Below, in pieces: positions 1 through 64,000 of a stretch of 64,000 nucleotides of DNA. Source of the stretch: an uncultured Flavobacteriaceae bacterium (GTDB lineage: Bacteria; Bacteroidota; Bacteroidia; Flavobacteriales; Flavobacteriaceae); assembly GCA_947502975.1 (NCBI GenBank), contig CANNBV010000002.1, positions 310,001 to 374,000 on the forward strand. The letters are read 5' to 3'. Every line of letters begins with the position of its first letter. The first letter of the stretch is position 1. The translations under genes were made by a program, and so were the position numbers. The notes beneath the pieces are model-generated. The model was not told the DNA's origin. It searched no databases and was given only the letters and a program-made list of their open reading frames with translations.

Positions 1-1854
1 TCCAGTGATACCATAACCCAAACGTAATTTCAAATTTGAAAATACTTTAGAATCTTTCATAAAATCTTCATCACTAATACTCCATGCAAAAGCAGCAGCA
101 GGGAAATTACCCCATTGGTTTTCTTTGCTAAAACGAGAGGTGCCGTCACGTCTGTATGTAAGTGTTAATAGATATTTGTCGTCTAATGAGAAATTAGCTC
201 TACCAAAGAAACCTATTAAAACTACATCAGGATCGGTATAAAAATCATCAACACTTAATGGGTCTGTTGCATTTCTACCATTTAGACCACTATTTGTAAA
301 TCTTTGATAAGAATAACCAGCTGTAAAATCTAAACCTACATTATCTATATCTTTTTTGTAGTTAAGATATCCATCAAATAATTCGTTTGTTCTTTCTTGA
401 GTGTTTTGTCTAGACTCTCCTTTAAAAAGAATATCTTGATCTGTAGTTGCTTGTAGTCTATCTCTGGTATCAAAGCCTTTAGCTTCAGTTTTATCATAAC
501 CAAGATTTATTACGGCTCTCAATTCGGGTAAGAAATGGAATTTATAGTCAAAATTTAAATTCCCGTAAAGTCTATTGGCATCACCAAGATTAGTTCTTTG
601 TAATAATTGTGCAATTGGGTTAGTAGTACCGTTTGCCACCAAATTTCCTGTTCTGTGTTGGTAGAATCCACCAAAAGGAGAACTAGAATCAAATACAGGT
701 TGTGTAGGGTCATAACGCATTGCAGCACCAATTTGTCCTGCATCTGCAAAACGGTTATCTTCAAATGCAAAGTTTGCATTAAGACTCACTTTTAAATGAT
801 CATCAAAAAACTTAGGATTTAATGATAAGCTCAAGTTACGTCTTTCGAATTTAGATGTTTTTAAAGCACCTTCTTGATCTACAACTCCAAAAGAAAATCT
901 AGCAGGTATTAATTTAAATAAAGACCCTTGCATAGAAACATTGTGTTGTGAAGAAAAAGTATTTCTAAAAATTTCATTTTGCCAATTAGTATTAGCGCTT
1001 CCTAATAAACTTTCATCAATTGTAGTACCGTTTATTGGTTGCGATGCTACTAATTGTCTGTAAGCATCTGCCGAAAACACATCAATAGTATTGGTTACTT
1101 CACCAAAGCTATATTGCGTATCATATGTAGCGCTAAAGGTAGATTTACCTTTTTTAGTAACTATAATAATAACCCCGTTAGATGCACGAGAACCGTAAAT
1201 AGCAGTAGCTGATGCATCTTTTAAAACAGAAAATGAGTCAATGTCATTTGGGTTAATAGAAGCTAAAACACCTCTAGAACCTGTAACACCATCGTTTGAT
1301 ATTGGTAAACCATCTATTATAATTAAAGGATCGTTAGAACCATTAATAGAGGCTCCACCTCTAATTCTAATTTGAGATCCAGAACCTGGTGCACCACTCG
1401 TATTAACACTTACACCAGCTATACGTCCGTTAATTAAGTTTTCTGGAGTTACTATATTACCTTTAGTAAACCCTTCAGCTGTAATAGCTTCAACCGATCC
1501 AGTTGCATCTTTTCTAGTAGTAGTACCATAACCGATTACAACCACCTCTTCTAATTGAGCAGCGTCTTCAGCTAATTGTACATCTAAAGTAGATTGACCA
1601 GAGTATGCAATTTCTTGAGAAGCATAGCCTACATAAGAAAAAACAATAATATCTCCATTATTTGCTTCAATCTGATAATTTCCATCAAAATCAGTGGTGG
1701 TTCCAGTAGTCGTGCCTTTTATAATGACATTAACTCCTGGAAGAGGGATGGAGGTAGATTGTTCTGTTACTGTTCCTTTTACAATACTTTGTCCAAATAT
1801 AAATACGGGCAAAAGCATCATAAAAAACAGTAATGTTTTAGTATTTGTTTTCAT
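1..1854 (-). CDS. susC: SusC-like TonB-dependent outer-membrane receptor, N-terminal part (cut by window start)
   Basis: The first 618 codons are open in one frame from an ATG at 1854 down to base 1, with the 3' part outside the window. The signal peptide (MKTNTKTLLFFMMLLPVFIFGQS) is followed by a carboxypeptidase-regulatory-like domain (about residues 25-100, GVNVIIKGTTTGTTTDFDG) and the SusC hallmark LEEVVVIGYGTT leading into the plug domain (RIRGGASINGSNDPLIIIDG; AIYGSRASNGVIIIVTKKG). Barrel strands follow. In this family the protein imports oligosaccharides with a SusD lipoprotein, normally encoded just downstream, here out of view. Its neighbours (LacI regulator, GH65, GH97, GH13) point to maltooligosaccharides as cargo. 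This substrate is inferred from context; the receptor assignment is clear from sequence. Confidence 0.95.
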   Translation of the reverse strand, partial: MKTNTKTLLFFMMLLPVFIFGQSIVKGTVTEQSTSIPLPGVNVIIKGTTTGTTTDFDGNYQIEANNGDIIVFSYVGYASQEIAYSGQSTLDVQLAEDAAQLEEVVVIGYGTTTRKDATGSVEAITAEGFTKGNIVTPENLINGRIAGVSVNTSGAPGSGSQIRIRGGASINGSNDPLIIIDGLPISNDGVTGSRGVLASINPNDIDSFSVLKDASATAIYGSRASNGVIIIVTKKGKSTFSATYDTQYSFGEVTNTIDVFSADAYRQLVASQPINGTTIDESLLGSANTNWQNEIFRNTFSSQHNVSMQGSLFKLIPARFSFGVVDQEGALKTSKFERRNLSLSLNPKFFDDHLKVSLNANFAFEDNRFADAGQIGAAMRYDPTQPVFDSSSPFGGFYQHRTGNLVANGTTNPIAQLLQRTNLGDANRLYGNLNFDYKFHFLPELRAVINLGYDKTEAKGFDTRDRLQATTDQDILFKGESRQNTQERTNELFDGYLNYKKDIDNVGLDFTAGYSYQRFTNSGLNGRNATDPLSVDDFYTDPDVVLIGFFGRANFSLDDKYLLTLTYRRDGTSRFSKENQWGNFPAAAFAWSISDEDFMKDSKVFSNLKLRLGYGITG

Positions 1855-1910
1855 ACAGTTTTGTTAATTTAATGTTCTAATTAGTCAGTTTATATTTTCA
1901 CTCCTCACTC

Positions 1911-1918
1911 CAAAGCTA
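1911..1918 (-). promoter_or_regulatory. Putative -7 box for susC
   Basis: Read on the minus strand the bases are TAGCTTTG, which fits the Bacteroidota -7 consensus TAnnTTTG. It lies 57 bases upstream of the susC start. I did not find a matching -33 TTTG at the usual spacing, so the call is tentative. Confidence 0.4.
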
Positions 1919-1963
1919 TGTAAAGAAATTGTTAAGAGATAATTTTCAATTACGAAATATTTA

Positions 1964-1979
1964 ACGAAAACGTTTTCGT
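1964..1979. promoter_or_regulatory. LacI-type operator between susC and its LacI regulator
   Basis: A perfect 16-bp palindrome, ACGAAAACGTTTTCGT, has the central CG and A/T-rich flanks typical of LacI/CcpA-family operators. It lies in the 248-bp divergent spacer between susC and the LacI gene at 2103, so it is probably bound by that regulator. The rest of the spacer (1855-2102) shows only the susC leader and -7 box. Confidence 0.7.
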
Positions 1980-2102
1980 GTTGACAACTTTATATTTTTT
2001 TTGTCTTAAATTGAGAAAATCGTATAATTTAACTTAATAAAAACTTCCTTTTATTCAAAAAAAAGAGATCAATAATTCTTATTTTAGAGCTTCAAAATTA
2101 TC

Positions 2103-3176
2103 ATGAAGAAAAAGATCACATTAAAACAAATAGCAAGAGAGTTAGATGTTTCAGTATCAACGGTTTCTAAAGCTTTGAGTAATAGCAAAGAAATTAGTGA
2201 AGATACTACTAAGAAGATTCAAGCATTTGCAAAACTCTATAATTACAAACCCAATAATATTGCACTTAGTTTAAAAAATAGAAAAACTAAGACGATTGGT
2301 ATTTTGATTCCTGAAATTGTGCATCATTTTTTCTCAACAGTGATTCGAGGTATCGAACGTGTAGCAAATAGACGAGGATATAACGTTATTGTTGGGCTTT
2401 CAAACGAATCATTTACTAAAGAAATTATAAACATGGAAATGCTTGCTAATGGTAGTATTGACGGGTTTATTCTCTCTATTTCAAAAGAAACATTATTGAA
2501 GCAAGATTATCATCATTTTAATGCAACGATCAATCAGGGCATGCCTATTGTGATGTTTGATCGTGTTGTGAACGAAGTAGATTGTGATAAGGTTATTGTT
2601 GATGATTTTAATGGCGCTGTAAAAGCTGTTAAAAAGTTAATAGAAAATGGGTGTAAGAATATCGCTTTAATCACTACGATGGATTATGTAAGCGTCGGTA
2701 GACTTAGAACTCAAGGGTATCTTGATGCTATACAATCTAGTGGTATTGAGGCAGATGCTAATCTTATTTTGAAGATTGATGATAGTTTAGATGTTGAGAA
2801 TCATTTAGAGGTATTAGAGACAGAAATTGCTCATTTTTTTAAGTCTAATCCTAATATTGATGGTGTTTTTGCAGTAAATGAATTGTATGCAGTAACAGCG
2901 ATGAAAGTAGCAAGAAAACTAGGTTTGACGATTCCTGATGATATGCAAGTGATTGGGTTTACCGATGGCGTACTTTCTAAACATGCTACCCCAAGTTTAA
3001 CGACGGTGAGCCAACATGGTCAAAAAATGGGAGAGCAATCAGCAAATTTGTTGATAGATAGACTTGAGGCTGAAGAAGCAGAAACCGAGCAATACTTTAC
3101 AAATAACGAGCAAAAACGTGATTTTATAAAGATGGTTATAGAGACCGAAATTATTGAAAGGGAATCTACTAAATAG
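2103..3176 (+). CDS. LacI-family transcriptional regulator of the alpha-glucan locus
   Basis: A 357-residue protein begins with a LacI helix-turn-helix (ITLKQIARELDVSVSTVSKA, residues 5-24) and hinge region (YNYKPNNIALSL). A periplasmic-binding-protein-like effector domain follows (KTIGILIPEIVHHFFSTVIR; DGVFAVNELYAVTAMK; IGFTDGVLSKHATPSLTTV). The length is typical of the family. It is divergent from susC and upstream of the maltose permease, phosphorylase and amylase genes, with a 16-bp palindromic operator in its own upstream region. A maltose- or maltooligosaccharide-responsive regulator is inferred from context; the ligand cannot be read from the sequence. Confidence 0.93.
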   Translation: MKKKITLKQIARELDVSVSTVSKALSNSKEISEDTTKKIQAFAKLYNYKPNNIALSLKNRKTKTIGILIPEIVHHFFSTVIRGIERVANRRGYNVIVGLSNESFTKEIINMEMLANGSIDGFILSISKETLLKQDYHHFNATINQGMPIVMFDRVVNEVDCDKVIVDDFNGAVKAVKKLIENGCKNIALITTMDYVSVGRLRTQGYLDAIQSSGIEADANLILKIDDSLDVENHLEVLETEIAHFFKSNPNIDGVFAVNELYAVTAMKVARKLGLTIPDDMQVIGFTDGVLSKHATPSLTTVSQHGQKMGEQSANLLIDRLEAEEAETEQYFTNNEQKRDFIKMVIETEIIERESTK

Positions 3177-3231
3177 TTTCGTAGTATCAATCTAGGGGAA
3201 AAGCATAATTAGGAAAAACAAAAATCTTTTA

Positions 3232-3239
3232 TATCTTTG
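3232..3239 (+). promoter_or_regulatory. Putative -7 box upstream of the MFS/pgmB/GH65 operon
   Basis: TATCTTTG matches TAnnTTTG and lies 91 bases before the ATG at 3331. Transcription would start near 3246, so the leader RNA would consist almost entirely of the inverted repeats listed next. No -33 box was identified. Confidence 0.45.
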
Positions 3240-3246
3240 GATAGAA

Positions 3247-3329
3247 ATCAAAACTTATATTTTCACTTCTCACAATAAGTTTTGATAAGTATACCGCTTA
3301 TCAAATAGTATTAATTTAATATACTATTT
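3247..3329 (+). promoter_or_regulatory. Leader with three chained, mutually overlapping inverted repeats
   Basis: Three perfect inverted repeats run end to end. Arms 3247-3258 and 3275-3286 are 12 bp (ATCAAAACTTAT / ATAAGTTTTGAT). Arms 3281-3289 and 3297-3305 are 9 bp (TTTGATAAG / CTTATCAAA). Arms 3303-3311 and 3321-3329 are 9 bp (AAATAGTAT / ATACTATTT). The right arm of each overlaps the left arm of the next, so neighbouring hairpins exclude each other. The last ends one base before the permease ATG and would cover its ribosome-binding region. This may be a switching leader RNA or overlapping operators; sequence alone does not decide. Confidence 0.6.
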
Positions 3330-3330
3330 A

Positions 3331-4698
3331 ATGGAAAAGCGCAAATTAAGTTTCTGGCAAATCTGGAACATGAGTTTTGGGTTTCTGGGAATTCAATTCG
3401 GATTCGCCCTTCAAGGAGGCTTTATGTCTCGAATTTTTCAAACATTGGGAGCAGGTCATGACGATATACCTTTGTTATGGATTGCTGCGCCTCTAACAGG
3501 ATTACTTGTACAACCAATTATTGGTTACCTAAGTGATAGAACTTGGCACCCTAAGTTGGGAAGACGACGACCTTATTTTCTCATAGGTGCTGTTTTAAGC
3601 TCTATAGCTTTATTTTTTGTGCCACATTCCTCTGCTTTATGGATGGCAGCTGGTTTTCTATGGATTTTAGATGCTTCAATAAATATTTCGATGGAACCTT
3701 TCAGGGCTTTGGTTGCCGATAAGTTACCAGAATCGCAAAGGTCTTATGGATTTGTTGTTCAAACATTAATTATTGGTATTGGTACATGGATTGCAAGTAA
3801 TTTACCTTGGATGATATCTGAATTAGGTGTTAGTGATTCAGCACCGCAAGGAGTAGTTCCAATGTCTGTGAAGGTAGCCTTTGCCATAGGTGGATTTGTG
3901 TTCCTAGTAAGTGTGCTATATACAATTTTTACAACCTCAGAATATCCACCAGAGGATATGGAAGAGTTCGAAAAAGAGAGGCAAAAAAAGAACCAATTTA
4001 TTCCAGACATTGTTAATAATATTGGCAATATGCCCACAACAATGAAAAAACTTGGAGTTATTCAGTTTTTTTCATGGTTTGCCTTCTTCACGATGTGGAG
4101 TTTAGCTAATCCAGCATTAACAGAGCATGTTTTTAATGCTCCAGCTCCAATTGAAGAAAACTATAACATGGAAATCTTACAAGAAAAAGAAGCTTTCGAT
4201 GTGGCTAATACATCATTTCAAAAGGCATCAAATCTTGTGGGTTCTGCAATGGGAGTTTATGGGCTGTCATCAATGGCATTTGCTTTACTGCTAACTTTTT
4301 ATACTTCAAAAAAGAAGATAAATAGAAAATATGTTCATATGGGGTCTCTAATTCTAGGAGGACTCGGGTTTGTTGGTATGTATTTTATTGATGCTCAAGA
4401 AAATTTGAAGTACTGTTTTATGCTTGTTGGTATAGCTTGGGGAAGCATATTATCAATGCCTTATGCTATGTTATCCAGTTCGGTCGACCCTAAAAAAATG
4501 GGAATGTTTATGGGTATTTTCAACATGTTTATAGTAATCCCTCAAATTATCGCAGCATTAGGAGGTATTAATTATGTTTCAAGTCTTTTGGGAGAAGAAG
4601 CTATTAATGCAATGCTAGTTGCTGGAGGAAGTTTAATAATTGCTGGGTTGTGTAATTTTTTAATTACTAACAAATCTGCAATTTCATATCAATCATAA
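3331..4698 (+). CDS. MFS sugar permease, maltose/SLC45-type
   Basis: A 455-residue, very hydrophobic protein with about twelve membrane segments. It opens with FWQIWNMSFGFLGIQFGFAL and has the MFS loop motif around residues 65-85 (GYLSDRTWHPKLGRRRPY), as seen in maltose/sucrose permeases of the GPH/SLC45 type. A long hydrophilic insertion lies near residues 215-310. It sits in the inner membrane and probably imports maltose or short maltooligosaccharides from the periplasm. pgmB starts 2 bases after its stop and GH65 follows, so the three act together: import, phosphorolysis, and conversion of beta-glucose-1-phosphate. The exact substrate and coupling ion are inferred. Confidence 0.9.
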   Translation: MEKRKLSFWQIWNMSFGFLGIQFGFALQGGFMSRIFQTLGAGHDDIPLLWIAAPLTGLLVQPIIGYLSDRTWHPKLGRRRPYFLIGAVLSSIALFFVPHSSALWMAAGFLWILDASINISMEPFRALVADKLPESQRSYGFVVQTLIIGIGTWIASNLPWMISELGVSDSAPQGVVPMSVKVAFAIGGFVFLVSVLYTIFTTSEYPPEDMEEFEKERQKKNQFIPDIVNNIGNMPTTMKKLGVIQFFSWFAFFTMWSLANPALTEHVFNAPAPIEENYNMEILQEKEAFDVANTSFQKASNLVGSAMGVYGLSSMAFALLLTFYTSKKKINRKYVHMGSLILGGLGFVGMYFIDAQENLKYCFMLVGIAWGSILSMPYAMLSSSVDPKKMGMFMGIFNMFIVIPQIIAALGGINYVSSLLGEEAINAMLVAGGSLIIAGLCNFLITNKSAISYQS

Positions 4699-4700
4699 TA

Positions 4701-5399
4701 ATGAATAAAATAGGAGTCATATTCGATTTAGATGGTGTTATTGTAGACACTGCTAAATATCACTTTTTAGCTTGGAAAGATCTTGCGGATCATTTAGGTT
4801 TTGAGTTTACTGAAGCGCACAACGAATTATTAAAAGGTGTGAGTCGCGTAAGGTCATTAGAAATTTTGCTAGATATTGGTAAGGTGCAACTTTCCGAAGA
4901 AAAAAAGCAAGAGTTTTTGCTAAGTAAAAATGAAGAGTATCTCAAGTATATCCACAAAATGGGGCCTGAAGAAATTCTCCCAGGAGCAAGTGAACTTTTA
5001 GATAAACTTGACGAGTTAGGCATTCATTACGTATTGGGTTCAGCCAGTAAAAATGCACCATTAATCTTAAAGCAAGTCAATTTGCTCAACAGATTTGCTG
5101 GGATTGTGGATGGGAACAGTGTTTCTAAAGCAAAACCAGATCCAGAAGTGTTTTTAATAGGCGCCCAAAAACTTAATCTTAAACCAGGACAATGCATCGT
5201 TTTTGAAGATGCTATTGCAGGTATTGAAGCCGCAAATGCAGCGCATATGGTATCAATCGGTATTGGAGATAAAAGTACGTTAAGTGAAGCTGATTTTAAT
5301 TTTAACAATTTAACTGAAATCCCAGAGAATTTCTTTACTCAAGTTATTTCAGAAAAAATATCAAATGACAATGAACCAAGATTATATAAAACCAGATAA
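4701..5399 (+). CDS. pgmB: Beta-phosphoglucomutase (HAD superfamily)
   Basis: This 232-residue cytoplasmic enzyme converts beta-D-glucose 1-phosphate, the product of maltose phosphorylase, to glucose 6-phosphate. Key residues fall at the positions known for the Lactococcus lactis enzyme: nucleophile D9 and acid/base D11 (FDLDGVIVD), S114 (GSASKN), K145 (KAKPDP) and metal ligands E169/D170 (VFEDAIAGIEAA). The cap domain occupies about residues 15-90. Its last 35 bases overlap the start of GH65 in another frame, which suggests translational coupling. Function is well supported by both residues and neighbours. Confidence 0.96.
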   Translation: MNKIGVIFDLDGVIVDTAKYHFLAWKDLADHLGFEFTEAHNELLKGVSRVRSLEILLDIGKVQLSEEKKQEFLLSKNEEYLKYIHKMGPEEILPGASELLDKLDELGIHYVLGSASKNAPLILKQVNLLNRFAGIVDGNSVSKAKPDPEVFLIGAQKLNLKPGQCIVFEDAIAGIEAANAAHMVSIGIGDKSTLSEADFNFNNLTEIPENFFTQVISEKISNDNEPRLYKTR

Positions 5400-7680
5400 T
5401 TGGTCCATCATAGAAGAAGGTTTTGAGGCTAGTCGCGTAAAGTCTTCTGAGAGTTTATTTAGTATTGGTAATGGTGCCATGGGGCAACGTGCCAACTTTG
5501 AAGAACAATATACAGGTGAAACCTTTCAAGGAAGCTATATAGCTGGGGTGTATTATCCTGACAAAACGCGTGTTGGCTGGTGGAAAAATGGATATCCAGA
5601 GTATTTTGCTAAAGTGCTAAATGCACCGAATTGGATTGGGATTAATGTATCTATTAACGGAGAACAGTTAGATTTAAATACCTGTAAATCTGTGGATAAT
5701 TTTCGCAGAGAATTGAATATGAAAGAAGGTTGGCTATCAAGAAGTTTTAAAGCAACCTTAGTTAATGATATTCAAGTTGAAGTATTTATAAAACGTTTTT
5801 TAAGCTTAGATTTAGATGAAATTGGTGCTATCAATTATGAGATAAAACCATTGAATTCAGATGCCGAAATCATATTTCAACCCTATTTAGATTCAGGAAT
5901 TACCAATGAAGATACAAATTGGGATGATAAGTTTTGGGATACAACCGATGTAAGTCATATCAATAATCAAGCATTTATTGAGGCGAAAACCATGAAAACG
6001 GATTTCCATACGTGTACGTTCATGGAGTCGAAAGTATATATTTCTAACAAACCAATTTTAGTAGAGCATAATGTTAAGGCAGATTCTAATCATGTATCAT
6101 TTAGCTATGCATATCCAGTAAAAAAGGGTGATACCTATAGTATTCATAAGTTTGGAGGTTATACCGTTGATAGAAATCACAAAAAATCTGAGCTTATTAA
6201 AGTTGCAAGGCGTGCTTTAAAAATAGCTACCAAAAAAGGGTTTGCAAAATTGCTTGAAGATCAAAAAACGGCTTGGGCTAATATCTGGGAAATGGCGGAT
6301 ATTACTATTGATGGCGATGTAAAAGCGCAACAAGGTATCCGTTTTAATATTTTTCAATTAAATCAAACCTACTTAGGTAAAGATTCTAGATTGAATATTG
6401 GTCCAAAAGGTTTTACAGGTGAAAAATATGGTGGAAGTACCTATTGGGATACAGAAGCTTATTGCATACCATTTTATATGGCAACCAAAGATCAAAATGT
6501 AGCGAGAACACTTTTAGAGTATCGCTACAATCATTTGGATAAGGCTATTGAAAATGCAGAAAAGTTAGGGTTCACCAATGGAGCTGCATTGTATCCAATG
6601 GTAACTATGAATGGAGAAGAGTGCCATAACGAATGGGAAATCACATTTGAAGAAATTCATAGAAATGGTGCCATTGCTTTTGCTATTTATAACTATCATC
6701 GTTTTACAGGAGATTACAGTTATATCCCAGAAAAAGGTTTAGAAGTATTAATCGGAATTGCACGTTTTTGGCAACAGCGTGCTAACTTTTCTAAAGATAA
6801 AAACAAGTATGTTATTTTAGGTGTAACTGGACCAAATGAATACGAAAATAATGTAAATAACAATTGGTATACTAACTACTTAGCCAAATGGTGTATTGAT
6901 TATACTATAGCGCAAATTGAAACAGTTGAGGCAGAATTTGCTTCAGACTTTTCTAGAATAGCTAAAAAAGTAAAGCTAACCAAAAAGGAACTAGCACTTT
7001 GGAAAGCTGTTGCTGATAATATGTATTTTCCGTATTCAGAGAAGCATCAAGTCTATTTACAACAAGATGGTTTCTTAGACAAAGATTTGATTTCTGTAAA
7101 TGATTTGCCAAAGTCGCAAAGACCAATCAATCAAAAATGGAGTTGGGATCGCATATTACGTTCTCCATACATCAAACAAGCTGATGTATTACAAGGATTT
7201 TATTTTTTTGAAGATCAATTTACAGATGAATCTTTAGAACGCCATTTTGATTTTTATGAACCATTTACAGTACACGAAAGCTCGTTATCACCATGTGTAC
7301 ATAGTATTCAAGCTGCAAAATTGGGTAGAATGGAACAAGCCTATACGTTCTATTTAAGAACGTCAAGATTAGATTTAGACGATTACAATCACGAAGTTCA
7401 CGAAGGTTTGCACATTACGTCTATGGCTGGAACTTGGATGAGTATAGTTGAAGGTTTTGGAGGTATGCGCGTTAAAAATGGAAAACTATCCTTTGCGCCA
7501 AAAATTCCAAAGCAATGGAAAGGTTATTCTTTTAAAGTGAATTTTAGAGGTCACGTCTTAAAAGTAAATGTTACTCAAGAGCAAACCTATTTTGAAATGT
7601 TGTGTGGTGAAGCATTAGAGATTTTATTTAAAGATAAATCTCTAATCTTGGAAAGCAATGTTTTAAAAGCAGTGAGTTAA
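5365..7680 (+). CDS. GH65 maltose phosphorylase
   Basis: The 771-residue protein has the GH65 layout: N-terminal beta-sandwich (about 1-270), (alpha/alpha)6 barrel (about 310-690) and a C-terminal beta-sheet domain. The general acid is E492 in GVTGPNEYENNVNNNWYTN, aligning with Glu487 of the Lactobacillus brevis enzyme. The barrel also carries NGEECHNEWEITFEEIHRN and the phosphate-site region VHESSLSPCVHS that marks phosphorylases rather than hydrolases. It has no signal peptide, so it acts in the cytoplasm on maltose, giving glucose and beta-glucose-1-phosphate for the adjacent pgmB. Start 5365 overlaps pgmB by 35 bases; an ATG at 5371 is the alternative. Kojibiose or trehalose specificity is less likely in this context. 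Confidence 0.93.
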   Translation: MTMNQDYIKPDNWSIIEEGFEASRVKSSESLFSIGNGAMGQRANFEEQYTGETFQGSYIAGVYYPDKTRVGWWKNGYPEYFAKVLNAPNWIGINVSINGEQLDLNTCKSVDNFRRELNMKEGWLSRSFKATLVNDIQVEVFIKRFLSLDLDEIGAINYEIKPLNSDAEIIFQPYLDSGITNEDTNWDDKFWDTTDVSHINNQAFIEAKTMKTDFHTCTFMESKVYISNKPILVEHNVKADSNHVSFSYAYPVKKGDTYSIHKFGGYTVDRNHKKSELIKVARRALKIATKKGFAKLLEDQKTAWANIWEMADITIDGDVKAQQGIRFNIFQLNQTYLGKDSRLNIGPKGFTGEKYGGSTYWDTEAYCIPFYMATKDQNVARTLLEYRYNHLDKAIENAEKLGFTNGAALYPMVTMNGEECHNEWEITFEEIHRNGAIAFAIYNYHRFTGDYSYIPEKGLEVLIGIARFWQQRANFSKDKNKYVILGVTGPNEYENNVNNNWYTNYLAKWCIDYTIAQIETVEAEFASDFSRIAKKVKLTKKELALWKAVADNMYFPYSEKHQVYLQQDGFLDKDLISVNDLPKSQRPINQKWSWDRILRSPYIKQADVLQGFYFFEDQFTDESLERHFDFYEPFTVHESSLSPCVHSIQAAKLGRMEQAYTFYLRTSRLDLDDYNHEVHEGLHITSMAGTWMSIVEGFGGMRVKNGKLSFAPKIPKQWKGYSFKVNFRGHVLKVNVTQEQTYFEMLCGEALEILFKDKSLILESNVLKAVS

Positions 7681-7683
7681 TAA

Positions 7684-9831
<2,148 letters not shown>

Positions 9832-9842
9832 AAACGTTTTTT

Positions 9843-11825
9843 ATGAGAATCTATTCTAAAATCAAGAAATTGATAAAACCGATAGCTGCAATTGGGTTAC
9901 TGTACGTATTTACTATAACTTTATCTTGTAAAAACCAAAGTGATATGAATTTGGGTGAAGCTGATGATAATATATCGGCACTAATAGAGAAAAATGATAT
10001 TCAACGTATTGAACCGTTGAATTGGTGGATTGGCTTCAAAAATTCAGCATTGCAATTGTTAGTACATCATCCAAATATTTCTGAATGGACACCAGAAATC
10101 TCATATCAAGGTGTTTCTATTGAAAATGTAAATAAAGCCGATAGCCCGAATTATCTTTTTATAGATTTAAATATTTCTGAAAATACAAAAGCAGGTAAAT
10201 TCAATATCACTTTTAAAAAAGAAGGAGTGACAGATTTAGTTCACACCTATGAATTAAAATCAAGAGAGAAATCGTCTGATGCATACATTGGATTTGATAG
10301 TTCTGATGCGATTTACCTGATTACTCCTGATAGATTTGCTAATGGAAATCCAGAGAATGACGTTATAGAAACACTTAGAGAGAATACCATAGATAGAAAT
10401 GATGATTACGCACGTCATGGCGGAGATATTCAAGGTATTATAAATCATCTAGATTATATCGAAGATTTAGGGTTTACGGCAATTTGGCCTTGCCCTTTAC
10501 TTACAAATGATATGTCACAAGGTTCTTATCATGGATACGCTATAACCGACTATTATCAGATTGATCCAAGATTTGGAACCTTAGAAGCCTACCTAGAAAT
10601 GTCTTCTAAACTATCTCAAAAAGGTATGAAACTCATCATGGATCAAGTAGCAAATCATTGTGGTTTAGAGCATTGGTGGATGAAAGATTTACCTTTTAAA
10701 GATTGGATTAACCATCAAGAATACTACGAGAAAAATATTGATAATTGGACTGGAGGTGACAACATTACCACCAATCACAGACGTACAACAAATCAAGATA
10801 TATATGCCTCTAAACTTGATAAGCAAAACATGAATGTTGGTTGGTTTGTGTCTGCTATGCCAGATTTAAACCAGCGTAATCCCTTTATGGCCACCTATAC
10901 CATTCAAAATAGTATTTGGTGGATTGAAACCGCCAACTTAGGAGGTATTCGTCAAGATACCTATCCTTATCCTGACAAGGATTTTATGAGTCGTTGGGCA
11001 GGAGAAATTATGAAAGAGTATCCTAACTTTAGTATTGTAGGTGAAGAATGGAGTTACAATCCGTTGTTAGTTGGTTATTGGCAAGACGGGGCAAATAATA
11101 AAGATGGTTATAAATCTAACTTAAAGTCTCCAATGGACTTTCCGATGCAAAACGCTATTGTTGAAGCTTTTAATGAAGACGAAGAATGGGATAAAGGTCT
11201 GGTAAAAATATATCAAGGATTAGCTAATGATTTTCATTATGCAACACCAAAAGATATCATGTTATTTCCTGATAATCATGATATGAGTCGCATTTTCACA
11301 CAACTTCATGGAAATATAACTCATACGAAAATGACATTAAGCTATATATTAACACTACCTCGAATTCCTCAAGTATACTACGGTACTGAAATTTTAATGC
11401 ACGATTTTGATAAACCAGGTGACCATGGTTTAATTCGTTCAGATTTTCCTGGTGGCTGGCATGGTGATGTCACAAATGCATTTACAGGTAAAGGTTTAAA
11501 AGATGAGCAAAAAGATATGCAAGCTTATCTTAAAAAAGTACTTAACTACAGAAAAACAAGTAAAGCCATTCATGAAGGTAAAACGGTTCACTTTGCACCA
11601 GAAAATGGTGTTTACGTATTATTTAGAATTTTTGAAGATGAAACCGTAGTTCATATTATCAATAAAAATGAAGATACAGTTACGTTGAATTTAGACAGGT
11701 TTGAAGAAATTGGTTTGAAAGGAAAATCTATGAGAAACATCATAACGGGGCATCAATTTTTCTGGGAAGGCAACATCACTTTAGATGAAAAAGGCAGCAC
11801 TATTTTAACTACAACATTGAAATAG
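9843..11825 (+). CDS. GH13 neopullulanase/cyclomaltodextrinase-like lipoprotein
   Basis: The 660-residue protein has a lipoprotein signal (TITLSCKN), an N-terminal Ig-like domain (about 50-145, WWIGFKNSALQLLVHHPN) and a GH13 barrel beginning YLITPDRFANGNPEND, the pattern of SusA-type neopullulanases. Catalytic residues are visible: nucleophile D372 (GGIRQDTYPYP), acid/base E401 (SIVGEEW) and D480 (FPDNHDMSR). Conserved region I is MDQVANHCG. A C-terminal beta-sandwich follows. Probable role: cutting alpha-1,4-glucans or cyclodextrins in the periplasm or at the membrane. Start 9843 follows the GH97 stop by 11 bases; a 114-bp spacer with two hairpins separates it from the next gene. Confidence 0.92.
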   Translation: MRIYSKIKKLIKPIAAIGLLYVFTITLSCKNQSDMNLGEADDNISALIEKNDIQRIEPLNWWIGFKNSALQLLVHHPNISEWTPEISYQGVSIENVNKADSPNYLFIDLNISENTKAGKFNITFKKEGVTDLVHTYELKSREKSSDAYIGFDSSDAIYLITPDRFANGNPENDVIETLRENTIDRNDDYARHGGDIQGIINHLDYIEDLGFTAIWPCPLLTNDMSQGSYHGYAITDYYQIDPRFGTLEAYLEMSSKLSQKGMKLIMDQVANHCGLEHWWMKDLPFKDWINHQEYYEKNIDNWTGGDNITTNHRRTTNQDIYASKLDKQNMNVGWFVSAMPDLNQRNPFMATYTIQNSIWWIETANLGGIRQDTYPYPDKDFMSRWAGEIMKEYPNFSIVGEEWSYNPLLVGYWQDGANNKDGYKSNLKSPMDFPMQNAIVEAFNEDEEWDKGLVKIYQGLANDFHYATPKDIMLFPDNHDMSRIFTQLHGNITHTKMTLSYILTLPRIPQVYYGTEILMHDFDKPGDHGLIRSDFPGGWHGDVTNAFTGKGLKDEQKDMQAYLKKVLNYRKTSKAIHEGKTVHFAPENGVYVLFRIFEDETVVHIINKNEDTVTLNLDRFEEIGLKGKSMRNIITGHQFFWEGNITLDEKGSTILTTTLK

Positions 11826-11836
11826 GTTGTTTGATA

Positions 11837-11924
11837 TTATTCCTATTCAAAAAGCTATAATTACTTTTTTCTTAGGAATAAAATGCTGTTTAAGAATGAA
11901 TTATAATCTAATTCATTCTTAAAC
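11837..11924 (+). promoter_or_regulatory. Two consecutive hairpins in the GH13-esterase spacer
   Basis: The first stem has outer arms 11837-11845 (TTATTCCTA) and 11873-11881 (TAGGAATAA) and inner arms 11849-11854 (AAAAAG) and 11864-11869 (CTTTTT), separated by a 3x3 internal loop. The second is a perfect 16-bp inverted repeat with a 5-base loop, 11888-11903 (GTTTAAGAATGAATTA) and 11909-11924. Neither is followed by a T-run, so simple terminators are unlikely. The second ends 15 bases before the esterase ATG. An RNA stability or processing element, or an operator, would fit. Confidence 0.6.
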
Positions 11925-11939
11925 CTTAAAGATAGTATT

Positions 11940-12905
11940 ATGAAATATAGCATAATTATATTGGTTTTTTTGTTGACATTTTCTTGTAAAACAGAGCAAA
12001 AAAAATCAGTTCCTCAGGAAATTAAAACAGAAAAGGTTTATTTTAAAGATTACCCACATGCTCAGCTTGAAAGAGGGAAATTGTTGCGTTTAGATAGCCT
12101 TCCTTCAAAATATATAACGCCAAGACCTGTCGATATTTGGTTGCCTGAAAATTATTCAAAAGATAAAAAATATGCAGTGTTATACATGCACGATGGACAA
12201 ATGTTATTCGACGCTACGTCTACATGGAACAAACAGGAATGGAAAGTTGATGAGTGGGCGTCTAAATTGATGAAAGAGAACAAAATCAAAGATTTTATCG
12301 TTGTAGCCATTCACAATATAAAAGAAGAACGTTGGCAAGATTTGTTTCCACAAAAGTCATTTGAGTATTTGTCTGATGAAGATAAAACACTCATCAATCA
12401 GCAAAAAAATCACATAAAAGAAGGTAGTAAACTCAATGGAGATAATTACCTGAAATTTTTGGTTGAAGAGTTAAAACCGATGGTTGACTCTGAATTTTCA
12501 GTATATAAAAACAAGGAGAATACATTTGTAATGGGTTCCAGCATGGGAGGTTTAATGAGTATGTACGCTATTTGTGAGTATCCTAATGTGTTTGGTGGTG
12601 CGGCATGTATTTCTACACATTGGCCAGGAGCGATGCCTATAGACAATAATCCACTTCCCTGGGCTATACTTAAGTACATGGAAGCTAATTTACCAGACCC
12701 TATGAGCCACAAAATGTATTTTGACTATGGTACTGAGACATTAGATAAATACTATCCAAAATATGCGCCAACGGTTACAAAAATTATGCTTTCTAAAGGA
12801 TATAATGAAACGAATTTCAAAAATTTAAAATTTGAAGGTACAAATCATTCTGAGGATTCTTGGAATCAGCGATTAGATGTTCCTTTAACTTTCTTGTTAA
12901 AATAG
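11940..12905 (+). CDS. Lipoprotein esterase, alpha/beta-hydrolase (esterase D/enterochelin-esterase type)
   Basis: A 321-residue lipoprotein (FLLTFSCKT) of the putative-esterase family (PF00756 type). The nucleophile is S201 in the elbow G199-S-S-M-G203, and the fold start PVDIWLPENYSKDKKYAVLY is typical. A C-terminal His is plausible in EGTNHSEDSW. It lies between GH13 genes in the alpha-glucan locus, 8 bases before the next GH13, so it probably removes an ester from the glucan or is a carbohydrate esterase of unknown substrate. Family is clear, substrate is not. Homologues sit in similar flavobacterial loci from memory; this is not verified here. Confidence 0.8.
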   Translation: MKYSIIILVFLLTFSCKTEQKKSVPQEIKTEKVYFKDYPHAQLERGKLLRLDSLPSKYITPRPVDIWLPENYSKDKKYAVLYMHDGQMLFDATSTWNKQEWKVDEWASKLMKENKIKDFIVVAIHNIKEERWQDLFPQKSFEYLSDEDKTLINQQKNHIKEGSKLNGDNYLKFLVEELKPMVDSEFSVYKNKENTFVMGSSMGGLMSMYAICEYPNVFGGAACISTHWPGAMPIDNNPLPWAILKYMEANLPDPMSHKMYFDYGTETLDKYYPKYAPTVTKIMLSKGYNETNFKNLKFEGTNHSEDSWNQRLDVPLTFLLK

Positions 12906-12912
12906 AAGTAAA

Positions 12913-14790
12913 ATGAAATCTGCAAAATACATTGTAATAGCTTTAATGGTTATAGGACTGGGTTGTAAAGAGGGCAAAAAAGGGATAAAAGAAACTTCTG
13001 ATGAAATACCAATGGCTAAGAAAAAACTAGTAGTTTATCAAGTGTTTACAAGGTTATTTGGTAACACAAATACTACAAATAAACCATGGGGAACTATTGA
13101 AGAAAATGGCGTTGGTAAGTTCAATGATTTTACAGAAAAGGCCTTAAAAGAAATAAAGGATTTAGGTGTAAGTCATATTTGGTATACAGGTGTACCACAT
13201 CATGCGGTAATTCATGATTATTCAGAGTATGGTATTTCTAACGACGATCCAGATGTAGTTAAAGGGAGAGCTGGTTCTCCTTATGCCGTCAAGGATTATT
13301 ACAATGTGAATCCTGATTTGGCAGTAAACGTTGAAAACAGATTAGAGGAGTTTGAAGCCTTAATAAATCGGACACATCAGATAGGAATGAAAGTAATAAT
13401 TGATATCGTTCCTAATCATGTGGCTAGGAATTATAAGAGTATTTCAAAACCTGAAGATGTAAATGATTTTGGAGCAAATGATGATACTGCAATTGTATAT
13501 GATAAAAACAATAATTTTTATTACAATCCTGATGATGTTTTTAAAGTACCAGAGTGGAAAAATGGATATTCCCCTTTAGGAGATGAAAGGCACAAGCTTG
13601 AAGATGGTATGTTTCCCGAACAGCCAGCAAAATGGACAGGAAACGGTTCAAGATTATCACAACCCAATATGAACGATTGGTATGAAACTGTAAAAGTAAA
13701 TTATGGTATTTCACCTGAAGGGAAAAAGGATTTTGAACCCCTTCCAAAGGGTTATGAGAATAAAGATTATGAAACCCATTTTGAGTTTTGGAAAGATAAA
13801 ACAGTTCCAAATTCTTGGACAAAATTCAGAGACATTGCATTGTATTGGTTAGATAAAGGTGTGGATGGTTTTCGTTACGATATGGCAGAAATGGTGCCCG
13901 TAGAATTTTGGAGTTTCATGAATTCATCTGTTAAAATGAAAAATCCAGATGCTTTTTTATTGGCTGAGGTTTATAATCCATCACTTTATAGAGATTATAT
14001 CAAAAAAGGAAAAATGGATTATTTGTATGATAAAGTACAATTATATGATACCATTAAAAACGTAATGCAGGGCCATGGAAAGACAGATCATATTCCATCA
14101 ATTCTTGAGGATTTGAAGGATATTGAACATCATATGCTACATTTTTTAGAGAATCATGATGAGCAACGTATATCAAGTCCTGATTTTGCAGGAAATTCAG
14201 AAAGGGGTAAACCTGCCATGGTAGTTTCGGCAGCATCAACATCAGCACCAATTATGATTTATTTTGGACAAGAAGTTGGGGAGGATGGCTCAGAAAATGC
14301 TGGTTTTGGGGCTCCTACTAGAACTTCAATTTTTGATTATGTGGGGGTGCCAGCACATCAACGTTGGATGAATAATAAACAATTTGATGGCGGGCAGTTA
14401 TCTTCAGAAGAAAAATCGTTGAGAGATTTTTATAAAAGACTTTTAAACTTTACGTTGAATAGTGATGCTATGGTTGGTGAGTATCAAAGTATTCACAAGT
14501 ATAATAGGGAGTATACTAAAAATTATAATGATAAGGTATTGTCATTTGTGCGTTGGAGCACTAATGAAAAACTGATTATAATTTCAAATTTTGATAGTGA
14601 TGATAATTTAGAGTTCGATTTAAAACTTCCAAAAGATATCATCCAAAAATGGAAATTACCTGATGCAGATTATCAAGTTGAAGACCAATTGTATCAAACA
14701 TTCCAATCTACTTTAAACGTTGAAAACGGTTTGGGCAATCTCATAGTAAAACTAAAACCACTGGAGTCTTTTATCTTAAAATTAAAGTAA
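12913..14790 (+). CDS. GH13 alpha-amylase-family lipoprotein
   Basis: This 625-residue protein carries a lipoprotein signal (MVIGLGCKEG) and a GH13 barrel from about residue 35 (LVVYQVFTRLFG). Region I is IDIVPNHVARNY, the nucleophile is D323 (GVDGFRYDMAEMVP), the acid/base E352 (AFLLAEVYNP) and the third acid D416 (FLENHDEQRI). A C-terminal beta-domain closes it. There is no N-terminal Ig domain, unlike the enzyme at 9843. It probably acts on alpha-glucan at the outer membrane or in the periplasm. It starts 7 bases after the esterase stop and is 3 bases from the next GH13, so one transcript is likely. Subfamily is not assigned. Confidence 0.92.
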   Translation: MKSAKYIVIALMVIGLGCKEGKKGIKETSDEIPMAKKKLVVYQVFTRLFGNTNTTNKPWGTIEENGVGKFNDFTEKALKEIKDLGVSHIWYTGVPHHAVIHDYSEYGISNDDPDVVKGRAGSPYAVKDYYNVNPDLAVNVENRLEEFEALINRTHQIGMKVIIDIVPNHVARNYKSISKPEDVNDFGANDDTAIVYDKNNNFYYNPDDVFKVPEWKNGYSPLGDERHKLEDGMFPEQPAKWTGNGSRLSQPNMNDWYETVKVNYGISPEGKKDFEPLPKGYENKDYETHFEFWKDKTVPNSWTKFRDIALYWLDKGVDGFRYDMAEMVPVEFWSFMNSSVKMKNPDAFLLAEVYNPSLYRDYIKKGKMDYLYDKVQLYDTIKNVMQGHGKTDHIPSILEDLKDIEHHMLHFLENHDEQRISSPDFAGNSERGKPAMVVSAASTSAPIMIYFGQEVGEDGSENAGFGAPTRTSIFDYVGVPAHQRWMNNKQFDGGQLSSEEKSLRDFYKRLLNFTLNSDAMVGEYQSIHKYNREYTKNYNDKVLSFVRWSTNEKLIIISNFDSDDNLEFDLKLPKDIIQKWKLPDADYQVEDQLYQTFQSTLNVENGLGNLIVKLKPLESFILKLK

Positions 14791-14793
14791 ATC

Positions 14794-16452
14794 ATGAAAA
14801 AATATAGTTTCATTCTACTGTCAATTCTGTTTTTTTTCAATTGTGAAAACAAAAAAGAAAACCAAAAAGAAACACCAGAAACTCCTTTCGTGTGGGAGGG
14901 CGCAAACATCTATTTTTTATTAACCGATAGATTCAACAATGGAAATACTGCAAATGATATTAATTTTGATAGGAGTTTAGAAACTGGAAAACTTCGTGGT
15001 TTTGAAGGTGGAGATATTAAAGGTATAACCCAAAAAATTGAAGAAGGCTATTTTACTAATCTGGGCATTAATGCTATTTGGATGACGCCGGTTGTAGAGC
15101 AAATTCATGGTGGAACAGATGAAGGAACAGGTGTAACATATGGATTTCATGGTTACTGGACGAGTGATTGGACTGCCATTGATCCAAATTTTGGAACGCG
15201 TAATGATTTAAAAGAATTAGTAGATACTGCACATAAACACGGCATTCGTATTTTACTAGATGCAGTGATAAATCACACAGGTCCTGTTACAGAAAAAGAC
15301 GCAAAATGGCCAGAGGAATGGGTGCGTATAGAGCCACAATGCGATTATCAATCCTACGAAAACACAGTAACTTGTACTTTAGTTAAGAACTTGCCTGATG
15401 TTAGAACTGAAAGTAATGACGCTGTGGAATTGCCTTCCCAATTGGTTGAAAAATGGAAGTCTGAAGGTAGATTTGATCAAGAAATTGCTGAATTGGATGC
15501 GTTTTTTAAAAGAACAGGATATCCTAGGGCACCTCGCTTTTATATTATGAAGTGGCTTACGGATTATATTACTGAATTTGGAATTGATGGATATCGTGTA
15601 GATACAGTAAAACATACAGAACCTTATGTGTGGCAGGAATTTAGAGCGGAATGCGATTATGCGTTTTCAGAATTCAAGAAACAAAATCCTGATAAAATTC
15701 TAGATGATAATGAATTCTATCTAGTAGGTGAGGTATACAACTATGGGGTTTCTGCAGGAAAAGCATTTGATTTTGGAGATAAAAAGGTCAACTATTTTGA
15801 TAATGCTTTTGATGGATTAATAAATTTTGAAGCAAAATGGAATGCCGATCAAATGCCTATTCAAGATTTTTTTGAGAAATATTCAAATGTTTTAAATTCA
15901 GAATTAAAAGAATATAGCGTATTAAATTATTTAAGTTCTCATGATGACGGGCAACCCTTTGATCCTTCAAGAGAAAGACCACTAGAAACTGCAACTAAAC
16001 TATTATTATGCCCTGGAGTTTCTCAAATGTATTACGGTGATGAATCCGCGCGTTCATTAGTAGTTGATGGAACAGAGGGTGACGCAACACTGCGATCTTT
16101 TATGAATTGGGATGCAGTTAAAAACGATCTAGAAACTCAAGAAATTCTAAATCATTGGCAAAAATTAGGGAAGTTTAGAGTTAAGCATCCTGCGATTGGA
16201 GCAGGTGTACATCAAATGCTATCAAGTGAGCCCTATACATTCTCAAGAGTATTTTCAAAAGATAATTTTAAAGATAGTGTCGTTATCGGATTATATTTAA
16301 AAAAGGGAGAAAAAGAGATAAAGGTTGAAGGTGTCTTTTCAGATGGTGATAAAATTCAAGATGCATATTCTGGAGATATCTCAAAAGTAAAGGATGGCAA
16401 AGTGTCTATAAATTCTGGATATAGCTTGATTTTACTTGAAAAATTGGATTGA
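14794..16452 (+). CDS. GH13 alpha-amylase-family lipoprotein
   Basis: A 552-residue GH13 enzyme with a lipoprotein signal (SILFFFNCEN). The barrel begins IYFLLTDRFNNGNTAND; region I is LLDAVINHTG, the nucleophile D270 (GIDGYRVDTVKHTEP), acid/base E313 (FYLVGEVYNYG) and third acid D384 (YLSSHDDGQPF, with Ser where most families have Asn). The short C-terminal beta-sandwich ends LEKLD. It is the last gene of the alpha-glucan operon, 3 bases after the previous GH13. Two GH13 lipoproteins with different loops suggest division of labour on alpha-1,4 and alpha-1,6 linkages, but I cannot assign this from sequence. Confidence 0.92.
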   Translation: MKKYSFILLSILFFFNCENKKENQKETPETPFVWEGANIYFLLTDRFNNGNTANDINFDRSLETGKLRGFEGGDIKGITQKIEEGYFTNLGINAIWMTPVVEQIHGGTDEGTGVTYGFHGYWTSDWTAIDPNFGTRNDLKELVDTAHKHGIRILLDAVINHTGPVTEKDAKWPEEWVRIEPQCDYQSYENTVTCTLVKNLPDVRTESNDAVELPSQLVEKWKSEGRFDQEIAELDAFFKRTGYPRAPRFYIMKWLTDYITEFGIDGYRVDTVKHTEPYVWQEFRAECDYAFSEFKKQNPDKILDDNEFYLVGEVYNYGVSAGKAFDFGDKKVNYFDNAFDGLINFEAKWNADQMPIQDFFEKYSNVLNSELKEYSVLNYLSSHDDGQPFDPSRERPLETATKLLLCPGVSQMYYGDESARSLVVDGTEGDATLRSFMNWDAVKNDLETQEILNHWQKLGKFRVKHPAIGAGVHQMLSSEPYTFSRVFSKDNFKDSVVIGLYLKKGEKEIKVEGVFSDGDKIQDAYSGDISKVKDGKVSINSGYSLILLEKLD

Positions 16453-16458
16453 TAAATT

Positions 16459-16505
16459 TTAACATTTTTAACCTCTAACTGCATAGGTTAACTAAATAAT
16501 GTTAA
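16459..16505. promoter_or_regulatory. Nested inverted repeats before the IclR gene
   Basis: Outer arms 16459-16466 (TTAACATT) and 16498-16505 (AATGTTAA) enclose inner arms 16468-16474 (TTAACCT) and 16485-16491 (AGGTTAA). The right outer arm overlaps a candidate -7 box (TAATTTTG, 16503-16510) for the IclR gene. It could be an autoregulatory operator or the end hairpin of the amylase transcript; there is no T-run. Confidence 0.4.
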
Positions 16506-16528
16506 TTTTGTTGACTACCAATTAATCA

Positions 16529-17320
16529 ATGAGCAAAGATAACGGAGATTTAAAAGCCAGCTATAATGTTCCTAATTTGGAACGTGGACTTCTAATAATT
16601 GAATTATTAGCCAACCATAAAAAAGGACTTACGCTTTCTGAGATTATAGAATCTTTAGATATTTCTAAATCAAGTGCTTTTAGAATAGTGAGTACTCTCA
16701 TTTTTAAAAATTATCTTCAAAAAAATGAGACTACAAAAAAAATTACCTTATCTAGAAAATTAATGACCCTTGGTGTGAGTTCTATAAATGAGCAGAGTAT
16801 CGTAGAGCTTTCTATTGATGTCATGCGAGCTTTAAGAGATGAATTAAAAGAATCTGTAATGCTGGGTGTGATTATAGATAATAAAGGCGCAATTTTAGAA
16901 CAAGTGTCCTCATCTTATCCTGTTAAACTATATGTAGAACAAGGTACCCATTTTTACTTACACAGTTCTGTTGGCGGTAAATCTATACTTGCATTTCTTC
17001 CTGATGAAGAATTAGATGTTATGCTAAAGTCTATGACTTTGAAGCGTTTGACTAATAACACAATCATTTCTAAAAAATCATTTAGAGAAGAGTTAAATGC
17101 TGTAAAAGAAAAAGGATACGCCATAGATAATGGTGAAGATATTCAAGGGATACACTGTATAGGAGCACCAATTTTTAACGAATACGGTTATCCAGTTTCA
17201 GCGCTTTGGATTACTGCACCCCACGGGCGCTTACCTCATGATGAGTTTGAGAAAAAAGGAAAAATAGTCGCAAAATATGCGTTAGAAATATCTTCAAAGT
17301 TAGGGTACATAAAGCCTTAA
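16529..17320 (+). CDS. IclR-family transcriptional regulator of the L-AHG operon
   Basis: The 263-residue protein has an N-terminal winged helix-turn-helix (about 15-80: VPNLERGLLIIELLANHKKG, IIESLDISKSSAFRIVSTL) and the IclR effector domain (about 95-260: SVMLGVIIDNKGAILEQV, HSSVGGKSILAFL, GAPIFNEYGYPVSALWITAP). It precedes the aldehyde dehydrogenase operon on the same strand. A 34-bp near-palindrome sits on that operon's promoter and is its likely operator. Regulation by an AHG-pathway intermediate is inferred from position only. Confidence 0.92.
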   Translation: MSKDNGDLKASYNVPNLERGLLIIELLANHKKGLTLSEIIESLDISKSSAFRIVSTLIFKNYLQKNETTKKITLSRKLMTLGVSSINEQSIVELSIDVMRALRDELKESVMLGVIIDNKGAILEQVSSSYPVKLYVEQGTHFYLHSSVGGKSILAFLPDEELDVMLKSMTLKRLTNNTIISKKSFREELNAVKEKGYAIDNGEDIQGIHCIGAPIFNEYGYPVSALWITAPHGRLPHDEFEKKGKIVAKYALEISSKLGYIKP

Positions 17321-17433
17321 TCCTTTATCAATATTAAGTATTCGATGTTTTAGTTAATTGATGCTAAGTGCTTTCTGCAACTGGATTATAACTTGCATTT
17401 AAAATTTTTTTAAAAAATAATTCAAAATATTTG

Positions 17434-17441
17434 TATATTTG
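17434..17441 (+). promoter_or_regulatory. -7 box of the L-AHG catabolic operon
   Basis: TATATTTG matches TAnnTTTG and ends where the palindromic operator begins, about 48 bases before the aldehyde dehydrogenase ATG. A repressor on that palindrome would sit over the transcription start. Confidence 0.6.
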
Positions 17442-17474
17442 TTTCAAATAAGAAACTAGTTTATCATTTGAAAC
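17441..17474. promoter_or_regulatory. 34-bp near-perfect palindrome, likely IclR operator
   Basis: The outer half-sites GTTTCAAAT (17441-17449) and ATTTGAAAC (17466-17474) surround an inner AAACTAGTTT (17453-17462). Fifteen of 17 base pairs are complementary across the centre. It lies between the IclR gene and the operon it should control, directly downstream of the -7 box, which fits repression. The rest of the 168-bp spacer shows nothing further. Confidence 0.7.
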
Positions 17475-17488
17475 TAATTTAAGCTAAA

Positions 17489-18949
17489 ATGTCAGATATT
17501 AAAGAATACCAATTGTTCATCAATGGTGAATGGAGAACATCAACTTCAGGAGAAACTATTGATATTATTAGTCCTTCAACAGAGGAGGTTGTTGCAAAAG
17601 TTCAAAACGGAACAGCAGCAGAAGCACTAGAAACATTAGAATATGCCGATAAAGCACAAAAAAAATGGAAAAAATTACCTGCTCGAGAACGTGCAGATTT
17701 GTTATATAAATTAGCTGATGAAATTGATTCAAGCACAGAATATTTAGCTGAAATATTAACTAAAGAACAAGGTAAACTGTTAAAGGTAGCTCGTTTTGAA
17801 GTAGCCGTTACTGCTTCATTTATTAGGTATGCAGCAGAAGGAGCTAGAAGAATTGAAGGCGATATTATTCCTTCAGATAATCCCAACGAGCAAATTTGGA
17901 TTCAAAAAGTACCGCGTGGTGTTGTTGTAGCAATTACAGCTTGGAACTTTCCTTTGGCATTGGCAGGTCGTAAATTAGGTCCAGCTTTAGTTGCAGGGAA
18001 TTCAATTATAATTAAACCGACTTCAGAAACCCCTATCTCTACTTTAGAATTAGGGAATCTTGCTAATAAAGTTGGTATTCCAAAAGGCGTAATTAATATT
18101 TTAACAGGTCCTGGACGTGCTATGGGTAATGCTTTAGTAGAAAGTCCTATTTGTAAAATGGTAACTATGACAGGTTCTACACCAGTAGGTCAGCAAATTG
18201 CTAGAAATGCTGCACAAAATTTAACACATGTTCAGTTAGAATTAGGAGGGAAAGCACCATTTATTGTATTTAAAGATGCTGATATTGATGCAGCAGTAGA
18301 ATCTGCTTTACATTCACGTTTTGATAATTGCGGACAGGTATGTACTTGTAATGAGCGCATGTATGTGCATGAAGATATTTATGATGTATTTATGGAGAAA
18401 TTCATAACTGCAACTAAAGCCATTAAGGTTGGAGATCCTATGCTGGAAGACACAGATATGGGGCCAAAAGTTAATGCTAATGAGCTAAAGCATATGGAAC
18501 ATTTAGTAGAAGTTTCTGTTATGGAAGGTGCTACAATAGCAACAGGTGGCAAGCGTCCAGAAGGACCAGAGTTTGAGAAAGGATACTGGTTTGAGCCAAC
18601 GGTTTTAACTAATGTTACCCAAGATATGACGATTGTTCATGAAGAATCTTTTGGGCCAATTCTACCGGTGTTAAAATTTAAAACGTTTGATGAAGTGATT
18701 GGGTATGCAAACGACTGTGAATACGGATTAGCAGCTATGGTATTTACTAATGATATGAATACCATTATGAAGTGTAATGATGAGTTAGAATATGGAGAAA
18801 TATATATAAACCGTGGTCATGGTGAACAACACCAAGGTTTTCATAACGGTTATAAATTATCAGGCTCAGGTGGTGAAGATGGAAAATATGGGTTTGAACA
18901 ATATTTAGAAAAGAAAACTTTTTACGTAAGACATAATCCTTCAAAGTAA
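17489..18949 (+). CDS. NAD(P)-dependent aldehyde dehydrogenase, probable 3,6-anhydro-L-galactose dehydrogenase
   Basis: The 486-residue cytoplasmic enzyme has all ALDH landmarks: N153 ([20 protein letters not shown]), general base E251 (LELGGKAPF) and catalytic C285 ([13 protein letters not shown]). Overall it resembles the AldA/lactaldehyde dehydrogenase branch. In agar-degrading bacteria a member of this family oxidises 3,6-anhydro-L-galactose to 3,6-anhydro-L-galactonate. The next gene, an enolase-superfamily cycloisomerase coupled by a TAATG stop/start overlap, and the GH117 at the operon end strongly support that substrate. L-lactaldehyde or L-galactose-derived aldehydes are alternatives. 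Confidence 0.88.
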
Positions 18950-20043
18950 TGAGCACTAAAATTTCAAGTGTAAGAACACGCTTATTTACAGTGCCTTTAC
19001 CAGAGGTGATGTCTGATGCTAAACATGGAGACCACTACCATTTTGAATTAGTCACAGTAACCATAACCCTTGAGGATGGTAGCGAGGGTACTGGTTACAC
19101 ATACACAGGTGGAAAAGGTGGTTTCTCAATTAAAGCAATGGTTGAACACGATTTTACTGATGTTTTAATAGGTAGAGATGGTACTGATATTGAAGGTGTT
19201 TATGATTTCTTAGAGTGGCATATTCATTATGTTGGAAGAGGAGGAATAGCTTCTTTTGCTATTTCAGCGGTCGATATTGCACTTTGGGATATCCGTTGTA
19301 AAAAAGCAGGTCAACCACTTTGGAAAATGACCGGCGGACACGGTAATACATGTAAAGCCTATTGTGGAGGTATCGATTTAATGTATCCAATAGAAAAACT
19401 ATTGGGTAACATGAAGAGGTATTTAGATAGTGGTTTCAATGCGGTGAAAATCAAAATTGGTCGTGAAAATTTACAAGAAGATTTAGATAGAATAAAAGCA
19501 GTAAGAGAATATGTTGGTCCAGACGTTACCTTTATGGTAGATGCCAATTATTCTATGACAGTGGAAAAAGCTATCAAAGCTATTGAAGGGTTTAAGCAAT
19601 ATGACATTACTTGGTTTGAAGAACCAATAATACCTGATAATTATAAAGGCTTTGCAGAAATAGTAGATGCTACAGGCTTTCCATTAGCTATGGGTGAGAA
19701 CTTGCACACTATTCATGAGTTTGAATATGCATTCGATCAAGCAAAATTATCATTTGTACAACCTGATGCTTCAAATTGTGGAGGCATAACAGGTTGGTTA
19801 GCAGCAGCAAGATTAGCTCATAAATATAGTATTCCTGCTTGTTCTCATGGTATGCAAGAACTACATGTAAGTTTAGTGTCTTCACAACCTAATTCTGGTT
19901 GGTTAGAAGTACACAGTTTTCCAATTGATGAATATACCACAAGGCCTTTAGTAGTTGAGAATTATAGAGCGGTAGCGCCAGATTATCCAGGTATTGGAGT
20001 TGTATTTAATTGGGAGAAATTAGCACTTTATGAGGAAAAATAA
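18949..20043 (+). CDS. Probable 3,6-anhydro-L-galactonate cycloisomerase (enolase superfamily)
   Basis: A 364-residue member of the mandelate racemase/enolase superfamily. The catalytic layout is visible: K167-I-K169 (FNAVKIKIG), metal ligands D198 (MVDANYSM), E224 (WFEEPI) and E250 (MGENLH), D273 (QPDASNCGG) and H300 ([10 protein letters not shown]). Its length and position after the AHG dehydrogenase match the known cycloisomerase, which opens the anhydro ring to give 2-keto-3-deoxy-L-galactonate. The start ATG overlaps the ALDH stop by one base. No kinase or aldolase for the product lies in the window. A different sugar-acid dehydratase activity is possible but less likely here. Confidence 0.88.
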
Positions 20044-20064
20044 TTCAACTAAAAAGACATTAAA

Positions 20065-21111
20065 ATGAATATGGCAATTTCGAATTTTGGTTCATTAGCA
20101 GGAGAAAGTGTAAAAGAATATACCTTAAAAAACAATAATGGTGTTGAAGTGAAAATCACAAATTATGGTGCTACAATAACAACTATTATGGTGCCAGATA
20201 GTAAAGGCAATATAGAGAACATAGCTTGTGGTTTTGATACATTGGATGGTTATTTCTCAAAGGATTATGTAGACAATGCTCCATATTTTGGAAGTACTGT
20301 TGGTCGCTATTGTTCACAAATAAAAGATGCGAAATTTTCTTTAAATGGAAAACAATATCAATTGGTAAAAAATTGTGGCCCAAATAATTTACACGGTGGT
20401 GCAATTGGATTTGATAAGAGGGTTTGGAATGCAGAACCTTTTGAAAATAATAGAGGTTCTGGAGTAAAGATGGCGTTAAAAAGTAAAGATTTAGAAGAAG
20501 GATTCCCAGGAAATGTTAATGTGGAAGTAATGTTTACTTTGACAGATAATAACGAATTAAACATTGAATATTTAGCAACCCCAGATGCTGATACTCCATT
20601 ATCATTAACTAATCATACGTATTTCAACTTAAATGCATTCCATTCTAATGTTGAATGTCATTTAGCTCAAGTGCATGCAGATAAAAAACTAGCTTGTGAT
20701 GATACTGGTGCTGCAACTGGAGAAATTGTAAATATTGAAGGAGCTGCCGATGACATGCGTCTGCCTAAACGAATAGGAGATGCTCATGAAGGTATGGGAG
20801 ATGGTTTCGAAAATTTCTATGTTTTAAATAATGAAAAAGGGAATTTTATAGAAGCAGCTAAAATTAATTGTCCAGATTCTGGTAGAACTTTAACTGTTTC
20901 CACTACGGAACCATCAATGTTATTATACACTGGAAAATATACCTCTGATGCTCTGAAGCGTGAAAATGGTGAGCAGTACGGCAAGTATAGAGGGTTTTGT
21001 TGCGAAACGCATCGTTACCCAAACGGACCGAATATTGAAAATTCACCAAAGTCCATAACCAAGGCGGGTGAAACATTTAAAAGTACCACCCAGTTTAAGT
21101 TTAACTGGTAA
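20065..21111 (+). CDS. galM: Aldose 1-epimerase (mutarotase)
   Basis: The 348-residue cytoplasmic protein shows the GalM catalytic residues: His in NLHGGAIGFDKRVW, His in LTNHTYFNLNAFHS and Glu in CCETHRYPNGPN near the C-terminus. It has no signal peptide. Within the AHG operon (21 bases after the cycloisomerase, 29 before the permease) it probably interconverts anomers of galactose or L-galactose released from agar oligosaccharides. Family assignment is firm; the sugar is inferred. Confidence 0.93.
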   Translation: MNMAISNFGSLAGESVKEYTLKNNNGVEVKITNYGATITTIMVPDSKGNIENIACGFDTLDGYFSKDYVDNAPYFGSTVGRYCSQIKDAKFSLNGKQYQLVKNCGPNNLHGGAIGFDKRVWNAEPFENNRGSGVKMALKSKDLEEGFPGNVNVEVMFTLTDNNELNIEYLATPDADTPLSLTNHTYFNLNAFHSNVECHLAQVHADKKLACDDTGAATGEIVNIEGAADDMRLPKRIGDAHEGMGDGFENFYVLNNEKGNFIEAAKINCPDSGRTLTVSTTEPSMLLYTGKYTSDALKRENGEQYGKYRGFCCETHRYPNGPNIENSPKSITKAGETFKSTTQFKFNW

Positions 21112-21140
21112 TATTGAATTCTAACTAATACTAAATAATT

Positions 21141-22154
21141 ATGATTGAAGGCGTTTTATTGGCAATTTTTGCTGGATTAATGCTGGGGCTTTATGCACTA
21201 CCAGAGAAATTTACTAAGGATTTTAAATACGAAAATACTTGGAGTTTGTTTTTTTTGTTAACCATGTTTGTGGTGCCTATTATAACATCTGTAGCATTAA
21301 TTAATGGATTCAGTGATATTTTTGGAAATATGCCAACAGATATTTGGATAAAAATGGGACTAACAAGTTTTCTTTGGGGAATTGGTGTGATGATGTGGGG
21401 AAAAGCTATCAATCATATTGGCTTATCACTAGGCTTTTCATTATTTATTGGAACCATAATTCTAGTAGGTTCATTATTGCCATATTTAGAAGAAGACTTA
21501 CCTGAAAGCAACGTGTTTACTACCATTTTGATTGGTTTAGTGATTGTTCTAATAGGTGTATTTGCCAATGGAAAAGCGGGGCTTATAAGAGAAAAGGACG
21601 AAGAAGCATCTGGCGATACCAAAGAGGGTAAAGGCTCAATGGTAACAGGTATATTAATTGCTGTTATTGGCGGTTTATTAGCTACAGGTTTTAGTTATGC
21701 TAACGCTGCTGGAAGACCCTATTTGCATGAAGCTTCGCAGGCTGCTGGAAACCCTGAATGGGTAACAGCTGTAGCGGTTATGTTTCCTATTTTTATAAGC
21801 GGCGGTATTGTAATGACAGCCTATTTCTTATGGCAACTATCACAAAATAAAGCTTGGGGAGATTTCAAAACACCTGCATTTGGAAAAAATGTCCTTTTAA
21901 TATTAATCATGGCTGTTTTTCATTATGCAGCTTCTGCATTATTTGCATATGCAGCCTATAAACTGGGCGAAAGTGGAAACACAGTTGGATATGCAATTTT
22001 TAATACGTCATGTGTAGTTACAGCTATTGTAAGCGGTATTATCACTCAAGAATGGGTTAAGGCTTCAGACAAAGCTAAAAAGTTTTTGTATTTCGGCTTA
22101 ACCTGTATGGTTTTAGGCATACTCATAGTTGCTTACAGTAATAGCCTCAAATAA
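21141..22154 (+). CDS. RhaT-family sugar-proton symporter
   Basis: This 337-residue integral membrane protein has about ten helices and matches the L-rhamnose/proton symporter RhaT pattern from its first segment (LLAIFAGLMLGLYALPEKFT) through VMMWGKAINHIGLSLGFSLF to the C-terminal helix. A hydrophilic loop near residues 150-170 is charged. L-rhamnose enzymes are absent from the operon, whereas AHG enzymes and GH117 flank it, so L-AHG or L-galactose is a more plausible cargo. That substrate is an inference. Confidence 0.88.
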   Translation: MIEGVLLAIFAGLMLGLYALPEKFTKDFKYENTWSLFFLLTMFVVPIITSVALINGFSDIFGNMPTDIWIKMGLTSFLWGIGVMMWGKAINHIGLSLGFSLFIGTIILVGSLLPYLEEDLPESNVFTTILIGLVIVLIGVFANGKAGLIREKDEEASGDTKEGKGSMVTGILIAVIGGLLATGFSYANAAGRPYLHEASQAAGNPEWVTAVAVMFPIFISGGIVMTAYFLWQLSQNKAWGDFKTPAFGKNVLLILIMAVFHYAASALFAYAAYKLGESGNTVGYAIFNTSCVVTAIVSGIITQEWVKASDKAKKFLYFGLTCMVLGILIVAYSNSLK

Positions 22155-22177
22155 AATAATTATTAACAACTAAAAAT

Positions 22178-23434
22178 ATGTCAAAAAAAAACCAATTTTT
22201 AATTCTATGTATTTGTTTTACATTATTTTCATGCAATAGCAACGTAGAATCTGATCATAAAAAGCAAGAAGATAAAGTGGAAATAACTGATGAAAAACTA
22301 GATCGTTTCGGTATAACAAATAAAGAATATTTAAGTGCCGCTTCCAAAAGAGCATTACAATGGGATTATGTTGAAAACGACTGGTACCGTGTATTCAATC
22401 CTATGAAACCTCTTAAAGGTGATCTGGCGTATGAAGAAGGAGTAGTAAGGCGTGATCCTTCAGCAGTTATTAAAGAGAATGGGAAATATTATGTTTGGTA
22501 TTCAAGAAGTACTGGAAAAACTGATGGTTTTGGAGGAGATGTAGAAAATGAAAAGGTATTTCCTTGGGACAGATGTGATATTTGGTTTGCGACATCAGAG
22601 GATGGTTGGACATGGAAAGAAGAAGGTTTGGCAGTTTCTAGAGGGAAGAAAGGTGCCTATGATGACCGATCTGTATTTACGGTTGAAATTATGAAGCATG
22701 ATAATATGTATTATTTATGCTATCAAGCGATTAAATCACCTTATGATGTAAGAACTAAGAACGTAGTTGGGTTGGCATGGTCTAATTCTCCAAATGGACC
22801 TTGGACGAAAAGTGAAAAACCTATTTTAGAACCTGCAGATAATGGTATTTGGAAAGGTGAAGAACAAAACAGGTTTTTAGTGGAGAAAAAAGGTGATTTT
22901 GATTCTCACAAAGTTCATGACCCTTGTATTATTCCATTCGAAGGGAAATTCTATTTGTATTACAAAGGCGAACAAATGGGTGAAGAGATTTTATTTGGTG
23001 GTCGTCAAATTCGCCATGGTGTAGCCGTTTCTGATAATCCCAAAGGCCCTTACGTAAAGTCAAAATATAATCCGATTTCAAATTCGGGTCATGAGGTTGT
23101 AGTATGGAAAACTCAAGGAGGAATTGCATCTTTGATTACAACCGATGGTCCGGAACGTAACACATTCCAATGGTCTCCTGATGGTATTAATTTTGAGATT
23201 CGAGGCGCTGTTAAAGGGGCAAATATGCCACATGCTATAGGACTGAATAGAACATCTGGTGCTCCAGATGATAACCCAACGCAAATTTTTGATTGGGGAT
23301 TATCCCATATCTACAATAGTTGGCATTATCAAAGCATTATGCGTTTTGATTCTTATAGAAAGACATCACACGTAGCAAAAGGTGCAAAAGCCGTTACAGG
23401 TGAGAAAAAGAAAGAGACTCAAAAAGATAACTAG
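22178..23434 (+). CDS. GH117 alpha-1,3-L-(3,6-anhydro)galactosidase (neoagarobiose hydrolase), AhgA type
   Basis: A 418-residue lipoprotein (CFTLFSCNSN) closely matching the characterised Zobellia AhgA pattern. The N-terminal dimer-swap motif SxAxxR is present (SAASKR, residues 53-58). The five-bladed propeller carries D93 (VVRRDPSAVI), D248 (KVHDPCIIPF) and H305 (SNSGHEVVVW), corresponding to the base Asp, second Asp and unusual acid His of that family. It releases 3,6-anhydro-L-galactose from the non-reducing end of neoagarooligosaccharides, feeding the upstream dehydrogenase and cycloisomerase. It is the last gene of the operon, before a strong terminator. Confidence 0.94.
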   Translation: MSKKNQFLILCICFTLFSCNSNVESDHKKQEDKVEITDEKLDRFGITNKEYLSAASKRALQWDYVENDWYRVFNPMKPLKGDLAYEEGVVRRDPSAVIKENGKYYVWYSRSTGKTDGFGGDVENEKVFPWDRCDIWFATSEDGWTWKEEGLAVSRGKKGAYDDRSVFTVEIMKHDNMYYLCYQAIKSPYDVRTKNVVGLAWSNSPNGPWTKSEKPILEPADNGIWKGEEQNRFLVEKKGDFDSHKVHDPCIIPFEGKFYLYYKGEQMGEEILFGGRQIRHGVAVSDNPKGPYVKSKYNPISNSGHEVVVWKTQGGIASLITTDGPERNTFQWSPDGINFEIRGAVKGANMPHAIGLNRTSGAPDDNPTQIFDWGLSHIYNSWHYQSIMRFDSYRKTSHVAKGAKAVTGEKKKETQKDN

Positions 23435-23464
23435 TAAACTAAACTCAAACATTTATATGTTTTT

Positions 23465-23495
23465 AAAAGGCTGACCGACATAGGTTGGCCTTTTT
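23465..23495. terminator. Bidirectional terminator between the AHG operon and the kelch gene
   Basis: A 12-bp stem, AAAAGGCTGACC (23465-23476) with GGTTGGCCTTTT (23483-23494), includes two G-T wobbles and a 6-base loop. T-runs occur on both sides. It overlaps the kelch stop codon and ends both convergent transcripts. Confidence 0.85.
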
Positions 23496-24801
23496 ATTTG
23501 GTAACAATTTTGATGTTTGATGTAGCATTTCCATTGTAGGTGATTTGCAATTCTGCGATATCAGATTTGATGTTGTTAACACCTTCCAGTTCTATTTCAA
23601 AAGTATCTTCAGTTTTAAGAAGACACAAATTGTAGTTTGAATTAACTTTAAAGTTGTTTTTATCTTTTCCTATTAGTTTGATTGATTCAATAAAACTTCC
23701 AGTATTGCCTTTTTTATTACGAATTTTAATAGTCTTTTTTGAATTATTTGGTATACAAACTTTCGCAGGTGTTGCTAATACAGAAGCTGTTAATTTCTCT
23801 CCTTCAGGTGTGTCAGAATTGTATACTTCCATATGATGTTGACGACCACCACCTCTAACAGGAGATCCGCCAGCAACATAAATGCCATTTCCACAAACTA
23901 TAGCTTGGGTACCATGTCTTGGATAATGCATTTCAGTTTTTTTAACCCATTTACGTGTTTCTAAATTATAAGCTTCCACAAGTTTGTAGGCTGGTCCTTT
24001 TTGTTCACCTTCGCCACCCATAACAAATAACTCGTTATTGAATAGAGCTACAGCAGGAGCTGCTCTGGGAGTTGGTAATGGGGTTTCTAAATTTGTCCAC
24101 GTGTTGGTGTTAAAATTAAAAACATCTACAGGAGCAATTAATGGTTTAAAAACACCATTTTCGCCTCCAGATTGTCTTCCTCCTAGTGCATATAATTTAT
24201 CATTGGCTATAGCGGCACTAAAATGATCTCTTGCATTTGGAGCATCCTCTAAAACAGTCCATGTATTAAGCTTTGGATCATATACATCAAACCAATTTAC
24301 AAAACCACCATTATGTCCTATTGTATTTCCTCCAATTAAATAAAATTTGTCATTATATATTGCTAGACCAGCACCTCCACGTCTTCTGTTTTTAGGGATT
24401 TCGGGACCTTTAATCCAAGTTTTTGTTGGTGGAAAGTATAGCCAAATATTATCCGCTGGAATTTCTTTTGGAAAATTATTTGTTTTAAAACTACCAATAA
24501 CCCAAACAAATCCCTCATAAAAAGTAGCTTGAAAATGGTTAAATTCTTTTGGTGCACTTCCCCCAATACTCCAAGTATCAGATTTAAAGTCATAAATGTC
24601 TAACTGTTGGGCACTTTCTCTACCACCAAACATAATAAATTTATCTCCAGCTTGCACGAAAGAGCATTCATGACGGGCTACATAGTTTTCGTTTTCATTT
24701 TTGTCAATCCATCTATCTTCTTGTGAATAAGAGGTTGTTTGAAATATAAAAGGAGATATAATAAAAAGTACTTTCAATTTTTTAATTACTTGATAAACCA
24801 T
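23494..24801 (-). CDS. Secreted kelch-repeat beta-propeller protein
   Basis: A 435-residue protein with a signal peptide (cleavage near TTSYSQ) followed by about six kelch repeats (residues 35-320), each with the Gly-Gly and Tyr...Trp signature (FIMFGGRESAQQLDIYDF; FYLIGGNTIG; LYALGGRQSG; LFVMGGEGEQ; IYVAGGSPVRG). The last 110 residues form a beta-rich Ig/abnormal-spindle-like domain (VCIPNNSKKTIKIRN). No catalytic centre can be named; kelch propellers include galactose oxidases and sialate epimerases, so a sugar-binding or sugar-modifying role is possible. It is divergent from the gene at 24929 across a perfect palindrome, so they are probably co-regulated. Confidence 0.85.
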   Translation of the reverse strand: MVYQVIKKLKVLFIISPFIFQTTSYSQEDRWIDKNENENYVARHECSFVQAGDKFIMFGGRESAQQLDIYDFKSDTWSIGGSAPKEFNHFQATFYEGFVWVIGSFKTNNFPKEIPADNIWLYFPPTKTWIKGPEIPKNRRRGGAGLAIYNDKFYLIGGNTIGHNGGFVNWFDVYDPKLNTWTVLEDAPNARDHFSAAIANDKLYALGGRQSGGENGVFKPLIAPVDVFNFNTNTWTNLETPLPTPRAAPAVALFNNELFVMGGEGEQKGPAYKLVEAYNLETRKWVKKTEMHYPRHGTQAIVCGNGIYVAGGSPVRGGGRQHHMEVYNSDTPEGEKLTASVLATPAKVCIPNNSKKTIKIRNKKGNTGSFIESIKLIGKDKNNFKVNSNYNLCLLKTEDTFEIELEGVNNIKSDIAELQITYNGNATSNIKIVTK

Positions 24802-24850
24802 ATTTTTATAGATAATTTTGTCTGTAAGCTATTGTTTTGCAAAATACTAA

Positions 24851-24886
24851 ATGTTTTTGTATTTTGTATACAAAATACAAAAACAT
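24851..24886. promoter_or_regulatory. Perfect 36-bp palindrome, operator of the divergent kelch/24929 pair
   Basis: Every base from 24851 to 24886 pairs with its mirror; the core is TTTTGTATACAAAA. It lies 50 bases upstream of the kelch ATG and 43 upstream of the 24929 ATG, just ahead of a -7 box (TATATTTG, 24892-24899). This suits a dimeric, GntR-like regulator controlling both genes. No GntR gene is in the window. Confidence 0.8.
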
Positions 24887-24891
24887 CATTA

Positions 24892-24899
24892 TATTTGTT
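24892..24899 (+). promoter_or_regulatory. Putative -7 box for the gene at 24929
   Basis: TATATTTG fits TAnnTTTG and lies 30 bases before the chosen ATG. It also argues against the earlier in-frame ATG at 24851, which would be upstream of the transcription start. Confidence 0.5.
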
Positions 24900-24928
24900 T
24901 TCTAAATAAATTAATAATATTTGTTGAT

Positions 24929-25798
24929 ATGCTAAAATTAATTGTATTTCCTTTCATTTTACTTTCCTTTTTTTCTTGTAAGACCAATGCTCAATCATGG
25001 GTTTACAATAATAATAGAATTGCAGTAAGTTTTGATGGCAATAGTGAACCTGATAATGACTATAAGTGGCCAACAGGCGACCCAGATGATTGGGGTGCTG
25101 CGGCAGCTTCTTTCGCAATAATGGCTAAATTAAAATTACAAACTAAACTTGTTCATTGTTCCTATAATAATTTTATAGATGCGCCAGCAGGTCCAGATAA
25201 TGAAAATCAATTAAAGATAAGTTGTGAAGGTGCTGCAAAAAGGTGGGGTTTTAACGAAGATGTGATATATGACGTTACCACTCAGAAAAATGAGGCTGTA
25301 TTTAATTTAGCATCAGAAATAGGAAAATCTACAAAAGAAGACCCTTTGTATTTTATGCATGCAGGATTATCCGAATTTTTGTATCAAGTTGTTGAAGAGG
25401 TTATTAAACAGGGTAAAATTGAGTCTTTAAATCATGTATATCTTTTGTCACATAGTGGCTTCAACGAGAATGAAAAAAGAAGGGATTTTCATCATACGTG
25501 GAAGGATGTTCAACAAATAGCTGATAATCGAATTAAATACAAGAAGATAAAAGATCAGAATAATAAAACAGTTCCAAATGACTTATGGCACTCAGGAAAG
25601 GATTTTTCAGTTTGGTATTGGATGAGAGATCATCAGGATGAAACTATTCAATGGATGTATACCAGACTTCAGGCGCATTCAGGTGGAGATGCTGACATTT
25701 CAGATTGTGGTATGTTTTATTATTTGTTAGTCGGTGATGATAATGGAAATCCAGAAAAGTTTAAAAATTTTATTGGCAATGGTATTGACATAAATTAG
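24929..25798 (+). CDS. Secreted protein of unknown function with nucleoside-hydrolase-like Asp motif
   Basis: A 289-residue protein. The start at 24929 is chosen over an upstream in-frame ATG (24851) because it gives a clean signal peptide (LIVFPFILLSFFSCKTNAQ), follows the -7 box and leaves the palindrome non-coding. I do not recognise the family firmly. Residues 31-55 (IAVSFDGNSE ... GDPDDWGAAAA) resemble the N-terminal beta-strand and Asp cluster of nucleoside hydrolases and DUF1593-type proteins (DxDPDD, then a helix). Other conserved-looking blocks are LYFMHAGLSEFLYQVVEE and VYLLSHSGFNENE, a ribose-hydrolase-like arrangement. It may be a periplasmic hydrolase acting on a glycoside. Function is not assigned. 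Confidence 0.7.
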   Translation: MLKLIVFPFILLSFFSCKTNAQSWVYNNNRIAVSFDGNSEPDNDYKWPTGDPDDWGAAAASFAIMAKLKLQTKLVHCSYNNFIDAPAGPDNENQLKISCEGAAKRWGFNEDVIYDVTTQKNEAVFNLASEIGKSTKEDPLYFMHAGLSEFLYQVVEEVIKQGKIESLNHVYLLSHSGFNENEKRRDFHHTWKDVQQIADNRIKYKKIKDQNNKTVPNDLWHSGKDFSVWYWMRDHQDETIQWMYTRLQAHSGGDADISDCGMFYYLLVGDDNGNPEKFKNFIGNGIDIN

Positions 25799-25953
25799 AT
25801 TTACTGTTTAGTTTAGTACCAATTGGGCACGTTGATTCCCAGAAAATGCACTGTAATGACCAATTTCGTGCCTAGCTGTTTTTTAATTTCGTAAATAAAT
25901 AAGAAATCTATACTCCTTACAATCATAAAAAATATAAAAGCCAACTTTTAATA

Positions 25954-28836
25954 ATGAAATCAATTTATATAATAATTCTAGCTGTTTTTCTGAGTTCATC
26001 AAATTTATTTTCACAAAATGTTTCTGTCTCAGGAAGTTTAAAGAAGTGGCATAAGATAACACTAAGTTTTGAAAGTGAAGAACTAAGCGAAAATGATGCT
26101 AACAACCCCTTTCTGAATTACAGATTAAATGTAATATTCAAAAAAGGAAATAGAGAGATTAAAGTTCCTGGGTTTTTTGCCGCTGATGGTAATGCTTCAG
26201 AGACAAGTGCTACTTCAGGTAAAATTTGGCAAGTACGTTTTATGCCAGATGAAATAGGAGAGTGGGAATATGAAGCGTCTTTTAGAAAAGGAAAAAATAT
26301 TGCAATAAGTGATGATCCTGTGGTAGGAGAGCCAACGGCTTTCAATGGTATAAAAGGAAAATTTACTATTTCGGCAGCAGATGAAACGGGTTCCTTATTT
26401 CAATCTAAAGGAAGACTAAAATATGATGGCACCCGATATTTAAAATATACAGATACTAATGAACCATTTTTAAAAGGTGGTGCTGACAGTCCTGAGAGTT
26501 TCCTTGCGTATTATGAGTTTGACCAAACACCGCCTTCGCATAAATATGAAGCACATGCTAGAGATTGGAAGACAGGTGACCCAATGTGGCAAAATGGTAA
26601 AGGAAAAAATATTATTGGCGCTTTAAATTATCTAGCTTCGAAAGAAATGAACTCTGTTTATTTTTTAACTATGAATGTACAAGGAGATGGTAATGATGTA
26701 TGGCCATGGAATGATAAAAATGAACGTTATCGTTTTGATTGTAGCAAGCTAGACCAATGGGAAGTCATTTTTGATCATATGGATGATTTAGGTTTGATGT
26801 TGCACATTGTTACCCAAGAAACAGAAAATGAGCTGCTACTTGATATTGGAGAATTAAAGACACAACGTAAATTATACTATCGAGAACTGATAGCACGTTT
26901 TGCACATCATTTGGGGGTTACATGGAATTTAGGAGAGGAAAATGGCTGGCAAAAATGGACACCAAAAGCGCAGAATGATAAGGATAGAAAAGCCATGGCT
27001 AAGTATATAAAAACTAATGATCCATATAAAAACTTAGTCGTACTCCATACTCATGCTGTAACACCAGCTCAAGACTTGTTTTTAAATCCGTTGTTAGGTT
27101 ATGAGTATCTAGATGGTCCATCCATGCAAACACATCATCCTCATGACGTTCATCACCTTATTGTTAAATGGATAAATAATTCAAAAAAATCAGGAAAACA
27201 ATGGGTAGTATGTCAAGACGAGATTGGGCCAGCAGATACAGGAGCAAAACCAGATGCTGACGATCCAGATCATGATCATATAAGACACCACGTATTATGG
27301 GGGAATTTAATGGCTGGAGGTGCTGGAGTGGAATGGTATTTTGGCTATAAATATGCGCATAATGATTTAAAATGTGAAGATTGGCGTTCAAGAGATATCC
27401 TTTGGGATCAAACACGATATGCTTTAGATTTTTTTAAAAACTATGTACCATTTACAGAAATGTTTAATGCTAATGGGTTGACAGACAATGAAGGCGATTA
27501 TGTTCTGGCAGACCATGGAAAGGCTTACGTAGTCTATTTACCTGAAGTAAAAGACACCAAAATTAATTTGTTAAATACCGATGCTAAGTTTAGTGTAAAA
27601 TGGTATAATCCTAGAAAAGGAGGTGAATTACAGAAAGGAAGTGTAAGTACCATTAAAGGTGGTGGGATGCGTTCTTTAGGAAATCCACCAAATAATTCTA
27701 AAGATTGGGTAGCATTACTACTTTCAAAAAGTAAAACTTCAAAGCAGGCCACTGCAAAAGGAAAACTATGGAAGTTAAAAGCTACGAAAGATTTTGAGAT
27801 TCTTAACGGAATAAAAGCTAATTATTACATTGATAATGGTAATAGTGTATTAGCGATAAACGCGGCAGATAAAAACCAAAGAGACGCTTTTGCTTCAGCT
27901 AGAATAATTTTTGAAGGAAAATCAGGTGTCTATAATGGGCTTTTAAAAACGATGACAGAAAACGATGGAGAATCTATCTACAAAATTCTTATAAATGGAG
28001 ATGAGGTAGTACGTGTTGAAAATCCAAAAACCAAAGCTAATTTTGAAAATGTAATACATGACTTAGGTTTATTAGTTTTAAATACAAAAGATATTATTGA
28101 AGTACAATCTAAAGCTGTAACAAATGGTGAAATTCCTGAAAATGATGAAACAGCATGGTCTAGAGGTAGGTGGGGCAGTTTAGAATTATCTCCTAAGGGT
28201 TTAATATCAAATGAAAACGATCGTCTTGTAGCATTATTAGAAGATAAGAAGCCCTATAAAGAGCAATCGGGTTTTGTTGAGATAGAAGCAGAAGCATTTC
28301 ATCATAAATCTGCGAATGATTCTCCTCGTGAGTGGTATGTGATTTCCAAAGATAAAATGCCATTTCAAGAGGCTAACTATACAAATCATTCTAGTACAGC
28401 AAGCGGTAATGCATATTTAGAAGCGTTACCTGATACTCGTGTAACTCATGAAGATGCACTCATTGCCGAAGAAAATTTCTTCCCAATTCCTGGAGTAGGA
28501 GGTACAGTTTCTTATAAAATAAACATTACTACGCCTGGCAAATATTATGTTTGGGTAAAAGCATTTTCTTCGGGTAGTGAGGATAATGGTTTACATGTAG
28601 GCTTAGATGGAGAGTGGCCGGAAAGTGGTGCAAGAATACAATGGTGTGAAGGTAAAAATCAGTGGACATGGTCTTCGGCACAACGTACTGAAGAACAACA
28701 TTGTGGTGTGCCACAAAAAATATATTTAGAAATAAAAGAAGCTGGAGACCATATTATCACATTCTCAATGCGAGAAGATGGTTTTGAGTTTGATAAGTTT
28801 ATATTAGCATCTAATCCCAACTTTAAACCAGAATAA
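25954..28836 (+). CDS. Large secreted DUF5060-type glycoside hydrolase with C-terminal CBM-like domain
   Basis: The 960-residue protein has a signal peptide (AVFLSSSNLFSQ), a DUF5060-like beta-sandwich (about 25-125), a clan GH-A-like TIM barrel (about 150-510; NYLASKEMNSVYFLTMNVQG, GVTWNLGEENGWQKW, WVVCQDEIGPA, LWGNLMAGGAGVEWYFGY), a collagen-binding-type beta-domain (about 520-600) and a C-terminal domain (about 770-960; EIEAEAFHHK, TPGKYYVWVKAFSSGSEDNG, SMREDGFEFDKFIL) like the CBM-type ends of other glycosidases. E in NLGEENGW and E in QDEIGP are candidate acid/base and nucleophile. Substrate is not known; the flanking agar genes suggest a galactan. It stands alone, with a 155-bp spacer upstream in which I see nothing firm. 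Confidence 0.8.
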   Translation: MKSIYIIILAVFLSSSNLFSQNVSVSGSLKKWHKITLSFESEELSENDANNPFLNYRLNVIFKKGNREIKVPGFFAADGNASETSATSGKIWQVRFMPDEIGEWEYEASFRKGKNIAISDDPVVGEPTAFNGIKGKFTISAADETGSLFQSKGRLKYDGTRYLKYTDTNEPFLKGGADSPESFLAYYEFDQTPPSHKYEAHARDWKTGDPMWQNGKGKNIIGALNYLASKEMNSVYFLTMNVQGDGNDVWPWNDKNERYRFDCSKLDQWEVIFDHMDDLGLMLHIVTQETENELLLDIGELKTQRKLYYRELIARFAHHLGVTWNLGEENGWQKWTPKAQNDKDRKAMAKYIKTNDPYKNLVVLHTHAVTPAQDLFLNPLLGYEYLDGPSMQTHHPHDVHHLIVKWINNSKKSGKQWVVCQDEIGPADTGAKPDADDPDHDHIRHHVLWGNLMAGGAGVEWYFGYKYAHNDLKCEDWRSRDILWDQTRYALDFFKNYVPFTEMFNANGLTDNEGDYVLADHGKAYVVYLPEVKDTKINLLNTDAKFSVKWYNPRKGGELQKGSVSTIKGGGMRSLGNPPNNSKDWVALLLSKSKTSKQATAKGKLWKLKATKDFEILNGIKANYYIDNGNSVLAINAADKNQRDAFASARIIFEGKSGVYNGLLKTMTENDGESIYKILINGDEVVRVENPKTKANFENVIHDLGLLVLNTKDIIEVQSKAVTNGEIPENDETAWSRGRWGSLELSPKGLISNENDRLVALLEDKKPYKEQSGFVEIEAEAFHHKSANDSPREWYVISKDKMPFQEANYTNHSSTASGNAYLEALPDTRVTHEDALIAEENFFPIPGVGGTVSYKINITTPGKYYVWVKAFSSGSEDNGLHVGLDGEWPESGARIQWCEGKNQWTWSSAQRTEEQHCGVPQKIYLEIKEAGDHIITFSMREDGFEFDKFILASNPNFKPE

Positions 28837-28866
28837 GGAAATTAAATCTTAAAATTTATATTTTGG

Positions 28867-28953
28867 GCGTTACCCTATTGGGTCGGGCTTTCCGTTCCAA
28901 GTCCTCGCACCTCCTTCGTCGGGCTGTGGGCTTTCCTCTACAATCCCTAACGC
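28867..28953. repeat. GC-rich imperfect palindromic element
   Basis: About 87 bp bounded by GCGTTA (28867-28872) and TAACGC (28948-28953), with an internal small hairpin (ACCCTATTGGGT) and a repeated GGGCTTTCC / GGGCTTTCCT motif. It is clearly richer in G and C than its surroundings. From memory such palindromic elements are scattered between genes in many Flavobacteriaceae. The boundaries resemble, but do not match, integron attC ends. It lies in the 232-bp gap between convergent genes; I saw only one copy here. Confidence 0.6.
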
Positions 28954-29068
28954 GGGTCTATCTGCTAACGTAGTTTTCTTGTGATCTTTTACTTGTCAGG
29001 AAAGGTCTATAACACTATTTACTAAAAAAAACTCACAATCGAAATCAGTGTTATGAAAGTCCCCACTG

Positions 29069-30505
29069 TTAAATCCCAGAAATCATTGAACTACCTACTT
29101 CAAGTTCAGTAATTATGGCATTGTTACCAACAGCATCATTAATTTCAATTTTGATGTAGCGGGATTTAGTTTCAGGAAAACTAAGGTTTCTATAATTGCT
29201 ATTAGCTTGCCAGGTGAAATCAATAATTTGTGTAAACGTAATGTTATCATCACTAGTATAAAGGCTACATGCTGTAATATTGCCTTCTTTAAGTGATGTT
29301 TCTGGAGCAGGTTTGCATCTATGGTTTGGAACTATAGTTATAACATCAAATACTTTTGGTTCACCTAAATCTAGAACGATGTTTTGAGGAAAGATAGAAT
29401 CAGAAACCCAAGTATAATAGTTTTTACCCGCTATTTTTGTACCGTCAAATAAATAGTCGGCATTTCCGCTACTTGCGTCGGCAGATTTAATAGTAATAGA
29501 CTTTATTATTTGACTGCCTTGGTTTGGCAGTGGAGGACGGTTGGTATTTGGTTGCCATTTTCGTCCTATTTCCGAAAGTAAATCTTTGTAAATTGGATCA
29601 AGGAGCCCATCTCTATTGGGCATACAATTCAACATAAAATTACAATATCTTGCTTCACAGTTATTAAGCTTTTTAAGAATTATATCAATACCATCGTTTG
29701 GTTTCATTCCTTTTGGAGTCTCTTCATTCCAAAACCACCCATTTCCCTTAATGCTGCAATGCCCTAAAGCTGATGCCATCGTATTACTTTTAGATGGAAA
29801 TGCACCAAAGGGGCCTTCAAAATAAGGAATATCAACATGATAAGGTGCCTGAAGATGTGTGTGGTCTGTAACCAAACAATTTGGTTGAAGTTTTCTGATT
29901 AGATCACGAATTTCGGTATAAGGTACTTCTGTATTATGTCCTATGCGCCAAAACCACCCATCAATCACAAAATAATCTATTTTACCATAATTGGTAAGCA
30001 ATTCGGTAATTTGTCCTTTTATAAATTCCAGTTTTTCTGGAGTAATTTTACCCTTGTCAATGTTGTGCGTACTGTCCCAAATTGAATAATATAAACCAAC
30101 TCCCAATCCTTTATTTCGAAACGCTTTTACATATTGCTCGACTATATCTTTTTTATAAGGTGTTGCAGCAACATCATAATCTGTATAATTACTATCCCAA
30201 AGACAGAACCCTTCATGGTGTTTGGCGGTTAATAGTCCAAATTTCATGCCTGCCGAAACTGCAGCATCCGCCCATTGGTTACAGTCTAGTTTGTCAGGGT
30301 TAAAATCAGTAATAGGATAATTAGCCTCACCCCAAGATGCACCATAACTCATAATATTGTAGCAAATAAACATACCAAAACGCTTATTGATAAAATTTTT
30401 CTTGGCTTCAGCTATTCTAGCTGAATAATCTAATTGTGTATGGCATGAAAATAACACTATACAAACAGTCAATAAAGACGTTACTATTATAATTTTTTTT
30501 ATCAA
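29069..30505 (-). CDS. GH29 alpha-L-fucosidase-family enzyme, possibly exo-alpha-L-galactosidase
   Basis: The 478-residue lipoprotein ([10 protein letters not shown]) shows the GH29 barrel: [43 protein letters not shown] and the nucleophile Asp in [12 protein letters not shown]-terminal discoidin-like module (about 345-478; [19 protein letters not shown] ... [14 protein letters not shown] ... ITELEVG) follows. It is the last gene of the galactan operon, 16 bases after a GH117. Red-algal galactans contain L-galactose, which differs from L-fucose only by a hydroxyl at C6, and a GH29 exo-alpha-L-galactosidase is known from a Bacteroides plebeius porphyran locus. That activity is the preferred inference; fucosidase remains possible. 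Confidence 0.88.
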
Positions 30506-30521
30506 AAGAAAGAAAATGGGT

Positions 30522-31808
30522 TTATTGTGATTTTAAACTTTCTGTAGCTTTGTTAATGCGTTTTTTTTGCTCAGAATTCAATCCCATTTTATAGTAAAAT
30601 TCAGGTTTTAGGTACGTATGATTTCTTTTCATTTCTGGGGCGTCTATATCTTGACTCAAATCGCAATCAAAACGTGCTAAAACAGCATGGTTAGTATCCC
30701 ATGTTGTAACATTAGTAAAATGTGAAATTCCCCAAGTTATTCCTCTACCATCATTTGTATTGGTAAATGCATCTGGTATGAAAGGCCCTGCAGCTATAGG
30801 TAAATAAGACGAAATTGCTGCAATATCAAAGTTAAAACCATCTTCAGCGTATTGGATGGTATAGTGTTCATTACCATCACGGATTACTAATGCGGCAATA
30901 CCTTTTTTGAAGGGAAACATGGTCGTCTCATGTCCTGAATTTATAATGGGATTTAAAGGATGTTTTTCAAAAGGCCCTAACGGATTGTCAGCAATAGCTA
31001 AACCTTGCATTCTTATGTTATTGGATCTACCGTTAAAATCAGATTTATAGTATAAATAAATTTTGCCTTTGTAAACTAAAGGATAAGGGTCGTGTATGGA
31101 ATATTGATCCCATGCACCTTCATCACCATTAGGAATAACAATTTTATTATGTGGTGTCCATGGTCCGTTAGGAGAATCAGCATAAGACACTGCAACGGGG
31201 CAATCATCACCTCGTTTTCCACTAACTTCCATAAAGCCTTGATAGTATAAGTACCATTTACCTTGCCATTCTAGAATATCTGTAGTAGTTACTGATCTCC
31301 AACCTACATTGGGTTTTGGTGGTCTTGGTACTGCAACACCTTCTTCTTTCCAAGTGAATCCATCTTCTGATGTGGCATACCATATCTCAGCTAAGTCCCA
31401 ATCACTGGAAGGAATAACATCTGTAGCTTTATTAGCATTTTGAAGGCCAATAGGTGGTGTCTTCGTATTACGATAGGTATACCAAACATAATATTTGCCT
31501 TCATGATAAATAACTTTAGAAGGGTCTCTTCTAGAAATAGTACCATCATGGTTATTGTAATCGAAACCCTTAAGTTCAGTGTATCTAAATTGGGAGTATA
31601 ACTCATTATCTTGAGGGGTGGCTCCCATGTAGTTATCGTAATTCCGTTCTAAAGCCTTACTTAAATGAATATTTGGTTTAGTTTCTGGCAATTTATATGG
31701 AAAGGGAGTATCCTCTTTCGAAGTATCTACAATTGCCTTGGATTCATTTTTACATCCAAAGAAGAAAAAGGAAAAAATAGATAATAATAGTAATGTTCTG
31801 AGTGTCAT
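30522..31808 (-). CDS. GH117-family five-bladed propeller glycosidase
   Basis: This 428-residue lipoprotein ([10 protein letters not shown]) has the GH117 N-terminal SxAxxR motif as SKALER (residues 50-55), base D95 ([19 protein letters not shown]), D240 ([10 protein letters not shown]) and acid H293 ([10 protein letters not shown]). It is clearly paralogous to the gene at 34253 and more distant from the AhgA-type gene at 22178, so it belongs to another GH117 clade whose substrate I cannot fix. An alpha-1,3-linked (anhydro)galactose residue in agar, porphyran or a substituted form is likely. It lies between GH16 (34 bases upstream) and GH29. Confidence 0.9.
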
Positions 31809-31842
31809 TTTATTTAGTTTAGTTAGTTGCTACTAAAATAAA

Positions 31843-32709
31843 CTATTTTCTCTTCCATACTCTAAAATAGTTTACATGATATTCACCATCCAATCGGTTG
31901 TCGTCTGGGAGTGCTCCAAACCATTTATTGGATTCGCAATTAAAATTCACTTCTAAAGGTTGATGCCAGTGTGTGTTTTTTGCCTCTCTAAAAAGAATGC
32001 CATCAATATAAAAACGAATGTAATCTTTTGTCCATTCTAAGCCCCATACATGATAATCAGCTTGTAGCTCATTTGGAAAATAATATTTCTTATTTCTAGA
32101 GAAATGTGCTTTAACATCGCCTTTGTCTTTTGGTGCTTTAAAGACATGGATATTGGAATTTAAATCATGCCTATTATACTCTAATCCGGGAGCATTTTCA
32201 CAAATATCTATTTCTGTCCACCAATCTCTACTAACATTAGTCATCCAAAAACCAGAAACCCATGGTGCATTCATAAGTTTTGCCTCAGTTTCAAAATAAC
32301 CATATAAGAATTTGTTTTTACTTTTAATGAATCCCGTAGTATGTGTGAAACCAGTTGGTAATTTTTCTTCACCATGTTGATTTACTCGAATTACTAATTC
32401 GCCATCCTCTAAGCTCACATTTGAGCCATGAAAATAAGTTGGAGGCCTACCTTTCCATTTCGGATTATTTGGATACCATTTCACTTCGTTTAATTCATTC
32501 AAATCAAACTCATCAGAATACTTCCTTAACAATGTCCATTTTTTTAAATTCTTTTGGTCAGATAAAGGGAATTTATTGTTTTGCCTGATAATTGCCAGTT
32601 CAAGATGTACTGAATCCGTGTATTTTTTTTTAGGAATAGTGAGGTCTTGTGCCATACAGAAATTTCCAGAAAGGCAAAGCACAACTAAGATAATTTGTAT
32701 TTTAAACAT
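31843..32709 (-). CDS. GH16 beta-agarase/beta-porphyranase-type endo-hydrolase
   Basis: A 288-residue secreted enzyme with a signal peptide (LCLSGNFCMAQ) and no accessory domain. The retaining GH16 motif is E166-I-D168-I-C-E171 (WWTEIDICENAPG): nucleophile E166, helper D168, acid/base E171. The preceding GYFETEAKLMNAPWVSGFWM and following NIHVFKAPKDKG resemble agarase and porphyranase subfamilies rather than laminarinases. It would cut beta-1,4 bonds in the galactan backbone outside or in the periplasm. Agarase and porphyranase cannot be separated by eye; the locus with sulfatase and GH29 favours a porphyran-like hybrid chain. Confidence 0.88.
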   Translation of the reverse strand: MFKIQIILVVLCLSGNFCMAQDLTIPKKKYTDSVHLELAIIRQNNKFPLSDQKNLKKWTLLRKYSDEFDLNELNEVKWYPNNPKWKGRPPTYFHGSNVSLEDGELVIRVNQHGEEKLPTGFTHTTGFIKSKNKFLYGYFETEAKLMNAPWVSGFWMTNVSRDWWTEIDICENAPGLEYNRHDLNSNIHVFKAPKDKGDVKAHFSRNKKYYFPNELQADYHVWGLEWTKDYIRFYIDGILFREAKNTHWHQPLEVNFNCESNKWFGALPDDNRLDGEYHVNYFRVWKRK

Positions 32710-32796
32710 AGTGATTTCACTTTTTAATAAAATTACGACTTAACGAAATTATATAAGGCTATTTTTGGTTCTAAAAAAGAAACATATAGTTTAGAA

Positions 32797-34278
32797 CTAG
32801 TTATTTTGAAGTAAGACATTGTTCCAATATGCTAATAATTCTTCATCTGAAACATCTTCTGGTAGTCCTAATTTCTTCATTTTAACTTTGAAATAGTTTT
32901 GAGATGCCTTTTTTCCTTTTTGAATAGTTTCTTCAGATTCTGGAATTTGGTTTTTGTCGTACGTTTTAAGGTTTTCTTGTAGCACAGATTTCAATCGGTT
33001 AAAATCAGTTTTATAAGACTCGTTTGTTGCGAGATTAATAAATTCATTTGGATCAGTATTCAAATCATATAATTCGAACTCTGGTCTGTTTTCTGCCATA
33101 AATTGATTGAATGGTGCTGGTAATTTTCCTTTTCTATGAAGTGTTCTATACAATGTGAATGCAGGATATTCACTTCTTTTATAACTTGATAGTTGCATCC
33201 ATGGTCTTTCTGGTTCTTGATTCCAAATCAATTTGTAACGACCATCTGTTACGCTTCTAATAGCATCTGGTGCATCACCTGTTCTTCCTCGAAAACCAAA
33301 CACAAAATCCCTTTTTTCTTGGTCATTACCAATACATACTTTTCCATGCAAATTGTATGGTGTTTTTAAGTCAGCTAAATCTAAAGTTGTAGCGGCTACA
33401 TCAACTAAACTCACTAACCTTTTATCAATTTCGCCAGCTTTTAAGTGTTTTGGATATCTTACGATTAATGGAATTTGAAGTCCACCTTCATATAAAAATT
33501 GCTTGTCTCTTAAATGTGGACGTCCATGGTCTCCAAAGAAGAAGATAGCCGTATTATTTACTAACCCTTCTTCCTCTAATCGCTGCATCACCCAACCAAC
33601 AATATCATCACATTTTTGAACAGACTCTAAATACAATGCCCAATCTGCTTTTAGTAAAGGATGGTTTAGATAGCAACTTGGAAGTATTACAGAGTCTGGG
33701 TTCACTGGGTTTTTTTCATCTTTATCAAATGTTCTATGCGGATACTTAATTTGTACTTGCGCAAAAAATGGTTGTCCATCTGCGCGTTCATCCCAATCCA
33801 TTCCATCGTATTTGATGTTAGGAAGGAAATTATAGTCTCTTTTCCCTGGGCTTTTTAAATAATCTTTACCACTACCGTTGGCGATAAAATAACCAGCTTC
33901 TTTAAAGTAATCTGTAATAGACTTAATGCCATCTGGTAGCTCTGTCCTATTAATAGTTCTATGGTTTAAGCTGTTAATAGTTGAGGGGTACATTCCCGTA
34001 ATTAATGAAGATCTACTAGATGAACAAATGGGTGCATTGGCATATGCATTGGCATATAAAGTGCCTTGTTGTGCAAGTTTATCAATGTTTGGGGTTTTTA
34101 CATCTGGATTGCCGTAACATGCTAGTTCTCTGCCTAAATCATCAGCGTTTATCCACAAAATGTTTAAAGGTTGTACAGACTTTTCTTCTTTGGTCTCTTT
34201 GCAACCTAATAAAAAAAGTATTGATATACTACAAAAAACAAATTTGGATATCTTACTCCTTACTTCGTAATTTTTCAT
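32797..34278 (-). CDS. S1-family sulfatase (heparan-N-sulfatase-like branch), lipoprotein
   Basis: A formylglycine sulfatase of 493 residues from the start at 34278 (34299 is an alternative). Both starts overlap the GH117 end; 34278 places the lipoprotein signal (ISILFLLGCKE) normally. Metal ligands appear in NILWINADDLGRELACYG; the maturation motif is C85-S-S-S-R89 (APICSSSRSSLITGMYPS), with Ser where Pro or Ala is usual. FFGDHGRPHLRDKQFLYEGG completes the site. It probably removes 6-sulfate or another ester from L-galactose or galactose units of the algal galactan; the position is inferred. The gene lies between two GH117-GH16 modules. Confidence 0.9.
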   Translation of the reverse strand: MKNYEVRSKISKFVFCSISILFLLGCKETKEEKSVQPLNILWINADDLGRELACYGNPDVKTPNIDKLAQQGTLYANAYANAPICSSSRSSLITGMYPSTINSLNHRTINRTELPDGIKSITDYFKEAGYFIANGSGKDYLKSPGKRDYNFLPNIKYDGMDWDERADGQPFFAQVQIKYPHRTFDKDEKNPVNPDSVILPSCYLNHPLLKADWALYLESVQKCDDIVGWVMQRLEEEGLVNNTAIFFFGDHGRPHLRDKQFLYEGGLQIPLIVRYPKHLKAGEIDKRLVSLVDVAATTLDLADLKTPYNLHGKVCIGNDQEKRDFVFGFRGRTGDAPDAIRSVTDGRYKLIWNQEPERPWMQLSSYKRSEYPAFTLYRTLHRKGKLPAPFNQFMAENRPEFELYDLNTDPNEFINLATNESYKTDFNRLKSVLQENLKTYDKNQIPESEETIQKGKKASQNYFKVKMKKLGLPEDVSDEELLAYWNNVLLQNN

Positions 34279-35536
34279 TTTCTTTTTCAATCCTTTCAAA
34301 TTGTTTTTTATTCAGGCCTTGTTTGTAATAAACCTCCAAATCATGACGAATACCGGTTTCTTTCATAACAGGGTCATCTATATCCTGACTTAGATCACAG
34401 TCAAAACGAGTTAAAATAGAATGTGGATTAATCTCATATTTTCCAGCATTTACAAAATGAGATAACCCCCAAGAAATTCCTCGTCCATCTTTAGTATCTG
34501 TAAAGGCATCTGGTACGTATGGTCCTGGTGCAATAGGTACTAATTCGCAAACCGATGCAATTTCAAAGTTCACCCAATCTTTAGCATATTGAATAGTGAA
34601 ATGCTCGGTGCCATCTTTTACCGTTATAGCTGCTACTCCTTCTTTAAAAGGAAATAAACTAACTTCATGACCCGAGCTAGTTAGAGGGTTTAGCGGGTGC
34701 TTTTTAAATGGGCCAAGTGGATCGTCTCCAATGACTAAACCTCCACCAACCCAAACCGGATTTGGTCTGTTGAAAGCCGATTTATAATAAATGTAAATTT
34801 TACCATCATGTACTAAAGGATATGGATCATGAATAGCGTATTGATCCCATGAGCCTTCAGGCCCGTTTTCAATAACTATTTTCCCTACAGGTGTCCAAGG
34901 TCCATCTGGAGAATCGGCATAAGAAGCTGTTACAGGACAATAATCACCACGTTTACCACTAGCTTCCATAAAACCTTGGTAATATAAATAGTATTTTCCT
35001 TTCCATTTTAGAATATCGGTAGTAGTGACAGAACGCCAGCCAACTTCAGGTTTTGGAGGTCTGGGTACCGCAACACTTTGTTCTTTCCAAGTAAAACCGT
35101 TTTCACTTGTTGCGTACCAGATTTCAGCTAAATCCCAATCGGTGGAAGGAATGGTATCATTACTTTTATCTGCATTTCTTGCTCCTACCGGAATAACAGG
35201 AGTGTCTCTTTTTGTATACCAAACATAATACTTTCCGTTTTCGAAAATAACTTTTGACGGGTCTCTACGCGATATTGTTCCATCATGATTATTATAATTA
35301 AAACCTTTTAACTCTGTGTATTTAAACTGAGAATACAACTCGTTATTTCTGGGATGAATAGCACTGTAATGATTAAAACTTCTGTCCATTGCAGCACTAA
35401 GCTTTCTGTTTTTGGTACTATCTGTTATGATGTAAGGAAATGCTCCCTGATTACTAGTTTCTTTAGATTCTTTTTTCGATTGATTTTCACAGCTTATTAT
35501 GCCAATTAAAAGCAGCGGTAACAATAATTTTTTCAT
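34253..35536 (-). CDS. GH117-family five-bladed propeller glycosidase
   Basis: The 427-residue lipoprotein (LLIGIISCENQ) carries SxAxxR as SAAMDR (residues 47-52), base D92 ([19 protein letters not shown]), D237 (AIHDPYPLV) and acid H290 (SSGHEVSLF). It is a close paralogue of the gene at 30522, sharing long blocks such as ELYSQF-YTELKGF-YNNHDG and [19 protein letters not shown]. Two divergent copies in one operon suggest two related alpha-linked residues, for example L-AHG and a modified form, but this is inference. Its 3' end overlaps the sulfatase start, so the two are translationally linked. Confidence 0.9.
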   Translation of the reverse strand: MKKLLLPLLLIGIISCENQSKKESKETSNQGAFPYIITDSTKNRKLSAAMDRSFNHYSAIHPRNNELYSQFKYTELKGFNYNNHDGTISRRDPSKVIFENGKYYVWYTKRDTPVIPVGARNADKSNDTIPSTDWDLAEIWYATSENGFTWKEQSVAVPRPPKPEVGWRSVTTTDILKWKGKYYLYYQGFMEASGKRGDYCPVTASYADSPDGPWTPVGKIVIENGPEGSWDQYAIHDPYPLVHDGKIYIYYKSAFNRPNPVWVGGGLVIGDDPLGPFKKHPLNPLTSSGHEVSLFPFKEGVAAITVKDGTEHFTIQYAKDWVNFEIASVCELVPIAPGPYVPDAFTDTKDGRGISWGLSHFVNAGKYEINPHSILTRFDCDLSQDIDDPVMKETGIRHDLEVYYKQGLNKKQFERIEKENEKLRSKE

Positions 35537-35541
35537 ATTGA

Positions 35542-36786
35542 TTAACTTTTGTTTTTCTGGTAATACTTAACGTAATCTACTTTCATACTTGTCCCATCTA
35601 TACTGTCTTTTACTGGGCCTGCCCATTTTATAATAGCTAAACTTAACCAAATGGGAGTTTCACTGTGACAAAATTCATTCTTTTCCCTTCTTATTTCTTC
35701 GCCATCAAAGTAAAATACAATTTCTTCCTCGTTCCACAATAAACCATAAGTATGAAACTCGTTTGCAAAATCATAGCTATCTTTGACGTTTAGAACCGAA
35801 ATATCCTTCCATTCACCATCATCTAAATATTGAATTTTATAATCTTTGATCAAATCATGCCAATCACCATTTGCAGATTGCCAACCGTTTAAAAACTGAA
35901 TACAACCAACAGTTATTTCATTGTGCCACTCAAACTCCACCCATTTCTGCGCTTCATCTTGTGTACTCCATCTTGAGTTTGGATTACCATCAATCAAGTT
36001 TTTTTCTGAATTAGTATTTTTATAAGAACCGCTAGATGTTATTATTACATTTTCTGCAGCTGCTAAATTTTTCAAATTTGGGATATCTCTATCAGCTGTT
36101 ATAGAAAGTACATCAGGATAATTTCCATTGTTCAAACCATATACCCTGAATTCCCCCATATGGAAGCGCCCGTTATTAGTTGATTGAAATCGAATTTTTT
36201 TGGTGTTTACTGGTATTTCTAACTGAATAGAATAACCGCTTTTGGTCCCATAAGCAAAACCTTTATGGCTAGAAGGGTGTTTTCTTTTACCATCTTTTGT
36301 AGTTGTAATATCTGACCAGTTGTGAATGTTGGTATTGACCTCATTAGGGTAGTGTCCCTCATTAATATCAATTTCAAAACGTTTTCCTTTTGTTGGTTGC
36401 CCGCCGCCTTTGGTCATCAACCAAAATGAATTGTTAGTGGCTTCAGCACCGGCATACTTATAACGGCATTCAAAATACCCATACTTGAATCTCTTCTTCG
36501 TCCAAATACTTCCCGAAGTCCATTCTTGTCCAGCACGATTTTCTTTCCTGTTTTCTAGATGTAAAACACCGCTTTTAACAACCGCGTTTTCTCTCCAACG
36601 GCTGCAAAGAATATGTCCACTTGGTCCATTTTGAGATTCCCAATTTTTATCTAGGTGTTTGTCTGTATAATTAAAATTGTCTTCCCAAATTAATTTATAA
36701 CTACCCTTTATATGAGATGGCAATTGGGCATATGCCATTCCTGCTAGCAAAAAAAATAAAATTAATGAGGTATTTAGTCTTACCAT
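35542..36786 (-). CDS. GH16 endo-hydrolase with a discoidin-like module inserted in the catalytic domain
   Basis: A 414-residue secreted protein (signal peptide ending LAGMAYAQ). The GH16 fold runs from LIWEDNFNYTDKHLDKNWE (32-50) through nucleophile E138, D140 and acid/base E143 (RFEIDINEGHYPN) to about residue 175. It then resumes at EFHTYGLLWNEEEIVFYFDG (343-362) and finishes at KVDYVKYYQKN. Residues about 180-340 are an inserted beta-domain of F5/8-type-C (CBM32-like) character: IRFQSTNNGRFHMGEFRVYG (198-217) is the usual C-terminal strand pair, and NLIDGNPNSRWST ... YKIQYLDDGEWKDI (263-329) the usual N-terminal part, so the order seems permuted. Likely acts on agar/porphyran-type galactan. 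It overlaps the GH2 stop by 7 bases. Confidence 0.87.
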   Translation of the reverse strand: MVRLNTSLILFFLLAGMAYAQLPSHIKGSYKLIWEDNFNYTDKHLDKNWESQNGPSGHILCSRWRENAVVKSGVLHLENRKENRAGQEWTSGSIWTKKRFKYGYFECRYKYAGAEATNNSFWLMTKGGGQPTKGKRFEIDINEGHYPNEVNTNIHNWSDITTTKDGKRKHPSSHKGFAYGTKSGYSIQLEIPVNTKKIRFQSTNNGRFHMGEFRVYGLNNGNYPDVLSITADRDIPNLKNLAAAENVIITSSGSYKNTNSEKNLIDGNPNSRWSTQDEAQKWVEFEWHNEITVGCIQFLNGWQSANGDWHDLIKDYKIQYLDDGEWKDISVLNVKDSYDFANEFHTYGLLWNEEEIVFYFDGEEIRREKNEFCHSETPIWLSLAIIKWAGPVKDSIDGTSMKVDYVKYYQKNKS

Positions 36787-38495
36787 TCTTTATAAACTTC
36801 TTTTAATTGATGATAAGCTTTCTTTTGATTTCTTCTTTCATCGACTATTCCCCATTCTCTAAAACCAGATTCTGGCGTGCCTCTATAATTGCTTCTGTAA
36901 TCATTATAACTCCAAATAGAAACGCCTGTTATATATGATAAGTCCTTTAATTCTTGAAGGTAGTCAACCAACGCATCACTTAATACTGCATCTGGTGCTG
37001 GCCCTATTTGACCTATTCCTATTTCGGAAATGAAGATTGGCTTCCCTGGAAATTTTTTATTAGTTTTCTTAGCTAATTCTGGGGCTTTACCATAACTATT
37101 CATTGAAATAAAATCAACTTTTTCATAGGGTTCTGTTCCTATCTTTCCCTTTCTGTATGAGGTTATAGTAACGTAGGTCTTTAATCTGGTGGTATCTAAT
37201 TCATCTACATAATCTAACATGGAATTCACGTAACCATATTGGTCTTTGGTTAAAGCTTTAGTTTTCCAGTCATTTCCTGTGTTTCTTAATTCGTTTCCAA
37301 CACTCCAAGCAACTACAGATGGGTGATTGAAATCTCGTTCTATCATTTCTTTTAACCATTGTTTTGTTTGTGGGTTGTTCGGAAAGGATTGTTGGTCATC
37401 ATCGCCCCAAACGGGTATTTCCTCAACTACCAAAAACCCAATACTATCACATAATTTTAATAAGTTTTTAGATAGAGGTGCGTGCATGAGCCTTGAGAAA
37501 TTGCAACCCAAATTATATTTAATGTCGAACATGTCTTTCTTCACCAGATGATATGGTTCCGTATTACCATATTTGGGATGGTCATGAACGCGATTAACCC
37601 CATTCATTTTAACGGCCTCATTGTTTAAAAAGAATTGTTCACCTCTAGCTTCAAATTTTCTAATTCCGAACTTATCTGTCGCCGAATCAACTTCAATATC
37701 ACTTACTAAAATTGAACTATTCAATTCATAAAGATTTGGTGAATTGAAGTGCCATAATTTGACATCCGATAAATCCTTTTTGAATTTTAAATAAGAAACA
37801 GAAGTTGACTTTGCTTCAATCTGAATACTTAGTGAATCTGTATGAACACCTTCAATTTTAGAATTAATTTTGGCTAAAGCTTTAGTGTCACCATTATTTT
37901 CAACCTTATATTTCACAATGAAGTTGACTTTATTGGTTTTAAAATCGGGTTCTGAAGTAATATGATGATATACAATCCTAACATCTTCATTTGCAATTAG
38001 GGAAACATTTCTACTAATACCTCCCCATGCCCACCAAGCACCTCGTTTATAGGTGTTATCTGCCATAACGATAACAGAGTTTCGATTTTTGAAATCAATC
38101 TTATCCGTAATATTGAATTCAAATGGTGTGTAGCCTCCCACGTGTTTTCCCAATAAATTTCCGTTTAACCAAACTTTTGCGGTTTCATAAACAGCATCAA
38201 ATTTTAATCTTACTTGTTTACCATTCCAACTTCTGGGGAGCTCAAAAGACTTTTGATAATAACCCTTACCAACATATTCTGAATAGCGATCTCTAGTATC
38301 CCAGTTTCCTGGAATTTGAATGGTATCCCATTTTGCATATGATGCTTCTAAAATACCTTTTGAATCAATTTCATTTGAAGCCAAAAATTGCCAAGTGCCA
38401 TTAAGAGAGTATTCCTTTGATAGTATTTCTGGTGAACTATCTCTACACGAATAAATAACTGCAAAAAGAAATAATATGAAAGTAACCCTTTTCAT
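36780..38495 (-). CDS. GH2 beta-galactosidase-type lipoprotein
   Basis: A compact GH2 enzyme of 571 residues with a lipoprotein signal (LFAVIYSCRD), sugar-binding jelly roll (about 28-170, YYQKSFELPRSWNGKQVRLKF), Ig domain (about 175-275) and TIM barrel. The acid/base is E402 (VVAWSVGNELRN), the nucleophile E491 (KPIFISEIGIG). It lacks the long C-terminal domains of larger GH2 enzymes. In a red-algal galactan operon an exo-beta-D-galactosidase is the best guess; glucuronidase-like specificity cannot be excluded. It lies 5 bases after the propeller gene at 38501. Confidence 0.9.
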   Translation of the reverse strand: MKRVTFILFLFAVIYSCRDSSPEILSKEYSLNGTWQFLASNEIDSKGILEASYAKWDTIQIPGNWDTRDRYSEYVGKGYYQKSFELPRSWNGKQVRLKFDAVYETAKVWLNGNLLGKHVGGYTPFEFNITDKIDFKNRNSVIVMADNTYKRGAWWAWGGISRNVSLIANEDVRIVYHHITSEPDFKTNKVNFIVKYKVENNGDTKALAKINSKIEGVHTDSLSIQIEAKSTSVSYLKFKKDLSDVKLWHFNSPNLYELNSSILVSDIEVDSATDKFGIRKFEARGEQFFLNNEAVKMNGVNRVHDHPKYGNTEPYHLVKKDMFDIKYNLGCNFSRLMHAPLSKNLLKLCDSIGFLVVEEIPVWGDDDQQSFPNNPQTKQWLKEMIERDFNHPSVVAWSVGNELRNTGNDWKTKALTKDQYGYVNSMLDYVDELDTTRLKTYVTITSYRKGKIGTEPYEKVDFISMNSYGKAPELAKKTNKKFPGKPIFISEIGIGQIGPAPDAVLSDALVDYLQELKDLSYITGVSIWSYNDYRSNYRGTPESGFREWGIVDERRNQKKAYHQLKEVYKEW

Positions 38496-38500
38496 TATAG

Positions 38501-39631
38501 CTAATTTTTGTGTTTCGTCACTTTTAAAGGTATTTGAATGTTAAATGATTGCCTCACATTATTAACATTAATTGAATCTGCAGCGCATAAAAGAGCCACT
38601 GGTTCTCCGTTTTCTATAAATACTTGCGGGCGCTCTAAATGGTCAAATTTAGTGGTAGTTCCATCTTCCCAAGTAACCGTTTTGTCCGATATTTCAAAAT
38701 ATTTTCCTTGATTCCATTTTATTCCATCTTCAGAATCGTAATGCACCAATGAGAAAATTCGTGTTTTACCTTCATGTTTTATACGCTTTACTATAGCACG
38801 ATATTTTCCATCTTGATACCAGATATATGGATCTTCAGCTGGAAAAGTTTCGCCTTCAAAAGTAAAAACGGGGTCTGGGAATTTTTTAAACGGACCTGTT
38901 GGAGAATCTGCAATAGCCACCATATGTACTACTGGACCTCCGCTAGGTAATTTGCGCTTTTTGCCAACAGCTTTGTAGACCATTAAAATTTTACCATCAG
39001 CCATTTGGCAAACTGAGGGATTGGAGGTCATAAGTGCATCATGAGCTAAAGAATCATTATGTGTAATGTCTAAAACAGGTTTATCAAAACGTTTCCAAGG
39101 TCCATTTGGACTATCGGCCACAGCAACACCAATACGCTGATTGTTTCTATGCACCCAATTAATTTTAGCTTTACCGGGAACACTTACAATTTTCTTGTCG
39201 CCCCTATTACCCATATAATAGAGGTAATATCTTCCGTTGATTTTATGGATAGTAGGGTTGTGAGTGGTTGAACCATCCCAGAATTCTGGACCTCGGTCTG
39301 GTAATGCATCATCTTTATGAGTGAATGGTCCGAATGGAGACTCTGATACTGCATGAGAAATAATAGAGTAATTCACCCACTCCCATCCAATTTTCTTTGG
39401 CCATTTGGCATAATACATATGGTATAAATTATCCTCGCCTTTAACCAAAGAACCTCCCCAGATACTCATGGTGTCATTTTCAAAAATCGATTTTGGAGGC
39501 ACTTTTTCAAACTCGATTTGATAATCTATGACCGATTCCTTTTTTGCTTCTTGTTTGTTTTTCTTCTTTCCGCATGCAATAGTAACAAGAACTATTGCCA
39601 CCAAACAGCTTAATTGTTTTATTCTTAGCAT
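38501..39631 (-). CDS. Five-bladed beta-propeller glycosidase-like lipoprotein (first paralogue)
   Basis: A 376-residue protein from the ATG at 39631, chosen because it gives a lipoprotein signal (LVAIVLVTIACGKK) and follows the upstream stop by one base; an in-frame ATG at 39667 would run into the previous gene. Five blade motifs recur: SIWGGSLVKGEDNLYHMYY, THNPTIHKINGRYYLYYMGN, TSNPSVCQMADGKILMVY, AEDPYIWYQDGKYRAIVK and HLERPQVFIENGEPVALL. This resembles GH43/GH117-clan propellers, but blade 1 lacks their Asp-Pro base and the GH117 SxAxxR motif is missing. E and D in AEDPYIWY and E in HLERPQ are candidate active acids. Substrate and activity are unknown. Confidence 0.75.
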   Translation of the reverse strand: MLRIKQLSCLVAIVLVTIACGKKKNKQEAKKESVIDYQIEFEKVPPKSIFENDTMSIWGGSLVKGEDNLYHMYYAKWPKKIGWEWVNYSIISHAVSESPFGPFTHKDDALPDRGPEFWDGSTTHNPTIHKINGRYYLYYMGNRGDKKIVSVPGKAKINWVHRNNQRIGVAVADSPNGPWKRFDKPVLDITHNDSLAHDALMTSNPSVCQMADGKILMVYKAVGKKRKLPSGGPVVHMVAIADSPTGPFKKFPDPVFTFEGETFPAEDPYIWYQDGKYRAIVKRIKHEGKTRIFSLVHYDSEDGIKWNQGKYFEISDKTVTWEDGTTTKFDHLERPQVFIENGEPVALLCAADSINVNNVRQSFNIQIPLKVTKHKN

Positions 39632-39632
39632 T

Positions 39633-40742
39633 TTAATATTTAATAGGTATTTGTACGTTGAAAGCATGTATTACTCCATTTTCGTCTTTGGTATCTGATG
39701 CGCATAAAAGTGCAACAGGTTTCCCATTTTCTATGTATAACTGCGGTCTTTCTAAATGATCGACCTCTTGGGTTGTTCCATTTTCCCAGTTAATCTCTAA
39801 TTTTGAAACCAATCCATTTTTAGATAAGTTCCAATCAAATCCGTCTTTAGATTCAAACAACACCAGTGCCCTTCCTGCATCAGTAAACGCCCCATGCATA
39901 TCTTTTACAATAGCCCTGTACTTGCCTTTTTCATACCAAATGAAAGGGTCTTCTGCAGGAAAATCTGTTCCATTAGCTGTAAATACAGATTTATCATATT
40001 TCTTAAATGGTCCGGTTGGACTGTCTGATGTAGCTACACAATGTACTACCGGTCCGCCAGAAATTTTCTTAATCTTTTTCCCAACTGCTTTATATACCAT
40101 TAAGTAGCCTCCGTCTGGACGTTTTGTAATAGAAGGGTTGTTTGCTAACAATGCATCAAGAGCGTTTTCATCTTCACTAGTATCAATTAATGGCGTATCA
40201 AAACGTTCCCATGGGCCATTAGGATTATCTGCTACAGCAACACCAATACGTTGGTTATTTCTGTGTATCCAATTGTATTTAATTTTCCCTGGCACACAAG
40301 GGTTGGCACCGTCTCCTGTGTTACCCATATAATACAGGTAATATTTACCATCGAATTTGTGCACGGTTGGATTATGTGTGCACAGTCCATCCCAAAACTC
40401 TGCACCTCTGAGTCCAAGAATAACATCTTTATGGGTAAACGGTCCATATGGGGATTTAGAAGTTGCGTGAGCGATTTCGGAATGTGTCACCCAAGCCCAT
40501 CCAAGGTTTTTTTCCCATCTAGAATAATACATGTGATACAAGTTATCTTCACCCTTTACAATGGAAGCTCCCCAAATTGTCATAGAATCGTTAACAAATT
40601 TGGATTTGAGTGCTACCTTATCGAACTCAAGCTTATAATTGTCATCAACCATTGGTTCAGTATTTTGTGAGGTTTCTCTTTTTTCCTTTTGACAAGACAC
40701 AACCAAACAAACGATTACTATTATGTATACAATTTTCTTCAT
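39633..40742 (-). CDS. Five-bladed beta-propeller glycosidase-like lipoprotein (second paralogue)
   Basis: A 369-residue lipoprotein from the ATG at 40742 (IIVIVCLVVSCQKE), chosen over 40766, which lies inside the preceding GH2. It is a tandem paralogue of the gene at 38501 with the same blades: TIWGASIVKGEDNLYHMYYS, THNPTVHKFDGKYYLYYMGN, ANNPSITKRPDGGYLMVY, AEDPFIWYEKGKYRAIVKD and HLERPQLYIENGKPVALLCA, plus WIHRNNQRIGVAVADNPNGP in both. The pair is expressed together with galactan enzymes, so two related glycosidic substrates are plausible. I cannot name a CAZy family from sequence inspection. Confidence 0.75.
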   Translation of the reverse strand: MKKIVYIIVIVCLVVSCQKEKRETSQNTEPMVDDNYKLEFDKVALKSKFVNDSMTIWGASIVKGEDNLYHMYYSRWEKNLGWAWVTHSEIAHATSKSPYGPFTHKDVILGLRGAEFWDGLCTHNPTVHKFDGKYYLYYMGNTGDGANPCVPGKIKYNWIHRNNQRIGVAVADNPNGPWERFDTPLIDTSEDENALDALLANNPSITKRPDGGYLMVYKAVGKKIKKISGGPVVHCVATSDSPTGPFKKYDKSVFTANGTDFPAEDPFIWYEKGKYRAIVKDMHGAFTDAGRALVLFESKDGFDWNLSKNGLVSKLEINWENGTTQEVDHLERPQLYIENGKPVALLCASDTKDENGVIHAFNVQIPIKY

Positions 40743-40746
40743 TCTT

Positions 40747-43700
40747 CTAGTTTTGTCTGGCCTCAACAGTATGAGACCATTTGCTATCCCCGGATTCAGT
40801 TTGGCGCTTTATTTGGCAATAAACAGTTTCCTCTCCGTTTAAATCAATAGACACCATACCTCTTACATTCGATGTGAATTCCATATCAAGATTATCTTTA
40901 GAAACCCCATATTTCACAATGTAATTTCCGTCATCAAAATCACTTGAGTAACCAATCACCAACTTATTATCCGTAATAAATGCATCCCAAATTATAGGTG
41001 GTAATGGGTTTTCAGTTGGGGTAGCTTGCTTTTCTTCAGAAGGACTACTCGCAGCTTTATCATTTACAGTATAAAGTTTGAAACTATAGACTTTTCCATT
41101 GGTCAAACCTTCTATATCTATATACTCTGCAATAGTTTTATTTGATTCTACAATATTACCTTCATCGTTTTGATAGGTTGCAAAATACTCGGAAGCATTA
41201 GGTACTTTATCAAATAGAATTCTAACGGCATTATTGCCAGGAATTATTTTTGAAATTTTTGGGGTTAATGCATTTTGGAATGAAATGGTTTTATCAAATC
41301 TGGAGTGCCCTGTTGGACTAACTAAGTTAACAGTCATATCTAAAACATTATTTGGTATACTTTCCCAAGAAAGTGTGTCTCTCCAAAAATCGTTTTCTGG
41401 TTTTAAAATAGGTAGATCCTTTCGGTTTTTAGAAATTACCTTGCCCTCAGCATTCTTAAATTCATATTCTAATGCATAATTATTCAATGTATAACTTGGG
41501 TAACCACTTCTGGAGTTCATATGGATACTCACTACAGCTGTATTTTTTTCAAAATCAATATCCGAAATGATAATATCCTCAATAGGAGCATGTTCTTTTT
41601 TGATACGGTCAAATAATTTTCGTTTTTGTCTCCATACGTTAATTAACCCCCAAACTCTATTCTCCTCTGCGGTAGTTCCAGCATACCCACTTCGATAATC
41701 ATTGAAGGTCCACATTGATGTTCCTATTACGAATTCGTTTTTATTTCTAAAATGACTCATCCAATCCGATATTATTTCCTTGTCACTATTCAAACCAGTT
41801 GAAGGAAAAGGTCCAAATCCAAACTCAGAAATAAAAATTGGTTTATCTGGCCATTTTGTTCTTAAAGCATTTAATATATCTTGTGGTTCTCCTTGCCAGG
41901 GGTACATATTATGCATAATTAAATCTGAAAAGGTGTTCGGGTCGGTTTCTGGTGTATATTCTTCCTTTTGGCCAGAATTGCTCACACAAGTCACCAATCT
42001 GTAAGGGTCTAATTCTTGTTTCACATAATCAATAGCAGCTTTACCATATTCAAAGTGATTATTTAACTCATTACCCACACTCCAGCCAATAATGCTTGGA
42101 TGGTTTAAATCCCGTTCTATCATTCCTTTTAACCAATATTTTGAAAGAAAATAGTTTTTATCAGATAATGATAATAATGAATTGTCTGAGACTTTCATAT
42201 AAGGTTCATCGAGGGTTAGAATTTCCTTACTTTCATCATTTAAGCTAATTGATGTTTCACCACTGTTAAGTTGAGAAAGTGGTTGGTAAACAGCTCTAAA
42301 TTCATCATTATCTAAGTCTCTTACGTTTATCTCTTCAAATAGTAAAATTCCTTTTTTATCACACAATTCAATAAGTTTTTCGTTTTGCGTGCCATGCATG
42401 ATTCTCATAAAATTAGCACCAGCCTCTTTCATTAAATCTACATCTTTTTCCAAAACTTCTAAAGGTTCTGAAGACCCCCAAAACCTACTTTCGCTTACTC
42501 TATTAAATCCTGCAAGTCGTACAGGCTCACCATTAAATAATAATTTAGAATCTGTTAATTCAACTTTTCGTATTCCAAAGTTATCATGTCTTGTGTCAAT
42601 TTCCTCATTACTATCTGACAAAGAAGTTTCAAGTGTATAAAGGTTTGGTTGGTCAAAATGCCATAGATTAACGTTTTCAGCTGATAGTGTTGTCTCTAAA
42701 TGAATAGCTTTTGAAGTATTTGGCTGAAGCTCAATAATTCCATTTAAAGTACCGATTTCAGTTTTATAAAATAGTTTCGAATTAACACTAATACTTCTTT
42801 TTTGATTAGAATTATTCTCAATCTTTACTTTTAATTTTACTTGAGCTGTACCTGTATCTAAATTTGGCTCTGCATGTATGTATTGATAGTCTATACGAAC
42901 ATCTTTGTTTTTTGAAAGCGTTACATCTCTAATAATACCTCCCCAGTTCCAAGTAGCACTTACTATAGCACTGTTATCGGCTTTAACAGCAATAACGTTT
43001 TTTCCATTAAAGTTTAGAGCATCGGTAACATCAAACTCAAAAGGTGTAAAACCACCTCTGTTCATACCTATAAATTTACCGTTAAGGTATACCTTTGCAA
43101 TGTGGTACACGCCTCCAAACTTTAAATAATATCTATTATCAGAAGCTTTTGTCCAACCTTGAGGGATATCAATTGTTTTTCTATACCAGCCAATTCCTGT
43201 ATAATTAGAAAAATCGTTTATCATACCCCAATGCCCTGGTACTTTTAAATTATACCACTCTGTGTCATCAAATTCCGTTTTGAATATATCTTTAGGCTCT
43301 TGTTTGGCCTTCAAATATTTTTCCTTAGAAATTTCTCTGAACATTACTGCATCAGCAGCTACAGCACCACTAGTAATGGCAGTAACTTCTAAGTAGTTTT
43401 TTTCTTCACTATTAAATTTAAAAATACCTAAACTGATCCATTCGTTACAAAATATTCTATGATTTAAGTATTTTGTTGTGATGCCGTTAGCATGCTTAAT
43501 GTTATATTGTGGCGTCATGTGAGACGCAAATGGAAATCGAGTAAAAGCTTGGTAATATCCAGATTTTTTAAAGTTTGGATAGTACTTAACATATGATGTG
43601 TCATTTTTATTACCTCCTTCTAAATCTGTATTAGTAAATGAGTGTTTCAGATAGTCTTTACCATATAACCTTGTGTTTCTTTCAGTAGTATTTAATACTC

Positions 43701-43914
43701 GCCAATTCCCAAAAATTTCAACAGAACTATCATCATTATCAATAACTAAGTCGGTTTTAGTTTCTTTGATATTTAGGTAATTAGAGCCTTCACCATAAAT
43801 AGTATGGAATTTCCAATTACCGTTTAAAGACAATTCGTCTTGTGGCAATACTTTTTTCTCAGATTTACATCCAAGTAAGACTAATGAAACAAGTATTAAA
43901 AGTAGTCTTCTCAT
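40747..43914 (-). CDS. Large GH2 enzyme with an inserted golvesin-like module and C-terminal FN3 region
   Basis: A 1055-residue lipoprotein from the ATG at 43914 (LVSLVLLGCKS); the earlier ATG at 43962 would overlap the preceding gene by 38 bases. The GH2 jelly roll starts at LSLNGNWKFHTIYGEGS (29-44), is interrupted at about 60-195 by a golvesin/xanthan-lyase-like domain (IFGNWRVL, SGYYQAFTRFPF, LGIFKFNSEEKNYLEV, AVAADAVMFRE) and resumes at FDDTEWYNLKVPGHW. Acid/base E616 (IIGWSVGNELNN) and nucleophile E697 (KPIFISEFGFGPFP) are in place. FN3-like strands occupy about 880-970. Probably an exo-beta-galactosidase of the agar/porphyran pathway; the substrate is inferred. Confidence 0.88.
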   Translation of the reverse strand: MRRLLLILVSLVLLGCKSEKKVLPQDELSLNGNWKFHTIYGEGSNYLNIKETKTDLVIDNDDSSVEIFGNWRVLNTTERNTRLYGKDYLKHSFTNTDLEGGNKNDTSYVKYYPNFKKSGYYQAFTRFPFASHMTPQYNIKHANGITTKYLNHRIFCNEWISLGIFKFNSEEKNYLEVTAITSGAVAADAVMFREISKEKYLKAKQEPKDIFKTEFDDTEWYNLKVPGHWGMINDFSNYTGIGWYRKTIDIPQGWTKASDNRYYLKFGGVYHIAKVYLNGKFIGMNRGGFTPFEFDVTDALNFNGKNVIAVKADNSAIVSATWNWGGIIRDVTLSKNKDVRIDYQYIHAEPNLDTGTAQVKLKVKIENNSNQKRSISVNSKLFYKTEIGTLNGIIELQPNTSKAIHLETTLSAENVNLWHFDQPNLYTLETSLSDSNEEIDTRHDNFGIRKVELTDSKLLFNGEPVRLAGFNRVSESRFWGSSEPLEVLEKDVDLMKEAGANFMRIMHGTQNEKLIELCDKKGILLFEEINVRDLDNDEFRAVYQPLSQLNSGETSISLNDESKEILTLDEPYMKVSDNSLLSLSDKNYFLSKYWLKGMIERDLNHPSIIGWSVGNELNNHFEYGKAAIDYVKQELDPYRLVTCVSNSGQKEEYTPETDPNTFSDLIMHNMYPWQGEPQDILNALRTKWPDKPIFISEFGFGPFPSTGLNSDKEIISDWMSHFRNKNEFVIGTSMWTFNDYRSGYAGTTAEENRVWGLINVWRQKRKLFDRIKKEHAPIEDIIISDIDFEKNTAVVSIHMNSRSGYPSYTLNNYALEYEFKNAEGKVISKNRKDLPILKPENDFWRDTLSWESIPNNVLDMTVNLVSPTGHSRFDKTISFQNALTPKISKIIPGNNAVRILFDKVPNASEYFATYQNDEGNIVESNKTIAEYIDIEGLTNGKVYSFKLYTVNDKAASSPSEEKQATPTENPLPPIIWDAFITDNKLVIGYSSDFDDGNYIVKYGVSKDNLDMEFTSNVRGMVSIDLNGEETVYCQIKRQTESGDSKWSHTVEARQN

Positions 43915-43924
43915 ATTTATTATA

Positions 43925-46204
43925 TTATTGACATAGTATTTCAAATATTGAGGCTGGAACATTATTAGAAGGATGTTCTACTTCAACTGTAAAGCCTTTT
44001 ATATTTAAAGTTTTCATTGGTTTAAATACATTTATGGTCTGATAATTATCTTCAACTTTATGAAGCACATTACCCTCTAAGTCTTTTATCACATAATTGC
44101 GGACACAAAAAGGTACTACCTCTTCGGGGTGTCCCATAAGTGTTGATTCCATGGGGTGATCATAATCTGAATCTAAAAACAATTTGATTTCTGAAATGGT
44201 TTTAGCTTCATCCCATTCCACTTTAAGTGTTGGGTTATCATCATTTAAATCGGCTACCCAAGCATTTACTGTTCTCCAAGGACGGACATAACCATTACCA
44301 ATATTATTGTTTTGGAAAGACCGGATAGGTGGTGAAATTTCCATGGCAATATTTTTACCTTCTGGTCTACGGTGTGGTGTCCAAAATTCAAATTCATCAA
44401 CCCCAATATTTGGTGGTGGTACTTGCTTACCATTATTTGATACCGCTTTATTAATACCGTTAAATACCGAGAGTACACCTGTATAACGGTTGTTACTAGT
44501 TTTTATGCTGACTTTATTGTTTGTCAAAAACGTAACAAAACCATATTGATTTGTTGGAACTCCAATAGAAAAATTAATAGTAATAGTTTGCTCTCCTTTT
44601 ACTAAATTGAATGATTGTGTTTCTAAAATAGCTTCTGGTGTATAGTTTTTAGGCTTTTTAGAGGTTCTTAATTGTATGTCTATTGTGGTTGCTTCATCAG
44701 TATTAATTAATACTTTAAATTGATAACTTCGATTAGCTTCAAATGGCAATAATTGAGCTGCAGAAATATTTAATTTGAACCAATCGCCATCAAATGGAAT
44801 TTCAGAAATTTGCAATGTTGAAGAGGTCTCAACCTTTGCTTCACGTATTAGATTAGAATCAGATTTTATTGGAATATTTGGTATGCTTTGACCAACAATA
44901 TTTAACTCATTTTGAAGATTTTTTATTTCACCGTTATTGAGAATATCAGCTGGTTTTAAATTCTTTTGAGTACACAATGCAGCAGCCATACCAACTGCTT
45001 GGGCACATAAACCAGTAGTAGCCATAACACGTGTAGAACCAAAGGCCACATGAGTTGCGCTAATGATTCTGCCGGCTAAAAATAAGTTGTCAATGTCTTT
45101 ACTTACAAATGAACGATAAGGTATATGATAGACGCCTTTGGAGTGCCATTGTGTACAGGCAGACAAATCACTATAAACCCCATCTGCTGGATGTAAATCT
45201 ATGGCCCAACCTCCGTGCGCTATAGCATCGTCAAACTCTTGCTGCTCAATAACATCTTGTTGTTTCATCATATACAAACCTTCAAATCGACGACTCTCCC
45301 GTTTCCCGGGGATAGTTCCAACCCATTCTAAGGTCATATTCTCAACATCTTCAAATTTACCTGAATTTTTAATGTAGTCCCAAACACCATAAATCACTTT
45401 CCATAACTCATATTTTATATGCTCTGTATCATGAATGGTATCATGACGTCCGCCATATTCAAACCACCAAAAACGACAACCTTTATCATCCTTTCCAATA
45501 GCTTTGTAACGGGGTATCTGCTTTATGTCTTTTAGCGCAAAGTCTGGAGCTTTAAACTTTACAGGCTTATCAGTGTTTTTACTGTAGAAATACATGGAGT
45601 GTCCCAATAATTCTCCATAAGATTTGTCGGGTGCAAACAATTCACCAAACTCTTCTTTGGGTTCTGCTCCCATTCTAAAAGATGCTCCGGCTTTAAAAGC
45701 AACTATACCATCTCCTGAAGCATCACAAAATAAAGGTGCCTTTGTAATATATTCGGTTGCATTCTGCGGGTTAAATGCTTTTATAGATTCTATTTCAGTA
45801 TCACTGGATTTATTGACATCATAAACGCAAGTGTTTAAGAGCAAAGTGATATTTTTTTCGTTTAAAACTTTTTCTAGTAAAATGGTATCAAAAATAACCG
45901 CGTTGCCTTCCGGGTTTCGATACAAATTCTCAACTAAAATCTCATTCATCACACCGCCCTCTCTGGACCATCGGTTATTATTGCCCATATGAGACGTAGC
46001 ACCTAATATCCAAAGTCTAACCTCTGACGAAGCATTGCCTCCTAAAACAGGGCGGTCTTGAATCAAAACGACTTTAATACCTTTTCTAGCGGCTGTAATT
46101 GCGGCACAAACACCCGCCGTTCCGCCTCCTGTAATGCTTAAATCACAGTTTAAAACTACCGTTTTATTATTCCTTTTTTTCTTATTAAAAGTTTCTAAAA
46201 TCAT
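43925..46204 (-). CDS. Cytoplasmic FAD-dependent oxidoreductase with C-terminal beta-sandwich domains
   Basis: A 759-residue protein without signal peptide. An FAD-binding Rossmann motif is at residues 24-45 (ITGGGTAGVCAAITAARKG, then VVLIQD), and FAD_oxidored landmarks follow: GGNASSEVRLWI, FCDASGDGIVAFKAG, NLFLAGRIISATHVAFGSTR. Residues about 450-560 and 620-759 are beta-rich; the latter (TISEIKLFLDSDYDHPMEST, FTVEVEHPS) looks like a discoidin-type module, odd for a cytoplasmic enzyme. It lies between the SSS symporter (10 bases) and the large GH2 in the galactan operon, suggesting oxidation of an imported sugar or oligosaccharide. Substrate and product cannot be read from sequence. Confidence 0.85.
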   Translation of the reverse strand: MILETFNKKKRNNKTVVLNCDLSITGGGTAGVCAAITAARKGIKVVLIQDRPVLGGNASSEVRLWILGATSHMGNNNRWSREGGVMNEILVENLYRNPEGNAVIFDTILLEKVLNEKNITLLLNTCVYDVNKSSDTEIESIKAFNPQNATEYITKAPLFCDASGDGIVAFKAGASFRMGAEPKEEFGELFAPDKSYGELLGHSMYFYSKNTDKPVKFKAPDFALKDIKQIPRYKAIGKDDKGCRFWWFEYGGRHDTIHDTEHIKYELWKVIYGVWDYIKNSGKFEDVENMTLEWVGTIPGKRESRRFEGLYMMKQQDVIEQQEFDDAIAHGGWAIDLHPADGVYSDLSACTQWHSKGVYHIPYRSFVSKDIDNLFLAGRIISATHVAFGSTRVMATTGLCAQAVGMAAALCTQKNLKPADILNNGEIKNLQNELNIVGQSIPNIPIKSDSNLIREAKVETSSTLQISEIPFDGDWFKLNISAAQLLPFEANRSYQFKVLINTDEATTIDIQLRTSKKPKNYTPEAILETQSFNLVKGEQTITINFSIGVPTNQYGFVTFLTNNKVSIKTSNNRYTGVLSVFNGINKAVSNNGKQVPPPNIGVDEFEFWTPHRRPEGKNIAMEISPPIRSFQNNNIGNGYVRPWRTVNAWVADLNDDNPTLKVEWDEAKTISEIKLFLDSDYDHPMESTLMGHPEEVVPFCVRNYVIKDLEGNVLHKVEDNYQTINVFKPMKTLNIKGFTVEVEHPSNNVPASIFEILCQ

Positions 46205-46214
46205 TAAAACGCTC

Positions 46215-47864
46215 CTATTCTTTAGATTTTCTAATTATATACAGTCCTAATAGCAAAATTGATGTTCCCATTCCCAAAACAAGACCTTTAGCTGATTCCG
46301 CCATAAATGATAAAACTAAAATGAGCACTCCAGTTGAAGCTACTCCAATACCAATTACCCTTGTTCCTTTTTGGTTATTTTTATTGTCCTCTTCTTCATT
46401 ACTTATATCTTCTTTCAGTTCAAGTAATTTTTGATAATTATCGTATTGTGATGTTTTACTTTTAGATTGAGTAAAATAAATTTCAAGAATGGTTAGCAGT
46501 AGAATAGGAATTCCCATGCCGACTACCATTTCCATTGCCCTTCCTAAGGTAATTCCCGTTAAATCAGGAGCAAAAAATTTAAAAAACGCATTAACAACTA
46601 ACGAAACTATTGTAACGGCTAGCACCGATTTTCCCGTTTGATGCTTTGAGAATAATGCCCAAAGTGGTGGTAAAAACATAGCACCTCCAGTTAAAGCTGC
46701 TAAACTCATAACAACTTCAACAATTCCACCAAAATAGGGTACTAACAATGCAATAATAATAGTAAGAACCCCAAGAGAAACAGTTGCTATTCTACCTACT
46801 CGAACTAAACCTTGACTTGTAGTTTTTGGGAACATATTTTTATAAATATCATTTGCTAAAACACCAGCAGAGATATTTAATGTTGTATTTACAGAACTTG
46901 AAGTTGCGAATACCATGCCTCCTAACATAAGTCCTAGCATGCCTAGAGGTAAAACTTCTTTACACATTAGAAGGTAAGCGCCTTCATCTGCCAAATTTCC
47001 TAAGTCTGGATTTAGAACTTTATATATCATCGGTGGCAGCATCCAAATTAATGGACTAATGCTATAAAGTGCTCCGAATAACCACCCTACTTTTTTTGCG
47101 TCTTTTGGTGTCGATACACTGGTGTAACGCTGTATATAAGCCCAGTTTCCAGCTATAAAAAATAAATTATAAAGCCCAAAAGCAACCATAAATAGGCCAG
47201 TATATTCTGAATTAGTAAATTCAAAAAAGTGCTCTGGAGCTTTTTCTATAAAATTGTTAATGCCACCTATTTTGTCAAAAGATAATGGCAATACAATCAA
47301 AACGGCAGCAGTGAGTACAATAAATTGCAAAACATCGGTAACAATAACCGCCCATAAACCACCTACTGCAGTATAAATAAGAATTAGAATCCCTAAAACA
47401 ATGATACTGGTAACTATCGGAATTCCTGTAGATACTTCAACAATTTTAGCCACTGGATACAAAAATGCGCCAGTAGTAAATATGGAGATGAATAAAAACA
47501 AGTACGTATAAATTTTTTGAGTAGATACCCCCAGTCTATCAGATATAAATTCCGCAGCAGTTAAAGCTTTGGTTTTTTGCCATTTAGGTGCAATAAAAAA
47601 TCCAATAATTATTCCTGCAATACACATGGTCCATTGAATAGTTACTGCTACCCAGCCACTAGAATACGCAATAGACCCCCACACCACAAAAGTACCTGCT
47701 GAAAAGAAACTCATAAACAATGACAACCCACTCATCCACCATGGTAATGCTCCTCCTGCGGCAAAAAACGATTTCATGTTTTTGCCTGATTTAGAAAAAC
47801 TTATGCCGCAGATAAAAACTAAAAGGGTAAAAGCTATAATTACGGCAATATCAATATTTGACAT
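46215..47864 (-). CDS. Sodium:solute symporter (SSS family), probable sugar importer
   Basis: The 549-residue membrane protein has about fourteen helices. Family patterns include FAAGGALPWWMSGLSLFMSFFSAGTF, TAVGGLWAVIVTDVLQF, and YLLMCKEVLPLGMLGLMLGGMVFATSSSVNTTLN. A charged linker near 475-505 precedes the last two helices. It is the first gene of the galactan operon, next to the LacI operators, and the operon has no SusC/SusD, so it probably carries mono- or disaccharides released in the periplasm across the inner membrane. Substrate is inferred from context. Confidence 0.92.
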   Translation of the reverse strand: MSNIDIAVIIAFTLLVFICGISFSKSGKNMKSFFAAGGALPWWMSGLSLFMSFFSAGTFVVWGSIAYSSGWVAVTIQWTMCIAGIIIGFFIAPKWQKTKALTAAEFISDRLGVSTQKIYTYLFLFISIFTTGAFLYPVAKIVEVSTGIPIVTSIIVLGILILIYTAVGGLWAVIVTDVLQFIVLTAAVLIVLPLSFDKIGGINNFIEKAPEHFFEFTNSEYTGLFMVAFGLYNLFFIAGNWAYIQRYTSVSTPKDAKKVGWLFGALYSISPLIWMLPPMIYKVLNPDLGNLADEGAYLLMCKEVLPLGMLGLMLGGMVFATSSSVNTTLNISAGVLANDIYKNMFPKTTSQGLVRVGRIATVSLGVLTIIIALLVPYFGGIVEVVMSLAALTGGAMFLPPLWALFSKHQTGKSVLAVTIVSLVVNAFFKFFAPDLTGITLGRAMEMVVGMGIPILLLTILEIYFTQSKSKTSQYDNYQKLLELKEDISNEEEDNKNNQKGTRVIGIGVASTGVLILVLSFMAESAKGLVLGMGTSILLLGLYIIRKSKE

Positions 47865-47940
47865 TATAGTTTAATTTAGAAAGTTCTTGCAAGTAACCCT
47901 AAAAAGAGATGTGAAACAAGGCATTATTAAAAAAGTAATT

Positions 47941-47986
47941 TCGGGAACGTTTCCGAAAACGTTTTTATTCTCGGAAACGTTTCCGA
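47941..47986. promoter_or_regulatory. Cluster of three LacI-type operators
   Basis: A perfect 16-bp palindrome TCGGAAACGTTTCCGA lies at 47971-47986. A one-mismatch copy TCGGGAACGTTTCCGA lies at 47941-47956, and a 10-bp perfect AAAACGTTTT core at 47956-47965. Centres are 12 and 18 bases apart. They sit between the SSS gene start (47864) and the LacI gene start (48021) and should control the galactan operon and perhaps the regulator itself. Confidence 0.8.
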
Positions 47987-48020
47987 AAATGATGTATTTT
48001 TACAAAAAGATTAAAGTTTT

Positions 48021-49031
48021 ATGGAACATGTTACTATAAAAGATGTAGCAAAAAAACTAAACGTTTCTGTTTCTACAGTCTCGAGAGCTTTTAATGATAA
48101 ATACGATATTAGAAAAGAAACCAAGGATTTAATTTTAAAAACAGCAAAGGAAATGGGGTATCGCCCAAATCCTATAGCTAAAAAATTGCTTCAAAAACGT
48201 TCTTTCAATATCGGTATAGTTGTGCCGGAGTTTGTCAATAGTTTTTTTCCTGAAGTTATTATTGGAGCTCAAGAAGTGCTTATAGAAAAAGGCTATCAAG
48301 TATTAATTATGCAGTCTGATCAGTCATGGGAAACAGAACGAAAAAATGTACAGGTGTTAGTAGATAATATGGTTGATGGTTTAATTATATCTCTTTCTTC
48401 CGAATCAAAAAATAGCACTTATTACCAAAAACTGATAACATCAAACATACCTATAGTCTTTTTTAATAGAGTAGTAGAGGAATTCGAAACATCCAAAGTG
48501 TTATTTGATGATTATAAATGGGCTTTATTTGCAACTGAACATTTGATTATACAGGGTTATAAGGATATTGTACACTTGGCAGGTACTAAGAATTTAACTT
48601 TGACTAAAAATAGAATGAAGGGTTTTGAAGCGGCGCATAAAAAATATAAGCAACCTGTAGGAAGAGTTATCCACTGTGGGTTTAAGATGGAAGCTGGCGA
48701 ACAGGTCGCACTTAAAATGATAGAAAAAAATAAAGTACCGAGAGCAATTTTTGCTGCGAGTGATGCAACTGCAATAGGCGCAATGCATGTTTTTAAAAAG
48801 CATGGTCTATCTATTCCAGAGGATGTAGCTATTGTAGGTTTTTCAGAATCTAGACTTGCTGCACATACTTCGCCTCCAATAACTTCAGTTGAGCAACCTA
48901 CAAATGATATTGGGCAGACTGCCGCAAAACTTTTATTGGAACAGATTGAAAACAATGGCATATTTGTACCACAAACTATAATATTAAACGGACGATTAAA
49001 CATTCGAGAGTCTTCTATAAATATAGTTTAG
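48021..49031 (+). CDS. LacI-family regulator of the galactan operon
   Basis: This 336-residue LacI-type repressor has the helix-turn-helix VTIKDVAKKLNVSVSTVSRA (residues 4-23) and hinge YRPNPIAKKLLQ, then a sugar-binding-protein-like effector domain (FNIGIVVPEFVNSFFPEVII; IFAASDATAIGAMHVFKKHG; IVGFSESRLAAHTSPPITSV). It is divergently transcribed from the 12-gene galactan operon, with three LacI-type sites in the spacer. The inducer is probably an agar- or porphyran-derived saccharide, which is inference. Confidence 0.94.
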   Translation: MEHVTIKDVAKKLNVSVSTVSRAFNDKYDIRKETKDLILKTAKEMGYRPNPIAKKLLQKRSFNIGIVVPEFVNSFFPEVIIGAQEVLIEKGYQVLIMQSDQSWETERKNVQVLVDNMVDGLIISLSSESKNSTYYQKLITSNIPIVFFNRVVEEFETSKVLFDDYKWALFATEHLIIQGYKDIVHLAGTKNLTLTKNRMKGFEAAHKKYKQPVGRVIHCGFKMEAGEQVALKMIEKNKVPRAIFAASDATAIGAMHVFKKHGLSIPEDVAIVGFSESRLAAHTSPPITSVEQPTNDIGQTAAKLLLEQIENNGIFVPQTIILNGRLNIRESSINIV

Positions 49032-49095
49032 TATCCTGATTTCTAAAAAATTTCATAAAACAATACTAACAATTTTTTTTCCGTTCTTAAATCCT

Positions 49096-49103
49096 TACTT
49101 TTG
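49096..49103 (+). promoter_or_regulatory. Putative -7 box for the FKBP gene
   Basis: TACTTTTG matches TAnnTTTG and lies 26 bases before the ATG, giving a short leader of about 20 bases. Confidence 0.5.
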
Positions 49104-49129
49104 GCGCAATTTAAAAACAAGATGAGACT

Positions 49130-49864
49130 ATGAGATTAATTAAATTATCAATTTTAGCAATTGTTGTAAGTTTTGCTTCGTGTCAAAAACAGCCTGGAGC
49201 TGTAACTAAGGAAGCATTAAAAACTGAAATAGATTCAGTAAGTTATGCTATAGGAATGGATGTTGGAAATAGTGTGCTTTCTAACTTTGAGGACATTAAT
49301 AACGACTTGTTTATGGCTGGATATTTAAATGTTTTGGATTCTGCTGATGTACTAATTGATAAAACAATGGCACAAGGTTTGGTTCAAAGTTATTTTCAGA
49401 AAAATCGTGAAAAAATCATGAAAAGACAGCAAGAACTTGCTGCAAAAGAAGCTGAAAAGAAATTTGGAGCTAATAAGGAAGCTGGAGAGAAATTCTTAAA
49501 AGAGAATGTAGCTAATGAAGGTGTATTGACTACAGATAGTGGTTTACAATATATAGTGCTTAAGGAAGGTAATGGAGAAAAACCAACTACTGCTGATAGA
49601 GTAAAGGTGCATTATCATGGTACTTTAATTGATGGAACTGTATTTGATAGCTCTGTAGATAAGGGTACCCCAGTAGATTTTGGTGTTACGCAAGTAATTC
49701 CAGGATGGACAGAAGGTTTACAATTAATGAGTGAAGGAGCTAAATACAAGTTCTTTATTCCTCAAGAATTAGCTTATGGTGCTAACCCAAGACCAGGTGG
49801 AGCAATAAAACCGTTTTCAGCTTTAGTTTTTGAAGTTGAATTACTTGAAATACTTGATAAATAA
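49130..49864 (+). CDS. FKBP-type peptidyl-prolyl isomerase lipoprotein
   Basis: A 244-residue lipoprotein (VVSFASCQKQ). The N-terminal helical dimerisation domain (about 30-125; VSYAIGMDVGNSVLSNFEDI) is followed by a classical FKBP domain (about 135-244; VKVHYHGTLIDGTVFDSS, VIPGWTEGLQLMSEGAKYKF, ELAYGANPRPGGAIKPFSAL). The layout matches FkpA/Mip folding catalysts that help fold exported proteins. It is a single gene with its own -7 box and a strong terminator. Confidence 0.95.
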   Translation: MRLIKLSILAIVVSFASCQKQPGAVTKEALKTEIDSVSYAIGMDVGNSVLSNFEDINNDLFMAGYLNVLDSADVLIDKTMAQGLVQSYFQKNREKIMKRQQELAAKEAEKKFGANKEAGEKFLKENVANEGVLTTDSGLQYIVLKEGNGEKPTTADRVKVHYHGTLIDGTVFDSSVDKGTPVDFGVTQVIPGWTEGLQLMSEGAKYKFFIPQELAYGANPRPGGAIKPFSALVFEVELLEILDK

Positions 49865-49887
49865 TAATTTATTTATTCTATAAAATA

Positions 49888-49921
49888 TAAAACAGGAAGT
49901 TATTATACTTCCTGTTTTTTT
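49888..49921 (+). terminator. Rho-independent terminator after the FKBP gene
   Basis: Stem AAACAGGAAG (49890-49899) pairs perfectly with CTTCCTGTTT (49908-49917) around an 8-base loop, followed by a T-run to 49921. It lies 24 bases after the stop. Confidence 0.92.
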
Positions 49922-49974
49922 ATTTGCATGATTTTGAATGTAAATAGATTGTAAATTTGTAATAAATTTTAAGG

Positions 49975-50859
49975 ATGGCTCATAAAGCAGGTTTTGTAAA
50001 TATTATTGGAAATCCAAATGTAGGGAAGTCTACTTTGATGAATGCATTTGTAGGTGAAAAACTATCTATCATTACATCAAAAGCACAAACCACAAGACAT
50101 CGCATTTTAGGAATTGTAAATGGAGATGATTTTCAAATGGTTTTAAGTGATACCCCTGGCATTATAAAACCAGCGTATGAGTTGCAAGCATCCATGATGG
50201 ATTTTGTGAAATCTGCTTTTGAGGATGCAGATGTTTTAATTTATATGGTTGAGATTGGTGAACAAAACTTAAAAGATGAGGCTTTTTTTAAGAAAATTAC
50301 CAATTCAAAAATACCAGTACTTCTTTTATTAAATAAAATAGATAAATCACATCAAGAACAATTAGAAAGCCAAGTGCAACTTTGGACAGAAAAAGTACCA
50401 AATGCAGAGATTTTTCCAATTTCGGCATTAGAGGGTTTTAATGTAAAAGAAGTGTTTAATCGTATTTTAGACTTACTGCCAGAATCGCCACCATTTTATC
50501 CAAAAGATCAATTAACTGATAAACCTGAACGTTTTTTTATCAATGAAAAAATTCGTGAAAAAATTCTATTACACTATAAAAAGGAAATTCCATATGCAGT
50601 AGAGATTGAAACCGAGGAGTTTTTTGAAGAAGAAAAGATTATCCGAATTCGTTCGGTAATCATGGTAGAGCGCGAAACCCAAAAGGGTATTATTATTGGT
50701 CACAAAGGTAGTGCGTTAAAACGTGTTGGTGTAGAAGCTAGAAAGGATTTAGAAATATTCTTCGATAAACAAATTCATCTTGAGTTATATGTGAAAGTCA
50801 ATAAGAACTGGCGTAGCAATCAAAATCAATTGAAACGTTTTGGTTACAATAATAAGTAA
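49975..50859 (+). CDS. era: GTPase Era, 16S rRNA/30S assembly factor
   Basis: The 294-residue protein has the Era G-domain: G1 GNPNVGKST (residues 12-20), G3 DTPGI, G4 NKID and G5-like SALEG, followed by a KH RNA-binding domain (about 200-285; REKILLHYKKEIPYAVEIE, KGIIIGHKGSALKRVGVEAR). Length is typical. It assists 16S rRNA maturation and 30S assembly in the cytoplasm. It lies two genes from der, the same neighbourhood seen in many flavobacteria. Confidence 0.97.
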   Translation: MAHKAGFVNIIGNPNVGKSTLMNAFVGEKLSIITSKAQTTRHRILGIVNGDDFQMVLSDTPGIIKPAYELQASMMDFVKSAFEDADVLIYMVEIGEQNLKDEAFFKKITNSKIPVLLLLNKIDKSHQEQLESQVQLWTEKVPNAEIFPISALEGFNVKEVFNRILDLLPESPPFYPKDQLTDKPERFFINEKIREKILLHYKKEIPYAVEIETEEFFEEEKIIRIRSVIMVERETQKGIIIGHKGSALKRVGVEARKDLEIFFDKQIHLELYVKVNKNWRSNQNQLKRFGYNNK

Positions 50860-50963
50860 ATCATAATATTAATTTTTTAATTCTATAACGCTAACTTAAT
50901 CTCAAAAGCTAATCTTTGTATGTCTTTATAAAGGACTTAGTTAAGTTTGAGTTAGTTTAGTTT

Positions 50964-51003
50964 AAAAGCTTTGGTTGATCCCCTTCAATTAAAGCTTTTT
51001 TTT
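50964..51003. terminator. Bidirectional terminator between era and the gene at 50985
   Basis: A 15-bp stem, AAAAGCTTTGGTTGA (50964-50978) with TCAATTAAAGCTTTT (50985-50999), includes two G-T wobbles. A T-run ends it at 51003, and the A-run on the other side serves the opposite strand. It overlaps the end of the minus-strand gene. Confidence 0.85.
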
Positions 51004-51488
51004 ATAACATTTTCCATGACTTGGTGAAGTTGCATCATTTCCTTTTTACTAGAATCTCTTCCTATTCTACCAGCAAAATAAAGCACAAACCATATAATTA
51101 CCATGAGAACCATGAGACTTACTTGTACTATAAAATCAGTCTTTAAACTCCAATTGGTATACCCCCAAATTCCAAAAGCTATAAAGAGTGATGCTACCAT
51201 AAAATGAAGAAACATAAACATGGTCCATACTGTTGGGTTTGGTCCAAATAATCCGTGTAAGATACTAGAATTGGCATCAACTTCATCTATTTCTAAATGG
51301 AGTTGAGGCGACCAAAAATGCTGATCTTTTTTGAGATACTTAATAAAAACATGATTATCAATTCTAGTAATATTGAAGTCGTTTTGTGTGTTTTTTAAAT
51401 CCTCAAAACGTTTTAACACGGTTTCATTGTTTTCTTGCAACTCAATTTTAAACCTAGGTCTTAAAACAATATCATTTTTAGTTTGCAT
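50985..51488 (-). CDS. Small two-helix membrane protein, unknown function
   Basis: A 167-residue protein without signal peptide. A soluble N-terminal part (1-85) is followed by two membrane segments at about 87-108 (VWTMFMFLHFMVASLFIAFG) and 117-140 (FIVQVSLMVLMVIIWFVLYF), with a short charged tail. The soluble part (NHVFIKYLKKDQHFWSPQLHLEI) is not recognised. It is convergent with era and divergent from der; its role cannot be assigned. Confidence 0.75.
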   Translation of the reverse strand: MQTKNDIVLRPRFKIELQENNETVLKRFEDLKNTQNDFNITRIDNHVFIKYLKKDQHFWSPQLHLEIDEVDANSSILHGLFGPNPTVWTMFMFLHFMVASLFIAFGIWGYTNWSLKTDFIVQVSLMVLMVIIWFVLYFAGRIGRDSSKKEMMQLHQVMENVIKKSFN

Positions 51489-51538
51489 ATAGTTTAGTTT
51501 ACACTGTAAATTACTATTTTTTCTTCAGTTTTAAATAC

Positions 51539-51546
51539 TACCTTTG
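51539..51546 (+). promoter_or_regulatory. Putative -7 box for der
   Basis: TACCTTTG matches TAnnTTTG and lies 17 bases before the der ATG, so the leader would be very short. Confidence 0.45.
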
Positions 51547-51563
51547 TGCCCAATTAAATACCT

Positions 51564-52868
51564 ATGGGAAATATTGTTGCAATAGTTGGAAGACCTAATG
51601 TTGGTAAATCTACTTTTTTTAATCGTTTGATTCAAAAACGAGAGGCTATCGTTGATGCTGTAAGTGGTGTAACCAGAGACAGGCATTACGGAAAGACCGA
51701 TTGGAATGGCAGAGAGTTTTCATTGATTGATACAGGTGGATATGTTGTTGGAAGTGACGATATTTTTGAAGCTGAAATCGATAAACAAGTGGAATTGGCG
51801 ATTGATGAAGCAGATGCTATCATTTTTATGGTAGATGTAGAAACGGGCATTACAGGAATGGATGAAGATGTAGCAAATCTTCTTCGAAAAGCAAAAAAGC
51901 CTGTATTTCTTGTAGTGAATAAGGTAGATAATGGAAAACGTGCCGAAGATGCTGTTGAATTTTATAGTCTCGGTTTGGGAGATTATTACACAGTTGCTAG
52001 TATTAACGGTAGCGGCACAGGTGAATTATTAGATGCTTTAGTTGAAGCTTTACCTGAAAAGGAAGAAGTTATTGAAGAAGACTTACCACGTTTTGCAGTT
52101 GTTGGGCGTCCTAATGCTGGAAAATCATCATTTATAAATGCACTTATTGGAGAGGACAGATATATTGTTACTGATATAGCTGGAACCACAAGAGATTCTA
52201 TTGATACAAAATATAACCGTTTTGGATTTGAATTTAATTTAGTAGATACTGCTGGAATTCGAAGAAAATCTAAAGTAAAAGAAGACTTAGAATTTTATTC
52301 AGTGATGCGAAGTGTACGCGCTATAGAACATGCTGATGTTTGTTTAGTGGTTTTAGATGCCAATAGGGGATTTGATGGGCAGGTTCAAAATATTTTTTGG
52401 CTAGCAGAACGCAACCGAAAAGGTATTGTGATTTTGGTTAATAAATGGGATTTGGTAGAGAAAGATCACAAATCTGTTACAGCATTTGAGAAAGCAATAA
52501 GAAAACAAATAGAACCATTTACCGATGTACCTATTGTTTTTATTTCGGCATTAACGAAACAACGCATTTTTAAAGCGATAGAAACTGCGGTTGAAGTTTA
52601 TAAAAATCGTTCTAAAAAGATTAAAACAAGTCAGTTAAATGATGTGTTGTTGCCAATTATAGAGCATTATCCGCCGCCAGCATATAAAGGCAAGTTTGTG
52701 AAGATTAAATATATCATGCAATTGCCTACACCGCAACCGCAATTTGCATTCTTTTGCAATTTACCACAGTATGTAAAAGATCCATATAAACGATTTTTAG
52801 AAAACAAACTTCGTGAAAACTTTGGATTTACTGGCGTGCCTATTAGTGTGTATATGAGGAAGAAGTAA
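51564..52868 (+). CDS. der: GTPase Der (EngA), 50S ribosome assembly
   Basis: The 434-residue protein contains two tandem G domains: G1 motifs GRPNVGKST (8-16) and GRPNAGKSS (about 180-188), with DTGGY and DTAGI switch II motifs and NKVD/NKWD G4 motifs. A C-terminal KH-like domain follows (about 350-434; [20 protein letters not shown]). It is the essential double-Era GTPase of large-subunit assembly. It is convergent with the TPM cluster, whose last stop is directly adjacent. Confidence 0.97.
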
Positions 52869-53354
52869 CTACTGCCATTGCAGAATTATTTCATCTAAAG
52901 CGTTATTAATACCATTGTAAAATTCATCATTTTTAAATTTAGGTACTATAATGCTATCAATTATTACTTTGCATTTATAATCAGTCAACACTTTTTCGGT
53001 GGCATAGCCAGTAGAAATGGCTAATTCTCTATCGTATTTCGATATTAAAATGAGTAATCCATTGTTTTTATCTTTTTTGCCGACACCTAAAGTATTTGCG
53101 ATTTGAGTTGCATAATAAATAGCTGTTGTATTTTGAGGTAAAGAATCTAAAGTATAGACACAAATTTCATTACTAGAAGAGGCTTCATAATCTATAATTT
53201 TTGATGTTAAAGAATCCTTCTCATTTGGAGAGAACATTGAAGCAAGATCTTGGACAACAGATTGATTATGCGTTTTTACAGCATCATTAGTTTTTGTTTT
53301 ACAAGAGATAAAAACAAGAACAAATAATATTGATATTGAAATTACTTTTTTCAT
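52869..53354 (-). CDS. TPM-domain lipoprotein
   Basis: A 161-residue lipoprotein from the ATG at 53354 (ILFVLVFISCKTK). A longer in-frame reading to 53447 would add a Trp/Arg-rich stretch that is only another frame of the Gly-rich tail of the upstream gene and is rejected. A TPM-phosphatase domain occupies about 40-160 (SNEICVYTLDSLPQN, NNGLLILISKYDRELAISTG, YATEKVLTDYKCKVIIDS). It follows the previous TPM gene by 2 bases. Function unknown; TPM proteins are linked to membrane-protein or photosystem repair in other organisms. Confidence 0.85.
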   Translation of the reverse strand: MKKVISISILFVLVFISCKTKTNDAVKTHNQSVVQDLASMFSPNEKDSLTSKIIDYEASSSNEICVYTLDSLPQNTTAIYYATQIANTLGVGKKDKNNGLLILISKYDRELAISTGYATEKVLTDYKCKVIIDSIIVPKFKNDEFYNGINNALDEIILQWQ

Positions 53355-53356
53355 AG

Positions 53357-54235
53357 TTACCAACCACCAGAAGCACCGCCACCGCCGAATCCACCGCCAC
53401 CAAAGCCACCGCCGAATCCGCCACCAGAACTTCCTCCAGATGACCATCCACCACCGCCAGAACTCCCGCCCCAGCCACTAGAACCTCTGCGGTAACTACC
53501 ACGTCCCATATTACTCAAGATAATTGCTTCTAAAATATCAGAAGCATCAGAGCGTCTTCCTCTATTATTACCACCTCCACCACGTCTGTTTTTGGAAATA
53601 GAAATTAAAATGATGATAAAAATAAAGAATAGAATAAAAATGATTCCTACAGGAAAGCCACCTCCGTTAGAAGATTGCCGAGTTCCTTTGTATTCGCCAT
53701 TCATTACTTCAAAAATGGCATCGGTACCTCTGTTGAGTCCGCCGTAATAGTCATTCTGTTTAAAGTAAGGAATAATGTCGCGTTCGATGATACGTTTAGA
53801 CATAGCGTCAGTGAGCAAATGTTCTACGCCATAGCCAGTATTTATGGCAATTTTTCTATCCTTGTGAGCTAAAAGTATAAAAATACCATTATCATTTTTT
53901 TCACTTCCTCCAATACCCCACTCATGTCCCCAATTCGTACCTAAATATTTTATTTCTTCCCCTTTAGTAGACGGGATGATTGCGATAACAATTTGTGTTG
54001 AGGTTGTATCTGCATATTTAATTAATTTAAGCCTTAACTGTTCTTTTTCATAAGGTTTAAGGAATTCACCTTTATCGTAAACAACATAATCCTTTTTAAT
54101 TATTTCTGGATCAGTCGGTTTTTTAGGAATATCAAACTGAGCAAAAGAAAGACTAAAAGATAGCAATGCAATAAATAAAACAAATAGTGTTTTGTACTGC
54201 GACTGTGAACTGTATACTGAATACTGTCTACTCAT
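53357..54235 (-). CDS. TPM-domain membrane protein with Gly-rich C-terminus
   Basis: A 292-residue protein with signal peptide (FIALLSFSLSFAQ), a TPM domain (about 40-175; TQIVIAIIPSTKGEEIKYLG, DNGIFILLAHKDRKIAINTG, YGVEHLLTDAMSKRIIERD), a membrane segment (about 190-212, VGIIFILFFIFIIILISI) and a long Gly/Ser-rich tail to the C-terminus. This is the usual YgcG-type layout. It overlaps nothing but sits 6 bases after the soluble TPM gene and 2 before the lipoprotein TPM gene. Confidence 0.9.
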   Translation of the reverse strand: MSRQYSVYSSQSQYKTLFVLFIALLSFSLSFAQFDIPKKPTDPEIIKKDYVVYDKGEFLKPYEKEQLRLKLIKYADTTSTQIVIAIIPSTKGEEIKYLGTNWGHEWGIGGSEKNDNGIFILLAHKDRKIAINTGYGVEHLLTDAMSKRIIERDIIPYFKQNDYYGGLNRGTDAIFEVMNGEYKGTRQSSNGGGFPVGIIFILFFIFIIILISISKNRRGGGGNNRGRRSDASDILEAIILSNMGRGSYRRGSSGWGGSSGGGGWSSGGSSGGGFGGGFGGGGFGGGGASGGW

Positions 54236-54241
54236 TGAGCT

Positions 54242-54682
54242 TTATCCTTTTGAAATTTCATTCGTAAGTTCATTGGTGTCGTCATCTTCATACGGAAAAT
54301 ACTTTTGCAGTTGTTCTCCAGATTTTAAAACACCTTCTACCAAACCTTGCTTGAAATCTCCATTTTTAAAATGTGATTGCATCACATCTTTAGTGCTATC
54401 CCAAAAGTTATTTTCAACAGCATTGTTAATGCCTTTATCGCCGTAAATCACAAAAGTTTTGTCCTCTATTGCAACATAAATTAATACTGCGTTTTGGAGC
54501 TTAGTATTGTCCATTTTTAGAGTATGAAATAACTCCAAAGCACGATTAGTAGCCTCCACATTTGAAGATTTTTCTATATGTACACGTATTTCACCAGAAG
54601 TATTTAATTCTGCTTGTCGTATAGCTTCTATAATATCTTGCTCTTCTTCAGTAGTAAGAAATGCTTCAATGTTATTGGACAT
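54242..54682 (-). CDS. Cytoplasmic-type TPM-domain protein
   Basis: A 146-residue protein with no signal peptide, almost entirely one TPM domain (AIRQAELNTSGEIRVHIEKS, NAVLIYVAIEDKTFVIYGDK, GINNAVENNFWDSTKDVM). It lies between lemA and the membrane-anchored TPM protein on the same strand. Role unknown; probably part of the same complex. Confidence 0.88.
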   Translation of the reverse strand: MSNNIEAFLTTEEEQDIIEAIRQAELNTSGEIRVHIEKSSNVEATNRALELFHTLKMDNTKLQNAVLIYVAIEDKTFVIYGDKGINNAVENNFWDSTKDVMQSHFKNGDFKQGLVEGVLKSGEQLQKYFPYEDDDTNELTNEISKG

Positions 54683-54708
54683 AGTTGTGTAATTACTTTT
54701 GACTTGTT

Positions 54709-55305
54709 TTATTTAAAATCAAAATTCACATCAGGAGCCTTATCTGCGCCTGACTCAGATTTGAAATATGTCATTTCATCAAAATTTAAGATTCCAGCAA
54801 GTAAAGAATTTGGAAAAGTTTTGATGTGTTTATTATATGGTTCAACAGCTTCATTAAATCTGTCTCTAACTACATTGATCCTATTTTCAGTGCCTTCTAA
54901 TTGTGCTTGAAGTTCTAAAAAATTTTGATTTGCTTTTAACTCTGGGTAACGCTCAACAGTTACTAATAGACTTTTTAATGCGCCAGATAGTCCGCTTTGC
55001 ACTTCACTAAATTTAGCTATTTGCTCAGGAGTTAAATTAGAAGGGTCGATATTCATCGAGGTCGCTTTAGCTCTTGCTTCAATGACATCTTTTAAAGTGC
55101 CTCTTTCAAAATCTGCAGCACCTTGAACGGTTTTAACTAAATTGCCAATTAAATCGTTTCTTCGTTGATAGCTACTTTCTACGTTAGCCCAAGTTTTTGT
55201 AGCGCTTTCTTTTAAATTAACAGCTGTGTTATTAAAGTTCTTTCCCCAAGAATAAAGTCCAATGACTAGAATTCCAATAATAATCCATGGCAAAAATTTC
55301 TTCAT
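54709..55305 (-). CDS. lemA: LemA family membrane protein
   Basis: The 198-residue protein has one N-terminal membrane helix (LPWIIIGILVIGLYSWG) followed by the helical LemA domain (ATKTWANVESSYQRRNDLIG, LVKTVQGAADFERGTLKDVI, AVEPYNKHIKTFPNSLLAGI). lemA next to TPM genes is a recurring arrangement. Function in bacteria is poorly known; the four genes form a single probable operon. Confidence 0.94.
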   Translation of the reverse strand: MKKFLPWIIIGILVIGLYSWGKNFNNTAVNLKESATKTWANVESSYQRRNDLIGNLVKTVQGAADFERGTLKDVIEARAKATSMNIDPSNLTPEQIAKFSEVQSGLSGALKSLLVTVERYPELKANQNFLELQAQLEGTENRINVVRDRFNEAVEPYNKHIKTFPNSLLAGILNFDEMTYFKSESGADKAPDVNFDFK

Positions 55306-55366
55306 GATAATAGTTTTATTTAATGTTAGTGATATTTGTTAGACTCAAAATTGATGTAAAAGTTAC

Positions 55367-56248
55367 TTATTTTAAATATTTTTTAAAACGATCTTCTACG
55401 TCAGTTATAGATTTTATTTTAATGTCTTTAAAATAGGTTTCTGCTGCTTCAGATTGTAGTTGAAGTTTTCCTTTAGTCATAGGAATCCACTGTGATCCAT
55501 CAAAAAACACTGGGTTGTATACGGCGTTTACAACTTCACCATTAACAATATGAATATTAGTATTGTTAAAGCAAATAAGCTCTACCGTATTCCATTCTCC
55601 AAATGGTTTTTCAAAATCAGCACTTTTAAAACACCTGCCAGTCTCTTCCAACTTCCAATTAAACTTTTTCAAGGGCGCATTTAAATCAAAATGATAGTTT
55701 CCATTGTCTCTTTTTGTAGCTGGACACTCCGCTGTAACATTTCTATCGTTTATTGTTATAAAATCTCCAAAATTGGTTTCTTCAATTTCAAATTCTAGAC
55801 TACTCATCCAAGTATTCCATAAACCGCCACCAAATTCTCCTATACTATGATATAATAAACCATTATTTCTTACAGCATCTAATCTTGGTTCCCAGCGTTT
55901 GTCACCCCATTTAATTTGCAGTGTTAAATGGTAGTTTTCAAATTCTTGCTTACTAACTACTGCTCCAAAAATTTCTCCTGTAATTTTTATAACGTTTTCA
56001 TCGTTTTCTTTTATCACAGAAACTACATTCTTCTTATTGCCAAGACCAAGTGGAGGATATCCGCCTCTAACATCTTCAACAGTTTCATAGCCAGGAATCC
56101 CTGAAATTTTATGTGGTATTCCTAAGAAAATATCCCATTGCGATAAATCTTCATCGATTAAGTTTATCCATTCTGAGGTGTCTTTTTTGCAAGAAACGAA
56201 TGAAAATAGCAAAGCACATAAGATAGTGAAGCTTATTTTTTTTAGCAT
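55367..56248 (-). CDS. DUF1080-domain lipoprotein (3-keto-disaccharide hydrolase family)
   Basis: A 293-residue lipoprotein (LLFSFVSCKKD). The DUF1080 concanavalin-like fold begins WINLIDEDLSQWDIFLG and includes LLYHSIGEFGGGLWNTWMSS, CPATKRDNGNYHFDLNAPLK, EWNTVELICFNNTNIHIVNG and the terminal AAETYFKDIKIKSI. Members of this family cleave 3-keto-glycosides, but many are uncharacterised. No 3-dehydrogenase lies beside it here. It stands alone between lemA and the MerR gene, in core genome. Confidence 0.88.
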   Translation of the reverse strand: MLKKISFTILCALLFSFVSCKKDTSEWINLIDEDLSQWDIFLGIPHKISGIPGYETVEDVRGGYPPLGLGNKKNVVSVIKENDENVIKITGEIFGAVVSKQEFENYHLTLQIKWGDKRWEPRLDAVRNNGLLYHSIGEFGGGLWNTWMSSLEFEIEETNFGDFITINDRNVTAECPATKRDNGNYHFDLNAPLKKFNWKLEETGRCFKSADFEKPFGEWNTVELICFNNTNIHIVNGEVVNAVYNPVFFDGSQWIPMTKGKLQLQSEAAETYFKDIKIKSITDVEDRFKKYLK

Positions 56249-56292
56249 GGTAATTGTTCTTTGAGTTGTGATTAAAAGCTAAAAGTAATGAA

Positions 56293-56622
56293 TTAAAGGT
56301 GTTCTTTAATTTTTATTAGCTGACTTTTTATGTCTTCTAATTTACTAACGATTTCAAAAGTACTAAGTGCCGCTTTTTTCTCTTCTTTTAAATGAGTTTT
56401 AGCGCCTTCTAAAGTGAACCCTCGTTCTTTTACTAAGTGGTAAATGAACTTAAGGTTTTTAATATCTTCTGGAGTGAACTTGCGATTGCCTTTGGCATTT
56501 TTCTTAGGCTTTAAAATATCAAATTCTTTTTCCCAAAACCGGATTAAAGATGTGTTTACACCGAAAGCTTTGGCAACTTCGCCTATACCATAATATCGTT
56601 TTTCGGGTAAATCTATATGCAT
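56293..56622 (-). CDS. MerR-family transcriptional regulator
   Basis: A 109-residue MerR-type protein with the winged helix at 8-75 (RYYGIGEVAKAFGVNTSLIR, FWEKEFDILKPKKNAKGNRK) and a short coiled-coil tail (about 80-108). It has no metal-binding cysteines. The start overlaps the M23 peptidase stop by one base (ATG/TAG region at 56622), so they are co-translated. Confidence 0.93.
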   Translation of the reverse strand: MHIDLPEKRYYGIGEVAKAFGVNTSLIRFWEKEFDILKPKKNAKGNRKFTPEDIKNLKFIYHLVKERGFTLEGAKTHLKEEKKAALSTFEIVSKLEDIKSQLIKIKEHL

Positions 56623-57593
56623 TAGTCTAAAGATTGATTTTCTAATGAAGCGTGTTCTAAAAGTTTACTAAATTCTTCCGCAGTTAAACTTCCATAATAA
56701 AAATTAATAGGGTTAATACGGTTTTTATCTTTAAAGATTTCATAATGAAGGTGAGGCGCTTGAGAGCGACCAGTACTACCAACAAAACCAATTAAGTCAC
56801 CACGCTTTACTTTTTGATTTTTTCTAACGTTGTATTTGTATAGGTGAGCGTATAAACTAACATAACCGAACCCATGATCTATTCTTATGTGCTTACCATA
56901 ACCGCTTGAACCTGAATCTGCACGTACTACTACACCGTCGCCACTAGCATACACAGGAGTCCCTCGTGGAGCCGTAAAATCCATGCCCCAATGCATTTTT
57001 CTTGCTTTTGTAAAAGGGTCAGAACGCATACCGTAACCAGACGCCATACGCGTTAAATCTTCATTACTTACAGGTTGTATTGCAGGAATGGCTGCTAATA
57101 ACTTTTCTTTTTCTTCAGCTAGAACAGCAACTTCATCGAGTGATTTAGATTGCACCACGATTTGCTTTTGTAGCTTATCTATACGTTTACTAGTTTCTAC
57201 TATAAGTGAAGAATTATCGTAGCCTTCTAAATTTTTATATCTGTTAATACCTCCAAAACCAGCACGCCTTTGTTCTTCAGGAATAGGGTTAGCTTCAAAA
57301 TAAACACGATAGATATTATTGTCTCTATCTTCAATATTAGCTAAAACAGCTTCGGCTTCACTCATTTTTTTATTCAACAAATCAAACTGTAATTGCATAT
57401 TGGTTAGCTCACGTTTAAGTGCTTTTTCCTTTGGAGATTCAAAATAATGACCTGCAATAAAAACAAATAAAAAAGAGAATAGTGCTGAGGCAAGTAAGAA
57501 CAACATAACGAACTTAAACGTCTTACGTTTTTTGCGCTCAATTTTCCGATAGGAAAGCGATTCTGGATCGTAATAATATTTTACCTTACTCAT
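56622..57593 (-). CDS. M23-family (LytM-type) peptidase, membrane anchored
   Basis: The 323-residue protein has an N-terminal cytoplasmic stretch, one membrane helix (about 27-49), a coiled coil (about 55-90 and 133-168) and a C-terminal M23 domain. Zinc ligands H201 and D205 (MHWGMDFTAPRG) and H283 (HLHYEIF), with catalytic H250 (SLYAHLY), are present, so it should be an active peptidoglycan endopeptidase in the periplasm. It leads a two-gene operon with MerR and is divergent from alaS. Confidence 0.94.
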   Translation of the reverse strand: MSKVKYYYDPESLSYRKIERKKRKTFKFVMLFLLASALFSFLFVFIAGHYFESPKEKALKRELTNMQLQFDLLNKKMSEAEAVLANIEDRDNNIYRVYFEANPIPEEQRRAGFGGINRYKNLEGYDNSSLIVETSKRIDKLQKQIVVQSKSLDEVAVLAEEKEKLLAAIPAIQPVSNEDLTRMASGYGMRSDPFTKARKMHWGMDFTAPRGTPVYASGDGVVVRADSGSSGYGKHIRIDHGFGYVSLYAHLYKYNVRKNQKVKRGDLIGFVGSTGRSQAPHLHYEIFKDKNRINPINFYYGSLTAEEFSKLLEHASLENQSLD

Positions 57594-57607
57594 TATCTAA
57601 ATTATAC

Positions 57608-57615
57608 TATTTTTG
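57608..57615 (+). promoter_or_regulatory. Putative -7 box for alaS
   Basis: TATTTTTG fits TAnnTTTG in the 117-bp spacer, giving a leader of about 90 bases before alaS. No further structure was recognised in it. Confidence 0.4.
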
Positions 57616-57710
57616 CAGCTTGTAACACAGTTTGATGCAAAAACGAAAGGTAAAGATAAAAATTGTTTTACAAATAGTATAATTTAACGAAGAATAGCAT
57701 TATTACATAG

Positions 57711-60320
57711 ATGAAATCTCAAGACGTAAGATCTAAATTTTTAAGTTTTTTTGAAGGTAAAAAGCACAGTATTGTTCCGTCAGCACCTATGGTGTTGAAA
57801 GACGATCCTACCTTAATGTTTGTTAACTCAGGAATGGCACCTTTTAAAGAATATTTTTTGGGGAATGCAGCACCAAAAAATAATAGAATAGCCGACACCC
57901 AAAAATGTTTACGTGTTTCTGGAAAGCACAACGATTTGGAAGAAGTGGGTTATGATACCTACCATCATACTCTTTTTGAAATGTTAGGTAATTGGAGTTT
58001 TGGTGATTATTTTAAAAAAGAAGCTATTGCTTGGGCTTGGGAATTACTTACGGAGGTTTACGGTATAGATAAAGATATTTTATATGTTACTGTTTTTGAA
58101 GGTGATAAAGAGGACGGGACAGAAATGGATACCGAAGCCTACGATTTTTGGAAAGCTCACATTTCTGAAGATCGGATACTTAAAGGTGATAAGAAAGATA
58201 ACTTTTGGGAAATGGGAGACCAAGGGCCTTGTGGTCCCTGCAGTGAGATTCATGTAGATATTCGCTCAGCAGAAGAAAAAGCAAAGGTTTCAGGAAAAGA
58301 TTTGGTGAATATGGACCACCCACAAGTCGTAGAGATTTGGAACTTGGTATTCATGCAGTACAACCGAAAAGCTAATGGTGCTTTAGAAACTTTGCCAAAC
58401 AAACATATTGATACGGGTATGGGGTTTGAACGCCTCTGTATGGTGTTGCAAGGTGTACAATCTAATTATGATACGGATGTGTTTACACCGATAATTCGTG
58501 AGATTGAAACCATTACTAATAAAAAGTACAACACGAACGAAAAAGTAGATATTGCTATTCGTGTGATTTCTGATCATGTACGTGCTGTATCATTTTCTAT
58601 TGCTGACGGACAATTGCCTAGCAATACAGGCGCAGGATATGTAATTAGACGAATTTTACGTCGAGCTGTACGTTATGGTTTTACATTTTTAGATAAAAAA
58701 GAACCTTTTATTTACAGGTTAGTTGATGTGCTGAGTAAGAGAATGGGAGCTGCTTTCCCAGAATTAAAGGCTCAAAAGCAATTAATTGAAAATGTTATTA
58801 AAGAAGAAGAACAGTCTTTTTTAAGAACTTTAGATCAAGGTTTGGTTTTATTGAATCGAATAGTTGAAGAAACCAAGAGCGAGACAGTCTCTGGAGAAAA
58901 AGCTTTTGAATTATATGATACTTATGGATTTCCTATAGATTTAACAGCGTTGATTCTTTCTGAAAAGGGACTAAAACTCGATGAAAAAGGTTTTGAAGTT
59001 GAATTGCAAAAGCAAAAAGAACGTTCAAGAGCTGCAAGTGAAATGTCTACTGATGATTGGACGATTTTAGTTGAAGATACCGAGGAGGAATTTGTAGGAT
59101 ATGATACTTTAGATGCTAATGTAAAATTAACACGTTACAGAAAAGTGTCTTCTAAGAAAGAGGGCGACATGTATCAACTGGTGTTCAATTTAACGCCTTT
59201 TTACCCAGAAGGCGGAGGACAAGTTGGAGATAAAGGCTATTTGGAAGATGCTCATGGCGATGTGGTTTACATTTTAGACACTAAGAAGGAGAATAATGTT
59301 ATCATTCATTTTACAAAAAATTTACCAAAGCATTTAAATGAAACCTTTAAAGCTGTTGTAGATAACAAACAACGCCATAGAACAGAATGTAATCATACTG
59401 CCACGCATTTGTTGCATCAGGCATTACGTGAGGTTTTGGGAGCGCATGTAGAACAAAAAGGAAGTGCAGTACATTCAAAATATTTAAGATTCGATTTTTC
59501 GCATTTTTCAAAATTAACGGTTGAAGAATTACGAGATGTTGAGAATTTTGTAAATCGAAGAATAGAAGGGAAATTACCTTTGGAAGAAAAACGTAATGTG
59601 CCAAAAGAAGAAGCAATTGCAGATGGTGCGATGAGTTTATTTGGTGAGAAATATGGTGATACTGTACGTTCCATTCGCTTTGGTAAATCTATCGAACTTT
59701 GTGGAGGTACTCATGTAAGCAATACGGCTGATATTTGGCATTTTAAAATTGTATCAGAAGGGGCTGTTGCAGCTGGAATTAGAAGAATTGAGGCTATTAC
59801 TAATGATGCAGTTAAGGATTTTTATTTCGAAAATAACAGAGCTTATTTTGAAATGAGAGATTTGCTTAATAATGCTAAAGAGCCTGTAAAAGCACTTCAA
59901 AATTTGCAAGATGAAAACGCGAATTTAAAAAAGCAAATAGAGGCGTTGTTAAAAGATAAAGCCAAAAACATCAAAGGAGAATTAAAGAATGAACTCCAAG
60001 ATATTAATGGTGTTCAGTTTTTGGCCAAAAAGTTAGATTTGGATGCAGGCGGACTAAAAGATGTTGCCTTTGAGTTAGGAAGCCAATTTGATAACTTGTT
60101 CTTGTTGTTAGCTACTGAGCAAAACGGAAAAGCATTATTATCTTGTTATATCTCTAAAGGATTAGTTGCTAGCAAAGATTTGAATGCAGGGACGGTAGTC
60201 CGAGAATTAGGGAAGTTTATACAAGGGGGCGGAGGTGGACAGCCATTTTTTGCTACAGCTGGAGGTAAGAACCCTAGTGGAATTGATGCTGCTATAGAGG
60301 CTGCAAAGCGATACATTTAG
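57711..60320 (+). CDS. alaS: Alanyl-tRNA synthetase
   Basis: The 869-residue enzyme has class II catalytic motifs in the N-terminal part ([34 protein letters not shown]), and the editing domain zinc site H562-x3-H566 (HTATHLLHQ) with C664-x3-H668 (CGGTHVSN). The C-terminal DHHA1 domain ends [16 protein letters not shown]. It charges tRNA-Ala. Full length; start supported by the N-terminal [19 protein letters not shown]. Confidence 0.98.
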
Positions 60321-60344
60321 TTAATAATAAGAAAATACAAGTCA

Positions 60345-60866
60345 ATGAAAAAAATAGTTCTTTTATTATTCTTTGTATCGTGGTTTGGTTTTGCACAGCA
60401 GTTTCCAAGTCCACCTCCAATGAATCAAATAAGAAATCAAATGCAACAACAGCATCAGCAAATGTTTCAACAACAGCAAATGATGCAGATGATGATGCGT
60501 AATATTCAAACAGATGGGCAAAAACTAGTTAAGGCAGAAAATAAAAAAAGAAAGATTCAAAATAAAGTTGATAAGCTAAATGATATTTTGCTTCAGCAAA
60601 ATGAAGAACTTAACAAATTAAAAGGTTTAAGTGAATCCCCTTCTTCAGAAACCGAAAGAGCAAAAGCGAAATTAAATAAAGTTATTGAGAGAACGAGTAG
60701 AAAGATAGAAGAGAATTCACGAAAATTAAATTTTTTAAATGAAACCATTTCCAACTTAGAAAACAAGATTGAAAAAAATAAGGTAGAACTGGAAGAGAAA
60801 AGGAAAGAAAAAGAAAAGAGAAAGAAAGAGAGGGAAGAAAAAAAGAAGGATAGATTACAGAATTAG
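60345..60866 (+). CDS. Secreted Gln/Met-rich coiled-coil protein
   Basis: A 173-residue protein with signal peptide (FFVSWFGFAQ), a Gln/Met-rich stretch (about 20-52) and a long charged coiled coil (about 58-170) ending in a Lys/Glu-rich tail. No family recognised. It lies 24 bases after alaS on the same strand. Possibly a periplasmic structural or chaperone-like protein; no function assigned. Confidence 0.75.
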   Translation: MKKIVLLLFFVSWFGFAQQFPSPPPMNQIRNQMQQQHQQMFQQQQMMQMMMRNIQTDGQKLVKAENKKRKIQNKVDKLNDILLQQNEELNKLKGLSESPSSETERAKAKLNKVIERTSRKIEENSRKLNFLNETISNLENKIEKNKVELEEKRKEKEKRKKEREEKKKDRLQN

Positions 60867-60920
60867 CTTTAAACTAATAGCTATTTTATATTATTAATTT
60901 TTTGGTTTATTTACTAACAA

Positions 60921-61886
60921 ATGAAACTTTATAGTAAAATCCCCTTATTTAGCAACTCTAACAATTTAATAGATTATAACTCTAAGACACTATTAATTGG
61001 TTCTTGTTTTTCTGAAAATATAGGAAGTAAGCTGGACTATTTTAAGTTTCAAAACGTTCAAAACCCTTTTGGAATACTCTTTCATCCTAAAGCCATAGAA
61101 GCCTTAATATGCAATGCTATTGAAGGAAAACGATACACAGAAAACGATATCTTTAAGCATAACGAACAATGGCATTGTTTTAATGCACATTCCAAGTTAA
61201 GTGATACATCAAAAAGGGACTTGTTAGAAGTATTAAATGCTCAAGTTGAGGTAACCCAGAAACAGATACAAGAATCTTCTCATATTATCATTACATTAGG
61301 AACATCTTGGGTATATCGTTTTTTAGAATCTAATCAAATAGTGGCAAATTGCCATAAAGTTCCCCAAAAACAATTTAAAAAAGAACTGTTGACGATAGAA
61401 GAAATATATCAATCTTTAGATAAAATTGTTTCTTTGATAGCTTCAGTTAATAAAGCTGTTGTTGTCATTTTTACAGTGTCACCAGTGCGGCACCTAAAAG
61501 ATGGTTTCGTTGAAAATACACAGAGTAAATCTCATTTAATATCAGCTATTCATCAGTTCTTACATCAAAAATCGTCTATCACAAATCTTAATTCATTTTA
61601 CTTTCCTTCCTATGAAATTATGATGGACGAACTTCGTGATTATCGCTTTTATGCTGAAGATATGATTCATCCCAATCAAACGGCTATAAATTATATATGG
61701 GAAAAGTTTTTAGAGGTTTGGGTTCACAATGATGCTAAAAAGGTAATGAGTGAAGTTGATCATATACAAAAGGCAATGGGGCATAAACCATTCAACCCTA
61801 ATTCAGAAGCACATAAAAAATTTCTTCAAAATTTAGAACAAAAAAAGAATAATCTATCAAAGTGGTTACCTAATATCAGTTTTTAG
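60921..61886 (+). CDS. GSCFA-domain protein
   Basis: A 321-residue protein opening with the GSCFA motif (TLLIGSCFSENIGSKLDYFK) that names the family. Further blocks are ITLGTSWVYRFLESN, TVSPVRHLKDG and the C-terminal DMIHPNQTAINYIWEKF, giving a GDSL/SGNH-like Ser...Asp-x-x-His arrangement. The family is common in Bacteroidota but of unknown substrate; a hydrolase acting on cell-surface sugars is plausible by fold. No signal peptide. Confidence 0.9.
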   Translation: MKLYSKIPLFSNSNNLIDYNSKTLLIGSCFSENIGSKLDYFKFQNVQNPFGILFHPKAIEALICNAIEGKRYTENDIFKHNEQWHCFNAHSKLSDTSKRDLLEVLNAQVEVTQKQIQESSHIIITLGTSWVYRFLESNQIVANCHKVPQKQFKKELLTIEEIYQSLDKIVSLIASVNKAVVVIFTVSPVRHLKDGFVENTQSKSHLISAIHQFLHQKSSITNLNSFYFPSYEIMMDELRDYRFYAEDMIHPNQTAINYIWEKFLEVWVHNDAKKVMSEVDHIQKAMGHKPFNPNSEAHKKFLQNLEQKKNNLSKWLPNISF

Positions 61887-62001
61887 ATTTTCAAATATTA
61901 TAAAAATATTATTCAAGTTAAATATACGTAATTCATCGTATTGATTCCGCTTCTTCATTGTTGCAGTTTTGTTGCACTATTAATCAATAAAAAAATCAAC
62001 A

Positions 62002-62535
62002 ATGAGAAATTTCAAACAAATCACGTTACTAGTAATGGTGGGATCATTACTAACATTTACTTCATGTTCAAAAAGCGATGACGATGGTGGTACAGCTGGC
62101 GCTGCTGGGGACGGTACCATAGCAGCAACTATAGAAGGAGTAGCTTTTACATCTTTAGAAATTGCAACCACAGCAACACTCACTTCTACACCTACAGGCG
62201 ATTGGTTAAGGATCCAAGGTAATGATTCTGATGGTAACACTATAGTTCTAACTGTAAACCCTTTTGATGGTGTTGGAACTTATAATGTTTCTGATGCGAG
62301 TGTATTTACAACAGCCATTTACACTAAAATAAATGTAGACATTAATAACCCAACTAATAGCACTTCTACGAATTGGGTTGCGCCTTATGAAAATTCTGGG
62401 GTGGTAGGGGAAATTAAAATATCTGAAATCACTGACACTAAGGTTGTAGGAACCTTTTCTTTCACTGGAAAGAATGATAAGGGTAGTGATACCAAAGAAA
62501 TTACGTCAGGTTCTTTTAATACTGGCATTCAATAG
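62002..62535 (+). CDS. Small lipoprotein of unknown function
   Basis: A 177-residue lipoprotein (LLTFTSCSKSDDDGG) with one beta-sandwich-like domain rich in Thr, Asn and Gly (AATIEGVAFTSLEIATTATL; GTYNVSDASVFTTAIYTKIN; TKVVGTFSFTGKNDKGSDTK), resembling DUF6252-type flavobacterial lipoproteins. Its translation-initiation region is identical over 24 bases to that of the next gene. Function unknown. Confidence 0.8.
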   Translation: MRNFKQITLLVMVGSLLTFTSCSKSDDDGGTAGAAGDGTIAATIEGVAFTSLEIATTATLTSTPTGDWLRIQGNDSDGNTIVLTVNPFDGVGTYNVSDASVFTTAIYTKINVDINNPTNSTSTNWVAPYENSGVVGEIKISEITDTKVVGTFSFTGKNDKGSDTKEITSGSFNTGIQ

Positions 62536-62565
62536 TTATAAATCATTTTAACAAAAAAATCAACA

Positions 62566-64000
62566 ATGAGAAATTTAAAACTATTAGTTTTTATGTTAGC
62601 TGGTACGCTAATGTTAAGCGCTCAAAAAGCAGAAACACCAAATTTTAAATATGAATTAGGTGCAAATATTAATGAAATGACCATAACTCAAGGAGGAACA
62701 GTTGTTGTTGCTACAAATGATGGTTTGGTAGGGATAAAGCCTGGACAAGATAACCTTCTTTTCAATTTTACAGATTACGGACGAGTAAAGCCAGAGGAGT
62801 TAAACTTTATTCCATTATCACCTTATGTAATGGTAGGGCAAACAGGTTTTGCAAGTTTATCCTCTAAAAAAGCGGTTATAGATTATATGTCTGGTGAAAT
62901 TTTGTTCACTACAGAATCTAAAGGATGGAAAAATGTTTTTACAGTTGACGTTATGATGCCACAAAATAAACTAGTAGTTAGTGGTTTTCAAAAAGGAGGT
63001 GGTAAAGCTGAAAGTGTAACTCCAAAAGTTGCTGTGTATGATCTTGGTACAGGAAACGAAGACTATTCTTTTTTCTTATTAAAACCAGGCAAAGTAAGTA
63101 TGAAATATTATGCAGTTACAGGTAAGCCTCTGTTATTAAAGGATAAACTTTTAATACCAACAAGTCAAGGTATAGTTGCTAAATCGAAATCTGGCGAAAC
63201 AATTTGGGAAAACGATATAAAAAATGTCAATTGGATGACAAGTGATGAGAGTGAAAAAGATATTTACGCTTTTGCAGCAACAACAAATGGCAAGAACACA
63301 AAAATATACAAGATTTCTGCAAACGGAGCATCGGCATGGTCAGATGAAAGAAAAGTGAAAGGAAGTGTAACTAATTTTGAAATCTTGCCTCAAGGTCTTG
63401 CAGTGGTAAGTGACGTAGCAGATTCTGGTGCAAAGGGTCTTAATAAGCTAACTGCAAGTAAAGCGGAATCTAAAATTACTATGTTTAGTGCGGCTACTGG
63501 TGAGGACTTATGGGAAAAAGCACCTAAAACAAAAGGTTATGTACAGCATTTCTACATTATGGACGATGGCATTCTATTTGGAGTGCAATCTGGAGGGATA
63601 AATAAAATATCTTTTGATGGAAACACTCTGTTTAAAAAGCCATTAAAAACGGGTGAAAATATTCATACCATGGCATTAACCAATCAAGGTATGATTTACA
63701 TTACCGATAGTGATGCTAATGTGATTAATTTAGATACAGGCGAGTCTATTTGGAAAAAACCAATTAAGTACAAAAGAGCCAAATTTGTTACAAGTACCTA
63801 CGATAAATCTCATAGTAGATACTTGATAAGTACAGGAGAAGAAATGATTGCAATTGATGAAAATTCTGGTGATGTAAGTACTCTTGCTAGTTATGATTTT
63901 GAAGAAAAAGAGAATCCTACAAACCTCGAGGTTAGAGATGGAGGCTTATTGTTGACTTCTGATCAAAATATGATGCTATTAGATTTTGATGGATCTGAAA
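62566..64000 (+). CDS. PQQ-like beta-propeller protein, N-terminal part (cut by window end)
   Basis: An open frame from the ATG at 62566 to the window end gives 478 codons. It has a signal peptide (LVFMLAGTLMLSAQ) and repeated propeller blades of PQQ type: GGTVVVATNDGLVGI, LIPTSQGIVAKSKSGETIWE, SKITMFSAATGEDLWEKAP, QGMIYITDSDANVINLDTGE (then SIWKKP), EEMIAIDENSGDVST. Such repeats occur in scaffold and assembly proteins as well as enzymes; no quinone site can be claimed. It shares its start region with the preceding lipoprotein gene. Confidence 0.85.
   Translation, partial: MRNLKLLVFMLAGTLMLSAQKAETPNFKYELGANINEMTITQGGTVVVATNDGLVGIKPGQDNLLFNFTDYGRVKPEELNFIPLSPYVMVGQTGFASLSSKKAVIDYMSGEILFTTESKGWKNVFTVDVMMPQNKLVVSGFQKGGGKAESVTPKVAVYDLGTGNEDYSFFLLKPGKVSMKYYAVTGKPLLLKDKLLIPTSQGIVAKSKSGETIWENDIKNVNWMTSDESEKDIYAFAATTNGKNTKIYKISANGASAWSDERKVKGSVTNFEILPQGLAVVSDVADSGAKGLNKLTASKAESKITMFSAATGEDLWEKAPKTKGYVQHFYIMDDGILFGVQSGGINKISFDGNTLFKKPLKTGENIHTMALTNQGMIYITDSDANVINLDTGESIWKKPIKYKRAKFVTSTYDKSHSRYLISTGEEMIAIDENSGDVSTLASYDFEEKENPTNLEVRDGGLLLTSDQNMMLLDFDGSE

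Follow-up and report, generated by a model that had tools for sequence, protein, structure and literature searches.

The closest described systems combine some of the features found here, each in a different arrangement. MtGlu5 is a GH5 endoglucanase with a CBM29-like domain inserted in the middle of its catalytic domain, as described in the accessible part of its report (PMC9063844), so the insertion of a CBM has a precedent in a GH family other than GH16. Among GH16 enzymes, the consulted sections of two reports state that about 75% of GH16_8 is linked to CBM32 (PMC6827312) and that LamA of Paenibacillus has a CBM32/discoidin module at its carboxyl-terminus (PMC2789033). A third, also available in part, identifies BpGH16C (Bacple_01703, 8ep4) as a methyl-porphyranase of GH16_14 encoded in a locus with GH2, GH29, and sulfatase (PMC12316285).

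Here we describe P0001, a protein encoded in a 64-kb window, the whole stretch of DNA that was analysed. Like MtGlu5, P0001 has a CBM-like module nested within its catalytic domain, and like the GH16_8 enzymes and LamA it pairs GH16 catalysis with a discoidin-type module. MtGlu5 differs in being a GH5 enzyme with a CBM29-like domain, and the accessible part of its report mentions no permutation (PMC9063844). The GH2, GH29, and sulfatase of the BpGH16C locus recur in this window, but BpGH16C, with a chain of 265 residues, lacks an insert of this kind. As a whole, the best explanation for P0001, which we rate at a probability of roughly 80%, is a two-segment GH16 enzyme with one circularly permuted discoidin domain nested inside it, which would hold glycan beside the cleft. 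The novelty is in the combination, as a permuted discoidin (GH35) and an inserted CBM (GH5) each have a precedent. A literature search, for the most part covering papers outside subscription, found no permuted discoidin nested in a GH16 enzyme.

A GH16 catalytic domain in two segments

The open reading frame that the original prediction had placed at 35542–36786 is present on the minus strand (36786..35542), and frame 1 of the plus strand has stops throughout this interval. The peptides that the prediction had quoted were likewise found in P0001 at the residues given for them. The N-terminus has an apparent signal peptide, judged by eye, and P0001 is probably a secreted, endo-acting enzyme. 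Comparison with phage records gave no match, and no experimental structure or activity was found for any member of the P0001 family.

Table 1 Features of the P0001 gene, its protein domains, and the flanking genes
Feature	Coordinates	Strand	Basis or remark
GH16 enzyme P0001 with nested permuted discoidin	35542..36786	minus	414 aa; stop codon within coordinates
GH16 catalytic domain, first segment (residues 28-166)	36289..36705	minus	Pfam GH16; AF2 model; VIA alignment
Catalytic motif E138-I-D140-I-N-E143 (ExDxxE)	36358..36375	minus	Invariant residues in alignment
Discoidin C-terminal half, first in chain (residues 170-223)	36118..36279	minus	Discoidin profile, hhalign
Linker joining natural C- and N-termini of discoidin (residues 224-235)	36082..36117	minus	Alignment; length varies
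Discoidin N-terminal half, second in chain (residues 236-336)	35779..36081	minus	Pfam F5_F8_type_C; CBM32 chain 2jd9
GH16 catalytic domain, second segment (residues 340-412)	35551..35769	minus	Pfam GH16 best stretch 337-406; AF2 strands
Neighbour, GH117-type enzyme	34253..35536	minus	Nearest PDB 4u6d and 4u6b, then 3,6-anhydro-alpha-L-galactosidases
Neighbour, GH2	36780..38495	minus	Pfam

Pfam GH16 matched P0001 in two separate stretches, with 63.6 bits against a curated cut-off of 22. With the insert cut out, a single stretch covered positions 9–174 of the 175-position profile at 73.2 bits. ExDxxE, also written ExDx(x)E, is the catalytic motif of GH16 enzymes, and residues E138, D140, N142, and E143 of P0001 were invariant among 65 aligned sequences. 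An AlphaFold2 model built from 65 sequences (pLDDT 92.8, pTM 0.86) places GH16 strands at 149–156 before the insert and 345–351 after it, the latter being followed in the second segment by strands 355–360, 363–369, 379–385, and 400–411. Compared by VIA, the whole model scored Z 24–27 against GH16 enzymes among the matches listed, the best at Z 27.2 with an rmsd of 2.5 over 226 aligned residues, and all 50 matches listed are GH16-type enzymes by title. In the model, residues 28–166 and 340–412 are one GH16 domain, a predicted β-jelly-roll with an intact motif. The original prediction had joined residues of about 1–175 and 343–414; its two-part domain is supported by both Pfam and AlphaFold2, while its limits were slightly wide in view of the two strands that border the insert.

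Searched with Foldseek, the whole model matched BpGH16C best, with an identity of 15% by Foldseek and 25% by VIA. Since VIA gave equally high scores to laminarinases and carrageenases, this match does not fix the substrate of P0001. Attempts to place P0001 in a numbered subfamily of GH16, or to name its exact substrate, were dropped, as the structural scores of laminarinase, carrageenase, and porphyranase by VIA lie close together.

The insert matches a discoidin with its halves exchanged

Pfam F5_F8_type_C matched P0001 at residues 249–331 only, covering profile positions 2–82 of 127 (E 2.5e-10, above the cut-off). When the halves of the insert were restored to their normal order, the match widened to positions 2–117; the score stayed flat (46.7 bits native, 46.6 restored) and coverage alone rose. 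For an order test across the family we used a 140-position profile built on 21 further discoidins from the same bacterial family, all with their halves in natural order, and defined a full-length match as one from position 35 or lower to at least position 125. Full-length matches were reached by 69 of the 81 restored inserts, compared with 0/81 in native order and 0.37% of 1620 controls in which the N-half was joined to a shuffled C-half; the other 12 restored inserts fell short of full length. Median best-domain scores were 35.5 bits restored and 24.4 bits native. The median span of the native order was 13–91, contributed by the second half of the insert, and that of the restored order was 12–136. 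The C-half alone, which is the first half of the insert, had a median match at 99–136 and extended to at least position 125 in all 81 cases. The restored order outscored the native one in every insert (81/81), and in 65 inserts it also beat each of the 20 shuffled versions of that same insert; it gained over the N-half alone in 73/81, with no gain in the remaining 8. P0001 itself scored 53.4 bits restored and 37.3 native.

Profile–profile comparison gave a similar picture, with hhalign aligning the native order to discoidin columns 22–93 only, the restored order to columns 20–137 (Prob 98.4), and the C-half alone to columns 96–138 (Prob 86.6). In the PDB, the N-half matched CBM32 chain 2jd9 by family profile (E 5.3e-7). 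On chain 7rga, which derives from a CBM32, the restored profile covered both halves (23–146) and the native profile the first part only (24–103). Restoring did not improve the best E-value, which for 2jd9 was 8.1e-6 restored (20 rows) versus 1.5e-6 native (50 rows), and matches at E of 1 or less numbered 23 restored and 41 native. The two best matches of the restored profile mainly covered the N-half, and a HMMER search of the PDB with the C-half profile alone gave no match. By these profile criteria the insert is a circular permutant of a discoidin, with the canonical order of N-half before C-half seen in 0/81. The reversed order of discoidin signatures claimed by the original prediction is therefore borne out by both the order test and hhalign, the discoidin profile having matched in two swapped, complementary pieces.

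In the whole-protein model, the insert contains strands at 172–178, 184–202, 209–216, 248–251, 281–300, 315–322, and 325–333. Predicted alone from 50 sequences, it again gave a confident AlphaFold2 model (pLDDT 91.2, pTM 0.86). Foldseek of the insert alone returned no match at E 0.001 or better. The match that stands out is 6eon (BT0290), with E 0.0015, TMq 0.60, and an rmsd of 4.5, and those below it are mostly unrelated β proteins. By VIA, the insert aligned with 6eon at Z 12.6 (rmsd 5.8, 131 aligned), while ordinary CBM32/discoidin chains mostly aligned over insert residues of about 50–167 at Z 7.5 or less. As modelled, residues 170–336 are a single, autonomous, and compact discoidin domain. 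Structure prediction thus returned the arrangement anticipated by the original prediction, with two GH16 segments around one autonomous domain; residues 170–336 did not form GH16 loops, and insert-free relatives exist. In this reading the catalytic ExDxxE strand of the GH16 jelly roll is followed by one more strand and then by a complete discoidin/CBM32-like domain, which breaks the jelly roll, has its natural N- and C-termini fused by a short linker, and is opened between its two halves.

Distribution and conservation of the family

Relatives of P0001 are rare near home, occurring in 3/98 other genomes of the relatives sample. A genome scan found 132 related stretches, of which the best 80 were retained as loci; because the scan patterns lie within the catalytic domain, the insert was not selected for. 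The 80 best loci belong to Bacteroidota, Verrucomicrobiota, Planctomycetota, Lentisphaerota, and Pseudomonadota. Many are from metagenome bins, and each of the five phyla also includes isolates, among them Rhodopirellula rubra, Pelagicoccus mobilis, Oligosphaera ethanolica, and Catenovulum agarivorans. With a profile of the N-terminal part of the catalytic domain, the family scored about 190–252 bits and other GH16 proteins at most 66 bits in scans of 395 and 299 genomes, in which the best 10–14 candidates per genome were scored.

From these loci 88 proteins were read out, 7 were dropped, and 81 were aligned. All 81 have the insert with its C-terminal half first, and both halves are present in every row. 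In the catalytic parts the aligned proteins have a median identity of 64% to P0001, which falls to 40% in the insert. Within the insert, K281 and the stretch Q297-F298-x-N300-G301-W302 are conserved in 81–98% of rows, and in the alignment K281, Q297-F298, and N300-G301-W302 are candidate contact residues. Circular permutation and domain insertion are here combined in one enzyme lineage across five bacterial phyla, and were seemingly reversed twice.

A separate observation concerns locus L008, where positions 1501–2268 (G013:C12 156736–157503) hold a third GH16 gene copy disrupted by stops and frame breaks; two intact copies lie no more than about 5 kb away on that contig.

Probable gain and loss of the insert

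Three close members lack the insert: L211 (261 aa), L248 from Marinoscillum furvescens (266 aa), and L249. Their catalytic domains are 72%, 74%, and 58% identical to that of P0001, respectively, and each gene lies directly beside an insert-bearing paralogue, in tandem with it. Four weaker relatives from 49 member genomes, L242–L245, scored 105–155 bits with the catalytic N-part profile and are also without the insert. The open frames of these sister lineages are 433–884 aa, with long N-terminal parts preceding the GH16 domain.

A tree of the catalytic domain, comprising 82 rows (75 with the insert and 7 without) and rooted by our own choice on L244/L245, requires three changes of insert state. 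The simplest reading would be one gain (branch support 100/99) followed by two clean losses. A tree with a single change, in which all insert-free rows fall on one side, was rejected at p-AU 0.0036, for a group defined after the tree was viewed and with L249_noins on a long branch. Several independent gains appear unlikely because the same permuted domain is at the same site. Alternatively, recombination may have swapped an insert-bearing for an insert-free stretch, which would mimic loss. Since three members retain the gene without the module, the module is not indispensable. The tandem insert-free and insert-bearing pairs, with catalytic identities to P0001 of 58–74%, are a test system for the effect of an internal binding module on a glycanase.

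Possible role of the insert

Since the catalytic strand and the strand where the insertion begins are neighbours, the insert should lie near the cleft. We propose that it may be a glycan-holding module fixed beside the active-site cleft, where it would add subsites or orient a chain of red-algal galactan (agar/porphyran type) for cleavage. Opening the discoidin at an internal loop would allow both domain ends to fit one loop of the catalytic domain, and the permutation would present to the cleft another face than an ordinary appended CBM would. Both glycan binding by the insert and an influence on the active site, if any, are inferred here. More tentatively, and with somewhat less than an even chance of being right, the insert may line one side of the substrate cleft as part of the active site and mark out a GH16 clade that as yet has no name, the permutation having been selected to turn the glycan-holding face to the cleft from one loop. 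If so, tandem insert-free and insert-bearing members would differ in substrate range and would be a natural before-and-after pair.

The inserted domain could instead be purely structural, serving stability, dimer formation, or contact with the cell surface or a partner, and hold no glycan. We lean against this possibility but give it appreciable weight. The lower median identity of the insert and the three members that do without it would fit such a role, whereas the conservation of K281 and the Q297–W302 stretch suggests a constrained surface, and in the accessible part of the MtGlu5 report the inserted CBM is described as important for affinity and catalysis (PMC9063844).

Possible origin of the permutation and comparison with GH35 enzymes

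A search with the insert profile across 296 genomes of Bacteroidota, the source genome of the window included, had matches in six. The only row outside the family to span both halves, L131, was considered as a new permuted domain and rejected, as the match, at insert profile positions 17–164, bridges two ordinary discoidins that stand in tandem. L131 (142–2046) is a GH29 enzyme, and tandems of this kind can mimic permuted modules in searches. The insert likely originated from tandem discoidins that would have lost their outer halves; tandems of this kind exist in the GH29 enzyme.

The solved structure whose match to the insert stands out, 6eon, is that of BT0290, which we take to be a GH35 enzyme, in keeping with the relatives that the GH35 profile retrieved. 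One of these GH35-type proteins, L135, has a C-terminal discoidin in which the C-half precedes the N-half. Its last 187 residues align end to end with 6eon 596–777 (E 5e-45), so 6eon shares the swapped order. All four GH35-type relatives checked (L135, L144, L145, and L146) are permuted by profile, with the C-half at 89–138 (3.7 to 16.6 bits, weak in some) and the N-half at 10–83 (27 to 38 bits). Two other matches, L147 and L148, have discoidins of ordinary order. With this precedent, a permuted discoidin is not new in itself. The insert of P0001 has the same swapped halves as the C-terminal domain of BT0290 (6eon ~596–777), but the BT0290 module is at the C-terminus and that of P0001 is inside the catalytic domain. 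The opening point is also about one strand earlier in the BT0290 type, where the N-half ends at profile position 81–83 rather than at 90–91 as in the GH16 insert. The two modules aligned by hhalign over the N-half only (Prob 24.5, E 0.0008, with four rows on one side). Given the different opening points and low sequence closeness, the GH16 and GH35 permutations are likely separate, and a common origin is not favoured.

Pfam annotates half of the P0001 discoidin and splits its GH16 domain, and permuted modules are therefore easily mistaken for fragments. The same misreading may apply to GH35 enzymes of the BT0290 type. The region could alternatively be the remnants of two tandem discoidins, the end of one and the start of the next, rather than one domain. 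True tandems do have the same reading order, as in the GH29 junction that the insert profile crossed. Nonetheless we consider this very improbable, since the two pieces are complementary and non-overlapping (median profile positions 13–91 and 99–136), both are retained in 81/81 aligned rows, AlphaFold2 confidently folds the isolated insert into a single domain, and 6eon is a solved structure of the same order. That the insert is an unrelated β-sandwich resembling a discoidin by chance is scarcely credible: the best single-sequence PDB matches of the restored insert were weak (E 0.03 or worse), but the Pfam F5_F8_type_C match above its cut-off and the profile and profile–profile tests all argue against it.

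Genomic neighbourhood and probable substrate

P0001 is encoded between an enzyme whose family we take to be GH117 and a GH2 enzyme (Table 1). Other neighbours in the window are GH43-like proteins, a second GH2 enzyme, a GH29 enzyme, a second GH16, a sulfatase, an FAD oxidoreductase, and an SSF symporter. Further off are an aldehyde dehydrogenase and an enolase-family protein, which presumably fit the use of anhydrogalactose. The GH117-type, GH2, and sulfatase neighbours point to red-algal galactan as the likely substrate at this locus, and P0001 probably acts on a galactan of this type (agar/porphyran).

We sought relatives of the neighbours by tblastn (E 1e-15, 40% coverage) in the flanking sequence retrieved for 82 loci; in these counts similar paralogues may stand in for each other, and the numbers are depressed where contigs are short. 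Relatives of the small GH2 were found in 41/82 loci, as were those of the two GH43-like proteins, followed by the large GH2 (38/82), GH117 (36/82), the symporter (28/82), the FAD enzyme (26/82), and the sulfatase (14/82). No GH117 relative was found in the retrieved flanks of 46/82 loci, which makes a single substrate for the whole family unlikely; members without GH117 may act on other substrates.

Three further proteins in the window have unusual features. Positions 24851–25798, between sugar-pathway and galactan genes, encode a 315-aa protein with no Pfam match at E 0.001. Beside the galactan genes, a 960-aa protein at 25954–28836 combines DUF5060 and Collagen_bind_2 with a weak GH115_C-type match. 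The GH2 enzyme at 40747–43962 has a Golvesin_C domain (residues 73–209) ahead of its GH2 sugar-binding domain.
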